Of a stretch of 43,707 nucleotides of DNA, positions 1 to 43,707 are shown in pieces. The translations under genes and the position numbers were made by a program. The notes below the pieces were generated by a model. That model was given only the letters and a program-made list of their open reading frames with translations. It searched no databases and was not told the origin of the DNA. Origin of the DNA: Alistipes sp. Its GTDB lineage: Bacteria > Bacteroidota > Bacteroidia > Bacteroidales > Rikenellaceae. Each line of letters starts with the position of its first letter. Position 1 is the stretch's first letter. The stretch spans positions 1 through 43,707 of the forward strand of contig JAFVOR010000100.1 in the NCBI GenBank assembly GCA_017505725.1, in the 5' to 3' direction.

Positions 1-1
1 C

Positions 2-742
2 GATAAGGGGTCACAGTTCTATATTGGCGATTTGCGCCATCTCAAGCCAGCAGTATACGCCCACGATTATCACGACATTCGTTCTAGTGAGAAGATTCGC
101 GAGGTGCATCGAAAGGCCTACGAGGAGTGCCGCAAATATGGCGTCGAATACAATATGTCGGAGTGGTGCCTCCTTCCGGGTGCCCATAAAAAGAATATTG
201 AGGGTTTTACCAAAGATTGGTACTGTGCCAACTATGCCGATATGCAGGCGGGTTTGCTGATGGCACGCATCATCTATAGCGATATGGTCGATTCGAACGC
301 CGCTTCGTGGAGCTATTGGAAGGGTATGGAGCTGCGTGGCGACCACGCCCTGATTGCTCTTCACGCCAAGGATGGCGACATCTTCCGAGGTGGCGATGTC
401 AAGGCTAACAAACTCTTGTATGCGCTTGGAAATTACAGCTTCTTCGTCAGACCAAATTATAAGCGTGTGGCCCTTTTGGGTGCCGACAATTTGAGCGAGG
501 TGGCGGCTACTGCCTACCTCTCGCCCGATGGCAAGCGACTCGTTGCGGTCTATGTGAACAACACCTTCGAGAAAAAAGCGGTTGAGGTCGCTCTGCCAAA
601 GGCCTTCCGCAAGCAGATTGCGTCGGCGAAGATGTATATCACCGACGAGCGCAACGACCTCTCGGCTCACGAAATGGCCGATGCGATGGCATTTAGCATA
701 AATGCTCGCTCGGTAACTACCATTGTCTACAACCTAAAATAA
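2..742 (+). CDS. C-terminal part of a GH30-type glycoside hydrolase (5' end outside window)
   Basis: The reading frame is open from the first base, so the gene starts upstream; about 246 residues are visible. The segment resembles the end of a clan GH-A (beta/alpha)8 glycosidase of the GH30 group (endo-beta-1,6-galactanase or glucosylceramidase-like). A strand-end NMSEW motif near the start is the likely position of the nucleophile glutamate. A later SWSYWKGMEL segment and an LGNYSFFVRP segment are typical of the barrel-to-beta-sandwich transition, and a small beta-sandwich domain closes the protein. The acid/base residue would lie outside the window. The likely role is hydrolysis of host or dietary glycans in the periplasm or outside the cell. 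Exact substrate cannot be told. A heptamer array fills the gap to tnaA. Confidence 0.7.
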   Translation, partial: DKGSQFYIGDLRHLKPAVYAHDYHDIRSSEKIREVHRKAYEECRKYGVEYNMSEWCLLPGAHKKNIEGFTKDWYCANYADMQAGLLMARIIYSDMVDSNAASWSYWKGMELRGDHALIALHAKDGDIFRGGDVKANKLLYALGNYSFFVRPNYKRVALLGADNLSEVAATAYLSPDGKRLVAVYVNNTFEKKAVEVALPKAFRKQIASAKMYITDERNDLSAHEMADAMAFSINARSVTTIVYNLK

Positions 743-777
743 TTAATTTTTAATTTTTAATTCTTAATCTTTAATTC
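743..777. repeat. Heptanucleotide tandem array (TTAATTY x5)
   Basis: Five in-phase 7-bp units (TTAATTT, TTAATTT, TTAATTC, TTAATCT, TTAATTC) begin directly after the TAA stop of the glycosidase gene and run to 4 bp before the tnaA ATG. They are almost the entire intergenic spacer. One of several heptamer arrays in this window. Confidence 0.9.
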
Positions 778-781
778 GAAT

Positions 782-2155
782 ATGGAACTTCCTTTTGCAG
801 AATCTTGGCGAATCAAGATGGTTGAGCCAATCAAAAAGAGTACTCGCGAGGAGCGTGAGCAGTGGATGAAGGAGGCTGACTACAACCTCTTCCAGTTGCG
901 TTCAGAGCAGGTCTACATCGACTGCCTTACCGACTCGGGAACGGGTGCAATGAGTGACCGCCAGTGGGCAGCCGTAATGATGGGCGATGAGAGCTACGCT
1001 GGCTCGTCGTCGTTCTTCCACCTCAAGGAGACGATCAACAAGATTACAGGCTTCGAGTATGTTATTCCAACTCACCAGGGCCGTGCTGCCGAGAATGTAT
1101 TGTTCTCGCACCTTGTGAAGGCGGGCTCGATTGTGCCGGGTAACTCCCACTTCGACACTACCAAGGGACACATCGAGAGCCGCAAGGCTACTGCCCTCGA
1201 CTGCACCATCGACGAGGCTAAGGATACACAACTCGAGATACCTTTCAAGGGTAATGTCGATCCGAAGAAGTTGGAGAAGGCTTTGGCCGAGCACCACGAG
1301 AATGTGCCTTTTATCATCGTAACCATCACCAACAACACCGCAGGTGGTCAGCCTGTTTCGATGCAGAACTTGCGCGAGGTGCGTGCTATTGCCGACAAGT
1401 ATGGCAAGCGTGTAGTGCTCGACTCGGCTCGCTTTGCCGAGAATGCCTACTTCATCAAGACCCGCGAGGAGGGCTATGCCGACAAGACAATCAAGGAGAT
1501 TGCGCTCGAGATGTTCTCGTTGGCTGACGGTATGACAATGTCAGCCAAGAAGGATGGTATCGTCAATATGGGAGGCTTTATCGCAACTCGCCACGAGGAT
1601 TGGTACGAGGGTGCAAAGCGTTTCTGTATTCCATTCGAGGGCTACCTCACATACGGTGGTATGAATGGTCGTGATATGGAGGCTTTGGCTGTAGGTCTCG
1701 ACGAGAATACCGAGTTCGACAACCTCGAGACCCGTATCCATCAGGTGGAGTTCCTTGCAGGCTTGCTCGACGAGTATGGCATCCCTTATCAGCGTCCTGT
1801 GGGTGGCCACGCCATCTTCGTAGATGCCGACAAGGTGCTCACCAAGGTGCCAAAGGAGGAGTTCCCTGCACAGACTCTCGCCATCGAGCTCTACCTCGAG
1901 GCAGGTGTGCGTGGCTGCGAGATTGGCTATATCCTTGCTGACCGTGACCCTGTAACGCGCGAAAACCGTTTCGGAGGTCTCGACCTTCTCCGCCTTTGCA
2001 TCGCTCGTCGCGTCTATACCGACAACCATATGCGTGTTATCGCAGCAGCTCTCAAGAATGTCTTTGACCGTCGCAACGAGATTACTCGTGGTGTTGAGAT
2101 TGTTTGGGAGACAGAGCTTATGCGCCACTTCACTGTTAAGCTTCGCAAACTGTAA
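782..2155 (+). CDS. tnaA: Tryptophanase (L-tryptophan indole-lyase)
   Basis: A PLP-dependent beta-eliminating lyase of 457 residues, the usual family length, which splits L-tryptophan into indole, pyruvate and ammonia in the cytoplasm. The N-terminus (FAESWRIKMVEPIKK), the LTDSGTGAMSD block and the phosphate-binding THQGRAAEN segment near residue 97 are family hallmarks. The PLP lysine is the second K of SAKKD, about K257. Two positions that separate tryptophanase from tyrosine phenol-lyase point to tryptophanase: Asp in FDTTKGH (about D125, Thr in the lyase) and Ile in CEIGYILADRD (about I381, Arg in the lyase). No tnaC-like leader or TnaB permease is visible beside it. The stop codon forms the first bases of a palindromic repeat element, followed by a terminator-like hairpin. 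Confidence 0.95.
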   Translation: MELPFAESWRIKMVEPIKKSTREEREQWMKEADYNLFQLRSEQVYIDCLTDSGTGAMSDRQWAAVMMGDESYAGSSSFFHLKETINKITGFEYVIPTHQGRAAENVLFSHLVKAGSIVPGNSHFDTTKGHIESRKATALDCTIDEAKDTQLEIPFKGNVDPKKLEKALAEHHENVPFIIVTITNNTAGGQPVSMQNLREVRAIADKYGKRVVLDSARFAENAYFIKTREEGYADKTIKEIALEMFSLADGMTMSAKKDGIVNMGGFIATRHEDWYEGAKRFCIPFEGYLTYGGMNGRDMEALAVGLDENTEFDNLETRIHQVEFLAGLLDEYGIPYQRPVGGHAIFVDADKVLTKVPKEEFPAQTLAIELYLEAGVRGCEIGYILADRDPVTRENRFGGLDLLRLCIARRVYTDNHMRVIAAALKNVFDRRNEITRGVEIVWETELMRHFTVKLRKL

Positions 2156-2316
2156 AAATCATTCTGAGCGGTGAATTTTGCACTGCTCTTCGGTAAGCGA
2201 GCTCCTCACATACGCTATAGTATGCTGCGGGCTCGCTTCCTTGTTTAGCACAAAATTCCCTCACTCACCTCTGATTTTTAGGTCGTGGGGTTGTAGTCTA
2301 ATCATCGACGATTTTG
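2153..2316. repeat. Palindromic intergenic element, locus A, unit 1
   Basis: An imperfect palindrome begins on the tnaA stop codon. TAAAAATCA (2153-2161) matches TGATTTTTA (2272-2280), and GAATTTTGCAC pairs with GTGC/AAAATTC-type sequence. AAGCGAGC (2195-2202) pairs perfectly with GCTCGCTT (2231-2238), and CATAC (2209-2213) pairs with GTATG (2220-2224). The two inner helices are separated by the CTCA/CTGCG internal loop seen in the other copies. The right edge CTAATCATCGACGATTTT (2299-2316) recurs in the other units. No gene is seen in 2156-2564. Confidence 0.85.
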
Positions 2317-2324
2317 AATGAGAG

Positions 2325-2354
2325 GGAGGTTGCTTTTTGTAACCTCCTCTTTTT
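2325..2354 (+). terminator. Intrinsic terminator downstream of tnaA
   Basis: GGAGGTT (2325-2331) and AACCTCC (2341-2347) form a 7-bp stem around a T-rich loop, followed by TCTTTTT. It lies between the two palindromic units of locus A and is the likely end of the tnaA transcript. Confidence 0.65.
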
Positions 2355-2466
2355 AGTATGCTGCGCACTCGGCTCCTTGTTTGCCTTGCAACTCCCTCCT
2401 TAAAATGAATTTTTTGTAAGTTTTACTTAGGGCTAATCATTGACGATTTTGAATGAGAGGGAGGTT
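2355..2466. repeat. Palindromic intergenic element, locus A, truncated unit 2
   Basis: Only the right half of the element is present: AGTATGCTGCG is followed by a CTTGTTTGCCTTGC stretch also found in the element at 39436-39559, and by CTAATCATTGACGATTTT (2433-2450). The 34 bp at 2433-2466 match 2298-2331 with one mismatch, so the locus is a degenerate tandem dimer. Three further heptamers (AATAGCT, AATTGCT, AATAGCC) follow at 2487-2507. Confidence 0.75.
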
Positions 2467-2511
2467 ACAAGTGAAGCTCAAATGTCAATAGCTAATTGCT
2501 AATAGCCTCAA

Positions 2512-2548
2512 ACAGACAAGGGCGACTGAAAAAGTCGCCCTTGTCTGT
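2512..2548. terminator. Strong bidirectional hairpin between convergent genes
   Basis: A perfect 16-bp stem (2512-2527 with 2533-2548; core GGGCGACT/AGTCGCCC) encloses a 5-nt A-rich loop. It sits 17 bp past the stop of the minus-strand DUF5606 gene and is the last structure after tnaA, fitting a shared terminator. The T-tract is weak on both strands. Confidence 0.75.
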
Positions 2549-2564
2549 GTATTGCCTGTGAGGT

Positions 2565-2963
2565 CTACTCCTCAGGCAGCTCGAACTTGGTCATACCTGC
2601 GGCTACCAACATATTGAACCACGAGATAGCCTTCTTGATATCCGAGTCGTGTACGCGCTCGCGGTCGTAGTCGGGAATAACCACGCCGAAGAACTCCTTC
2701 AAACGAGCGGTGCCCTCCTTCGACGATGGACCCTGCTCACCCTTGGTGTAGGCATACATCTTGGTGAACACCTCCGCCAAAGGGATATCCTCACCCTCGG
2801 TGAACATCGAGATCTCGGTGAGGGCGCTGATGCGCGACGATGCCGACGCATTCATACGCTTGCCATCGAGCAACGACTCTACAATAAAACCTGTGCGCGA
2901 CTGCGCTACAAAGCGGAACAAGCCTGGCTGTCCCGAAATTGCCAAAATATCCTTCAATTCCAT
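2565..2963 (-). CDS. DUF5606 family protein
   Basis: A 132-residue cytoplasmic protein without signal peptide or membrane segment. The opening MELKDILAISGQPGLFRFV, the IVESLLDGKRM segment and the later SALTEISMFT segment fit the DUF5606 family found in Bacteroidota, whose function is not established. The C-terminal half (KEFFGVVIPDYDRERVHDSD, then a helical WFNMLVAAG segment) also follows the family pattern. The start is the ATG at 2963; no Shine-Dalgarno is visible. It lies 24 bp downstream of the MscS gene on the same strand, so the two are probably co-transcribed. The assignment rests on remembered family sequence, not a search. Confidence 0.75.
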   Translation of the reverse strand: MELKDILAISGQPGLFRFVAQSRTGFIVESLLDGKRMNASASSRISALTEISMFTEGEDIPLAEVFTKMYAYTKGEQGPSSKEGTARLKEFFGVVIPDYDRERVHDSDIKKAISWFNMLVAAGMTKFELPEE

Positions 2964-2987
2964 ATCTGTATACTTATATATTTGTTG

Positions 2988-3911
2988 TTACTTCTGTTTC
3001 ACATTAACATCAAGTTGCGGGAATGGGAAGTTTATACCCTTGCTCGGAAGCTCCTTGTACAGCCTCTCGTTGATGTCGAAGAGGAGTGACCAATAGTCGT
3101 CGTTATTGACCCAGGCGCGGATGGAGAGATCGACCGAGCTCGAGTTCAAGGTTTTGACATAGACCACAGCCTCAGGCTGCTTCAACACACGCTCATCGCT
3201 CTCGAGAATTGCCAAAATCTCGCGTCGTGCCACATCTACATCGTCGCCATACGAGATGGAGAGCAGCCAGTCGACACGGCGAGTTTCCGACTGCGAATAG
3301 TTGTCGATAATAGATGTCGATATTGCTCCGTTAGGCACATAGATGGTCTGCAGGTCTGGGGTCTTGAGGCAGGTCGAGAATAGACCAATCGACTCCACAG
3401 TGCCCGATTGTCCCATAGCCTCGATGTAGTCGCCCACCCTGTAAGGGCGCAGCAGGAGCAGGATAACACCACCTGCAAAGTTCTGCAATGTGCCGCTCAG
3501 TGCCATACCTATAGCCAGACCTGCCGATGCGAAGATGGCGAGGAATGACGATGTGTTGACACCCAGAGTCTGAATGATGGCGAGGAATATCATAATGAGC
3601 ATCAGCACCTTGACAATGCTGCGCAAGAACGAGCGTAGCGATAGCTCGACATCGTGGCGAGTGAAAGCCCTGTCCATAATGCGGAGTATCCACCTCATCA
3701 ACAGGCGACCTACGAAGTAGATGGCAAAAGCTATCGCAATCTTGATCAACACCCACACCGTCTCCTGAAGCATATTGTTCAGCAGCTCGTGGTAGTCTAT
3801 CTTGCCAATCTCGCCAAGTTTCTTGACCGCCTCGGCAAATTGAGCCTTCTGAATGCTATCTGGCACGATGACATCCTTGAGTGGTGGCTCTGTCTGCAAA
3901 AAATGGATCAT
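2988..3911 (-). CDS. MscS-type mechanosensitive ion channel
   Basis: A 307-residue inner-membrane protein of the small-conductance mechanosensitive channel family, which opens under membrane tension to release solutes during osmotic downshock. An amphipathic N-terminal region precedes three hydrophobic segments (about residues 48-72, 92-115 and 117-150). The third carries the Gly/Ala-rich pore helix (FASAGLAIGMALSGTLQNFA), followed by the canonical LLLLRPYRVGDYIE entry into the beta domain and the YVPNG motif. The C-terminal alpha/beta domain ends near PQLDVNV. Length is typical for MscS. The gene is divergent from the DUF5689 lipoproteins and probably leads a two-gene unit with the DUF5606 gene. 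Confidence 0.92.
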   Translation of the reverse strand: MIHFLQTEPPLKDVIVPDSIQKAQFAEAVKKLGEIGKIDYHELLNNMLQETVWVLIKIAIAFAIYFVGRLLMRWILRIMDRAFTRHDVELSLRSFLRSIVKVLMLIMIFLAIIQTLGVNTSSFLAIFASAGLAIGMALSGTLQNFAGGVILLLLRPYRVGDYIEAMGQSGTVESIGLFSTCLKTPDLQTIYVPNGAISTSIIDNYSQSETRRVDWLLSISYGDDVDVARREILAILESDERVLKQPEAVVYVKTLNSSSVDLSIRAWVNNDDYWSLLFDINERLYKELPSKGINFPFPQLDVNVKQK

Positions 3912-3939
3912 ATCTCTCTAATGTTTCGCTATTTCTGAG

Positions 3940-3947
3940 CAAAAGTA
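3940..3947 (-). promoter_or_regulatory. Candidate -7 box for the MscS gene
   Basis: The minus strand reads TACTTTTG, matching the Bacteroidota -7 consensus TAnnTTTG, about 29 bp upstream of the MscS start. No clear TTTG was found at the -33 distance. Confidence 0.45.
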
Positions 3948-3969
3948 GCAAAAATTTCGGGATATTTAT

Positions 3970-3977
3970 TAATTTTG
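3970..3977 (+). promoter_or_regulatory. Candidate -7 box for the DUF5689 lipoprotein pair
   Basis: TAATTTTG matches TAnnTTTG and lies 27 bp before the ATG at 4005 in the divergent intergenic region. The -33 box is not obvious. Confidence 0.4.
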
Positions 3978-4004
3978 TAGAAGTTTGATTGAATTTTATC
4001 TACA

Positions 4005-4760
4005 ATGAGGGCTGTCCCTGCACTTTTGGTCTTTATAATGGTGGTGGCTGCGGGTTGCTACAATCGCCATAGCCTCCCTTCGGAGAGTTCGTTTGCCGAG
4101 GCTCCAAACTGCACTATGGCCGATATTCGTCTACTTGCGGAGCAGGGTTGCACAACCATCAACTCCGACAAGGTGTGTGTGGGGCGTGTTACCTCGACGG
4201 ATGTCGCCCAAAATTTCCATCGCACGCTCTTTGTCGAGGATGAGAGCGGAGCAGTTGAGCTGCTGCTTGGCGGCTACAATATGCACAGCATATACCCTCT
4301 GGGGCTCGAGGTTGCAGTCAAGCTCGAGGGGTTGGCGGTTGCCCTCAAGGATGGTGTGGTGCAGGTGGGGTTGCCACCCGAGAGTTACGACTTGACACCG
4401 CGCGAAATAGGGGCTCAGCAACTCATTGCAAAGCACCTTGTGCGTGGCGCATCTCTCGCCCCAATCGAGCCTCTTGCCTGTGATGTCGAGTCGCTCGACC
4501 TTTCGCTCTGCGGTCGTCTGGTGAGATTGCGCAACCTTCTCCATTTGCCTGTAGATGAAGAGACGGAGTATTACCGTTATGTAGATGATAATCAGCAACA
4601 AATCTACCTCTATATCAGCCAATACTCATCCCTCTCTGCGCCCGATAGCCTTGCTGATCTAACCGGCATATTGAGCTATTGCGTGATTGGGGGAGGGGAG
4701 GCATATGTTCTAACGCCGCGTTTCGAGGATGATCTCAAGACGTCTTGCAATAGTGATTAG
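4005..4760 (+). CDS. DUF5689-type lipoprotein (first of an overlapping pair)
   Basis: A 251-residue predicted lipoprotein: a hydrophobic signal sequence ends in a VAAGC lipobox with the lipidated Cys at about residue 18. The body resembles the DUF5689 / OB-fold-like domain of Bacteroidota surface proteins. In particular, a VCVGRVTSTD strand is followed by LFVEDESGAVELLL and a hydrophobic VAVKLEGLAV strand. In known proteins this domain often accompanies nucleases or carbohydrate-binding modules, but here it stands alone and no function can be assigned. The next gene overlaps its 3' end by 32 bp and encodes a protein of the same architecture, so the two are a translationally coupled duplicated pair. 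Probably in the outer membrane facing periplasm or surface. Confidence 0.7.
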   Translation: MRAVPALLVFIMVVAAGCYNRHSLPSESSFAEAPNCTMADIRLLAEQGCTTINSDKVCVGRVTSTDVAQNFHRTLFVEDESGAVELLLGGYNMHSIYPLGLEVAVKLEGLAVALKDGVVQVGLPPESYDLTPREIGAQQLIAKHLVRGASLAPIEPLACDVESLDLSLCGRLVRLRNLLHLPVDEETEYYRYVDDNQQQIYLYISQYSSLSAPDSLADLTGILSYCVIGGGEAYVLTPRFEDDLKTSCNSD

Positions 4761-5478
4761 TATCCTGATGACAATCTCGTGTCACAAGGGTGAGAGGATG
4801 AGTAGTGGAGGTGTGGTATCCATTGCTCATCTCAAATCGTTGTGTCGAGGTGACCACTACCCGATTGTCGACGACTACCGTCTGCGAGGTGTGGTTGTGG
4901 CGAACAGTTGGTTGGGCGAGTTCCCCGCAAGTGTGGTTGTGGTCGATGAGAGTGGTGGGGTGGAGGTATCCATCGAGTCTCCCAATCTCGATAAGGAGCT
5001 ACCCATCTATAGCGAGGTTGAGATTCTCTGCAGCGGACTTATGCTGGCTCGCATAGGTGGTAAGGTGGCTCTCGGAGCGTGCTCTGATGGCGATTTTCCG
5101 TTGGCCAATATCGATGGTGAACTCCTCTCGCGCTATATTCGTCGTACTGGGCAATCTCGAGAGTTTACTCCTGCTACAAAGCGTTTTGATGAACTTTGTA
5201 ACGATGATATCAGCTCGCTCTGTCGCTTCGACAGAGTGCGTATCTGCGACGAGGAGCGAGGACTGAAGTGGTGCGACACGCTCGATGGCGACTTGGTCAC
5301 CACCTATCGCACCTTGGTCGATGCCGATGGTAATCGTCTCGAGGTCTGCACACTCCCCACTTGTCGCTATGCCCTTGAGGATATACCACTCAACGAAATA
5401 TCGGTTGTCGGAGTAGTCGATCACTCCGACAACCGATATTTTATACGAATTGCGAATAAGGCGATTATTACTCAATAG
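4729..5478 (+). CDS. DUF5689-type lipoprotein (second of the pair)
   Basis: A 249-residue predicted lipoprotein with a short signal sequence ending in LMTISC (Cys about 18). Like its upstream neighbour it has a DUF5689-like beta-rich body: YRLRGVVVAN, then VVVVDESGGVEVSIE and YSEVEILCSGLML. It begins inside the preceding gene, 32 bp before that stop, suggesting translational coupling. Its last codons contain a perfect 18-bp inverted repeat (5397-5440) and its 3' end overlaps the convergent pepD gene by 11 bp. Function unknown; the similarity to the neighbour suggests local duplication followed by strong divergence. Confidence 0.65.
   Translation: MISRRLAIVISILMTISCHKGERMSSGGVVSIAHLKSLCRGDHYPIVDDYRLRGVVVANSWLGEFPASVVVVDESGGVEVSIESPNLDKELPIYSEVEILCSGLMLARIGGKVALGACSDGDFPLANIDGELLSRYIRRTGQSREFTPATKRFDELCNDDISSLCRFDRVRICDEERGLKWCDTLDGDLVTTYRTLVDADGNRLEVCTLPTCRYALEDIPLNEISVVGVVDHSDNRYFIRIANKAIITQ
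5397..5440. terminator. Perfect 18-bp inverted repeat inside the 3' end of a CDS; probable convergent terminator
   Basis: AATATCGGTTGTCGGAGT (5397-5414) and its exact reverse complement (5423-5440) flank an 8-nt loop, followed on the plus strand by TTATA. The repeat lies 36 bp before the stop of the lipoprotein gene and about 28 bp past the pepD stop on the other strand. It is the only strong hairpin at this convergent junction. Confidence 0.7.
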
Positions 5479-6919
5479 TCGCCACAACCTCCAGTAAGAG
5501 CTTCCAGAACTTGTCAACGGTGGCGATTTCGAGACGCTCGTCAGGCGAGTGAACACCGCGTAGGGTAGGACCGAACGATACCATCTCCAGGTGTGGATAC
5601 TTCTCGAGGAAGAGTCCGCACTCCAGACCTGCGTGGATGGCACGCACCTTCACCTCCTTGCCAAAAAGTCGCTGGTATGCCGCCTTGGTGCACTCGAGCA
5701 GTGCCGAGTTAGGGTTTGGTGCCCAACCCGGATAGCCATCCGAGTGTACAACCTGACAACCTGCCGCTACGAATGCGCTCTCGACGTGGAGCTTGGCGTA
5801 CTCCTTGGCACTCTCCAGCGACGAACGCTGCGATGTGGTTATCACAATCTCATCCTCGCGGAACTTCACCGAGGCGAGGTTGGTCGATGTCTCGACCAGG
5901 CCCGGCATTGCTGCCGACATAGCCAACACGCCCGATGGAACGCTAATCAGAGCCAGGAGCAGGTTTCGCTGTGTCTCCTCGCCAAGCACTGTGGCAGGAG
6001 CGTCAACCTCTGCAATCTCAATCTTTGCACCCTTCTCCACCAATGCGAACTCTGCGCAAAGAGCCTCGGCAAACGCCTTCGTATCGGTCACAAACTCCTC
6101 TGCCTGTACGCTTGGTACACCCAGGATGATGTATGCCTCACGCGGAATGGCGTTGCGGAGATTACCTCCGTCGAAGTGGGCGAGCTTGGCACCGAACAGT
6201 CGTGCGCCACGCTCTGCAATGCGTGCAGCAAGTTTGTTCGAGTTGGCGTGTCCCTTGTCGATGTCGTCACCCGAGTGACCACCCAAGAGGCCGCTTACGC
6301 TCACCTTGTAGAAGGTGTGGTGGCTCGGAGCCTTCTTGGTCACAAGAGGCAAGTATGCCAAGGTGTCGATACCACCAGCACAACCGATAAATACCTCACC
6401 CTCATCCTCCGAGTCGAGGTTGATGAGGTACTTGCCCTTGACCATACCCTCGCCGAGGTTGAATGCTCCGGTAAGACCTGTCTCCTCGTCTACTGTGAAG
6501 AGTGCCTCGAGTGCAGGGTGTGCTACGCTCTCGTCGATAAGGAGAGCCAATGCCGCCGCTACACCGATACCGTCGTCGGCACCGAGTGTTGTGCCATCGG
6601 CCTTCACCCACTCGCCATCGATGATGGTCTCGATGGCGTCGTTGTCGAAGTCGAACACCTTGTCGGAGTTCTTCTCACATACCATATCGGTATGGGCCTG
6701 AAGCACGATGGTAGGGCGCGATTCGTAGCCTGCGGCTGCCGCCTTGCGGATAACAACATTGCCTATGGCATCGCACTGATAGTCGAGGTGGTGTGCCTCG
6801 GCAAACTCGATGAGGAACTTTGTGATCTTCTCCTCCTTCTTCGATGGACGCGGTACGCGCGTGATGTCATCGAATATCTCCCAAACTAACTTGGGCTCCA
6901 AATTTCTGATTGCTGACAT
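5468..6919 (-). CDS. pepD: Aminoacyl-histidine dipeptidase (PepD, M20 family)
   Basis: A 483-residue cytosolic metallopeptidase that hydrolyses Xaa-His and other dipeptides. M20 di-zinc ligands are visible: H76 in LQAHTDMV, D115 in GADDGIG, the catalytic/metal pair E145-E146 in DEETGLTGA, D169 in INLDSEDEGE, and H457 in GVHSPDERLE near the C-terminus. The lid/dimerisation domain sits between about residues 190 and 390, with the SGLLGGHSGDDI segment at its entry. Length matches the family. It is the last gene of a minus-strand run pdxJ-cca-ispF-pepD, 18 bp after ispF. Its stop overlaps the convergent lipoprotein gene. Confidence 0.95.
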   Translation of the reverse strand: MSAIRNLEPKLVWEIFDDITRVPRPSKKEEKITKFLIEFAEAHHLDYQCDAIGNVVIRKAAAAGYESRPTIVLQAHTDMVCEKNSDKVFDFDNDAIETIIDGEWVKADGTTLGADDGIGVAAALALLIDESVAHPALEALFTVDEETGLTGAFNLGEGMVKGKYLINLDSEDEGEVFIGCAGGIDTLAYLPLVTKKAPSHHTFYKVSVSGLLGGHSGDDIDKGHANSNKLAARIAERGARLFGAKLAHFDGGNLRNAIPREAYIILGVPSVQAEEFVTDTKAFAEALCAEFALVEKGAKIEIAEVDAPATVLGEETQRNLLLALISVPSGVLAMSAAMPGLVETSTNLASVKFREDEIVITTSQRSSLESAKEYAKLHVESAFVAAGCQVVHSDGYPGWAPNPNSALLECTKAAYQRLFGKEVKVRAIHAGLECGLFLEKYPHLEMVSFGPTLRGVHSPDERLEIATVDKFWKLLLEVVATIE

Positions 6920-6937
6920 ATCTATTCTATATTATGT

Positions 6938-7417
6938 TTATTCCTTGGTGATGAGGCAGACGGCGGTGGCCGATACACCCCTCTCCTCGCCCTCGAAACC
7001 GAGGTGCTCGGTGGTGGTCGCCTTGACCGAGACCTGCTCGATGGTGAGTCCCGCTGCCTCGGCTATGCGTGCTCGCATAGTGTCGATGTGGGGACGCAAC
7101 TTTGGTCGTTGCATCGCTATGGTCGAGTCGATGTTCGATATTGTGTAACCCTCCTCGTCAAGCAGAGCGACAACTCTGCGCAGCAGAATGAGTGAGTCGA
7201 TACCTTTGAACTCCGACGATGTGTCGGGAAAGTGCTTGCCGATGTCGCCCATAGCAGCTGCTCCGAGCAGTGCATCGCAGATGGCGTGTACCAACACATC
7301 ACCATCCGAATGGGCTATACAACCCTTTGTGTGGGGGATCTCAACTCCTCCCAACACCAATCGCAAACCCTCTCCGAGGGCGTGCACATCGTATCCGTGA
7401 CCTACTCTGATTATCAT
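6938..7417 (-). CDS. ispF: 2-C-methyl-D-erythritol 2,4-cyclodiphosphate synthase
   Basis: A 159-residue enzyme of the non-mevalonate (MEP) isoprenoid pathway. It converts CDP-methylerythritol 2-phosphate to the cyclodiphosphate with release of CMP. Zinc ligands D10 and H12 lie in VGHGYDVHAL and H44 follows HSDGD. The DSTIAMQRPKL segment and the C-terminal VSVKATTTEHLGFEG segment belong to the CDP-binding site. Length is standard for a homotrimer subunit. It starts 3 bp after the cca stop codon and is surely in the same operon. The downstream use of isoprenoids is represented in the window by uppS. Confidence 0.97.
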   Translation of the reverse strand: MIIRVGHGYDVHALGEGLRLVLGGVEIPHTKGCIAHSDGDVLVHAICDALLGAAAMGDIGKHFPDTSSEFKGIDSLILLRRVVALLDEEGYTISNIDSTIAMQRPKLRPHIDTMRARIAEAAGLTIEQVSVKATTTEHLGFEGEERGVSATAVCLITKE

Positions 7418-7420
7418 TCT

Positions 7421-8821
7421 CTATCTCTTTTTTAATCCTCGCTCCTCGGCCAGACGCTCCATCATAGCGTGGGCAGCGTCGTAGTCGTTCGGAATCTCGC
7501 CATCGAGGATTGCATTCTTGATTATCTCCTTTATCTCGCCCAAAATAGCGCAAGGCTCGATATCGTACTCGCGCATAATGGTGTCGCCCGTGATTGGCGG
7601 TTGGAAGTTGCGGATGCGGTCACGCTCCTCCAAATCGCGCATCTTCTCGCGTACCATCTCGAAGTTTGCGAGGAAGCGTTTCACCTTGCTCTCGATGCCC
7701 GAGGTGATGTCGGCCTCACATAAGGTCATCAACTTCTCCACATCGTCGCCCGCCTCAAACAACAAGCGTCGCACAGCCGAGTCGGTCACCACATCCTCGG
7801 CCAGGATAATTGGTCGCAAGTGGAGGAATACGAGCTTCTGCACAAACTTCATCGTCTCGCCCAAAGGGAGTTTCAGGCGGCGGAAAATTGGTTGTACCAT
7901 CTTCGAACCTGCCACTTCGTGTCCGTGGAACGAGAAACCTATGCGAGGGTCATACGACTTGCACTTTGGCTTGGCTATATCGTGCATAATGGCAGCCCAA
8001 CGCAACCACAGATCATCGCTCTTGCGTGCCACATTGTCGAGCACCTTGAGCGTGTGCTTGAAGTTGTCCTTGTGGGCGTGGTTGCCCCTGCGCTCCACAC
8101 CGCAGAGGGCGTGCAACTCGGGGAATATAATCTCGAGCAATCCCGTCAACTCGAGCAATTCGAAGCCGATTGAAGGAACGGGCGAAGCCACAATCTTGTT
8201 CAGCTCGGTGATGATGCGCTCCTGCGACACAATCTTGATGCGCTCGCGGTTGCGCTTCATAGCCTCGAAGGTCTCGTCCTCCAACTCGAAGCCGAGCTGC
8301 GAGGCGAAGCGGATGCCTCGCATCATTCGCAGAGGGTCGTCCGAGAAGGTAATGTCGGGGTCACACGGGGTGCAGATGATGCAATCCTCGAGGTCGTACA
8401 TTCCATCGAACGGATCTACCAACTCTCCAAATGTCTTGCCATTGAGCGACCACGCCATAGCGTTGATGGTAAAGTCGCGTCGACGCTGATCATCTTCGAT
8501 GGTACCATCCTCAACGTGCGGCTTACGCGAATCGGGTGAATAGGACTCTTTGCGAGCCCCGACAAACTCCACCTCGTAGCCATCGGCACGCAGCATAGCT
8601 GTACCGAAGGTCTTGAAGACCGACACCTTGGTGTGCAACTCCTTGCCGAGAGCCTCGGCAATCTCTATTCCGCTACCCACAACCACCACATCGATGTCGG
8701 TACAAGGGCGATGCAGGTAGTGGTCGCGGACATATCCGCCCACAACATACGCCTCGACACCTCGCTCGTCAACAAGGCGTGAAATGCGTTCAAATATTGG
8801 TAGTTCTAATGGGTTAGTCAT
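7421..8821 (-). CDS. cca: CCA-adding tRNA nucleotidyltransferase with HD domain
   Basis: A 466-residue class II nucleotidyltransferase of the CCA-adding enzyme/poly(A) polymerase family, which builds or repairs the 3' CCA end of tRNAs. Visible motifs are GGYVRD (about 28-33), the catalytic DIDVVVVG (D42 and D44), RRRDFTINAMA for nucleotide choice, and DDPLRMMRGIRFASQLGFE in the neck. A C-terminal HD domain (MHDIAKP, about residue 280) is as in many bacterial relatives. Whether it adds full CCA or only part cannot be read from sequence; a single copy is seen here. It lies between pdxJ and ispF; the 71-bp spacer to pdxJ is a heptamer repeat. Confidence 0.93.
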   Translation of the reverse strand: MTNPLELPIFERISRLVDERGVEAYVVGGYVRDHYLHRPCTDIDVVVVGSGIEIAEALGKELHTKVSVFKTFGTAMLRADGYEVEFVGARKESYSPDSRKPHVEDGTIEDDQRRRDFTINAMAWSLNGKTFGELVDPFDGMYDLEDCIICTPCDPDITFSDDPLRMMRGIRFASQLGFELEDETFEAMKRNRERIKIVSQERIITELNKIVASPVPSIGFELLELTGLLEIIFPELHALCGVERRGNHAHKDNFKHTLKVLDNVARKSDDLWLRWAAIMHDIAKPKCKSYDPRIGFSFHGHEVAGSKMVQPIFRRLKLPLGETMKFVQKLVFLHLRPIILAEDVVTDSAVRRLLFEAGDDVEKLMTLCEADITSGIESKVKRFLANFEMVREKMRDLEERDRIRNFQPPITGDTIMREYDIEPCAILGEIKEIIKNAILDGEIPNDYDAAHAMMERLAEERGLKKR

Positions 8822-8843
8822 TATTTTTAACTTTTAGCCACCG

Positions 8844-8895
8844 GCCATTAGCCATTAGCTAATTTTGCATTTTGCATTTTGAATTCTGAATTTTA
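8844..8895. repeat. Heptanucleotide array between cca and pdxJ
   Basis: Seven in-phase 7-bp units (GCCATTA twice, GCTAATT, TTGCATT twice, TTGAATT, CTGAATT) run into the stop codon of pdxJ (complement of TTA at 8893-8895). They fill most of the spacer between two co-oriented genes. Confidence 0.88.
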
Positions 8896-9606
8896 TCGCA
8901 GGCATCTGCGATAGAGCTGTACCGTATTCTCCAAACCGTAGTAGAGGGCATCGCTGATAAGTGCGTGACCTATCGAGACCTCGTCGCACCACGGAATCTG
9001 CTCGGCGAAATATTGCAGATTCTCGAGCGAAAGATCGTGACCTGCATTCAATCCCAAACCACACTTGCGGGCCTCCTCGGCAGCAGCAATATAAGGGGCA
9101 ATGGCAGCCTCTCTATCGGCCTTGTAGTTAGCGGCATAGGCCTCGGTGTAGAGCTCCACGCGGTCGGCACCGCAAGCGGCAGCTCCTGCCACCATCTCCG
9201 TCTTCGGATCGACAAAGATTGAGACACGAATCCCCTTTTCGTGGAAACGCTTGGTGATATCGGTGAGGAACTCCTTGTTGGCGAGGGTATCCCATCCGGC
9301 ATTCGATGTGATGGCATCCACCGCATCGGGCACAAGAGTTACCTGTGCCGGCACAACCTCCAGTACCAGATCGACAAACGAGCCGATAGGGTTGCCCTCG
9401 ATATTGAGTTCGGTCTTGATGACCTTCTTCAACTCACGCACATCCGAATAACGGATGTGGCGAGCATCGGGACGAGGGTGTACGGTGATTCCTTCGCCAC
9501 CAAAACGCTCTATTGCAAGTGCTGCAGCCACAACATCGGGTGTGTTTCCACCTCGTGAATTGCGGATTACAGCAATCTTATTTACATTTACGCTTAATTT
9601 TGTCAT
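8893..9606 (-). CDS. pdxJ: Pyridoxine 5'-phosphate synthase
   Basis: A 237-residue TIM-barrel enzyme. It condenses deoxyxylulose 5-phosphate with 3-amino-2-oxopropyl phosphate to give pyridoxine 5'-phosphate, in the DXP-dependent vitamin B6 route. Family signatures are the N-terminal [16 protein letters not shown], the [13 protein letters not shown] segment with an active-site His, and VTLVPD. Next come [10 protein letters not shown], the phosphate-binding [15 protein letters not shown] and [15 protein letters not shown]. Length is normal. The gene heads the minus-strand run pdxJ-cca-ispF-pepD and is divergent from nadK across an 83-bp AT-rich region holding promoter-like boxes. Confidence 0.97.
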
Positions 9607-9616
9607 AAAAAATCGC

Positions 9617-9624
9617 TATATTTG
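9617..9624 (+). promoter_or_regulatory. Candidate -7 box for nadK
   Basis: TATATTTG is a full match to TAnnTTTG in the pdxJ/nadK divergent region, giving a predicted leader of about 60 nt. The nearest TTTG upstream is too close (14 bp), so the -33 box is uncertain. Confidence 0.5.
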
Positions 9625-9689
9625 CCATTGATTTTGCACACTTCGCGCCAAAATCGTTGTAAAGTTAATCAATTTCGCCGAAATAAGAG

Positions 9690-10556
9690 ATGAAAATTAT
9701 ACTTTTTTCACGCAAAGGTATCGCACTCCGTGCGGAGGATATCGAGAAAATATTCTCTGCCATAGAGAATTATGGCTTCGATTATGCCATAAATCGTGAA
9801 TTTGCAGAGAGCGTGGCATTGCTCACCTCACGCACCATTGCTGCCGAGCATATCTACGATGAATCGGTCGGAAGTCAGCCCGACGATGCGGTGATGGTCT
9901 GCTATGGCGGTGATGGCACCCTGCTCGAGGGTGTGCATCGTCTCGATGGAGCCGACATCCCGGTGGTGGGTATCAATGGCGGTCATCTCGGTTTTATGGC
10001 TCTTGCGCCTCGTCAGGATATCGATGTGGTATTCGAGGGTATAGCTCGTGGTGGACTCCGCCTCGAGCAGCGCGAAATGCTCTGCGTCGAGGGGTTGTCC
10101 GATAGCCCGCTCTACGCCCTGAACGAGGTGGCTGTGCAGCGTCTTGGAGCGACGATGATTTCGATCGATGCGGAGATCGATGGCAATAGCGTTTCGACCT
10201 ATAATGGCGATGGTGTAATTATCTCAACACCAACAGGTTCGACTGCCTATTCGTTGAGTGCCGGAGGTCCTATTCTTGCGCCTTCGTGCCACTCGTTTCT
10301 GCTCACTCCGCTCGCCCCTCACAACCTCACGATGCGACCTATCGTAATGCCCGATTCGAGCGTGGTGTCGCTCCGCATTGCAACACGCAACAACGAGGCT
10401 TCGGTGTCGGTTGATAATCGCACCTTCAAGGTGGCAAACAATGCTGTTCTCACCATCCGCAAAGCCGAAAGATGTGTCCGTTTGGCAGTTCCGCACAATA
10501 AATCTTTCTTCGACTCGTTACGCAATAAGATGATGTGGGGAGTGGATGTGAGATAA
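9690..10556 (+). CDS. nadK: NAD kinase
   Basis: A 288-residue cytosolic enzyme that phosphorylates NAD to NADP. The catalytic GGDGTLL motif (about 73-79, Asp at 75), the NGGHLGF segment, the ALNEV segment and the NAD-binding GDGVIISTPTGSTAYSLSAG segment are all present in order, followed by the conserved beta-rich C-terminal domain. Length is typical. It is divergent from pdxJ and precedes the uppS-bamA block. A heptamer repeat begins directly after its TAA stop. Confidence 0.96.
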   Translation: MKIILFSRKGIALRAEDIEKIFSAIENYGFDYAINREFAESVALLTSRTIAAEHIYDESVGSQPDDAVMVCYGGDGTLLEGVHRLDGADIPVVGINGGHLGFMALAPRQDIDVVFEGIARGGLRLEQREMLCVEGLSDSPLYALNEVAVQRLGATMISIDAEIDGNSVSTYNGDGVIISTPTGSTAYSLSAGGPILAPSCHSFLLTPLAPHNLTMRPIVMPDSSVVSLRIATRNNEASVSVDNRTFKVANNAVLTIRKAERCVRLAVPHNKSFFDSLRNKMMWGVDVR

Positions 10557-10612
10557 ATGCAAAATGCAAAATGCAGAATGCAAGATGCAGAATGCAGAAT
10601 GCAAAATGCAGA
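10557..10612. repeat. Heptanucleotide array ATGCAAA/ATGCAGA x8
   Basis: Eight in-phase 7-bp units (ATGCAAA, ATGCAAA, ATGCAGA, ATGCAAG, ATGCAGA, ATGCAGA, ATGCAAA, ATGCAGA) start at the base after the nadK stop codon. This is the longest such array in the window. Confidence 0.95.
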
Positions 10613-10760
10613 ACCGACGCACGAAGCAAGAGCAGAGGGTGCTTGCAGACTATGCCGAGATGCGAAGGAGGAAAAGCCTGCGAAGCAGGGTTAATGCAAA
10701 AAGTAAAAAGCAAAATATAAAATAATATAAAATGCTGAATTCAAAATGCAGAACCGACGC
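10602..10760. repeat. 19-bp direct repeats flanking a noncoding segment
   Basis: CAAAATGCAGAACCGACGC occurs exactly at 10602-10620 and 10742-10760. Between the copies are a small hairpin (CCTGC/GCAGG around 10676-10690) and AT-rich sequence, no gene. After the second copy come an AATTC/GAATT hairpin and a perfect TATAGC-TTTA-GCTATA hairpin (10797-10812). The 332-bp nadK-uppS gap (10557-10888) holds only these elements, two heptamer arrays and the uppS promoter box. Confidence 0.8.
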
Positions 10761-10824
10761 TGCTGGCTATAATTCGGGCAGAATTCCGTTTAAAATTATA
10801 GCTTTAGCTATATAAGAGAAAAAT

Positions 10825-10859
10825 AATTTTGAATTTTGCATTCTGAATTCTGAATTTTT
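10825..10859. repeat. Heptanucleotide array abutting the uppS promoter
   Basis: Five 7-bp units (AATTTTG, AATTTTG, CATTCTG, AATTCTG, AATTTTT) end 2 bp before the -7 box TATCTTTG. The units contain TTTG, the -33 sequence of Bacteroidota promoters. Confidence 0.85.
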
Positions 10860-10861
10860 CA

Positions 10862-10869
10862 TATCTTTG
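10862..10869 (+). promoter_or_regulatory. -7 box upstream of uppS
   Basis: TATCTTTG matches TAnnTTTG and is followed by GCGCC; the predicted start of transcription leaves about a 13-nt leader before the uppS ATG. Candidate -33 TTTG at 10835-10838 is 23 bp away, inside the heptamer array. Confidence 0.6.
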
Positions 10870-10888
10870 CGCCCTATATAGGATAAGA

Positions 10889-11590
10889 ATGGAGAAGATT
10901 CCTGCACATATCGCCATTATAATGGACGGCAATGGTCGCTGGGCAGAGGCTCAGGGCAAGGAGCGTTACGAGGGACACATCGAGGGTGTTGCCTCGGTGA
11001 AGGCTTGTATCAAGGCCGCCCGCAAGAGTGGTGTACGCTACCTCACGCTCTACGCCTTCTCGACCGAGAATTGGGGTCGTCCGCAGGCGGAGGTCGATGC
11101 GCTGATGCAGCTCTTCTGCCAGAGTGTCACCAAGGAGACTCCCGAGCTTGTAGAGCAGGGTGTGAGGGTGCGATTCATTGGTCGTCGCGACCGCTTCTCG
11201 GAGGAGGTGCGCGAGCGTCTGCTCCATATCGAGAGAAGCACAGCCGAGGGCGACAAGTTGACACTTGTGTTGGCCTTCGACTACTCTTCGCGTGATGAGT
11301 TGGTGCGTGCTACCCGCTCTGTCGCCGAGAAGGTCGAGCGTGGCGAACTCAAGGCGGAGCAGATTGACGATAAACTCATCTCGGCACACCTCGATACTGC
11401 CGATATGCCCGATCCCGACCTCGTTATCCGCACCAGCGGCGAGTGTCGCCTCAGTAACTTTATGTTGTGGCAGGCATCCTACGCCGAAATGTACTTTCCG
11501 CAGATTATGTGGCCCGACTTCCGTGAGGAGGCCTTTGCAAAGGCTTTGGCGGTCTATGCCGAGCGCAACCGTCGCTATGGTCTGCTTTAA
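10889..11590 (+). CDS. uppS: Undecaprenyl diphosphate synthase (isoprenyl transferase)
   Basis: A 233-residue cis-prenyltransferase that elongates farnesyl diphosphate with isopentenyl diphosphate to the C55 lipid carrier for peptidoglycan and O-antigen. Motifs present: IAIIMDGNGRWA with the catalytic Asp at about D13, the LYAFSTENW segment, the ISAHLDTADMPDPDLVIRTS segment, and SGECRLSNFMLWQ with AEMYF at the C-terminal signature. Length is typical. It starts the envelope block uppS-bamA-OmpH-OmpH, 11 bp before bamA, a gene order common in Bacteroidota. Confidence 0.97.
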   Translation: MEKIPAHIAIIMDGNGRWAEAQGKERYEGHIEGVASVKACIKAARKSGVRYLTLYAFSTENWGRPQAEVDALMQLFCQSVTKETPELVEQGVRVRFIGRRDRFSEEVRERLLHIERSTAEGDKLTLVLAFDYSSRDELVRATRSVAEKVERGELKAEQIDDKLISAHLDTADMPDPDLVIRTSGECRLSNFMLWQASYAEMYFPQIMWPDFREEAFAKALAVYAERNRRYGLL

Positions 11591-11601
11591 CCGATTTACG
11601 A

Positions 11602-14163
11602 ATGATGAGATTGTTTGCTAAAATAGTTTGCCTATTCATTGCCTCGCTGTTTGCCCTCTCGGCTTCGGCGCAGAGCATCGATACCATAGCTGCCGACTCG
11701 ACTGCCGTCAAGGATGAGTTTGTGATGCCGAAGGATGCCCCCTACTTGTCGGAGGCAGACGACAGAGCCTACCACATTCGTCGTGTCAACATTCACGGTG
11801 TGAAGCATATCAACCACGATATAATCCGCTCATCATCGGGCTTGGTACCTGGCGATTCGATATACCTCTCGGGCTCGTTTATTCAGAACGCAATGATGCG
11901 CCTCTGGTCGCAGCGCTACTTCGAGGATATTCAGATTGGTGCCACCATCGAGGGCGATTCGGTCGACCTGGAGGTGATGCTCCGCGAGCGACCTCGTGTG
12001 ATGAATTGGGCTGTTACAGGAGTCTCAAAGAGCAAGTCGAAGGATCTCATCGATGAGGTACTTAAGCTCAAGCGAGGTCACGAACTCTCCGACCATATCG
12101 TGGACCGCAATATCAAGCTCCTCAAGGAGCACTTCGGCGAGAAGGGCTTCCTCGATTGCGAGATTGATGTCAAGGTCGAGCCCGACTCAGTGATCAAGCA
12201 GGCTGTGAATGTCACCTTTGGTGTGAAGAAGAATAATCGTATCCGCATTGGCGAGATCACCTTTGATGGTAACGAAAACTTCGACGACAAGCGTCTGGCA
12301 CGCACATTCAAGAAGACACACAAGGTGAGTCCTCTATTCTGGCAGAAGACCAAGTTCAACGACAAGGAGTACGAGGAGGATAAGGAACTTATGCTCGACT
12401 TCTACAACTCGAAGGGTTATCGCAATGCCAATATTATCTCGGACTCGCTCTACCGCCTCACCACCAAGCGTGGCAAGGAGCGCATAGGTATCAATATCAA
12501 ACTTGCCGAGGGTAACAAGTACTATATCCGCAATGTGAGCTGGGTGGGTAACTCCAAGTACGATACCGAGATGCTCGGCAATATGCTCTCTGTGAAGAAG
12601 GGCGATGTCTACGACAAGAAATCTATCCACAAGCGACTCGGTATCGGCAAGGAGCAGAACCCTGACGATATGTCCGTCTCGTCGCTCTATCAGAACGATG
12701 GCTATCTGATGTCGCAGATCGAGCCTTCGGAGATTATTATTGGTAAGGATTCGCTCGATCTTGAGATTAAGATATTTGAGGGTAATCAGTTCACCATCAA
12801 CAATGTGGGTATTACGGGTAACAACCGCGTCAACGATGAGGTTATCCGCCGTGAGCTCTACACTCGTCCGGGTGAGCTCTACAACCGCGCCCTCATTATG
12901 CAGACCATCCGTACTTTGGCGGGTATGCAGCACTTCAACGAGGAGGCACTCGTTCCCGACATCAAGCCTGTGTCGAATGACTTGGTCGATGTGAACTGGC
13001 CACTCGAGGAGAAGGCGTCCGACCAGTTCAATGTAGCTGCAGGTTGGGGCTCGGGTACATTCGTGGGCTCGGTGGGTATCACGCTCAACAACCTCTCGAT
13101 TCGCAACTTCTTCAAGAAGGGTGCGTGGAAACCGTATCCAATGGGACAGAACCAGCGTCTCTCCATCTCGGGACAGACCAATGGTACATACTATAAGGCT
13201 CTCGCACTCTCGTTCCAGGATCCTTGGCTCGGAGGTCGCAAGCCAAACTCGTTCACCATCTCGGGACACCTCTCCGAGCAGAACAACGCCTACTACATCT
13301 GGCAGTCGGCAACATCCTACTTCCGTTCGTATGGACTTTCGGTGGGCTTGGGTAAGCGTCTGTCGTGGCCCGATCCATACTTCACCTTCTACGGCGAGTT
13401 GGCATATCAGCGATATGGTCTGAAGAACTACCAGTCGTTCGTGATGTCGAATGGTGATGCCAATATGCTCTCGCTGCGATTGGTGTTGGCTCGAAACTCC
13501 ACCGATCAGCCGATCTATCCGCGTCGAGGCTCGGATATCTCGGTATCGGTGCAGGTGACACCTCCATTCTCGGCTATGGATGGCAAGAACTATGCTGATA
13601 AGTCGATGAGCGAGCAGGAGCGTTACCGCTGGAGCGAGTTCCACAAGTGGCTCTTCAAGGCACAGTGGTTCCAGGCTCTCACGCCAAACAACAACCTCGT
13701 CTTGATGGCGAAGGCAGAGATGGGTTACCTCGGTCACTACAACAAGCATAAGATTTCGCCATTCGAGCGATTCCAGGTCGGAGGTGACGGTATGTCGGGC
13801 TACACAATGTATGGTGTCGACATCATCTCGTTGCGTGGATACGAGGATGGAGCATTGGACCCTATGGGCAGCAACTACTCGATAGCCTACAACAAGTACA
13901 CCGTCGAGTTGCGCTACCCTGTAATCCTCAAGCCTTCGTCGCAGATCTATGTTCTCGGCTTCCTCGAGGCGGGTAACGGATTTACCTCGTGGAAGGACTT
14001 TGCTCCGTGGAAGGTGAAGCGTTCGGCGGGTGTCGGTGTGCGACTCTACCTCCCTATCGTGGGTATGCTCGGTATCGATTGGGGTTGGGGCTTCGACCCA
14101 CCTGCAGGCTCGACCAAGCGTAGCGGTAGCCAGTTCCACTTCGTCATCGGACAGAGCTTCTAG
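11602..14163 (+). CDS. bamA: BamA, outer-membrane protein assembly factor
   Basis: An 853-residue Omp85 protein, core of the machine that inserts beta-barrels into the outer membrane. A signal peptide ends near SASAQ (about residue 24). Five POTRA-like repeats follow, recognisable by strand starts such as IRRVNIHGVKHIN, MNWAVTGVSKSKS, IGEITFDGNENFD, IRNVSWVGNSKYD and INNVGITGNNRVN, up to about residue 465. The C-terminal 16-strand barrel contains the typical FQDPWLGG strand and the loop-6 arginine motif as SLRGYEDG, and it ends in a terminal Phe. It is co-transcribed with uppS and the two OmpH/Skp chaperones, which deliver barrel precursors to it. Confidence 0.96.
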   Translation: MMRLFAKIVCLFIASLFALSASAQSIDTIAADSTAVKDEFVMPKDAPYLSEADDRAYHIRRVNIHGVKHINHDIIRSSSGLVPGDSIYLSGSFIQNAMMRLWSQRYFEDIQIGATIEGDSVDLEVMLRERPRVMNWAVTGVSKSKSKDLIDEVLKLKRGHELSDHIVDRNIKLLKEHFGEKGFLDCEIDVKVEPDSVIKQAVNVTFGVKKNNRIRIGEITFDGNENFDDKRLARTFKKTHKVSPLFWQKTKFNDKEYEEDKELMLDFYNSKGYRNANIISDSLYRLTTKRGKERIGINIKLAEGNKYYIRNVSWVGNSKYDTEMLGNMLSVKKGDVYDKKSIHKRLGIGKEQNPDDMSVSSLYQNDGYLMSQIEPSEIIIGKDSLDLEIKIFEGNQFTINNVGITGNNRVNDEVIRRELYTRPGELYNRALIMQTIRTLAGMQHFNEEALVPDIKPVSNDLVDVNWPLEEKASDQFNVAAGWGSGTFVGSVGITLNNLSIRNFFKKGAWKPYPMGQNQRLSISGQTNGTYYKALALSFQDPWLGGRKPNSFTISGHLSEQNNAYYIWQSATSYFRSYGLSVGLGKRLSWPDPYFTFYGELAYQRYGLKNYQSFVMSNGDANMLSLRLVLARNSTDQPIYPRRGSDISVSVQVTPPFSAMDGKNYADKSMSEQERYRWSEFHKWLFKAQWFQALTPNNNLVLMAKAEMGYLGHYNKHKISPFERFQVGGDGMSGYTMYGVDIISLRGYEDGALDPMGSNYSIAYNKYTVELRYPVILKPSSQIYVLGFLEAGNGFTSWKDFAPWKVKRSAGVGVRLYLPIVGMLGIDWGWGFDPPAGSTKRSGSQFHFVIGQSF

Positions 14164-14175
14164 GGCGTGTGGCAA

Positions 14176-14183
14176 TATATTTG
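14176..14183 (+). promoter_or_regulatory. Possible internal -7 box before the OmpH/Skp pair
   Basis: TATATTTG in the 55-bp gap between bamA and the first chaperone gene matches TAnnTTTG, 36 bp before the ATG. No clear -33 box, so an internal promoter is only possible. Confidence 0.35.
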
Positions 14184-14218
14184 ATGTAACTTTCGTTTAA
14201 CTAAAAAACTATAGTACT

Positions 14219-14725
14219 ATGAAACGAATCCTTTTAACTGCAATCTTTGCCCTGGCAACTTTGGGTTTCGCCTCGGCACAAAAGTACTGTGTTGTCGATA
14301 GCGAGAAGATATTCAAGTCGCTCGAAGCCTACAACAAGGCAATGACTCAACTCGATGAGTTGGCAAAGAGCTATCAGGCCGAAGTTGACAACAAATACAA
14401 GAGCATCGAGTCGCTCTACAATAGCTATATGGCGCAGAAAAACTCGCTCTCGATGAGTTCGCAGGCGACAATCGAGCAGCAGATTCTAAAGAAAGAGGAG
14501 GAGGCACAGAAGTTCCAGAAGGAGGTATTTGGTGACGAGGGCACCCTCATCAAGAAGCGTGTCGAGCTCATCAAGCCTATTCAGGAGCGAGTATTTGCCG
14601 CTATCGAGGCCTATGCCAAGGCCAATGGCTACGAACTTGTGTTGGACAAGGCGTCGAATGCCTCGATTCTCTACTTTGGCACAGCCATCGACCACACCGA
14701 CAAGATTATCGAAAAACTAAAATAA
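14219..14725 (+). CDS. OmpH/Skp-family periplasmic chaperone (first copy)
   Basis: A 168-residue secreted protein with signal peptide (cleavage near FASAQ, about residue 20). The rest is an OmpH/Skp fold: a short strand (YCVVDSEKIF), then a long charged coiled-coil pair (about residues 35-120) and a C-terminal segment (YAKANGYELVLDKASNASIL) that completes the trimer body. Skp-type chaperones hold unfolded outer-membrane proteins in the periplasm. It follows bamA and lies 3 bp before a second paralogue, as is usual in Bacteroidota. The two copies may serve different clients or form mixed trimers. Confidence 0.9.
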   Translation: MKRILLTAIFALATLGFASAQKYCVVDSEKIFKSLEAYNKAMTQLDELAKSYQAEVDNKYKSIESLYNSYMAQKNSLSMSSQATIEQQILKKEEEAQKFQKEVFGDEGTLIKKRVELIKPIQERVFAAIEAYAKANGYELVLDKASNASILYFGTAIDHTDKIIEKLK

Positions 14726-14740
14726 TAAATGCAAGAGACT

Positions 14741-15280
14741 ATGAAAAAAGTTTTGGGATTGACCCTTTTGGCGGTTGCGATGCTCGGCATCAGCACTGCA
14801 TCGGCGCAGAAGATGGCGCGTGTTAATATGCAGGAGATCGTGGTAGCAATGCCGGAGTTCGATGAGGCGCAGAAGAACCTCGAGACCTTTGGTAAGGATT
14901 TGCAGGAGCAGATGGAGCAGATTCAGGTGGAGTTCAATAATAAGTTGGCAGACTTCCAGAAGAATCAGGCTACTATGGCAGCATCGGTGAAGCAGATGCG
15001 TCAGCAGGAGCTTGAGCAGTTGCAGCAGCGTTTTGCCGAGTTCCAGCAGATTGCTCAGCAGGACTTCCAGAAGAAGGAGGCAGAGTTGCTCGAGCCGGTG
15101 CAGAAGAAGGCTCAGGAGGCTGTCAATAAGGTGGCAAAGGCAAATGGCTATCTCGCTGTGTTCAACACCGGTGTACCAAGCCTTGCTTACTACGACGAGT
15201 CACAGCTCACCGATATCGCCGCTTTGGTGAAGAAGGAGCTCGGTATTGTTGAGAAGCCGGCTGCTACCGCTACAAAGTAG
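14741..15280 (+). CDS. OmpH/Skp-family periplasmic chaperone (second copy)
   Basis: A secreted chaperone of about 179 residues. An upstream in-frame ATG at 14729 exists, but the ATG at 14741 gives a normal signal peptide beginning MKKVLG and ending near STASAQ, so it is preferred. The mature part has the strand MARVNMQEIV, a long Gln/Glu-rich coiled coil (about residues 35-115) and the closing segment VAKANGYLAVFNTGVPSLAYY. It shares architecture with the preceding gene and probably arose by duplication. It ends the uppS-bamA unit, followed 18 bp later by a strong terminator. Confidence 0.9.
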   Translation: MKKVLGLTLLAVAMLGISTASAQKMARVNMQEIVVAMPEFDEAQKNLETFGKDLQEQMEQIQVEFNNKLADFQKNQATMAASVKQMRQQELEQLQQRFAEFQQIAQQDFQKKEAELLEPVQKKAQEAVNKVAKANGYLAVFNTGVPSLAYYDESQLTDIAALVKKELGIVEKPAATATK

Positions 15281-15298
15281 TATACCTATATAATATTT

Positions 15299-15335
15299 AA
15301 GTGTGTTCCAAAGTCTTTGGGACACACTTGTTTTT
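15299..15335 (+). terminator. Intrinsic terminator after the bamA/OmpH unit
   Basis: AAGTGTGT-CCAAAG pairs with CTTTGG-ACACACTT (15299-15313 with 15315-15329), followed by GTTTTTG. A classic stem plus T-tract 18 bp after the stop codon. Confidence 0.9.
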
Positions 15336-15374
15336 GCTACTTGCGATGTTTTTTGCTCAAAATCTGATAGTTGC

Positions 15375-15405
15375 TTTGCAGTTTCGGAAATTATTCTTAC
15401 CTTTG
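15375..15405 (+). promoter_or_regulatory. Promoter of rplS
   Basis: TTTG (15375-15378) and TACCTTTG (15398-15405) are separated by 19 bp, an exact match to the Bacteroidota sigma-A promoter TTTG-N19-21-TAnnTTTG. The predicted transcript starts near 15412 and has a leader of about 130 nt. Confidence 0.8.
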
Positions 15406-15411
15406 CGCCGC

Positions 15412-15543
15412 ATATCAACCTCTTATATAGGGTAATCCGACAAAAGTGCGGTCAAACGCAAGGATTAGACGGCAGTGTCCGGCTATGGTAGTGGGATTGC
15501 AGCGATAATGTTGAATGGAAACTTATAAAATTTTGTTGCAACA
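15412..15543 (+). promoter_or_regulatory. Structured 5' leader of rplS, candidate autoregulatory site
   Basis: The long leader holds a visible fold: TAATCC (15433-15438) can pair with GGATTA (15462-15467), enclosing a TGCG/CGCA hairpin with loop GTCAAA. A G/C-rich stretch (GACGGC, GTCCGGC) follows. Ribosomal-protein leaders of this kind often bind the encoded protein. That role is inference here. Confidence 0.45.
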
Positions 15544-15930
15544 ATGAACAAGGATTCATTAATCAGACTCGTGAACGAGCAGATGTGGACAAAGACTGAT
15601 GCCGACATCCCTCAGTTCTCAGCAGGTGACACAATCACCGTTACTTATCGTATCATCGAGGGAAGCAAGGAGCGTTTGCAGAGCTTCCGTGGTGTAGTTA
15701 TCCAGATCAAGGGTACAGGTAAGACCAAGATGTTTACTATCCGTAAGGTTTCGAACGGCGTAGGCGTTGAGCGTATCTTCCCTCTCTACTCGCCACACAT
15801 CGACAAGATCGAGGTCAACAAGTATGGTGTTGTTCGCCGCGCTCGTATCTACTACTTCCGTGAGCTTACCGGTAAGAAGGCTCGCATCAAGGAGCGTCGT
15901 TTGGCTGCTCCAAAGACCGAGAAGGCTTAG
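15544..15930 (+). CDS. rplS: 50S ribosomal protein bL19
   Basis: A 128-residue ribosomal protein at the 30S-50S interface. The [13 protein letters not shown] segment, [37 protein letters not shown] and the basic [20 protein letters not shown] tail region are all family-typical. The C-terminus carries a short Lys-rich extension ([13 protein letters not shown]). It is expressed from its own promoter, is monocistronic, and ends in a terminator shared with the convergent permease gene. In many other bacteria rplS sits with rpsP, rimM and trmD; here it is alone. Confidence 0.97.
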
Positions 15931-15951
15931 TAGCGCTACGATTCAACAAAA

Positions 15952-15990
15952 AGTGTGCTGGTTCATTGCGAATCAGCACACTCCTTTTTT
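15952..15990. terminator. Bidirectional terminator between rplS and the NCS2 permease
   Basis: AGTGTGCTGGTT pairs with AATCAGCACACT (15952-15963 with 15971-15982), with an A-tract upstream and TTTTTT downstream. It can therefore act on both strands. Confidence 0.9.
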
Positions 15991-16008
15991 GTAGCACCTT
16001 CGATGGTG

Positions 16009-17274
16009 TTAGCTCTCTTTTGCGCTCCTCTTCTCGCGCAGGACAAGGTGCTCGAGAAGGAGAACAACGATAATGCCCATCACGAAGCCATTACCCACGA
16101 TAGGGCGCAATAGCGACGGTACTGCCGCCATAGCCTCGGCAGGGGCAAACGAGAGTATTATCGTGACCATAATCGGAATACCCAATACAAGTCCGTCGCG
16201 GAACGAAAGTACCGCCTTCGACGAGTGGATAATCTCCAATCCCGCAGCTACCTGTGTGGCCATCAGGAAGAGCAGTACAATGCCCATAATAGGTTGAGGG
16301 ATAGTGAGTAGCGCTGCCACTACCTGTGGGAATAGCGAGAGCACAATCATTGCTACCGCAGCGGGTAGGATGGTGTAGCGCGAAGCGCACGAAGTGGATG
16401 CCACCACACCAGGCGAAAGCGAGTAGTCGACCACGCCCAATACGCCCGTTGCACCGCACGCTATGTTGAAGAGTCCGGTGGCGAGCAGACCTCGCTTTTG
16501 TCGTCGCTCCATATCTGATGCACCCACCATCTCGCCAAGCGACTGCACCGAGCCTATCTGATTGATAAGTAGTGCAATATAGCAGAACAGAAAGGCGAGT
16601 ATGACACCTGCATCGAGGTGGTATTCATCGAGGAAAAGGTGAGGTGCGACACTATCGCTGACAAAGCTCTTCGGGAAGCCCGTCACGCAGTAGTAGAAGA
16701 GCGAGCCGAGCACCATAGCAATAATTACCACAGCCGATTTCCATATTCCTCGGAATGCCTTGTTTGCCCAGGCCATAAGGGCTATGCCCACAATGGTGGC
16801 AACGAGTGCCAAACCTGCGTGAGCTTTGTCGGCAAAGATGAGGCCGACGATAGGCTTTGCCATTGTGAACGATATGAGCACAACGATGGCAGCCACGATG
16901 CGAGGTGTGAAGATGCGCTGGATATACTTCATCGCTCCGACTGCAGCCAAGAGTGTGACGAACGCACCGCCCACCACCATCGACGGATAGATGGTCGAAG
17001 CGTCGTGTCCCTGCGAGTGGGCAGCAATAACACCCATCAGCAAGACTGCTGCAGGGCCCGCCACCAAAGGTAGGCGGTGACCCCACAGAACTTGTACGAT
17101 GATGGCCAAACCACACACTGCGAAGAGCTTCTGAGTGAAGAATACCATCTCGCCCTCGGGTGCAATGAATGTGCTGGTGAGTACCACGGGGATACAAATC
17201 ATCAGCCACTGCAACCCGTAGAGCAACATCGCTCCCACGCTCGGTTTGTCGTCTAAGCCAAATCGGAAATGCAT
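16009..17274 (-). CDS. NCS2-family nucleobase permease (uracil/xanthine type)
   Basis: A 421-residue integral membrane protein with about 12-14 hydrophobic segments, fitting the NCS2 (nucleobase-ascorbate) family of proton-coupled purine/pyrimidine importers. Recognisable parts are the N-terminal FGLDDKPS with LYGLQW, the VAGPAAVLL half-helix, NQIGSVQSLGEM in the substrate-site helix, and PQPIMGIVLLFLM with GLEIIHS at the later signature helix. The usual acidic residue of transmembrane helix 8 is kept in the QSLGEM segment. Substrate (uracil, xanthine or another base) cannot be decided. It lies 10 bp downstream of the GDPD-like pair on the same strand and may be co-transcribed. Confidence 0.85.
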   Translation of the reverse strand: MHFRFGLDDKPSVGAMLLYGLQWLMICIPVVLTSTFIAPEGEMVFFTQKLFAVCGLAIIVQVLWGHRLPLVAGPAAVLLMGVIAAHSQGHDASTIYPSMVVGGAFVTLLAAVGAMKYIQRIFTPRIVAAIVVLISFTMAKPIVGLIFADKAHAGLALVATIVGIALMAWANKAFRGIWKSAVVIIAMVLGSLFYYCVTGFPKSFVSDSVAPHLFLDEYHLDAGVILAFLFCYIALLINQIGSVQSLGEMVGASDMERRQKRGLLATGLFNIACGATGVLGVVDYSLSPGVVASTSCASRYTILPAAVAMIVLSLFPQVVAALLTIPQPIMGIVLLFLMATQVAAGLEIIHSSKAVLSFRDGLVLGIPIMVTIILSFAPAEAMAAVPSLLRPIVGNGFVMGIIVVLLLEHLVLREKRSAKES

Positions 17275-17284
17275 ATCCTAAAGA

Positions 17285-18088
17285 CTATTTCTTACCACAC
17301 ATATCCTTGATGATGGTCTTTACGAGGATAGGATCATCGGTAGTGATGATGTCCACGCCATTCTGAATGCACCAGCGGATATCCTGATCCTTGTTGACTG
17401 TCCAGACATTGACTGTAAGACCGAGCTTCTTTGCCTCCTTGATCCAACCCCTCTTTTTCTTGAGCTTGGCAAAGTTGTAGTCGATACCCGAGCAACCCAT
17501 AGCCTTTACATAAGCAGGGTCGTAGTTGCCATCGAGATAGGAGATTTTGGTGCCTTGTGGAGCCTTCTGTGCAAGCTCGAAGCAGGTCCAGGCGTGTGCA
17601 GCAATATACTCGACATTTGCCTCCATACCCGCTTTGGCAACAATCTCCAAGGTCTTCTCAACGAGCTGACTCTCACGCTTGATAGAGCCCTGATTCTTGA
17701 TGTCGAGAATGAGCTTTGTTGCAGGCTTCTTGGCTGCTCGCTTGAGGTACTCCTCGAGTGTGCAGACATTCTCGCCATTGGCGTAAGGTACTTCAAGAAT
17801 CTTCGCCTTGGTCGAACGCTGAACATCAGCCTTCGGATTGGCCTTCTTGTTAGGGTGCCAACCGCTTTGTACTACCAATACCTCGCCATCCTTAGTGAGG
17901 TTTACATCACACTCCGAGCCATAGACCTTCAGTTTCTGTGCCGCCTTGAGTGCGCTCATTGAGTTCTTTGCTCCGCTTGCAGGCGACCTGTGGAATCCGC
18001 CATTTGCAACAATCTGTGGAGCCTTATACTGTGCCGAAGCGGTGAGTACGGCTGCGGTAGCCAAAAGTGCTAAAAATATCTTTTTCAT
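17285..18088 (-). CDS. Secreted GDPD-like protein with degenerate active site
   Basis: A 267-residue protein with a signal peptide (cleavage near LTASAQ, residue 20) and a GDPD TIM-barrel like its upstream neighbour. The catalytic residues are altered. The first His-Arg-Gly motif reads NGG (N29), the second catalytic His reads Gln (VVQSG, Q74), and the metal-site Glu of the L-x-E-I-K strand is Asp (ILDIKNQ). The E59-x-D61 pair in GSECDVNLTKDGE is kept. It probably no longer cleaves glycerophosphodiesters by the known mechanism and may bind a ligand or have a new activity. It lies 27 bp after the intact-looking paralogue and 10 bp before the permease. Confidence 0.8.
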   Translation of the reverse strand: MKKIFLALLATAAVLTASAQYKAPQIVANGGFHRSPASGAKNSMSALKAAQKLKVYGSECDVNLTKDGEVLVVQSGWHPNKKANPKADVQRSTKAKILEVPYANGENVCTLEEYLKRAAKKPATKLILDIKNQGSIKRESQLVEKTLEIVAKAGMEANVEYIAAHAWTCFELAQKAPQGTKISYLDGNYDPAYVKAMGCSGIDYNFAKLKKKRGWIKEAKKLGLTVNVWTVNKDQDIRWCIQNGVDIITTDDPILVKTIIKDMCGKK

Positions 18089-18115
18089 AGGTTCTTCTCT
18101 TTTGCGGTTTAGTCA

Positions 18116-18904
18116 CTATTTGCACATCTCGTTGATTATGTTCTGAACGAGTACGGGGTCATCGGTGGTGATGAAATCGACACCGTTCTTGATACACCAA
18201 CGGATATCCTCATCCTTGTTTACGGTCCAGGCATTCACGTACATACCCAACTTGTGAGCCTGCTTGATCCAATTCTTATGCGCCTTGAGAATTGAGTAGC
18301 GGTAGTCGATACCCGCGCAACCAAACGACTTGCAGTATGCCGGGGTGTAGTCGCCATTGAGGTAGGCGATCTTTGTACCCTTAGGGGCAAGGCGTGCCAA
18401 CTCGCGACATACCCAGAAACGGAAGGCGATATACTCAACCTCCTCCTCAAGACCATACTTTGCCACCAACGCGAGAGTCTTCTCCACGATCTCGGTCTCG
18501 AGCTGTGGGGTAGGTTGGTTCTTGATCTCGATGATGAGTTTGGTGTTCTTCGACTTGGTCATCTGCTGGAGATACTCCTCGAGAGTAGGTACCTTCTCGC
18601 CACTTGTGAGCAGGAGAGCCTGCACCTGCTCCTTGGTCGACTTGTTGACATTGAGCTTGCGCTTACCATCGCTGTGCATAGGGCCGTGAACGACGAGTAC
18701 CTCGCCATCCTTGGTGAGCTGAAGGTCGCACTCCGAGCCCCACCAAGCAGCCTCCTGAGCCGCTTTCAAAGCGTTGAGAGAGTTGCGTGCAGCACCCTCC
18801 GACTTGTGATAGCCCCGGTGTGCAATAATCTTTGGCGCCTTGTACTGCGCCGATGCTGTGATACCAATCATAGCAGCCATAATTAGAACTAAAATCTTTT
18901 TCAT
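18116..18904 (-). CDS. Secreted glycerophosphodiester phosphodiesterase-like protein
   Basis: A 262-residue GDPD-family TIM-barrel with a signal peptide ending near ITASAQ. Family members release glycerol 3-phosphate from deacylated phospholipids. The active-site pattern is mostly kept: IAHRG (H29), the metal pair E58 and D60 in GSECDLQLTKDGE, the second His H73 in VVHGP, and Glu in LIIEIKNQ. The canonical P-E-N-T is replaced by AARNS and the usual HD by HG. The C-terminus has NAWTVNKDEDIRWC and ITTDDP as in the family. It is the first of a tandem pair; the second copy has lost catalytic residues. Probably periplasmic. Confidence 0.85.
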   Translation of the reverse strand: MKKILVLIMAAMIGITASAQYKAPKIIAHRGYHKSEGAARNSLNALKAAQEAAWWGSECDLQLTKDGEVLVVHGPMHSDGKRKLNVNKSTKEQVQALLLTSGEKVPTLEEYLQQMTKSKNTKLIIEIKNQPTPQLETEIVEKTLALVAKYGLEEEVEYIAFRFWVCRELARLAPKGTKIAYLNGDYTPAYCKSFGCAGIDYRYSILKAHKNWIKQAHKLGMYVNAWTVNKDEDIRWCIKNGVDFITTDDPVLVQNIINEMCK

Positions 18905-19031
18905 AGTGGTTTTGTTGATTTATTGATGTAATCTCTTGGTTTGCAATAAGTGTGAAAATGTAAAATTTCGAGTTGGGCAATTTTTTATCCAATTAACTCT
19001 ACAAATATATATAAAAAATGTTGAAAAGTTG

Positions 19032-19039
19032 TATATTTG
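19032..19039 (+). promoter_or_regulatory. Candidate -7 box for the SRPBCC gene
   Basis: TATATTTG followed by C matches the Bacteroidota -7 box, 52 bp before the ATG at 19091. The predicted leader contains three heptamers CTAACGA, CTAACAA, CTAAAAG (19060-19080). Confidence 0.55.
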
Positions 19040-19090
19040 CCACAGAAAAAATCCAAAGGCTAACGACTAACAACTAAAAGCAAAGATAAG

Positions 19091-19498
19091 ATGCAAGAGT
19101 ATATTTCGAAACAACAACAGATATTCCGTTCGGCAGCGCAGATCTTTCCGCTCATATCCAACTTTACACTGCTTACCCCTGCTGTTCAGGATAAAGTAGA
19201 GGAGTGGCAGGCCACTGAGGAGCGTTGTTCGTTCAAGGTGAAGGGCTTCACCGTGGGTCTTCGCATCGAGGAAAAGGTTGAGAATAAACATATTAAGGTA
19301 GTTGGTGATGGCGGCAATGTGCCGATGGATTTTGCCTTCTGGATTCAGCTGCATCAGGTCGCCGAGGGCGATACCCGCATACGCCTTGTGCTCCACGCCG
19401 AGCTCAATATGATGATGCGAATGATGATTGGCAAGAAACTGCAGTCGGGACTCGACCAGGCGGTAGAGGGCTTCGCGCGTGCGTTCAATCAGTTTTAG
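19091..19498 (+). CDS. SRPBCC (START-like) family protein
   Basis: A 135-residue cytoplasmic protein without signal peptide. The pattern fits the SRPBCC/polyketide-cyclase-like helix-grip fold: an N-terminal region (QIFPLISNF), central antiparallel strands (CSFKVKGFTVGLRIEEKV; RIRLVLHAELN), and a long C-terminal helix (MMIGKKLQSGLDQAVEGFAR) that closes the ligand cavity. Bacteroidota have conserved small proteins of this form without known function. It is preceded by a good -7 box and followed by the HU gene, which has its own promoter. Confidence 0.65.
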   Translation: MQEYISKQQQIFRSAAQIFPLISNFTLLTPAVQDKVEEWQATEERCSFKVKGFTVGLRIEEKVENKHIKVVGDGGNVPMDFAFWIQLHQVAEGDTRIRLVLHAELNMMMRMMIGKKLQSGLDQAVEGFARAFNQF

Positions 19499-19581
19499 GT
19501 GCAATTTTGGCAAAATCGTGGCTTAAATAGGGCTTCAAAAATGCTCTAATTGCTTAATTTTGTAAAAAATAACGCAAAAAT

Positions 19582-19613
19582 TTTGCTCGGTTGGCAAATA
19601 AAGTGTATATTTG
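19582..19613 (+). promoter_or_regulatory. Promoter of the HU gene
   Basis: TTTG (19582-19585) and TATATTTG (19606-19613) are 20 bp apart, a full match to TTTG-N19-21-TAnnTTTG. The predicted leader is about 40 nt and AT-rich. Confidence 0.8.
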
Positions 19614-19659
19614 CAACCGCAAAAATTAGAGACAAAACAATTTAATTTCTACACAAGTT

Positions 19660-19932
19660 ATGACAAAGGCAGATATCGTAAACGAGATTGCGAAGAAGAC
19701 CGGCGTAGAGAAGGTCCAGATTCAGACAATCGTTGAGGCTTTTATGGACGAGGTTAAGGGTTCGCTCGAGAACGGTGAGGCAGTATACCTCCGTGGCTTT
19801 GGTTCGTTCATCATCAAGGAGCGCGCTGAGAAGGTTGCTCGTAACATCTCGAAGAATACAACTATCACTATTCCGGCACACAACATTCCTGCATTCAAGC
19901 CAGCGAAGTCGTTTGCATCGAAGATTAAGTAA
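19660..19932 (+). CDS. HU/IHF-family DNA-binding protein
   Basis: A 90-residue histone-like protein that bends and compacts DNA as a dimer. The N-terminal helices (MTKADIVNEIAKKTGVEK), the VYLRGFGSFIIKERAEKVAR signature at the start of the beta-arm, the arm tip with Pro (ITIPAHNIPAFKPAKSF), and the closing Lys-rich end are all present. The FKPAKSF form is close to Bacteroidota HU. It has its own strong promoter and a 29-codon gene for a basic peptide lies 24 bp downstream, probably in the same transcript. Confidence 0.95.
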   Translation: MTKADIVNEIAKKTGVEKVQIQTIVEAFMDEVKGSLENGEAVYLRGFGSFIIKERAEKVARNISKNTTITIPAHNIPAFKPAKSFASKIK

Positions 19933-19956
19933 CAAACCAATAAAATTATAAAAGCT

Positions 19957-20046
19957 ATGCCAAACGGAAAGAAGCACAAGCGTCACAAGATGGCAACGCA
20001 CAAGCGCAAGAAGCGTCTGCGCAAGGACCGTCACAAGAAGAAGTAG
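19957..20046 (+). CDS. 29-residue basic peptide of the AURKAIP1/COX24 type (small ribosome-associated protein)
   Basis: A tiny gene, ATG at 19957 and TAG at 20044-20046, encoding 29 residues made almost wholly of Lys, Arg and His (MPNGKKHKRHKMATHKRKK, then RLRKDRHKKK). It resembles the short AURKAIP1/COX24 (mS38-like) proteins annotated in Bacteroidota, thought to belong to the small ribosomal subunit. That link is from family knowledge; the sequence only shows the composition and the KRHKMATHKRKKRLRK core. It follows HU by 24 bp and is followed by a hairpin (20072-20103). Confidence 0.85.
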   Translation: MPNGKKHKRHKMATHKRKKRLRKDRHKKK

Positions 20047-20071
20047 TCAAAACACCTCTTCCATAGGTTTT

Positions 20072-20103
20072 AACGCTAAGGGTGCGGAGTGCCTCTTAGC
20101 GTT
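20072..20103 (+). terminator. Hairpin after the HU/COX24 unit
   Basis: AACGCTAAG (20072-20080) pairs with CTTAGCGTT (20095-20103) around a 14-nt loop. The T-tract is short, so termination is likely but not certain; two palindromic elements follow. Confidence 0.6.
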
Positions 20104-20111
20104 ACCTATTT

Positions 20112-20251
20112 AAAATCGTTCTGATTCAAAATCGTTCTGATGAGCTCTTTTTGCACGAGTGCGTCGGACGCTGAAATGCTCACATAGGCTTACTATGCTG
20201 CGCTTTCATCGCCTAGCATCGCACAAAAATAGTCTCATCATTGACGATTTT
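20112..20251. repeat. Palindromic intergenic element, locus B, unit 1
   Basis: AAAATCGTTCTGAT occurs twice (20112-20125 and 20128-20141) and opens the left arm. The right arm is CTCATCATTGACGATTTT (20234-20251). Inner parts are TTTTTGCAC against GCACAAAAA, GAAA (20173-20176) against TTTC (20204-20207), and CATA (20083+100-20186) against TATG (20194-20197), with the CTCA/CTGCG loop. No gene is seen in 20047-20450; it holds the hairpin at 20072, this dimer and two TAATGGC-type heptamers (20413-20426). Confidence 0.85.
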
Positions 20252-20260
20252 TGCAGCAGG

Positions 20261-20380
20261 AAGTTCTGATGAGTTTTTTTGCACGAGTGCGTCGGACGCT
20301 GAAATGCTCACATACGCCAAGTATGCTGCGCTTTCTGCCACTGTGTAACGCGCAAAAATAGCCTAATCATCTCCGATTTT
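20261..20380. repeat. Palindromic intergenic element, locus B, unit 2
   Basis: A second, tandem unit repeats GCACGAGTGCGTCGGACGC and GCTCACATAC with GTATGCTGCGC. It ends in CTAATCATCTCCGATTTT (20363-20380). Its outer left arm is reduced to AAGTTCTGATGAG, so the pair is a head-to-tail dimer. Confidence 0.85.
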
Positions 20381-20450
20381 GAATAAGGGCAACCTCTCAA
20401 TCCTAAAAAAAACTAATGGCTAATGGCCAAGAATTTTTTTGCACTGAAAA

Positions 20451-22058
20451 ATGAATCGAGAATTAATTGTCAATGTAACATCCACCGAGATCAATATCGC
20501 CTTGTGCGAGGATAAGGTCTTGGCAGAGTTGAGCCGCGAGATTGCCCACACGGGCTTTGCGGTAGGCGACATCTATCTCGGTAAGGTGCATAAGATTATG
20601 CCCGGACTCAATGCGGCGTTCGTGAATATCGGACACGAACGCGATGCCTTTATCCACTACCAAGATTTGGGAACACACTTCCCTTCGCTCTGCAAGATTG
20701 TCAAGAGCTATCAGCCCGGCAATCGTGGTGTGCGCCTCGACACTATGAAGCTCGAAGGTGCACCTGTGGTAGAGAAGGAGGGTCGTATTCAGAACTATCT
20801 GCAAGTAGGTCAGCTCGTGATGGTGCAGGTTGCCAAGGAGGCGATCTCGACCAAGGGCCCACGCCTCACAGCCGACATCTCGCTCGCGGGTCGCAACATT
20901 GTTCTTTTGCCCTTCACCTCCAAGGTGATGATCTCGCAGAAGATTCGCTCCAACGAGGAGAAGCGCCGACTCAAGCGAGTAGCAGCGGGCGTACTGCCAA
21001 AGAACTTTGGCGTAATCATCCGCACCGCAGCAGTCAATGCCACCGACCTTGATGTCGAGCAGGATATCCTGGCTGCAATCGAGAAGTGGCGTAAGACCTG
21101 CCAGCAGATTCGCAAAAGCACAGCCCCGGCACTCTTGATGGGCGAGATGAGCCGAGCCAACACCATCATTCGTGATACGCTCGATGGCTCGTTCTCGCAG
21201 ATATGTGTCGACGACGAGGCTATGTACAACGAGATTCGCTCCTACATTCGCGCTGTCGATGCCGAGAAGGAGCGTATCGTGAAGTTATATCGCGGCACAG
21301 TGCCGATTTTCGACAACTTCGACATCTCGCGACAGATAAAGTCGCTCTTTGCCAAGTATGTATCGCTCAAGCGAGGTGCCTACCTCATTATGGAGTCGAC
21401 CGAGGCAATGCACGTCATAGATGTAAACTCCGGAAATCGTACCAAGGCCGAGGATAATCAGGAACAGACGGCAATGGAGGTCAACCTCGCCGCTGCCGCA
21501 GAGATTGCGCGACAGATTCGTCTGCGCGACTGGGGCGGTCTGGTCATTGTCGATTTTATCGATATGCATAAGGCGCAGAATCGTCAGCTCCTCTATGAGG
21601 AGATGCAGCGACTTATGGCAACGGATAAGGCAAAGCATACAATCCTGCCACTCTCGAAGTTCGGTTTGATGCAGATTACCCGTCAGCGCATTCGCCCTGT
21701 GGCGGTGAGCAACACCGAGGATATCTGCCCAACTTGCGGGGGTACAGGCAAGGTAGAACCTACAATACTCCTCGATCGCAAGATCGAGAATCAGATATCG
21801 TTGCTCGCCGTAGAGCGTGGACACAAGTTTATCCGCCTGGTGGTGAGCCCTTATGTGGCAGCCTTCTTGAAGAAGGGCTTCTTCTCGCTGCGTCGTCAGT
21901 GGGCTTGGCGTTACAAGTGCCGCATCAAGGTCGAGGCGTCACAGGGTGTCGGTATGATAGATGTGCGCTACGAGGACAAGGATGGCAACGACATTCTGAA
22001 TGTAGCAAACAAATCGGCAAAGCCTGCCAAGTCGGGCAAGTCGAAGGGTAAGAAGTAG
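20451..22058 (+). CDS. rng: Ribonuclease E/G family endoribonuclease
   Basis: A 535-residue RNase G-type enzyme that cuts single-stranded AU-rich RNA and matures rRNA. An N-terminal RNase H-like/S1 region (IYLGKVHKIMPGLNAAFVNIG) is followed by the DNase I-like catalytic domain. Its magnesium aspartates lie in HVIDVNSGN and VIVDFIDM. The zinc-link pair is CPTCGGTGK (C426, C429), and a small C-terminal domain ends in a Lys/Ser-rich tail. There is no long RNase E-like scaffold. The gene follows the locus B repeat dimer and precedes mfd by 18 bp, so the two are probably one operon. Start is ATG at 20451; no promoter box is obvious. Confidence 0.93.
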   Translation: MNRELIVNVTSTEINIALCEDKVLAELSREIAHTGFAVGDIYLGKVHKIMPGLNAAFVNIGHERDAFIHYQDLGTHFPSLCKIVKSYQPGNRGVRLDTMKLEGAPVVEKEGRIQNYLQVGQLVMVQVAKEAISTKGPRLTADISLAGRNIVLLPFTSKVMISQKIRSNEEKRRLKRVAAGVLPKNFGVIIRTAAVNATDLDVEQDILAAIEKWRKTCQQIRKSTAPALLMGEMSRANTIIRDTLDGSFSQICVDDEAMYNEIRSYIRAVDAEKERIVKLYRGTVPIFDNFDISRQIKSLFAKYVSLKRGAYLIMESTEAMHVIDVNSGNRTKAEDNQEQTAMEVNLAAAAEIARQIRLRDWGGLVIVDFIDMHKAQNRQLLYEEMQRLMATDKAKHTILPLSKFGLMQITRQRIRPVAVSNTEDICPTCGGTGKVEPTILLDRKIENQISLLAVERGHKFIRLVVSPYVAAFLKKGFFSLRRQWAWRYKCRIKVEASQGVGMIDVRYEDKDGNDILNVANKSAKPAKSGKSKGKK

Positions 22059-22076
22059 GCATTCCGTACATAAACT

Positions 22077-25000
22077 ATGCACGAGATACTGAGGTTTGCC
22101 GAGGGCTCACCGCAGGTGGTAGAGCTCGGCAAAGTGTTGAATAAAAAAGGCGGCACCGTCCTTCTCAACGAGATGGTCGGCGGTGCCTTTTTATTTTATA
22201 TGGCTGCTACGATAGCTCGCAAGGGTGGCGTTCATATCGTCATCTGCGAGGATCGTGATGCCGCAGCATACGCCCTGAATGACCTCTATGCCCTCTTGGG
22301 TGAGGAGCGAGTGTTGTTCTTCCCATCGGCCTACAAACGCTCGGTGGTATATGGTGCCGAGGAGGCGGAGAGCGTGGTTATGCGCACAGGTGTCCTCAAT
22401 GCGCTGAAGAGCCGTCGTGAGGGCCATTTGGTGGTGGCCACATATCCCGAAGCCCTTGCCGAGCGAGTTGCCGATATGGAGGGCTTCGCCTCGGAGTCGT
22501 TCCGCATAAGACGAGGCGACACAATCGAGGTTGCCGAGCTCGAGGAGAGGGTACAGGCTCTGGGTTTCGACAAGGTCGACTTTGTCTACGAGCCCGGTCA
22601 ATACTCGGTGCGAGGAGGTATCTTCGATATCTTCTCCTACTCGGAGAGTAAACCCTATCGTTTCGACTTCTTCGACAACGAGATCGACTCGATACGCCGC
22701 TTCGAGCTCTCGAGTCAGCTCTCGAGCGACAAGCTCGACGAGGTCGATATCATCTCGAATATCAACCGCGCAGATGTAGGGCGAGTCTCGCTTGCGGAGT
22801 TTGCGGGCGGGGAAGTCTGCTATTGGGCGCAGGATCCCGAGTTCGTCTTGGGCAAGGTTGACGATATCCGCAAGAGGGCTATGCAGGATAGCACCGAGCC
22901 CGAGGAGATGGCAGAAAAACTAACCTCGCGCAAGGAGTTGCTCGAATGGATGGCCGAGTCGAATATTGTGTTGCTGCGCAATACGCTTGCCGAGCGACCT
23001 GCCTCGCAGACGATACTCTTCCACACCGCTCCGCAGAATAGCTTCAACAAGAATTTCGATGTTTTGGCCGATGAACTCGTCTCACGACACGAGATGGGCT
23101 ATCGCACACTGCTCCTATCGGAGAATAGAGCCCAAGCGGAGCGTCTTGAGGGGTTGCTCTACGCCACGGGGCGTGAGGGTGCAAAGTTCGAGATGGCACG
23201 CCTCACCCTGCATAATGGTTTCACCGACCACGATCTCAGGATTGCGCTCTATGCCGAGCATCGACTCTTCGAGAGATATCGCCGCTACAAGATAAATGGT
23301 CAGATCAAGCGTGACGAGCAGATGACCATTGCCGAGTTGAACTCGTTGCAGATGGGTGACTATGTCACCCATATCGATCACGGTGTAGGCCGCTTTGGTG
23401 GTCTGGTCAAGATTGAGGAGGGTGGCAAGATGCACGAGGCGATAAAGCTCGTCTATCGCGACGGCGATGTGCTCTTTGTCAATGTCCACTCGCTGCACCG
23501 CATTGCTCGCTACAAGAGTGGTGACGACGAGCCGCCAAAGGTGCATAAACTCGGTAGCGGAGCGTGGCAGAAGATTAAGAATGCAGCGAAGAAGGCTGTT
23601 AAGGATATCTCGCGCGAACTCATTGCACTCTATGCCAAGCGCAAGGCGAGTGAGGGCTTTGCCTTTTCGCCCGACAGCTATCTGCAACAGGCTTTGGAGG
23701 CTTCGTTCGAATGGGAGGATACGCCCGATCAGCTCAAGGCTTCGGAGGCGGTCAAGCGCGATATGGAGTCGTCGCGACCTATGGATCGCCTTATCTGCGG
23801 TGATGTAGGCTTTGGTAAGACCGAGGTTGCCATTCGTGCTGCATTCAAGGCTGCAACCGATGGCAAGCAGGTGGCGGTGCTGGTGCCTACAACGATTTTG
23901 GCACTGCAACACTACCGCTCCTTCAAGAGCCGACTGCGTGACTTCCCCGTTACGATAGAGTATCTCAACCGCACCAAGAGCGCGAAGGATACCTCACGCA
24001 TCCTCGATGAATTGCGCTCGGGTAAGATCGATATCCTGATAGGCACCCACAAGATGTTGGGCAAGGGGGTAGAGTTTAGCGACCTCGGTCTGCTCATCAT
24101 CGATGAGGAGCAACGCTTTGGTGTTGCAGCGAAGGAGAAACTTACTCAACTGCGTGTGAGTGTCGATACGCTTACGCTCACCGCAACGCCTATACCGCGC
24201 ACCCTGCAGTTCTCGCTGATGGGCTCGCGCGACTTGTCGGTCATCTCGACACCACCACCAAACCGACGACCTATACAGACCGAGTCGCACACCTTCTCGG
24301 AGGAGTTGGTCAAGGAGGTTGTCGAGGCGGAGTTGCAGAGGGATGGTCAGGTCTACTTCATCCACAACTGTGTGGAGGATCTGATGACAATCAAGGGTAT
24401 GCTGATGCGACTCTGTCCAGAGGCCCGTGTGGCGGTGGCGCACGGTCAGATGAAGCCTGTCGAGCTGGAGAAGACCATTATGGACTTTATCTACCATGAC
24501 TTCGATATCCTGGTGGCGACATCGATTGTGGAGAGTGGCGTCGATATTCCGAATGTAAACACCATAATCATCAACAATGCCGACCGCTTTGGCTTGAGTA
24601 ACCTGCATCAGTTGCGTGGTCGAGTGGGACGAAGTGACAGGAAGGCTTATTGCTATCTGCTTTCACGTCCCGACGAGATGTTGTCGAGCGATGCAAGGCG
24701 ACGCTTGCGAGCCATCGAGGAGTTCTCGGACCTCGGCTCGGGCTTCAATATTGCGATGCAGGATCTGGATATTCGTGGTGCGGGCAATCTGCTTGGAGCA
24801 GAGCAGAGTGGCTTTATTGCAAATATAGGCTTCGAGACCTATCAGAAGATTCTCAACGAGGCAATTGCGGAGTTGAGGGCCGAGGGTCTGGATGTTGCGG
24901 GCCTCAGCACCGAGGAGCAGGCGGTGGTTGAGGAGATGCGCTATGTTGACGATGTTGTGCTAGATATCTCGGTTGAGGCGGAGTTGCCGGAGTCCTATGT

Positions 25001-25391
25001 GCGTCAGCAGGCGGAGCGACTCAAGCTCTATCGCAAGATCGATGCTATGACTGATGAGCAGGCATTGCAGAGATTTGAGGCGGAGTTGGAGGACCGCTTC
25101 GGCAAGATGCCACAGGCGGCCAAGGAGCTGATGAATGCTGTGCGTCTGCGTTGGGAGGCTATGCGCCTCGGTATGGAGCGTGTCAAGGTGAAGAATGGTC
25201 TGATGATCGTTCGCTTTGTGGGCGACGAGCACTCGCCATACTATCGCAGCGAGGTCTTTATGGATATGTTGCGTAAGATTACCGCCGAGCCCGACCGCTT
25301 TGTGCTTAAGCAGAAGGATGGCAGACTACAGATGACTGTGCGTAGGGTAGAGAGCGTAGCAACTGCGGTGGAGGTGTTAAAATCGCTCTGA
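22077..25391 (+). CDS. mfd: Transcription-repair coupling factor Mfd
   Basis: A 1104-residue DNA translocase that removes stalled RNA polymerase and recruits UvrA. The N-terminal UvrB-like region has the RGGIFDIFSYSE block and the RNA-polymerase-interaction domain has the DYVTHIDHGVGRF motif. The RecG-like motor follows: Walker A GDVGFGKTE near residue 574, DEEQRFG near 675, TATPIPRTL, then HGQMKP and VGRSDRKAYCYLL. The TRCF C-terminal domain closes it. It is slightly shorter than Proteobacterial Mfd. The last codons (K-S-L-stop) lie inside the palindromic element of locus C. It is probably co-transcribed with rng. Confidence 0.96.
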   Translation: MHEILRFAEGSPQVVELGKVLNKKGGTVLLNEMVGGAFLFYMAATIARKGGVHIVICEDRDAAAYALNDLYALLGEERVLFFPSAYKRSVVYGAEEAESVVMRTGVLNALKSRREGHLVVATYPEALAERVADMEGFASESFRIRRGDTIEVAELEERVQALGFDKVDFVYEPGQYSVRGGIFDIFSYSESKPYRFDFFDNEIDSIRRFELSSQLSSDKLDEVDIISNINRADVGRVSLAEFAGGEVCYWAQDPEFVLGKVDDIRKRAMQDSTEPEEMAEKLTSRKELLEWMAESNIVLLRNTLAERPASQTILFHTAPQNSFNKNFDVLADELVSRHEMGYRTLLLSENRAQAERLEGLLYATGREGAKFEMARLTLHNGFTDHDLRIALYAEHRLFERYRRYKINGQIKRDEQMTIAELNSLQMGDYVTHIDHGVGRFGGLVKIEEGGKMHEAIKLVYRDGDVLFVNVHSLHRIARYKSGDDEPPKVHKLGSGAWQKIKNAAKKAVKDISRELIALYAKRKASEGFAFSPDSYLQQALEASFEWEDTPDQLKASEAVKRDMESSRPMDRLICGDVGFGKTEVAIRAAFKAATDGKQVAVLVPTTILALQHYRSFKSRLRDFPVTIEYLNRTKSAKDTSRILDELRSGKIDILIGTHKMLGKGVEFSDLGLLIIDEEQRFGVAAKEKLTQLRVSVDTLTLTATPIPRTLQFSLMGSRDLSVISTPPPNRRPIQTESHTFSEELVKEVVEAELQRDGQVYFIHNCVEDLMTIKGMLMRLCPEARVAVAHGQMKPVELEKTIMDFIYHDFDILVATSIVESGVDIPNVNTIIINNADRFGLSNLHQLRGRVGRSDRKAYCYLLSRPDEMLSSDARRRLRAIEEFSDLGSGFNIAMQDLDIRGAGNLLGAEQSGFIANIGFETYQKILNEAIAELRAEGLDVAGLSTEEQAVVEEMRYVDDVVLDISVEAELPESYVRQQAERLKLYRKIDAMTDEQALQRFEAELEDRFGKMPQAAKELMNAVRLRWEAMRLGMERVKVKNGLMIVRFVGDEHSPYYRSEVFMDMLRKITAEPDRFVLKQKDGRLQMTVRRVESVATAVEVLKSL

Positions 25392-25453
25392 TGAGTTCTT
25401 TTTGCACGAGTGCGGCGGACGCCAAATTTCTCACATAGGTCTACTATTTTTTT
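25379..25453. repeat. Palindromic intergenic element, locus C (left half only)
   Basis: AAAATCGCTCTGATGAG then TTTTTGCACGAGTGC and CTCACATA match the left half of the locus B units. The copy ends at the apical hairpin and runs into TATTTTTTT. The mfd stop TGA (25389-25391) lies inside the element. ATAG-GTCTA-CTAT plus the T-run could act as a weak terminator. Confidence 0.75.
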
Positions 25454-25474
25454 GGTAGAACAAAAGAAAAGAAT

Positions 25475-25509
25475 AATTCTGCATTTTGAATTTTGCATTT
25501 TGCATTTTA
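25475..25509. repeat. Heptanucleotide array before coaX
   Basis: Five 7-bp units (AATTCTG, CATTTTG, AATTTTG, CATTTTG, CATTTTA) end 6 bp before the coaX ATG. They use the same unit set as the arrays at 8844-8895 and 10825-10859. Confidence 0.88.
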
Positions 25510-25515
25510 GAATTT

Positions 25516-26253
25516 ATGGCAAATTTAATCGTAGACGAGGGCAATACACTCTGCAAGATAGGCGTTTTAGAAGCAAACGAGCTTCTTTGCGAGAGCTCGG
25601 CCAAGGAGTTCGATATGGCGGTGGTGGAGCAGATTATGTTGCAACATCAGATTGATGGTGCAATTGTAGCTTCGACCCGAGGCGGAGCAGAGAATATCTG
25701 CGAAAAACTGCGCTCGAGAATTGGGAGAGTGTTGCACTTTACCTCGCTTACGGAGGTGCCCATCGGTATCGACTACTCGTCGCGCCAAACGCTTGGTACA
25801 GACCGTATTGCTGTGGCTGTTGGTGTGGTCTGCGGGATGGGCATCGAGGATGCCCTCATTGTCGATATGGGCAGTGCCATAACCTTCGATTCGGTCGAGG
25901 GTGGCATATTCCGCGGAGGCAATATTTCGCCGGGTGTGGCGATGCGTTTCAGGGCGTTGCACGAGTTTACAGCCAAGTTGCCCCTTTGCCAAAAGAGGGA
26001 GGTTGCCGAGGCGTTTGGTAGCACGACTGTCGAAGCTATCGAGCAGGGTGTGATGCAGGGCGTTTTGCACGAAATTAAGGGTTATGTCGAGCAGGTTTCG
26101 AAGAAAAATTGTAAAAAAAACATAATTTTTTGCGGTGGCGATGCCGAAAGTTTTGTTAATCGAATTAAAAATGCGATATTTGCACCTCGTAAACTTATGT
26201 TTACGGGATTGAATACTATTTTGGAGTACAATGTTTCGAAAGGCAATATATAA
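25516..26253 (+). CDS. coaX: Type III pantothenate kinase
   Basis: A 245-residue enzyme for the first step of coenzyme A synthesis, an ASKHA-fold kinase needing a monovalent cation. Motifs: phosphate-binding VDEGNTLCKIG at the N-terminus, YSSRQTLGTDRIAVAVG with the Asp used as catalytic base, VDMGSAITFDSV, and GGNISPGVAMRFRAL. The frame is open further upstream, but that stretch is made of the heptamer repeat, so the ATG at 25516 (MANLIVDEGNT) is the likely start. The downstream outer-membrane gene overlaps its end by 23 bp, indicating an operon. Confidence 0.93.
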   Translation: MANLIVDEGNTLCKIGVLEANELLCESSAKEFDMAVVEQIMLQHQIDGAIVASTRGGAENICEKLRSRIGRVLHFTSLTEVPIGIDYSSRQTLGTDRIAVAVGVVCGMGIEDALIVDMGSAITFDSVEGGIFRGGNISPGVAMRFRALHEFTAKLPLCQKREVAEAFGSTTVEAIEQGVMQGVLHEIKGYVEQVSKKNCKKNIIFCGGDAESFVNRIKNAIFAPRKLMFTGLNTILEYNVSKGNI

Positions 26254-27613
26254 ATTTTTGCAGGTTGCAACCCTTGTGGTGGCGGTGATGAGTGTCAGCT
26301 CGGCATCGGCTCAGGGTGGTGCAGCTGTCTCGGCATATTCGCCATATACGATGTTTGGTATCGGAGAGTTACAGACGATTGGTACAACGCAGATGCGCTC
26401 GATGGGTGGCGTGGGTGTAGCGTGGCGCTCGAATCAGATGCCGAGCCTGGTAAACCCTGCAGGTTACAGCGCAACCCTTCCGAAGAGCTTCCTCTTCAAT
26501 GTGGGCATCGAGGGCAACTTCTTGCAGAATGTACAGCGTCAGTATACGGGCGATAGCTACACCACAGCCAAGAATGGCAAAAACTCGGTCAATATCCACG
26601 AGATTGCGGTGCAGTTCCCGTTGGCAAAGCGTCTGGGCTTGGGTTTGAGCCTTATGCCATACAGTAGTGTGGGCTACAAGATGTCGTTCCTCGATCAGAG
26701 CCCCGAGGTTGCCGGCAATGTGGGTGCGGCCTCCTACACCTATTCGGGTGATGGCGATGTCACCGAGGTAAAGCTCGGCGTGGGATGGGAGCCTTTCAAG
26801 CAGTTCTCGATAGGTATTGCGGCCAAGTACTATTGGGGCAAGATTACCCACAACTACATCTCGGCTGTCGACAATAACTTCGTTGGTCAGGGTACCTACC
26901 TCTCGGTAGTGGGCGAGGATGAGTACGCCATCTCGAACTTTAAGTTCCAGGTGGGTTTGCAGTGGGATGCCATCTCGAACGACAAACACCTGCTCACCTT
27001 TGGTGCTACCTACGACTATGGTGGTGGTCTCTGTCCGAAAGTTACAAAGAGTCTGCTCCTGAACAATATCTCCAATACTGAGGTGTTCTACGAGAATAGC
27101 GTTTCGCAGATGCGATTGCCTCATAGCGTCAAGGTGGGTGCGATGTATCAAGGCATAAAGTTTATGGCTGCGGTGGAGTATGAGTTCCAGGCGTGGGGTA
27201 GCGGCAATGAGGGCCGATTCGAGGAGAATGTCAACAACAATATGACGGTCAAGTATGTCGACACTCACACCGCAAAGGTTGGTCTGAGCTACACTCCGAA
27301 CCGATTCGATGCCCGCAACTACTTCAAGCGCATTGCCTATCGTGTGGGTGCTCGCTACAGCAACTACTATCAGGAGTACAACGGAGTGGCGATTCCGCAG
27401 GTGGCAGTAACAGCAGGTTTCGGACTTCCGCTCAAGTTTATGGGTGCATCGACCATCGACATCTCGCTCGAGTATGGTATGCGAGGCTCGAGCAAGGGGT
27501 TGATGAACACATCGCCTAAGATCGGTATGATTCGTCAGGACTACTTCAAGGTGGGACTCGGATTCTCGCTCTTCGGTGAAGATTATTGGTTTGTTCGTCC
27601 AAAGTACGATTAA
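26231..27613 (+). CDS. Predicted outer-membrane beta-barrel protein
   Basis: A 460-residue secreted protein with signal peptide (cleavage near SSASAQ, about residue 28). The mature N-terminus (SPYTMFGIGEL, then MRSMGGVGVAWRSNQMPSLV with a following NPAGY) is like the FadL/PorV-type barrel proteins of Bacteroidota. The rest consists of alternating amphipathic strands rich in Tyr and Gly. It ends in WFVRPKYD, without the classical terminal Phe. In related genomes a gene of this kind commonly follows coaX and precedes a TPR protein and lptC. Substrate or role is unknown; transport of a hydrophobic compound or envelope maintenance would fit. Confidence 0.7.
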   Translation: MFRKAIYKFLQVATLVVAVMSVSSASAQGGAAVSAYSPYTMFGIGELQTIGTTQMRSMGGVGVAWRSNQMPSLVNPAGYSATLPKSFLFNVGIEGNFLQNVQRQYTGDSYTTAKNGKNSVNIHEIAVQFPLAKRLGLGLSLMPYSSVGYKMSFLDQSPEVAGNVGAASYTYSGDGDVTEVKLGVGWEPFKQFSIGIAAKYYWGKITHNYISAVDNNFVGQGTYLSVVGEDEYAISNFKFQVGLQWDAISNDKHLLTFGATYDYGGGLCPKVTKSLLLNNISNTEVFYENSVSQMRLPHSVKVGAMYQGIKFMAAVEYEFQAWGSGNEGRFEENVNNNMTVKYVDTHTAKVGLSYTPNRFDARNYFKRIAYRVGARYSNYYQEYNGVAIPQVAVTAGFGLPLKFMGASTIDISLEYGMRGSSKGLMNTSPKIGMIRQDYFKVGLGFSLFGEDYWFVRPKYD

Positions 27614-27638
27614 GATTTAACAATAAATAAAATTTAAG

Positions 27639-29000
27639 ATGAAAGCAGTAAAATTATTTATCGGTTTGGCATTCGCTCTTGTTGTGAGTGGTGCCTCGGC
27701 GCAGGATTTCAGCGATCCGCAGTATGCAAAGTGGGGCGAGACTCCCGAGCAGCGTAAGGAGAACATCTTGGCAAGCACCTTCTTGAAGGAGGAGCTGGCT
27801 AATCGCAACTATCCGCAGGCTACAAAGTACTTGCAGCAGTTGTTGCAGAACTGCCCTGCAGCGTCGGAGAATACCTTTGTGCGAGGTGTTACCCTCTACA
27901 AGAACAAGATCAATCGTGCAAAGTCGTTGGCAGAGAAGAATGTCTATGTAGACTCGTTGCTTCTCCTCTACGACCTCCGTTTGCAGCACTTTGCAGACCA
28001 TCCAAAGCGTGGTAAGGCCTACATCCTCGACCGCAAGGCTCGTGAGCACTTGACCTACCGCGAGGGCGACCGTGAGGGTATCCGTGCCGACTTCGAGACT
28101 GCTCTCGCAGCTCAGACCGAGGTGAATGGCGCAGCAAGCCCTGAGTTGGTGGCTATCTACTTCAAGAACTTGTGCGATGACTACAAGAACGATATCGTCG
28201 ATGCAATGACCATCGTGAATGTCTACGACAAGTACTCACCATTGTTTGCTTCGGTTGACGAGTCGCAGGCAGAGTTCAAGAGCCAGTTCGAGACCTGCTT
28301 CAGCACCAGCGGCGCAGCTTCGTGCGAGAACTTGCAGAAGATCTTCGAGCCACGCATTGTGGCCAATCCAAGCGACGAGGCTCTCTTGGCAAATGTCTAC
28401 GGACTCTTGGCAAAGGCTAACTGCGAGAGCGACTTCTTCCTCACAGTGGCAGAGGCTTACTATGGCGTGAAGCCACAGTCGAGTGTAGCTATGATGTTGG
28501 CACAGGTGTTCCAGGCAAAGAAGAACTTCGACAAGGCAAAGCAGTATCTCCGCGAGGCGTTGGCTAACGAGACCGTTGGCGAGGAGCGTGAGAAGTTGTT
28601 GGTGCGTATCGGTATCCTCGAGATGACTGCAAACAACTTTGCAGTGGCTGCAAAGTCGTTCAACGAGGCTCTCAATGTTGACGAGACCGATGACGACGGT
28701 TTGGCTCTCTACTTCTTGGCTCAGTGCTATGTGGCTGGCTCGGGCGATTGCGGTTCGGAGTTGTCGAAGCACGCAGTATATTGGATTGGCTACGACTACT
28801 TGCAGAAGGCTCTCCCATTGTTGGAGGTTACCGATGCTTCGCTTGCCGAGAATGCAAAGAAGCTCGCTAACAGCTACCGTTCGGTGTTCCCGACTGCAGA
28901 GGAGTGCTTCTTCGCAGAGTTGAAGGAGGGTGCAACCTACACCATCAACTGCGGTTTGGCTAAGGGCTTGTCTACTCGTGTTCGTTACCGTGCACAGTAG
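27639..29000 (+). CDS. Periplasmic TPR-repeat protein
   Basis: A 453-residue secreted protein with a signal peptide ending near SGASAQ (residue 22). The body is nearly all helical with degenerate tetratricopeptide-like repeats; examples are KAKQYLREALANETVGEERE with the following helix and NFAVAAKSFNEALNVDETDD. Several Cys residues (for instance in NCPAAS, TCFSTSG, ASCENL, ANCESD) may form disulfides. It is 25 bp after the outer-membrane protein gene and 34 bp before the LptC-like gene, so it is in the same operon. TPR proteins usually assemble complexes; no partner can be named from sequence. Confidence 0.75.
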   Translation: MKAVKLFIGLAFALVVSGASAQDFSDPQYAKWGETPEQRKENILASTFLKEELANRNYPQATKYLQQLLQNCPAASENTFVRGVTLYKNKINRAKSLAEKNVYVDSLLLLYDLRLQHFADHPKRGKAYILDRKAREHLTYREGDREGIRADFETALAAQTEVNGAASPELVAIYFKNLCDDYKNDIVDAMTIVNVYDKYSPLFASVDESQAEFKSQFETCFSTSGAASCENLQKIFEPRIVANPSDEALLANVYGLLAKANCESDFFLTVAEAYYGVKPQSSVAMMLAQVFQAKKNFDKAKQYLREALANETVGEEREKLLVRIGILEMTANNFAVAAKSFNEALNVDETDDDGLALYFLAQCYVAGSGDCGSELSKHAVYWIGYDYLQKALPLLEVTDASLAENAKKLANSYRSVFPTAEECFFAELKEGATYTINCGLAKGLSTRVRYRAQ

Positions 29001-29034
29001 CCTTAAATTTGCCAAAATACTCTAAAACAGAGAT

Positions 29035-29892
29035 ATGAGTTACGGACTACACAGAGCGACAATGGTAGCACTTCTTCTTGTGGGAAGTGCTATCTTGCTG
29101 TTCTCGTGCAAGTCCGATAAGGGGCGTGAGGATGAGTTGCTCGATGCAATAAAGACCGAGGAGAGCGAGGACCTCACCATCATAATGTCGGAGAATGGAC
29201 GCAAGTCCTATCTCTTCAAAACACCCCTCTTGGAGGGATATACTCTGGGCCGAGATCCCTATCGCGAGTTCCGCAAGGGAATCTCGATAACCACCTATCA
29301 GGACGATTCGCTCACTATGGTGAATGCGGTGTTGGTGGCAAACTACGCCATCTACTACGAAAATCGAAAACTCTGGGAGGCGAAGGGCGATGTGGTTGTC
29401 ACCAAGCACGATGGCACACGCCTCTATACGCAGCAGCTCTTCTGGAACTCGTTGACCAAGCGCATCTACTCGAATGTCGACACCAAATTGGTTACCGAGA
29501 CCGATGAGATTGTGGGTGAAGGCTTCGAGTCCGACGAGGAGATGACACAACCTCGCTTCCGCCATTGGAAGGGTAGACTGCAGGTAGACACCGAGCAGCT
29601 ACAGAGTGGCTCGGACGAGGAGGATGCAGCCGAGGAGCAGAGCGCAAACAAGAGAGGCGACGAGGTCGTAAAACCTGCCGAGAGCAAGAGCACGCCAAAG
29701 CCCGCTTCGAAACCTCAGCAATCAGCCCCAAAACCGGCTATGAAGCCCGTGCCGCAACAACCGGCAACCCCGAAGCTGGATGGCAAAATGCCCACACCGG
29801 TGACTAATCAGAAGCTTAAGCCAATGCGCGAGGGACGACGCAAGCTCGATGAGAATCAGGAGCTGAGCGTGGGTCGCGTCAAGACCAAGTAA
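29035..29892 (+). CDS. lptC: LptC-like LPS-export lipoprotein with Pro/Lys-rich tail
   Basis: A 285-residue protein with an N-terminal hydrophobic segment ending in an LLFSC lipobox (Cys about 25). Residues 50-180 have the LptC/OstA-like beta-jellyroll pattern: TIIMSENGRKSYLFKTPLLE, LVANYAIYYENRKLWEAKGDV and YTQQLFWNSLTKRIYSN, as in the bridge that moves LPS from the inner membrane. From about residue 190 to the end the protein is low complexity: an acidic block, then Pro/Lys/Gln-rich sequence and a basic end (MREGRRKLDENQELS). The tail is longer than I expect for the family. It lies between the TPR gene and the CorC-like gene (11 bp). Confidence 0.8.
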   Translation: MSYGLHRATMVALLLVGSAILLFSCKSDKGREDELLDAIKTEESEDLTIIMSENGRKSYLFKTPLLEGYTLGRDPYREFRKGISITTYQDDSLTMVNAVLVANYAIYYENRKLWEAKGDVVVTKHDGTRLYTQQLFWNSLTKRIYSNVDTKLVTETDEIVGEGFESDEEMTQPRFRHWKGRLQVDTEQLQSGSDEEDAAEEQSANKRGDEVVKPAESKSTPKPASKPQQSAPKPAMKPVPQQPATPKLDGKMPTPVTNQKLKPMREGRRKLDENQELSVGRVKTK

Positions 29893-29903
29893 TATAGAAC
29901 GAA

Positions 29904-31202
29904 ATGCAGGAACATCTCTACATATCGATTGCAGTGGTGCTGGTGATGATTGTGCTGTCGGCTTTCTTCTCGGGTATGGAGATAGCCTTCGTCAACAAGA
30001 ATCGTCTGCGTCTGGAGATCGACCGCAAGCAGAGCCGAATGTTCGACTATATTGCGGGACTCTTCTCGAACAATCAGGGCCAGTACATATCTACCATCCT
30101 GGTGGGTAATAACATTGCATTGGTCTTCTATTCGATGTGCTTGTCGGTGGTGTTGCGCGAGGTTGCCAGCCGCTTGGGCTGGACATCGATGGCGAGTGAG
30201 GGCTCGATAGTTATCGAGACCATCATACCCACCATTATCATCATCTTCTTGGGCGAGTATCTGCCCAAATCCATCTTTAGGAGCAACCCCAACTTCTTCT
30301 ATCGTTACCTCTCGCCGGTGATGTACTTTTTCTACATTCTGCTCTATCCGATAACGCGCACTACAACACTCATTTCATATGGTATGTTGCGTCTTGTAGG
30401 TCGCAAGACCGAGGGGGCGGAGAAGCAGGTGGAGTTCGACCGTAGCGATCTGGAGAGCTTACTCGAGAACAACAATTCGTCCGAGATGTCATCCGATGTC
30501 GACGAGGATATCAAGATGTTCCAAAATGCCCTCGACTTTGCCGATTTGCGAGTGCGCGACGCTATGGTCTCGCGTGTGGATGTCGAGGCGGTGGATATCG
30601 ATGAGTGCACGATGGAGGAGCTCACCTCGCGATTTGTCAAGACTATGTACTCGCGCATATTCGTGTGGCGCGATTCGATCGATAATATCATCGGCTATGT
30701 CAACTCGAAGCGCCTTTTCGAGTCGCCAAAGAGTATCGAGGAGGCACTTATGAAGGTTGACTATGTGGCCGAGACACTCCCTCTGCACGATCTGCTCACC
30801 CACTTCACCAAGACCAAGAGCAATATTGCGGTGGTAATTGATGAGTTTGGAGGTACTGCGGGTATCATCTCGTTGGAGGATGTGCTCGAGCAGATTTTTG
30901 GCGAGATAGAGGATGAGCACGATGAACCGGATATGGTCGAGAAGCAGATTTCGGAGCACGAGTTCGTATTTTCGTGTCGCCTGGAGGTGGAGTATATCAA
31001 CGAGAAGTACTCGCTCTATATTCCCGAGAGCGATGAGTATGACACCCTTGCCGGATATATTATTTCGCGCTACGAGGAGTTGCCGGCGGCGGGTACGGTG
31101 ATGGAGTTCGATGGGCTCAAGATCAAGATTTTGAGCACCACTCGCTCGCGAATTGAGCTTGCGAGGGTCGAGATGCTGAACAAAAATGGTGGCTCGAAGT
31201 AA
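29904..31202 (+). CDS. CNNM/CBS-domain membrane protein (HlyC/CorC family)
   Basis: A 432-residue inner-membrane protein. An N-terminal DUF21/CNNM domain (about residues 1-190) has four hydrophobic segments and the SAFFSGMEIAFV motif. Two CBS domains follow (about 210-330; VRDAMVSRVDVEAVDI and IAVVIDEFGGTAGIISLEDV). A CorC_HlyC transporter-associated domain closes it (about 345-425; YDTLAGYIISRYEELP). Members are linked to magnesium or cobalt efflux and, in gliding Bacteroidota, to GldE; the old name hemolysin is not informative. Start is ATG at 29904, 11 bp after lptC. Nucleotide binding by the CBS pair is likely. Confidence 0.88.
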   Translation: MQEHLYISIAVVLVMIVLSAFFSGMEIAFVNKNRLRLEIDRKQSRMFDYIAGLFSNNQGQYISTILVGNNIALVFYSMCLSVVLREVASRLGWTSMASEGSIVIETIIPTIIIIFLGEYLPKSIFRSNPNFFYRYLSPVMYFFYILLYPITRTTTLISYGMLRLVGRKTEGAEKQVEFDRSDLESLLENNNSSEMSSDVDEDIKMFQNALDFADLRVRDAMVSRVDVEAVDIDECTMEELTSRFVKTMYSRIFVWRDSIDNIIGYVNSKRLFESPKSIEEALMKVDYVAETLPLHDLLTHFTKTKSNIAVVIDEFGGTAGIISLEDVLEQIFGEIEDEHDEPDMVEKQISEHEFVFSCRLEVEYINEKYSLYIPESDEYDTLAGYIISRYEELPAAGTVMEFDGLKIKILSTTRSRIELARVEMLNKNGGSK

Positions 31203-31242
31203 AAAAATGACAAAAAAAGGCTCCAAATCCGAATAAAATATA

Positions 31243-31250
31243 TATCTTTG
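31243..31250 (+). promoter_or_regulatory. Candidate -7 box before the PpiD-like gene
   Basis: TATCTTTG matches TAnnTTTG, 51 bp before the ATG at 31302, in the 99-bp gap after the CorC-like gene. The -33 region has no TTTG. Confidence 0.5.
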
Positions 31251-31301
31251 AAGGTTAAAATGTTGACGAACAGCAAAAATAAATATTAAATATTAGTTAT
31301 T

Positions 31302-33314
31302 ATGATGAGTTTGAATACTTTAAGAACCCAATTCGGCGTGTTGCTCTCGATTGTTATCGGTGGCGCGCTTTTGGCATTCATCTTCTCGTTGAAGAATGAT
31401 GTTGGCTTCTCGGGCAACGATCCTGAGGTGGGCCAGGTTGATGGAAAAGAGGTTAACTACTCGGAGTTCAGCAAGGCTTACGAGGATGTTAGAACTTTGT
31501 ATGGTGGCAACGATGCCGGTTATGATCAGTCGGCACAGTTCGTATCGCAGGCTTGGCAGTCGATCTTGGCTGACCGCGTACTCGTACCTGCATACGCGGA
31601 CCTCGGCTTGACAGTTACCGAGGCGGAGCACGCTGATATGAAGTTGGGCAAGATTCCTTCGGGCATCTACTCGACACTCTTTACCGATCCTGCAACAGGC
31701 GCTTACAGCATCGAGAGTGTTAACGCATTTATCGATCAGGCAAAGGCTAACCCGGAGATGTTGAATGTGTGGAAGCTTATCAGCAAGCAGGCTCGTCTCG
31801 AGCGCGTGTCGGAGAAGTATATGACTCTCCTTCGCAATGGTGTCTATGCCAACGCTCTCGACGTGCAGAAGGGTCTTGTTGGTGCAAACAATACCTACAA
31901 GGGTCGTTTCGTGGTTTGCAACTACTCGTCGATTGCCGACTCGTTGGTTGTTGTTTCGGACAGCGAGATTAAGAAGTACTACAAGGAGAATATCGCAAAG
32001 TACAAGCAGGCTCCATACCGCACCATAAGCTATGTTCAGTTCGATGTTGAGCCAACCGAGGCTGACGAGAACGCGGCTAAGGAGAGTGCAGCGTTGTTGA
32101 CCAGCAAGTTGTCGACAAACACCAATTTGACCGATCTTGCTCGTGAGCAGGTCTATGTTTCGATTGCCAATAGCTATGTTGAGGCAGCATCGCTCGAGGA
32201 GGATGAGGCTCGCGCACTCCGTCAGAATCGTACCTATGGTCCTGAGTTGCAGGCTGATGAGTGGTACGCTTCGCGTTTGGTCGAGAAGGTTAAAGCACCA
32301 AAGAGCATTAGCTTGCAGGGCTTTGCAGTACCTATGCAGGAGGTTGCCTCGGTAGATCAGCTCTTTGCTGATGCTCGAGCAGCAGAGGACTTCTTGGCAT
32401 TTGCAAAGGAGCACAAAGGTGACGATATGGGCGAGGTTGAGTTGTCGCAGTTGCCTATCGAGGTTGCCAAGTCTTTCGTAAATGCTCGTGTTGGCGAGGT
32501 GCTCAAGGTTAGCTATGGCGGTGCAATTCAGATTTTCAAGGTTACAAGTGTTGCTCCAAAGAGCCTTCACTACCGTCTTGCTACAATGGCATATCCGGTT
32601 GAGCCATCGAAGGCTACGGTTGACGCTATCTACAAGAGTGGTAGCGAGTTTGCAACCAAGGCAAATGGTTCGGTTGAGAAGTTCAAGGCTGCTGCTAACG
32701 AGGCTTCGATTATGACTTCGCAGATGAATGTTCAGCGTGGTAGTCGCAATATTCCAGGTCTTGCAAACTCGGTTGAGGTTGTTCGTTGGGCTAATGAGGC
32801 TAAGGTAGGCGATGTATCGGAGCTCTTCAAACTCGAGGATAGCTATGTTGTAGCAGTTCTCACTGCAATCAACGATGACGAGCACAAGGCTCTCGAGAGC
32901 GTTTCGTCGCAGATTAAGACCACTCTCCTTCGTGAGAAGAAGGCTGCAATGCTTCGTGAGAAGATGCAGGGCGCAACCTTGGAGGAGGTAGCTGCAGCTG
33001 CTGATGCAAAGATTGAGTCGTTTGCTGATGCAAAGGTTTCAGCAACCTATGTTCAGGGCTTGGGCATAGAGCCACGCGTAGTTGGCTCGTTTGCAACAGT
33101 AACTGCCGAGAACAAGGGCGCACTTCTCCCACTCGTTGATGGTGGTCGTGGCGTATACGCAGTTGTTGTTGACGAGGTGGTTGTTGCTGACGAGCAGACT
33201 GCTGAGGCTGAGCGTGTTCGCCTCCAGGCCGAGGAGGAGATGAAGGCTTCGCGTGCTATGTGGGCAATCCAGGAGGGTGCTGAGATTGTGGATAATACAG
33301 TTAAATACTTCTAA
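31302..33314 (+). CDS. PpiD/SurA-like periplasmic folding factor with degenerate parvulin domain
   Basis: A 670-residue protein anchored by one N-terminal transmembrane helix (about 12-30, FGVLLSIVIGGALLAFIFSL), then a SurA_N-like chaperone module (VGQVDGKEVNYSEFSKAY; ILADRVLVPAYADLGLTV). Around residues 340-425 lies a parvulin-like segment (GEVELSQLPIEVAKSF; ARVGEVLKVSYGGAIQIFKV), but the usual H-I-L active-site strand is absent. A second related unit follows (ANEAKVGDVSELFKLEDSYV). It is likely a chaperone for outer-membrane proteins that has lost isomerase activity. ATG-ATG start: 31302 is taken, 31305 is possible. The locus D repeat pair begins at its stop codon. Confidence 0.82.
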   Translation: MMSLNTLRTQFGVLLSIVIGGALLAFIFSLKNDVGFSGNDPEVGQVDGKEVNYSEFSKAYEDVRTLYGGNDAGYDQSAQFVSQAWQSILADRVLVPAYADLGLTVTEAEHADMKLGKIPSGIYSTLFTDPATGAYSIESVNAFIDQAKANPEMLNVWKLISKQARLERVSEKYMTLLRNGVYANALDVQKGLVGANNTYKGRFVVCNYSSIADSLVVVSDSEIKKYYKENIAKYKQAPYRTISYVQFDVEPTEADENAAKESAALLTSKLSTNTNLTDLAREQVYVSIANSYVEAASLEEDEARALRQNRTYGPELQADEWYASRLVEKVKAPKSISLQGFAVPMQEVASVDQLFADARAAEDFLAFAKEHKGDDMGEVELSQLPIEVAKSFVNARVGEVLKVSYGGAIQIFKVTSVAPKSLHYRLATMAYPVEPSKATVDAIYKSGSEFATKANGSVEKFKAAANEASIMTSQMNVQRGSRNIPGLANSVEVVRWANEAKVGDVSELFKLEDSYVVAVLTAINDDEHKALESVSSQIKTTLLREKKAAMLREKMQGATLEEVAAAADAKIESFADAKVSATYVQGLGIEPRVVGSFATVTAENKGALLPLVDGGRGVYAVVVDEVVVADEQTAEAERVRLQAEEEMKASRAMWAIQEGAEIVDNTVKYF

Positions 33315-33440
33315 AAAAATCGTTCTGATTGACTCTTTTTGCACAAGTCGTCGGATAGCAAAATGCTCACATACCTCATAGTATGCTCCGCTTTTGCTCC
33401 CTCGTCTTGCACAAAAACAGTCTAATCATAACAGATTTTT
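33315..33440. repeat. Palindromic intergenic element, locus D, unit 1
   Basis: This is the most complete palindrome. AAAAATC (33315-33321) matches GATTTTT (33434-33440). The arms CTGATTGACT and AGTCTAATCAT match, TTTTTGCACAAG matches CTTGCACAAAAA in palindromic fashion, AGCAAAA (33357-33363) pairs with TTTTGCT (33392-33398), and CATAC (33370-33374) pairs with GTATG (33381-33385). The loop is CTCA/CTCCG. It begins right after the stop of the PpiD-like gene. Confidence 0.9.
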
Positions 33441-33445
33441 CGATA

Positions 33446-33479
33446 CGGGAGGTTGAGCGTCTGCTCGACCTCTCTTTTT
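33446..33479 (+). terminator. Terminator hairpin between the two locus D units
   Basis: GAGGTTGAGC and GCTCGACCTC flank a GTCT loop, followed by TCTTTTTG. A strong intrinsic-terminator shape. Confidence 0.75.
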
Positions 33480-33579
33480 GCACAAGTCGTCGGATAGCAA
33501 AATGCTCACATACCACATAGTATGCTCCGCTTTTGCTCCCTCGTATTGCACAAAAATAGTCTAATCATAACAGATTTTT
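33472..33579. repeat. Palindromic intergenic element, locus D, unit 2
   Basis: This unit repeats unit 1 with a period of 139 bp and only a few substitutions (CCTCATAG to CCACATAG, CGTCTTGC to CGTATTGC). It ends in CTAATCATAACAGATTTT (33561-33578). The outer left AAAATC arm is missing. Confidence 0.9.
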
Positions 33580-33587
33580 CGATACGG

Positions 33588-33618
33588 GAGGTTGGGCGTC
33601 TGCCTGACCTCTCGTTTT
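33588..33618 (+). terminator. Second terminator hairpin after locus D
   Basis: GAGGTTGGGC and GCCTGACCTC around GTCT, followed by CGTTTTG. Compared with the hairpin at 33446-33479, both sides of the stem changed while pairing is kept by a G-T wobble. Confidence 0.65.
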
Positions 33619-33865
33619 GTGTGATGTTGTGGGAGCTACTGCCGTGGCCAATGCGCAACGAATAATAGGATCAAATAGGAATGAATAGGATTCGCACCTA
33701 TAGTGCTTAATAGGATTGCGCTGTAATGTTCTCTTTTATCCTATTCAAGGGCGTGAGCCCGCTCCTATTTTAGCAACCTTCGGAGGTTGCGCTCATATCA
33801 AATCCTAAAATGCTGAGACTTACAGCCGTCGCTTATTACCAATTCCTAAGAATTTTTAGCTCTGA
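33619..33865. other. Noncoding gap with short repeats and hairpins
   Basis: No coding frame is convincing. It holds three 10-bp repeats sharing AATAGGA (33661-33690) and a distant copy pair AATAGGA/TCCTATT (about 33710 and 33739). Two hairpins are present: GGGC-GTGA-GCCC (33749-33760) and GCAACCT-TCGG-AGGTTGC (33773-33790). The last is very stable. Function unknown; the trkA promoter follows. Confidence 0.6.
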
Positions 33866-33866
33866 G

Positions 33867-33897
33867 TTTCAATTTCTTAAAATTTTTCGTACATTTG
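33867..33897 (+). promoter_or_regulatory. Promoter of trkA
   Basis: TACATTTG (33890-33897) is a full -7 match, with TTTC 19 bp upstream as a one-mismatch -33 box. The predicted leader holds a TGCAC/GTGCA hairpin (33909-33923) before the ATG at 33942. Confidence 0.6.
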
Positions 33898-33941
33898 TAG
33901 TGCTAAATTGCACGCATAGTGCAGATATATAGACTTTTTGT

Positions 33942-35279
33942 ATGAAAATCGTTATTGCAGGCATAGGTGAGATGGGTAGCCATTTGGCTAAGATGCTCAG
34001 CGGAAATGGACACGACATCACAGTTGTCGATACCGATCCCAAGGCGTTGGCCGACATTGCGAGCCTTGCCGATGTGATCACCGTCGAGGGCGATTCTACC
34101 ACCTTTGCCATCTTGCGTAAGGCATCGGTTCGTAAGTGCGACCTCTTTATTGCTGTGCATCCCGTCGAGAATACCAATATCCTCTCGGCTATTATGGCGA
34201 AGCAGCTCGGCGCGAAGAAGTCCATCGCGCGCATCGATAACAATGAGTATCTCGAGCCGAACAACAAGGAGATGTTTATCAATATGGGCATCGACTATAT
34301 GTTCTATCCAGAGAAGATTGCTGCCGAGGAGGTTATCTCGTTGCTGGGTCACACCACGACTACCGAGTTTGTCGACTTCTCGGGCGGTCGCCTTTCGCTC
34401 CTTGTATTCCGTCTCGAGCCTACATCGCCACTTGTTGGTCGTGAGCTCTCGAGCTTCACCGTCGACGAGAACTCGACCTATCGTACTGTAGCCATCTCTC
34501 GTGGTGGCAAGACCATCATTCCGCACGGTGCCGATTCCTATATGGTGGGCGATATGCTCTACATCATTGCTCGCCACGACTCGGTGAGCGAGATTATGGC
34601 ACTCTCGGGACAGGGTGATGTCGACATCAAGAATATGATGATTCTGGGTGGATCGCGCATCGGCGTTCAGATTGCTCAGGCTATGCAGGAGGATGTGAAT
34701 ATCAAACTCATCGACTACAACTCCGACAAGGCATACCATCTGGCGGAGCAGCTCGAAAAGACCCTCATCATCAACGATGATGGCCGCAATACCGAGGCTA
34801 TGTTGGAGGAGGGACTATCCAATATGGATGCCTTTGTGGCGGTTACGGGACGAAGTGAGACCAATATTCTCGCTGCGATGCTGGCCAAGCGTATGGGCGT
34901 GAAGAAGGTTATTGCCGAGGTGGAGAATCTCAACTATATCAACCTCGCCGACTCGGTGGGTGTAGACACCATTATCAATAAAAAGATGGTTTCGGCATCG
35001 AATATATTCCGCTTCACGATGTCGACCGATGTCCTGGCAATCAAGTGCCTGACGGGTAGTGATGCCGAGGTGCTGGAGTTTATCGTGAAGCCAAATTCGC
35101 CGGCTACGAAGGCTGCGATTAAGGATCTGGATCTCCCTTCGGATATGACCATCGGAGGTATTGTTCGTGGCGACAAGGTCTTTATCGCATCGGGCAAGAC
35201 CGAGATAGCGGCATACGACCGTGTAGTGATCTTTGCGATGCCTTCGGCAATCAGCAAGGTGGGCTACTACTTCAATTAG
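33942..35279 (+). CDS. trkA: TrkA, regulatory subunit of potassium uptake
   Basis: A 445-residue cytosolic protein with the duplicated RCK layout. Two Rossmann halves begin MKIVIAGIGEMGSHLAKML (acidic partner in VVDTDPK) and MMILGGSRIGVQIAQAM (LIDYNSD). Each is followed by an RCK_C subdomain (about 140-220 and 365-445). TrkA binds NAD(H) or adenine nucleotides and gates the membrane channel TrkH/TrkG. No trkH is in the window: the next gene is a deoxynucleoside kinase 42 bp downstream, so the partner must be elsewhere. Expressed from its own promoter at 33890. Confidence 0.95.
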   Translation: MKIVIAGIGEMGSHLAKMLSGNGHDITVVDTDPKALADIASLADVITVEGDSTTFAILRKASVRKCDLFIAVHPVENTNILSAIMAKQLGAKKSIARIDNNEYLEPNNKEMFINMGIDYMFYPEKIAAEEVISLLGHTTTTEFVDFSGGRLSLLVFRLEPTSPLVGRELSSFTVDENSTYRTVAISRGGKTIIPHGADSYMVGDMLYIIARHDSVSEIMALSGQGDVDIKNMMILGGSRIGVQIAQAMQEDVNIKLIDYNSDKAYHLAEQLEKTLIINDDGRNTEAMLEEGLSNMDAFVAVTGRSETNILAAMLAKRMGVKKVIAEVENLNYINLADSVGVDTIINKKMVSASNIFRFTMSTDVLAIKCLTGSDAEVLEFIVKPNSPATKAAIKDLDLPSDMTIGGIVRGDKVFIASGKTEIAAYDRVVIFAMPSAISKVGYYFN

Positions 35280-35321
35280 CAGAGATATAATATATAAATA
35301 TAAGTAATAATTAACCCGACT

Positions 35322-35936
35322 ATGTATATAGCAATTGCAGGTAATATCGGTAGTGGCAAGACCACATTGACAGGTATATTGACCCGACACTATGGTGCGC
35401 AGGCCTACTACGAGGATATCGACAACCCCTACATCAACGACTTCTACGAGGATATGAACCGCTGGGCATTCCAGTTCCAGGTACACTTCCTCGCAAGCCG
35501 AATCCGTCAGACTATGGATATGTTGGCCGATGGTTCGGATGTTGTATTCCAGGATCGTACTATCTACGAGGATGCGCACATCTTTGCTGGCAATCTCCAC
35601 CAGATGGGCTCGATGTCGTCGCGCGACTTCGGCACCTATATGAAGCTGTTCGATATCTCGACAAACCTTATTCCGCAGCCCGACCTTCTCATCTACCTGA
35701 AGGCGAGTGTGCCTACTCTGTTGAAGCAGATTCGCAAGCGTGGTCGCGACTACGAGCAGAATATCGAGGTGGAGTACCTCGAGCGTCTGAACGACCGCTA
35801 CAACGATTGGATTGAGAATAACTACAAGGGCGAGGTATTTGTAATCGATATGGATAATCTCAACTTTGTTGAGAATGCACAGGTCTTGGAGTCGCTCTAC
35901 GAGCGATTGAATGCAATCAAGGCCTCGAAAAAGTAG
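35322..35936 (+). CDS. Deoxynucleoside kinase
   Basis: A 204-residue salvage enzyme that phosphorylates deoxynucleosides, probably deoxyadenosine/deoxyguanosine type. The P-loop is GNIGSGKTTL (residues 7-16). The substrate-site block FQDRTIYEDAHIF corresponds to the DRS motif with Thr in place of Ser. The LID arginines are in RKRGRDYE, and YYEDIDNPY supplies the base-facing acidic residue. Specificity cannot be set by eye. It lies 42 bp after trkA and 5 bp before the RsmF-like gene. Confidence 0.9.
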   Translation: MYIAIAGNIGSGKTTLTGILTRHYGAQAYYEDIDNPYINDFYEDMNRWAFQFQVHFLASRIRQTMDMLADGSDVVFQDRTIYEDAHIFAGNLHQMGSMSSRDFGTYMKLFDISTNLIPQPDLLIYLKASVPTLLKQIRKRGRDYEQNIEVEYLERLNDRYNDWIENNYKGEVFVIDMDNLNFVENAQVLESLYERLNAIKASKK

Positions 35937-35941
35937 CAGAT

Positions 35942-37309
35942 ATGATAGCGCTACCCGTAGCTTTTACCGAGCGAATGCGTCGTCAGCTGGGTGACGAGGA
36001 GGCAGAGCGCCTCTTTGCCTCACTCGACACTGCGTCGCCCGTAGCCATCCGTCTCAACCCTGCCAAGTGCGGTGGTGATGGCGTGTGGTGCGATGGTGAG
36101 GCTATTGCGTGGAGCAAGTGGGGGCGTAGACTCAAGGCTCGACCTTCGTTTACGCTCGATACCGCCTTTCACGCAGGTGCATACTATGTGCAGGAGGCGG
36201 CATCGCAGTTCCTCGACTATATTGTTGCGGCCGAGGATTTGCAGGGCAAGCGAGTGCTCGATATGTGTGCTGCACCGGGTGGCAAAACCACCATCTACTC
36301 AACCGCAGTGGGTGCTACGGGTTTGGTTGTGGCGAATGAGTATGTCCGCTCGCGTGCCAATATCTTGGCCGATAATGTTCGCAAGTGGGGTAATGGCAAT
36401 GTGCTTGTCACCAACAATGCTCCCGAGCATATAGCGCAGTTCGAGGGCTGGTTCGATATGGTGGCTGTGGATGCCCCTTGCTCGGGCGAGGGTATGTTCC
36501 GCAAGGAGGAGGTTGCTCGTGAGGATTGGAGCGAGGAGGCGGTGCGTATGTGTGCAGCGCGTCAGCTCTCGATTGTGCGCGAGGCGTGGCAGTCTCTCAA
36601 GGATGGAGGCCTGTTCATCTATAGCACCTGCACCTTCAATGAGGATGAGGACGAGGGGCTTTTGCGTGCCTTTATCGAGGAGCGTGGCGATGTGTTTGTG
36701 GCTACCGACTCGATTGCGTTCGACGAGAGTTGGGGCATTGTCAAGGGTGAGGTCGGAGCCTTCCAGACTTTCCGTTTCTTCCCTCACAAGACCGATAGCG
36801 AGGGCCTCTTTGTGGCAGTAGTACGCAAGGCAGAACCAACACCGCAACGCACACCAAAGGCCCGCAAAAGGGTGATGCAGGAGGTGGATAAGGCCTCGCG
36901 CAAGTATCTTGGGCGTTGGTTGCAAGAGGCAGAGGATCACGCCTTTGCTATGGTGGCAGATACGATTTATGCCTATCGTACCGAGCAGTTTAAGGCGGTG
37001 CAGTCGCTCTCGGAGAGTCTGACCGCAATCTACTCGGGAGTGGCGATGGGTCAGATTTTCAAGGGTAAGCTCAAACCCGATTGGGCGTTGTCGCAGTATG
37101 TTGCCCTTGAACGCAAGGCGGTGGCCGAAGAAAAACTTGACGAGGCTCGTGCATTGGACTATCTCCGCAAGCGCGATATCGCGGTGGGCGAGATGACCGA
37201 GGGCATCAACCTCGTGACGCACCAAGGTCGGGCCCTGGGCTTTGTGAAGAGGATTGGTGCAAGGTGCAATAACCTCTATCCCAATTCGTTGAAGATAATG
37301 AATATGTAA
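35942..37309 (+). CDS. RsmF-like RNA (cytosine-5) methyltransferase
   Basis: A 455-residue S-adenosylmethionine-dependent m5C methyltransferase of the RsmB/RsmF/NOP group, likely acting on 16S rRNA. SAM-binding motif I is LDMCAAPGGKTT (near residue 110). The release cysteine is in DAPCSGEGMFRKEE (near 176), and the catalytic cysteine is in YSTCTFNEDED (near 227). The C-terminal part (about 310-455) is a PUA-like RNA-binding region, as in RsmF. Which rRNA position is modified cannot be read. It is packed between the kinase and MerR genes with gaps of 5 and 15 bp, probably one operon. Confidence 0.88.
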   Translation: MIALPVAFTERMRRQLGDEEAERLFASLDTASPVAIRLNPAKCGGDGVWCDGEAIAWSKWGRRLKARPSFTLDTAFHAGAYYVQEAASQFLDYIVAAEDLQGKRVLDMCAAPGGKTTIYSTAVGATGLVVANEYVRSRANILADNVRKWGNGNVLVTNNAPEHIAQFEGWFDMVAVDAPCSGEGMFRKEEVAREDWSEEAVRMCAARQLSIVREAWQSLKDGGLFIYSTCTFNEDEDEGLLRAFIEERGDVFVATDSIAFDESWGIVKGEVGAFQTFRFFPHKTDSEGLFVAVVRKAEPTPQRTPKARKRVMQEVDKASRKYLGRWLQEAEDHAFAMVADTIYAYRTEQFKAVQSLSESLTAIYSGVAMGQIFKGKLKPDWALSQYVALERKAVAEEKLDEARALDYLRKRDIAVGEMTEGINLVTHQGRALGFVKRIGARCNNLYPNSLKIMNM

Positions 37310-37324
37310 AACAACAATAGATAT

Positions 37325-37822
37325 ATGGCTGAAAAACTCTACTATTCGATGGGCGAAGTGACCGAGATGTTCGATGTCGAGGCATCACTGATTCGCTACT
37401 GGTGTTCGCAATTTAGTTGCCTGCGCCCCAAGCGCAACTCAAAGGGCAACCGAATGTTCACACAGCAGGACCTCGACCGCCTCAAGCGCATCTACCATCT
37501 GCTCAAGGAGAAGAAGATGACTATCGAGGGTGCGCAGAAGGCGATGAAGAGGCGTGTCATCGAGGCAGAGGCGAACGATTCGGATGTGGCACTTCTGGAG
37601 CGTCTGCAGTCGTTGCGTGCCTCGCTGGTCGAGATGCGCGATAGCATTGCCGACCTGGCAGAGGATGTCACGCCTGAGAAGAGTTCGGGTGATGACTCGG
37701 TCGCAGTAGCCGAGAGCGAGACCGCGCCTAAGAAGAAGCGCACGCCACGCCGTAAACTTATCGGCGAGGAGGGCGTTGTCGAGACTCCGCTATTCCCATT
37801 CTATGAGCAGCGTCTGTTCTAA
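37325..37822 (+). CDS. MerR-family transcriptional regulator
   Basis: A 165-residue protein with an N-terminal winged helix of the MerR type (YYSMGEVTEMFDVEASLIRY, then WCSQF and RMFTQQDLDRLKRIYHLLKE), reaching about residue 75. A coiled-coil segment (LLERLQSLRASLVEMRDSI) is followed by a Ser/Glu/Lys-rich linker and a final PLFPFYEQRLF. No metal-binding Cys cluster is present in the effector region, so metal sensing as in MerR itself is unlikely. Such one-domain forms are conserved in Bacteroidota without known regulons. It precedes the Nif3-like gene by 10 bp. Confidence 0.88.
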   Translation: MAEKLYYSMGEVTEMFDVEASLIRYWCSQFSCLRPKRNSKGNRMFTQQDLDRLKRIYHLLKEKKMTIEGAQKAMKRRVIEAEANDSDVALLERLQSLRASLVEMRDSIADLAEDVTPEKSSGDDSVAVAESETAPKKKRTPRRKLIGEEGVVETPLFPFYEQRLF

Positions 37823-37832
37823 TCGAAAGAGT

Positions 37833-38615
37833 ATGAAAATCAGAGATATAATAGCTCCGATCGAGGAGTTTGCACCACTCTCGTTGCAGGAGTCCTACGA
37901 CAATGCGGGACTCATCGTAGGTCGTCTTGATGATGAACTGCAGGGCGGTGTGTTGCTAGCGGTGGATGTCACCGAGGAGGTTATTGCGGAGGCTCTCCAG
38001 AAGCAGTGTGGTCTTATCATTACGCATCATCCCATCATCTTCCATCCACTCAAACGATTCAACTCGGCATCGGTGGTGGAGCGTTGTGTTGAGATGGCTA
38101 TTCGCCACAATATAGCCCTCTACGCTTGTCACACCAACCTCGACTCCACCCGCAACGGTATGAGCTGGCGTGTGGGCGAGATGCTCGGATTGCGCGATAT
38201 GGAGGTGTTGCAGCCTACTGTCGAGGGTTGTGGATTTGGCGTTGTGGGCACGCTCCCGACCCCCATTAGCGAAATTGACTTCCTGAGTCAGGTGAAGCGC
38301 ACCTTTTCGGTTGATGCTCTGCGACATAGCGCACCTCTCTTCCGCGAGGTTAAGCGTGTTGCCATCTGTACAGGTGCAGGAGCTTCGCTGATGCGTGAGG
38401 CGAAGGCCTCGGGATGTGATGTCTACCTCACGGCCGACCTCAAGTACAACGATTTCTATACACCCGATTCGCACTTTATGGTGGTGGATATGGGACATTT
38501 CGAGAGTGAATTTTGTGCAATTGCGATTTTATTTGATATTTTATCAAAAAATTTTATTAACTTTGCGCTCTATAAGAGCGCTCAATCGAAAAATCCGGTG
38601 CACTACTTCGTGTAA
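37833..38615 (+). CDS. Nif3-like dinuclear metal-centre protein (DUF34)
   Basis: A 260-residue Nif3/DUF34 protein. The ATG at 37833 (MKIRDIIAPIEEFAPLSLQ) is preferred over an upstream frame opening that overlaps merR. Metal-site residues are in LIITHHPIIFHPLKR, ACHTNLDSTRNGM, and the C-terminal VVDMGHFESE. The terminal NPVHYFV matches the NPV-end of the family. Members bind two metal ions in a hexamer; the reaction is unsettled, with roles in cofactor or GTP cyclohydrolase-like chemistry suggested. The last 80 bp turn strongly AT-rich and hold a promoter box for the next gene. Confidence 0.9.
   Translation: MKIRDIIAPIEEFAPLSLQESYDNAGLIVGRLDDELQGGVLLAVDVTEEVIAEALQKQCGLIITHHPIIFHPLKRFNSASVVERCVEMAIRHNIALYACHTNLDSTRNGMSWRVGEMLGLRDMEVLQPTVEGCGFGVVGTLPTPISEIDFLSQVKRTFSVDALRHSAPLFREVKRVAICTGAGASLMREAKASGCDVYLTADLKYNDFYTPDSHFMVVDMGHFESEFCAIAILFDILSKNFINFALYKSAQSKNPVHYFV
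38558..38565 (+). promoter_or_regulatory. Promoter box inside the 3' end of the Nif3-like gene
   Basis: TAACTTTG matches TAnnTTTG; TTTG at 38532-38535 is 22 bp upstream, slightly long. It would drive the zinc-ribbon gene with a leader of about 120 nt. Confidence 0.5.
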
Positions 38616-38659
38616 TTGGTTGAGCGTGAGATGTTTGGGGCTGTGAAGCTCCGGTTTTT
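38579..38659 (+). promoter_or_regulatory. Leader fold ending in a terminator-like hairpin
   Basis: CGCTCAATC (38579-38587) can pair with GGTTGAGCG (38618-38626), spanning the Nif3 stop codon. It is followed by GGGGCT-GTGA-AGCTCC and a TTTTT tract (38637-38659). It may simply be the Nif3 terminator, or an attenuator in the leader of the next gene. Confidence 0.45.
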
Positions 38660-38690
38660 ATGTGTTTGGGAAATAACAAAATTAAGAGAT

Positions 38691-39443
38691 ATGGCTACAA
38701 AGAAAAAGACAGCAGAGGTAGATTACTCTATGCACGAGAAGATTGTTGCTCTCTATGAGTTGCAGAAAATTGACTCTCAGATTGACGAAATCAACAAGGT
38801 GAAGGGTGAGTTGCCTTTGGAGGTCGAGGATTTGGAGGATACCGTAGCGTGCCTCAATACCCGCCTCGGCAATATCAATAGAGAGATTGAGGAGCTTGCG
38901 TCGCTCACCAAGCAGCGTCAGCGCGAGATCGACGAGGCTAAGGCTCTCATCGCTCGTTACAAGGAGCAGCAGGACAATGTGCGTAACAACCGCGAGTTCG
39001 AGACTTTGGGCAAGGAGATCGAGTATCAGGAGCTCGAGATCACCCTCGCAGAGAAGCGTCTCAAGGAGTATGCTGGTGCAGTGAAGGTTAAGAAGGCTAA
39101 CCTCGAGACTACCGAGAATGAGTTTGCTGAGCGCAAGGCCGACCTCGATGTTAAGCGTCAGGAGCTCGACTCTATCGAGAGCGAGACTGCCGACGAGGTG
39201 AAGTCACTCATCGCGCAGGCCGAGGTTGCAAAGGCAAAGATCGACGAGCGTCTCCTCGCAGGTTACAATCGCATCCGCTCGAAGGTACGCAATGGTCTTG
39301 CGGTAGTTACCGTCAAGCGTGACGCTTGCTCTGGTTGCTTCAACCGCATCCCACCACAGCGTCAGGCCGACATCCGTCTTGGAAAGAAGCTTATTGTGTG
39401 CGAGTATTGTGGTCGTATACTTGTCCCAGGCGACGAAATTTAA
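38691..39443 (+). CDS. Coiled-coil zinc-ribbon protein (C4 type)
   Basis: A 250-residue cytoplasmic protein. The ATG at 38691 (MATKKKTAEVDY) is preferred; the frame is open upstream but that part covers the leader hairpins. Residues 15-190 form a long charged coiled-coil (for example LGNINREIEELASLTKQRQR and LEITLAEKRLKEYAG). The end is a four-cysteine zinc ribbon: CSGCFNRIPPQ and VCEYCGRILVPGDEI. The layout matches the HP0958/CdsZ-like family thought to act as RNA- or protein-binding chaperones. The palindromic element of locus E begins within its last codons. Confidence 0.85.
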   Translation: MATKKKTAEVDYSMHEKIVALYELQKIDSQIDEINKVKGELPLEVEDLEDTVACLNTRLGNINREIEELASLTKQRQREIDEAKALIARYKEQQDNVRNNREFETLGKEIEYQELEITLAEKRLKEYAGAVKVKKANLETTENEFAERKADLDVKRQELDSIESETADEVKSLIAQAEVAKAKIDERLLAGYNRIRSKVRNGLAVVTVKRDACSGCFNRIPPQRQADIRLGKKLIVCEYCGRILVPGDEI

Positions 39444-39559
39444 TTTTAAGCAGCGATAGCTGCGTTAAACTGCGATAATCCGCTTGCTCATTTACGTTTA
39501 GTAAACTGCGCAAGCGGATTTCTTGTTTGCCTTGCTCTTATCTACTTAAAATTAAAGTT
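39436..39559. repeat. Palindromic intergenic element, locus E (covarying variant)
   Basis: The outer arms AAATTTAATTTTAAG (39436-39450, containing the stop TAA) and CTTAAAATTAAAGTT (39545-39559) match in inverted form. AATCCGCTTG (39477-39486) pairs perfectly with CAAGCGGATT (39511-39520), and TTTAC (39491-39495) pairs with GTAAA (39501-39505). CTCA and CTGCG lie between the helices as in loci A, B and D. All helix sequences differ from the other copies while pairing is kept. Confidence 0.85.
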
Positions 39560-39825
39560 CAATTGTGGAGGGGGACTCCGAAGGTGGTCAAAGCGCAAAT
39601 TAACTAGAGGCGTTAGGGTCGTTAAGGTCGTTAGGGGTGCGCTACAAGCGCAAAGAAAAACATTAACTACCTTTACTAGCCCTTACTAGCCCTTAAAAAA
39701 GAATTTTTAATTTTTAATTTTGAATTTTTATCGCCCTTACTAATCTAGCCATATCAATTGGAGCGGAAGAATCATTTATATTCAAAATTGTAGAATTTTA
39801 ACTCCAAAAACTCCTGGAAATTTTG
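39560..39825. repeat. Noncoding gap with 9-, 10- and 7-bp tandem repeats
   Basis: Three 9-bp units lie at 39611-39637 (CGTTAGGGT, CGTTAAGGT, CGTTAGGGG), about three 10-bp units at 39671-39700 (CTTTACTAGC, CCTTACTAGC, then a decayed unit), and four 7-bp units at 39701-39728 (GAATTTT, TAATTTT, TAATTTT, GAATTTT). No coding frame is seen between 39444 and 39851. Confidence 0.85.
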
Positions 39826-39833
39826 TATATTTG
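39826..39833 (+). promoter_or_regulatory. -7 box upstream of rmuC
   Basis: TATATTTG matches TAnnTTTG, 18 bp before the rmuC ATG, predicting a leader of about 12 nt. No clear -33 TTTG. Confidence 0.5.
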
Positions 39834-39851
39834 TGAAAAATAGAAGAGACT

Positions 39852-41117
39852 ATGGAGGGAACTTTAATCATATTGGTTATTGCAGTGGTGGCACTTGTGT
39901 TGGGTGCGGTGTGTGGTTACTTGTTCTCGAGGATGCGTACAGCGGCCTCCGAAGCGTTGTTGGCGCAGAGTCGTTTCGAGCTCGAGCGCACCAAGGCGGA
40001 GCTTGGGCGTTCTCGTGAGTCTCACGCCTCATTGCAGGCCGAGAATGCCCGTCTGCTGGAGCAGTTGCGTCAGCAGGCTGAGGAGCGCAGAAACCTGCGT
40101 GCCGAGTCCGAGCGTGCATTCCGCGAGATTGCCACCTCGATTTTCGACGAGAAATCGAAGGTGATGCGCGAGAGTAATACTCTGCAGTTGGGCGAGATTC
40201 TCACCCCCTTCAAGGTCGATCTTGAGAATCTCAAGAAGACCATCCACGATTGTTATACGGGTGAGGTGAGCGAGGTGAAGTCGTTGCGTGATAGCATCAA
40301 GGACTTGGCCGATTTGAATCACACCATAGGTCGCGAGGCGAAGGAGTTGAGCCGAGCCCTGAGAGGTAACTCGAAGGTGCGAGGTGATTGGGGCGAGCTC
40401 TTTCTGCGTCAGTTGCTCGAGAAGTCGGGCCTCGAGGAGGGTGTGAACTTCACCATCCAGGCGACCAAAAACGTGGATGGCACTCAAATCAAGAGCAGTG
40501 CCGGAGGTCAGTTGCGCCCCGATGCGCTGTTCCATCTGCCCGACGGAAGATGTATCGTGGTGGATGCTAAGGTCGCTTTGCCTGCCTACACGACCTATGT
40601 GAGCGCCTCTGTCGAAGATCAACCTGCCGCGCTAAAGGAACATATCGCTGCGGTGAAACGCCATATCGATGATTTGGCAAGCAAGGAGTATCACCGAAAT
40701 GTGCAGGGTGCTGCCGACTTTGTGCTGATGTTCATACCAAACGAAGGTGCCTACCTAACCGCTATGGGTGCCGACAAGGGGTTGTGGGAGTACGCCTACG
40801 ACAAGCAGATTGTGGTGGTGAGCCCTACCCACCTTATCTCGGTGTTGAAGCTGATGTATCAGCTCTGGATACGAGACAAGCAGACCAAGAATGCTCTGAA
40901 AATTGCCGAGGATACGGGTAAGTTGTACGACAAGTTCGTAGGCTTTGTCGAAGATATGGAGAATGTGGGCAAGTCCCTCCGCAGCGCACAACAAAGCTAC
41001 GAAGGGGCCTACAACAAACTCTCCTCGGGCAAGGGTAACCTCATCACAAAGGTCGAGCAGATACGCAAACTTGGTGCCAAAACAGATAAACAGCTCAAGA
41101 TAGAGGAGGAGGCTTAA
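39852..41117 (+). CDS. rmuC: DNA recombination protein RmuC
   Basis: A 421-residue protein with one N-terminal membrane helix (about residues 4-24, LIILVIAVVALVLGAVCGYL), a coiled coil to about residue 125, and the RmuC nuclease-like domain. Signatures: GNSKVRGDWGELFLRQLLE, RPDALFHLPDGR, VVDAKVALPAY and FVLMFIPNEGAYLTA. RmuC limits inversions at short inverted repeats in E. coli and belongs to a PD-(D/E)XK-like group; the D/VDAK residues fit. Start is ATG at 39852, just after a -7 box. Convergent with dnaG, separated by a shared hairpin. Confidence 0.95.
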   Translation: MEGTLIILVIAVVALVLGAVCGYLFSRMRTAASEALLAQSRFELERTKAELGRSRESHASLQAENARLLEQLRQQAEERRNLRAESERAFREIATSIFDEKSKVMRESNTLQLGEILTPFKVDLENLKKTIHDCYTGEVSEVKSLRDSIKDLADLNHTIGREAKELSRALRGNSKVRGDWGELFLRQLLEKSGLEEGVNFTIQATKNVDGTQIKSSAGGQLRPDALFHLPDGRCIVVDAKVALPAYTTYVSASVEDQPAALKEHIAAVKRHIDDLASKEYHRNVQGAADFVLMFIPNEGAYLTAMGADKGLWEYAYDKQIVVVSPTHLISVLKLMYQLWIRDKQTKNALKIAEDTGKLYDKFVGFVEDMENVGKSLRSAQQSYEGAYNKLSSGKGNLITKVEQIRKLGAKTDKQLKIEEEA

Positions 41118-41159
41118 AAAGTTTGGATATGAGATAGTCAAATACAGCTTCTGACAAAA

Positions 41160-41193
41160 ATGAGTGTGTCCAAAACTTGTTGGGCACACTCAT
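41160..41193. terminator. Bidirectional hairpin between rmuC and dnaG
   Basis: ATGAGTGTGTCCAA (41160-41173) pairs with TTGGGCACACTCAT (41180-41193) with one G-T pair, with AAAAA just upstream, which reads TTTTT on the minus strand. The stem resembles those at 15299 and 15952. Confidence 0.8.
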
Positions 41194-41212
41194 CGTATCT
41201 CTTATACCGCTC

Positions 41213-43216
41213 CTATATGGTAAGTCGATTCATTCGCTTTGCGAGGATAACCTTCAGGCGGTTGAGGCGCGACATCTCCTCTGTAATGGTGAGTATATCC
41301 TCCTCGCTGATATTCTCGTCGCAGAGGCGTGCCTGGAGTTCGGCAAGACGACCTGTCACAACCTTGGTCTTGAAGAGCTGCACAGCCTTAGGAATTCCCT
41401 TGCCCAGCATCTCTGACTCGGTGGTGGTGTGGACATCCTTCTTGGTCCAGATCTCGCTTATGGCATATTGGTCGTCGATGAATAGCAGGTCGGTGGCAAC
41501 ATCGCACACCTCGATGTCGCTGTGCGAGGTGAGCTCATCGGGTTGCACCAGACGATTCTCCTCCTCGGCCTTGGTGTAGAGTTCGTAGATCTTGTTGTAT
41601 ACGGGGTTACTGAAGCGGATGCCATCCATCTTCAATTCGTCGAGGATGGTGCGTGCCACATTCAGTTCCACAATATTGCGACCCTCGCGGTACTCGTAGT
41701 TTTTGGCTCCGTGCACCACCAGGAAGTAGAGCAGCTCGTGCTCGATGGTCTCGATGCTGCTACCGATGCTGAGGTTGCCAATGACGAGACCCTCTTCGCT
41801 CTCGGGTGCCTCCTCCTGTTGCTTGCTCCAGTAGCGACGCCCGTGTCGCTGTATGAAATCTGCCGCCTCCTTGTCACCCACAGAGTTGGCTCGTTGCTTT
41901 GCCACATCACGCATCAGCGTGCTCACATCCACATCCAATAGTCTCGCACACTCCTTGATGAAGATTTCGCGACGAATAGGGTCGGGGATATTTGTAATCG
42001 ACTGCACGATATCGCGCACAACCTCGCTCTTCTTGAACGGATCGTTGCCTGCATCCGACAAGAGGAGTTTGGTCTTGAATGTGATAAAGTCCTGACTGTT
42101 CTGCTTGATGTATTCGCGCACCTCGGCAGCCGAGCGACTGCGTGCAAAGGTGTCGGGGTCGTGCTCCTCGGGGAGCAGTACGATGCGTACATTTAGTCCC
42201 TCGTTCAGAATCATATCCACGCCTCGCAGTGCCGCCTTCTGTCCTGCGGCATCGCCATCGAACATCAGCGTGATATTGCGTGTGAAGCGTTTCAGGAGCA
42301 TAATCTGCTCTGTGGTGAGCGAGGTTCCCGACGATGCTACGACATTCTCAATACCCGATTGGTGCATCGAGATGACATCGGCATAACCCTCCACCATTAT
42401 GGCGTAGTCCTCCTGCTGGATTGCCTTCTTTGCGAAGAAGAGTCCATAGATCTCGCGTTTCTTGCTGTAGATTTCGCTCTCTGGTGAGTTCTGATACTTG
42501 GCTACCTTCTTGTCGGTGCGGAGTGTGCGACCTCCGAAGCCCACGATGCGTCCCGAGACATTGTGTATAGGGAACATCACGCGCTCGCGGTAGCGGTCGT
42601 AGAGCGATCCGTCACGTTCGCTCTTGATGGAGAGTCCTGTTCCGTGATAGATTTCGCCTGTCTGCTGCGAGATGAGGAACTCCTCCTTGTAGCCCGCTCG
42701 CAGAGCAGCCTGCGACATCTGATTGCCCGTAGGGCAGTAGCCGAGTCCGAACTTGCGTATGGTCGCCTCCGAGAAACCGCGCTGCTGGCGGAAGTAGGTG
42801 AGACCTACGCTGATGCCCTCGTCACTATTGTGGAGTGTATCGACAAAGAAATCCTGTGCCCACGAGTTGAGAGTGAGCATACTCTCGCGGTCGTTGTTGC
42901 GGCGGATATCCTCCTCGCTCTCCTCCTTCTCCTTGATCTCGATGCCATACTTCTTGGCTACAATCTTCAGGGCATCGGGGTAGGTGGTATTCTCGTGCTC
43001 CATCACAAACGACACAGCGTTGCCGCCCTTGCCGCAGCCGAAGCACTTGTACAGGCCCTTCGATGGAGATACGACAAACGAAGGCGTCTTCTCGTTGTGG
43101 AACGGACAACACGCCTGATAGTTGACTCCCTTGCGCTTAAGCGAAATGTAGTCACTTATCACCTCAACAATATCTGCCGCGGCATAGATTCGGTCTATGG
43201 TATCTCTGTCAATCAT
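41213..43216 (-). CDS. dnaG: DNA primase DnaG
   Basis: A primase of about 667 residues that makes RNA primers at the replication fork. A CHC2 zinc ribbon (C37 and H40 in CCPFH, C58 and C61 in KCFGCGKGG) precedes the catalytic core, with YGLFFAKKAI and the TOPRIM block IMVEGYADVISMHQ and LMFDGDAAGQKA. The C-terminal helicase-binding region is helical and not conserved. The ATG at 43216 (MIDRDTIDRIY) is chosen: a TTG three codons upstream is also in frame, but a -7 box overlaps it. No rpsU or rpoD neighbour is present, unlike the E. coli macromolecular-synthesis operon. Confidence 0.96.
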   Translation of the reverse strand: MIDRDTIDRIYAAADIVEVISDYISLKRKGVNYQACCPFHNEKTPSFVVSPSKGLYKCFGCGKGGNAVSFVMEHENTTYPDALKIVAKKYGIEIKEKEESEEDIRRNNDRESMLTLNSWAQDFFVDTLHNSDEGISVGLTYFRQQRGFSEATIRKFGLGYCPTGNQMSQAALRAGYKEEFLISQQTGEIYHGTGLSIKSERDGSLYDRYRERVMFPIHNVSGRIVGFGGRTLRTDKKVAKYQNSPESEIYSKKREIYGLFFAKKAIQQEDYAIMVEGYADVISMHQSGIENVVASSGTSLTTEQIMLLKRFTRNITLMFDGDAAGQKAALRGVDMILNEGLNVRIVLLPEEHDPDTFARSRSAAEVREYIKQNSQDFITFKTKLLLSDAGNDPFKKSEVVRDIVQSITNIPDPIRREIFIKECARLLDVDVSTLMRDVAKQRANSVGDKEAADFIQRHGRRYWSKQQEEAPESEEGLVIGNLSIGSSIETIEHELLYFLVVHGAKNYEYREGRNIVELNVARTILDELKMDGIRFSNPVYNKIYELYTKAEEENRLVQPDELTSHSDIEVCDVATDLLFIDDQYAISEIWTKKDVHTTTESEMLGKGIPKAVQLFKTKVVTGRLAELQARLCDENISEEDILTITEEMSRLNRLKVILAKRMNRLTI

Positions 43217-43222
43217 CGAGCG

Positions 43223-43230
43223 CAAAGGTA
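43223..43230 (-). promoter_or_regulatory. -7 box placed directly at the dnaG start
   Basis: The minus strand reads TACCTTTG, a full -7 match, only 6 bp before the ATG at 43216. Transcription would start at or next to the A of ATG, suggesting a leaderless dnaG transcript. Confidence 0.5.
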
Positions 43231-43238
43231 GTGAAAGA

Positions 43239-43271
43239 AATTAAAAATTAAGAATTAAAAATTAAAAATTC
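43239..43271. repeat. Heptanucleotide array between dnaG and the NamZ-like gene
   Basis: Four in-phase units (AATTAAA, AATTAAG, AATTAAA, AATTAAA) plus a partial one lie directly upstream of the dnaG promoter box and 10 bp past the stop of the neighbouring gene. On the minus strand the unit is TTTAATT, as at 743-777. Confidence 0.9.
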
Positions 43272-43281
43272 CTCTCTTGTC

Positions 43282-43707
43282 TTACTCTTCATAGAGCAGA
43301 TATTTGCGGCGCAGCACCTTGAACTTCTCGACTTCATCTTTCCACATAGCCTTGATTTCGTCGGCCGACTTACCTGCGATGATCATCTCGTAGATGTAAT
43401 CCACACCGACCAATCTGTGGAAGAAGTGCTTTCTGTTGCCCGCAAACAACTCCTCGCCTTTACCATAGCGGTTATAGGCATCAATAACATACTTTACAGT
43501 GAAGCCCTCTTTGAGAATCTGATTCTTTGGCACTTTGCGCAAATCGACTCCGTGACACAATTTATCCTGATGCTTTGGATTTTTTGCACCCTCTATTGAG
43601 CGTGGAGTGTATGAAAATCCCGTAGGAGCAATATCTGGGTGACCATAAGCCTCAAAACCGAAATCTGTACCACGAGCCTCCGAGAATACTGTACCCTCAA
43701 TCAAACA
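43282..43707 (-). CDS. C-terminal part of a DUF1343 (NamZ-like) protein (5' end outside window)
   Basis: About 141 residues are visible and the frame is open to the window edge, so the start lies beyond it. CLIEGTVFSEARGTDFGFE with the following GHPDI, and HGVDLRKVP, match the DUF1343 family, whose studied member NamZ is an exo-beta-N-acetylmuramidase in cell-wall recycling. The IDAYNRYGKGEELF and HRLVGVDYIYEMI segments, with a terminal FKVLRRKYLLY, are also family-typical. Most of the active-site domain would be upstream of what is seen. On the minus strand ahead of dnaG, separated by a heptamer array and probably transcribed separately. Confidence 0.85.
   Translation of the reverse strand, partial: CLIEGTVFSEARGTDFGFEAYGHPDIAPTGFSYTPRSIEGAKNPKHQDKLCHGVDLRKVPKNQILKEGFTVKYVIDAYNRYGKGEELFAGNRKHFFHRLVGVDYIYEMIIAGKSADEIKAMWKDEVEKFKVLRRKYLLYEE

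Follow-up and report, generated by a model that had tools for sequence, protein, structure and literature searches.

ERIC has been used as a typing marker for decades, and in Yersinia the ERIC copies that touch stop codons share the orientation of the gene. YPAL, another repeat of Yersinia, inserts just after stop codons and over terminators. In the parts of the literature drawn on here, ERIC (also IRU or RU-1) is described from enterobacteria and, as a variant, from Vibrio (PMC2759123); it is reported to be cotranscribed with neighbouring genes, with an effect that depends on its orientation, and most repeats of this sort are described as having TA ends (PMC2229807). YPAL (RU-2) resembles the family described below in being intergenic, in having targets that span or adjoin a dyad symmetry and in its lack of TA ends, according to PMC2229807; as far as a comparison of descriptions goes, it differs in its length of 168 nt, its internal inverted repeats and its target duplications of 3-26 bp. 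QMITE2 of Coxiella burnetii is likewise a 3'-UTR hairpin MITE, one whose overlap with the ends of genes is 1-10 bp in the examples shown and which has direct repeats unique to each copy; unlike the present family, and again judged by description, it is 150-190 bp long, holds a GTAG REP and has direct repeats of 7-11 nt (PMC5896051, in the passages concerned). The GTAG/CGTC REPs and REPINs are also intergenic palindromes located mostly downstream of genes, the CGTC kind being without a known transposase in the pages of PMC3733652 used here. However, these REPs measure 20-40 nt, carry their tag at the end and occur mostly as head-to-head dimers (same source), whereas the CGTY of the Alistipes family lies in an internal loop.

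The window examined here, i.e., the whole stretch of 43,707 nucleotides that was analysed, comes from an Alistipes sp. assembly (GCA_017505725.1, contig JAFVOR010000100.1), and the first-pass annotation had recognized in it five loci built on one palindromic design. The repeat family is real, and it is larger than first described, with 102 exact-core copies and at least 130 found by a covariance model genome-wide. The window itself holds five full copies, a further one in which the left foot has been replaced, and two remnants, a right half and a left half (Table 1); the locus at 25379 is the left half only and does not display the full design ascribed to it. When up to three mismatches are allowed, the core pattern is found three times in the window, against a mean of 0.2 in shuffled sequence.

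Table 1. Elements of the family in the window, and the gene upstream of the element at 39437
Feature	Position	Strand	Basis and remarks
Full element directly 3' of the stop of the Beta_elim_lyase gene (782-2155)	2155..2281	+	R1 55.3 bits; z -6.8; Pfam PF01212
Remaining right half of an earlier (c)-type element, with downstream flank	2354..2466	+	Sequence; comparison with relative G005
Full element, subfamily (a), apical helix CATAG/CTATG	20128..20254	+	R1 52.7 bits; z -5.0
Second tandem copy, outer helix degraded	20267..20383 (fold tested from 20256)	+	R1 52.7 bits; z -0.7
Left-half remnant	25379..25453	+	Sequence; ORF end; Pfam
Full element directly 3' of the stop of the SurA/PPIase-like gene (31302-33314)	33316..33442	+	R1 51.7 bits; z -8.3; Pfam
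Tandem copy, left foot swapped for a terminator-like hairpin	about 33472..33579	+	Sequence; repeat D3 96% identical; R1 core match 33495-33541, 40.1 bits
Upstream gene, C4-type zinc ribbon / CT398-like protein	38616..39443	+	Pfam PF02591 E 6.2e-14; ORF; stop TAA 39441-39443
Full element, subfamily (c)	39437..39562	+	Sequence; R1 55.5 bits, E 9.9e-10; apical helix TTTAC/GTAAA

Read directly, the stretch 39436-39559 is made of an outer AT-rich palindrome, TTTAATTTTAAG/CTTAAAATTAAA, an inner helix, AATCCGCTTG/CAAGCGGATT, and an apex in which CTCA on the left and CTGCG on the right enclose TTTAC-GTTTA-GTAAA. This element was absent from the training set of R1 and gives no match to the exact-core pattern. 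Its fold (39437-39562) has an energy of -39.8 kcal/mol, where shuffled versions average -23.0 (z -5.9), and the outer helix takes in the stop TAA of the upstream gene. Four of the five full window copies have z values of -5.0 to -8.3; the fifth, tested over 20256-20383, folds no better than its shuffles (z -0.7). The apical helix had been given as CATAC/GTATG at all the other loci, which needs amending for the copy at 20179 (CATAG/CTATG), while the TTTAC/GTAAA at 39437-39562 was read correctly.

The remnants have histories of their own. At 2354-2466 a terminator-like hairpin stands in place of the left half, where the nearest relative, G005, has a whole (c)-type element, and the Mfd (TRCF) gene (22077-25391) terminates at a TGA within the 25379-25453 remnant. 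Terminator-like hairpins with T-runs, fused to the interior of an element that has lost its left half, were seen by eye three times, at 2330-2354 and 33440-33472 of the window and at one locus outside it (L013). A terminator scan of 38900-39900 found one candidate, no better than the mean of 0.9 in shuffles. In addition, AT-rich tracts of the TTTTGCATTTTGAATTTT type recur on both strands of the window, at 737-785, 8860-8894, 10556-10858, 25474-25522 and 39694-39728 (repeats D2 and D8).

How far does the family extend? The source genome of 2,364,232 bases has 102 matches to the pattern CTCACATA-N6-10-TATGCTSCG, of which 53 are forward and 49 reverse, and 0 to the reversed pattern. This exact core is present in 29 of 61 genomes: 28 of the 37 of the genus, with 1 to 102 cores each (the other 9 have 0), and 1 of the 24 from other genera of the order. 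The model R1 was built from 42 units, with Enterobacterales and one Vibrio locus excluded, and its 124 positions span whole elements of ∼125 nt; with 150 of 527 candidates scored, it gives at least 130 matches at E<=0.1 in the source genome. At E<=1, and with 150 candidates scored per genome, R1 matches number 86 in Litchfieldella, 72 in Listeria newyorkensis, 40 in Legionella PC1000, 8 in Pantoea sp. Eser (best E 0.005) and 3 in Vibrio tasmaniensis (best E 0.0007).

A pattern scan of contigs returned at least 114 stretches. Among the matches listed are Alistipes/Rikenellaceae MAGs of ruminants, together with Legionella, Coxiellaceae, Halomonadaceae, Desulfobacterales, Listeria newyorkensis, Vibrio, Pantoea and others; these taxa are a sample, and many of the records are MAGs. 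Because ∼240 chance matches to the pattern are expected in 257 Gb (our own arithmetic), pattern matches by themselves were not trusted, and kinship is judged by folding and by the model. A folding margin of more than 10 kcal/mol over the flank-shuffled mean is reached by 71% of 114 units from the contig-scan loci, by 54% of 72 units from the genome and the genus, and by 36% of 14 from viral contigs, and the remainder includes weak, perhaps chance, matches. The versions on viral contigs (L184, L185, L186, L187, L189, L190 and L193) are GC-rich hairpins, some of them bearing outer arms of the ATAATTTTGC/CAAAATTCTCTC type, reminiscent of the arms in the window copies; when R1 was run on four viral loci, L185, L187 and L189 matched at 27-33 bits and L196 gave no match at E<=0.01. 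A search of Rfam, proposed at the outset, produced no match in the window at gathering score, and among 10 loci the sole match over an element was MIR5998, at 32 bits against a cut-off of 180. Among the literature matches listed for the core string, judged by title, nothing concerned bacterial repeats, one being an unrelated Corynebacterium match.

The position of the copies relative to genes is a further trait of the family. With a simple gene caller of our own, 101 exact-core copies were placed in the source genome, of which 99 are intergenic and 2 were flagged inside a gene. The gene upstream lies on the same strand for 73 of the intergenic copies and on the opposite strand for 26; location at the 3' ends of plus-strand genes, as first stated, is thus correct for all five window loci but not for every copy in the genome. 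In 46 of the 73 same-strand copies the stop codon is found at the foot of the element, from 12 nt inside to 6 nt outside the nominal 58-nt left arm. In the other 27 it lies deeper inside (8 copies) or 49-401 nt off (19 copies, many of them second tandem copies). When copies are printed singly, many start with TAA-AAATCG or alike. As for copies that face the 3' end of an opposite gene, 0 of 40 come within 10 nt of that stop (nominal right arm of 60 nt). In a wider set that includes the Alistipes loci, a same-strand upstream stop lies 36-76 nt before CTCA in 48 of 63 cases, and 15 of 121 core sites fall within a called ORF. Sites away from stop codons, inspected by eye, have no constant TA duplication; TA occurs beside stop codons and is often absent elsewhere. 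At one locus (L391, 9980-10170) the outer palindrome extends over what seem to be the final codons of the gene before it (CAGAAAACAAATAAAAGG / CCTTTTATTTGCTTTCTG), which gives the impression that the right arm was copied from the target.

Another question is what relatives have at the same sites. For the zinc-ribbon orthologue (window 38616-39443), downstream regions were read in 19 of 29 relatives, the motif was not found in 10, and 7 further genomes were without the locus. By eye, an ordinary terminator follows the gene in 12 of the 19. A different long hairpin with the apex GGCTGTAC-N6-GTACTATCC is present in G005, G003, G035 and G017; L242 and L258 have a CTCATTTAC copy farther downstream, and in L241 a shortened hairpin is followed by a terminator. 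The hairpins with the apex GGCTGTAC-N6-GTACTATCC, whose arms are like TTGTGATAAG/CTTCTGACAA, make up a second family of long stop-codon hairpins, located at this same site in four relatives (L239, L240, L256 and L262). Over the stretches fetched for the comparison of the source genome with G005, two genes have different subfamilies at the same stop codon, one has a tandem pair in the source genome and a plain terminator in G005, and one has two copies in the source genome and one in G005. One gene has a copy in the source genome only, and at another place it is G005 alone that has one. Heads of the (a), (b) and (c) hairpins are found at the same gene in relatives. A rearrangement between the two genomes (L216 / L205 vs L392) has its breakpoint seemingly at an element.

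With regard to the fold, covarying helices around a constant CTCA/CTSCG loop had been proposed from the window copies, and they are borne out. In alignment A1, made with MAFFT and unfitted to structure, 89.0% of cells pair, compared with 67.8% after shuffling and at most 47.5% after sliding; both sides changed in 145 cells, and the covariation is 0.504 versus 0.138 shuffled and at most 0.205 slid. The apical helix covaries as well in A3 (109 matches, fitted to the model), where 99.8% of cells are paired. The apical asymmetric loop, CTCA/CTSCG below a 5-bp NNTAN helix, is conserved, and a second loop, GCGTY/CCTTG, is present nearer the base in part of the members only. Loop constancy is partly a matter of choice: the pattern search was made with the apical words, and the basal words were used as a filter, the A1 units having been picked for GCGTY-like and CCT words at set distances. 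This filter, which also required a stable fold and excluded four loci, was passed by 60 of 200 units, the chance expectation for both basal words being about one in 200; of these 60, 46 were diverse and 42 were aligned, with L057, L059, L129 and L185 dropped. The basal loop is clear in units from Litchfieldella, Listeria newyorkensis and Desulfobacterales, as it is in some of those from the genus, and it was not seen in the Legionella and Pantoea copies inspected. Units from a gammaproteobacterial MAG (L078, L081 and L132) and from another (L109) have a common inner part, CGCTGAAGGG...CCCTTGATCG, and outer arms that differ yet still pair.

The copies also have a direction. Of the contigs of the source genome that carry at least two sites, 25 of 26 are strand-uniform, as are 79 of 80 sites. 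That this orientation is the mere result of gene direction was rejected, as the observed uniformity was reached in 0 of 20,000 simulations at 62% gene agreement and in 0.2% at 90%. In eight other genomes of the genus (150 of 342 matches), uniformity holds for 27 of 33 such contigs, and neighbouring pairs agree in 49 of 59 cases. For the source genome the link with replication is drawn from contig uniformity, because replichores are not assignable there, local GC skew agreeing with the element in only 27 of 45 contigs. In the complete chromosome of Legionella PC1000, 19 of 21 copies point with the replication fork; replichore ends were set at base 1 and 2.04 Mb, and GC skew, by sampling, has a positive sign in 9 of 11 stretches before and a negative sign in all 9 after. 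Gene direction was discarded as the reason on this chromosome too, the upstream gene being on the same strand 12 times and on the opposite strand 9 times, and the sampled genes numbering 97 leading and 83 lagging. A universal lock to the fork was also rejected, given 22 concordant and 24 discordant cases in Litchfieldella (76 of 86 matches typed) and 13 to 16 in Listeria newyorkensis (50 of 72 typed).

Is the family, then, an element that already has a name? This point had been raised by the first-pass annotation, and the answer is yes in part: the family appears to belong to the ERIC kind as a distant member. The reference used was the ERIC sequence printed in PMC2759123, in the part of that article consulted. 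It has 127 nt, next to 124 positions in the model, and both are long hairpins. Its apex reads TCA-NNTAC-loop-GTANN-CTCC, with TGCGTT on the left and GCCTTG on the right, and both loops stand at spacings within 2 nt of those of the family: GCGTT precedes TCA by 26 nt (with a second GCGTT at 17 nt) and CCTTG follows CTCC by 21 nt, and the most frequent spacings in the family correspond to 24 and 19-20. ERIC differs in its apical helix, CTTAC/GTAAG, and in having TA ends. With this sequence, blastn located ERIC in 5,376 of 5,426 E. coli genomes. R1 scores ERIC at 11.8 bits (E 1) and R2 at 16.9 bits (E 0.058), a borderline result, and in two 6-kb E. coli loci the sole match of R1 and R2 is ERIC, in the correct place, strand and register. 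A motif score over the apex and both words is 40.3 for ERIC, while 90 members have a 10th percentile of 38.2 and a median of 48.9; 0 of 200,000 structure-preserving shuffles of ERIC reached its score, a test weakened by the fact that the score was devised after the likeness had been noticed. The family also shares with ERIC the orientation of stop-touching copies with the gene, as seen in the 46 of 73 same-strand copies with the stop at the foot and in the 0 of 40 lying within 10 nt of an opposite 3' end.

The element is probably a non-autonomous palindromic mobile repeat of ∼125 nt, a MITE of the ERIC kind, whose mobility today we infer. It is filed as such, and not as a REP, because a search for the Y1 transposase (PF01797), the RAYT-type gene that the first-pass annotation had proposed to look for, gave 0 of 37 genus genomes (71-99% complete, so that the gene could be missed in any one). 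The early suggestion of a REP/MITE-like repeat therefore survives in its MITE half. A REP/REPIN family mobilized by a RAYT (Y1) transposase is highly improbable, even if a palindromic repeat near gene 3' ends, with a small apical hairpin flanked by unpaired letters, would suit it, and even if the contig-uniform orientation and the fork agreement in one Legionella recall single-strand transposition: other genera of the order have PF01797 in 19 of 24 genomes, no GTAG/CGTC tag is constant at the element ends by eye, the outer ends vary, and a length of about 125 nt contrasts with the 20-40 nt that PMC3733652 gives for REPs in the portion used. Several results also weigh against an ERIC-kind MITE: ERIC is recognized by R1 and R2 at best borderline, the basal loop occurs in part of the units only, sites away from stop codons have no constant TA duplication by eye, orientation is not locked in Litchfieldella or Listeria newyorkensis, the terminator scan of 38900-39900 does no better than shuffles, and no more than 54% of the genome and genus units reach the folding margin. 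Nor is there any sign of an autonomous parent, because neither half-element probe found a half away from a full copy: the right-half probe gave 11 matches, 9 inside model matches and 2 directly beside one, and the left-half probe gave 21, 20 inside and 1 beside. Could the element be a MITE of an ordinary DDE insertion sequence (e.g., IS630-like, with a TA target), unrelated to ERIC and similar in its loops by convergence? Stop codons contain TA, and therefore a TA insertion at the stop would be harmless; in addition, the ends of some copies resemble IS termini. This origin is nonetheless quite unlikely, as both loops are common to ERIC at spacings within 2 nt, none of the 200,000 shuffles reached the motif score of ERIC, no constant TA flank is apparent by eye, and the outer ends differ among copies of one genome.

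A conserved 3'-UTR RNA, i.e., a terminator or protein-binding element under selection whose copies are vertically inherited and not mobile DNA, would account for the strong covariation, for the tight placement after the stop codon and for the ordinary terminator at the same place in relatives. It is unlikely in view of copy numbers that range from 0 to 102 between species of a single genus, the different subfamilies at the same gene, the patchy spread over phyla and the 26 of 99 copies with an opposite-strand upstream gene. The covariation had been taken to indicate selection on a folded RNA or single-stranded DNA. Covariation between copies is real, but it is no proof of RNA selection by itself, because different hairpin heads occupy the same place in relatives. 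Possibly, though less likely than not, it arose from DNA processes, namely the exchange of hairpin heads or the correction of imperfect palindromes by template switching, and such an origin is compatible with an ERIC-kind MITE. It would fit the (a), (b) and (c) heads at one gene, as well as the inner parts that are alike while outer palindromes differ within one genome (L078 and L081; L109 of a relative). However, correction would erase the mismatched loops too, yet the loops are the best conserved parts over several phyla.

If the element is an ERIC-kind MITE, copies would insert at new sites, with a preference for places where a stop codon is already followed by a hairpin or terminator, and an inserted copy would come to form the 3' end of the mRNA. 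Once folded, this RNA may serve as a terminator or as a processing or stability hairpin, as reported for ERIC and YPAL. Within the Alistipes genus, insertion is probably tied to the replication fork, where the hairpin strand would be single-stranded on the lagging-strand template. The mobilizing enzyme would probably be one other than Y1/RAYT, none of these being found in the genus assemblies.

More tentatively, ERIC might represent a single branch within an ancient superfamily of hairpin elements, with members in Bacteroidota, Pseudomonadota, Desulfobacterota, Bacillota and perhaps phages, some lineages of which would move as single-stranded DNA at the fork and swap heads at existing 3'-end hairpins by means of a non-Y1 recombinase. 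A superfamily that spans several phyla and has a common loop signature, together with a model able to detect it and lineages that follow the fork, would make the movement and origin of ERIC testable. In gut Rikenellaceae, a share of the transcript 3' ends may be made by a mobile element.
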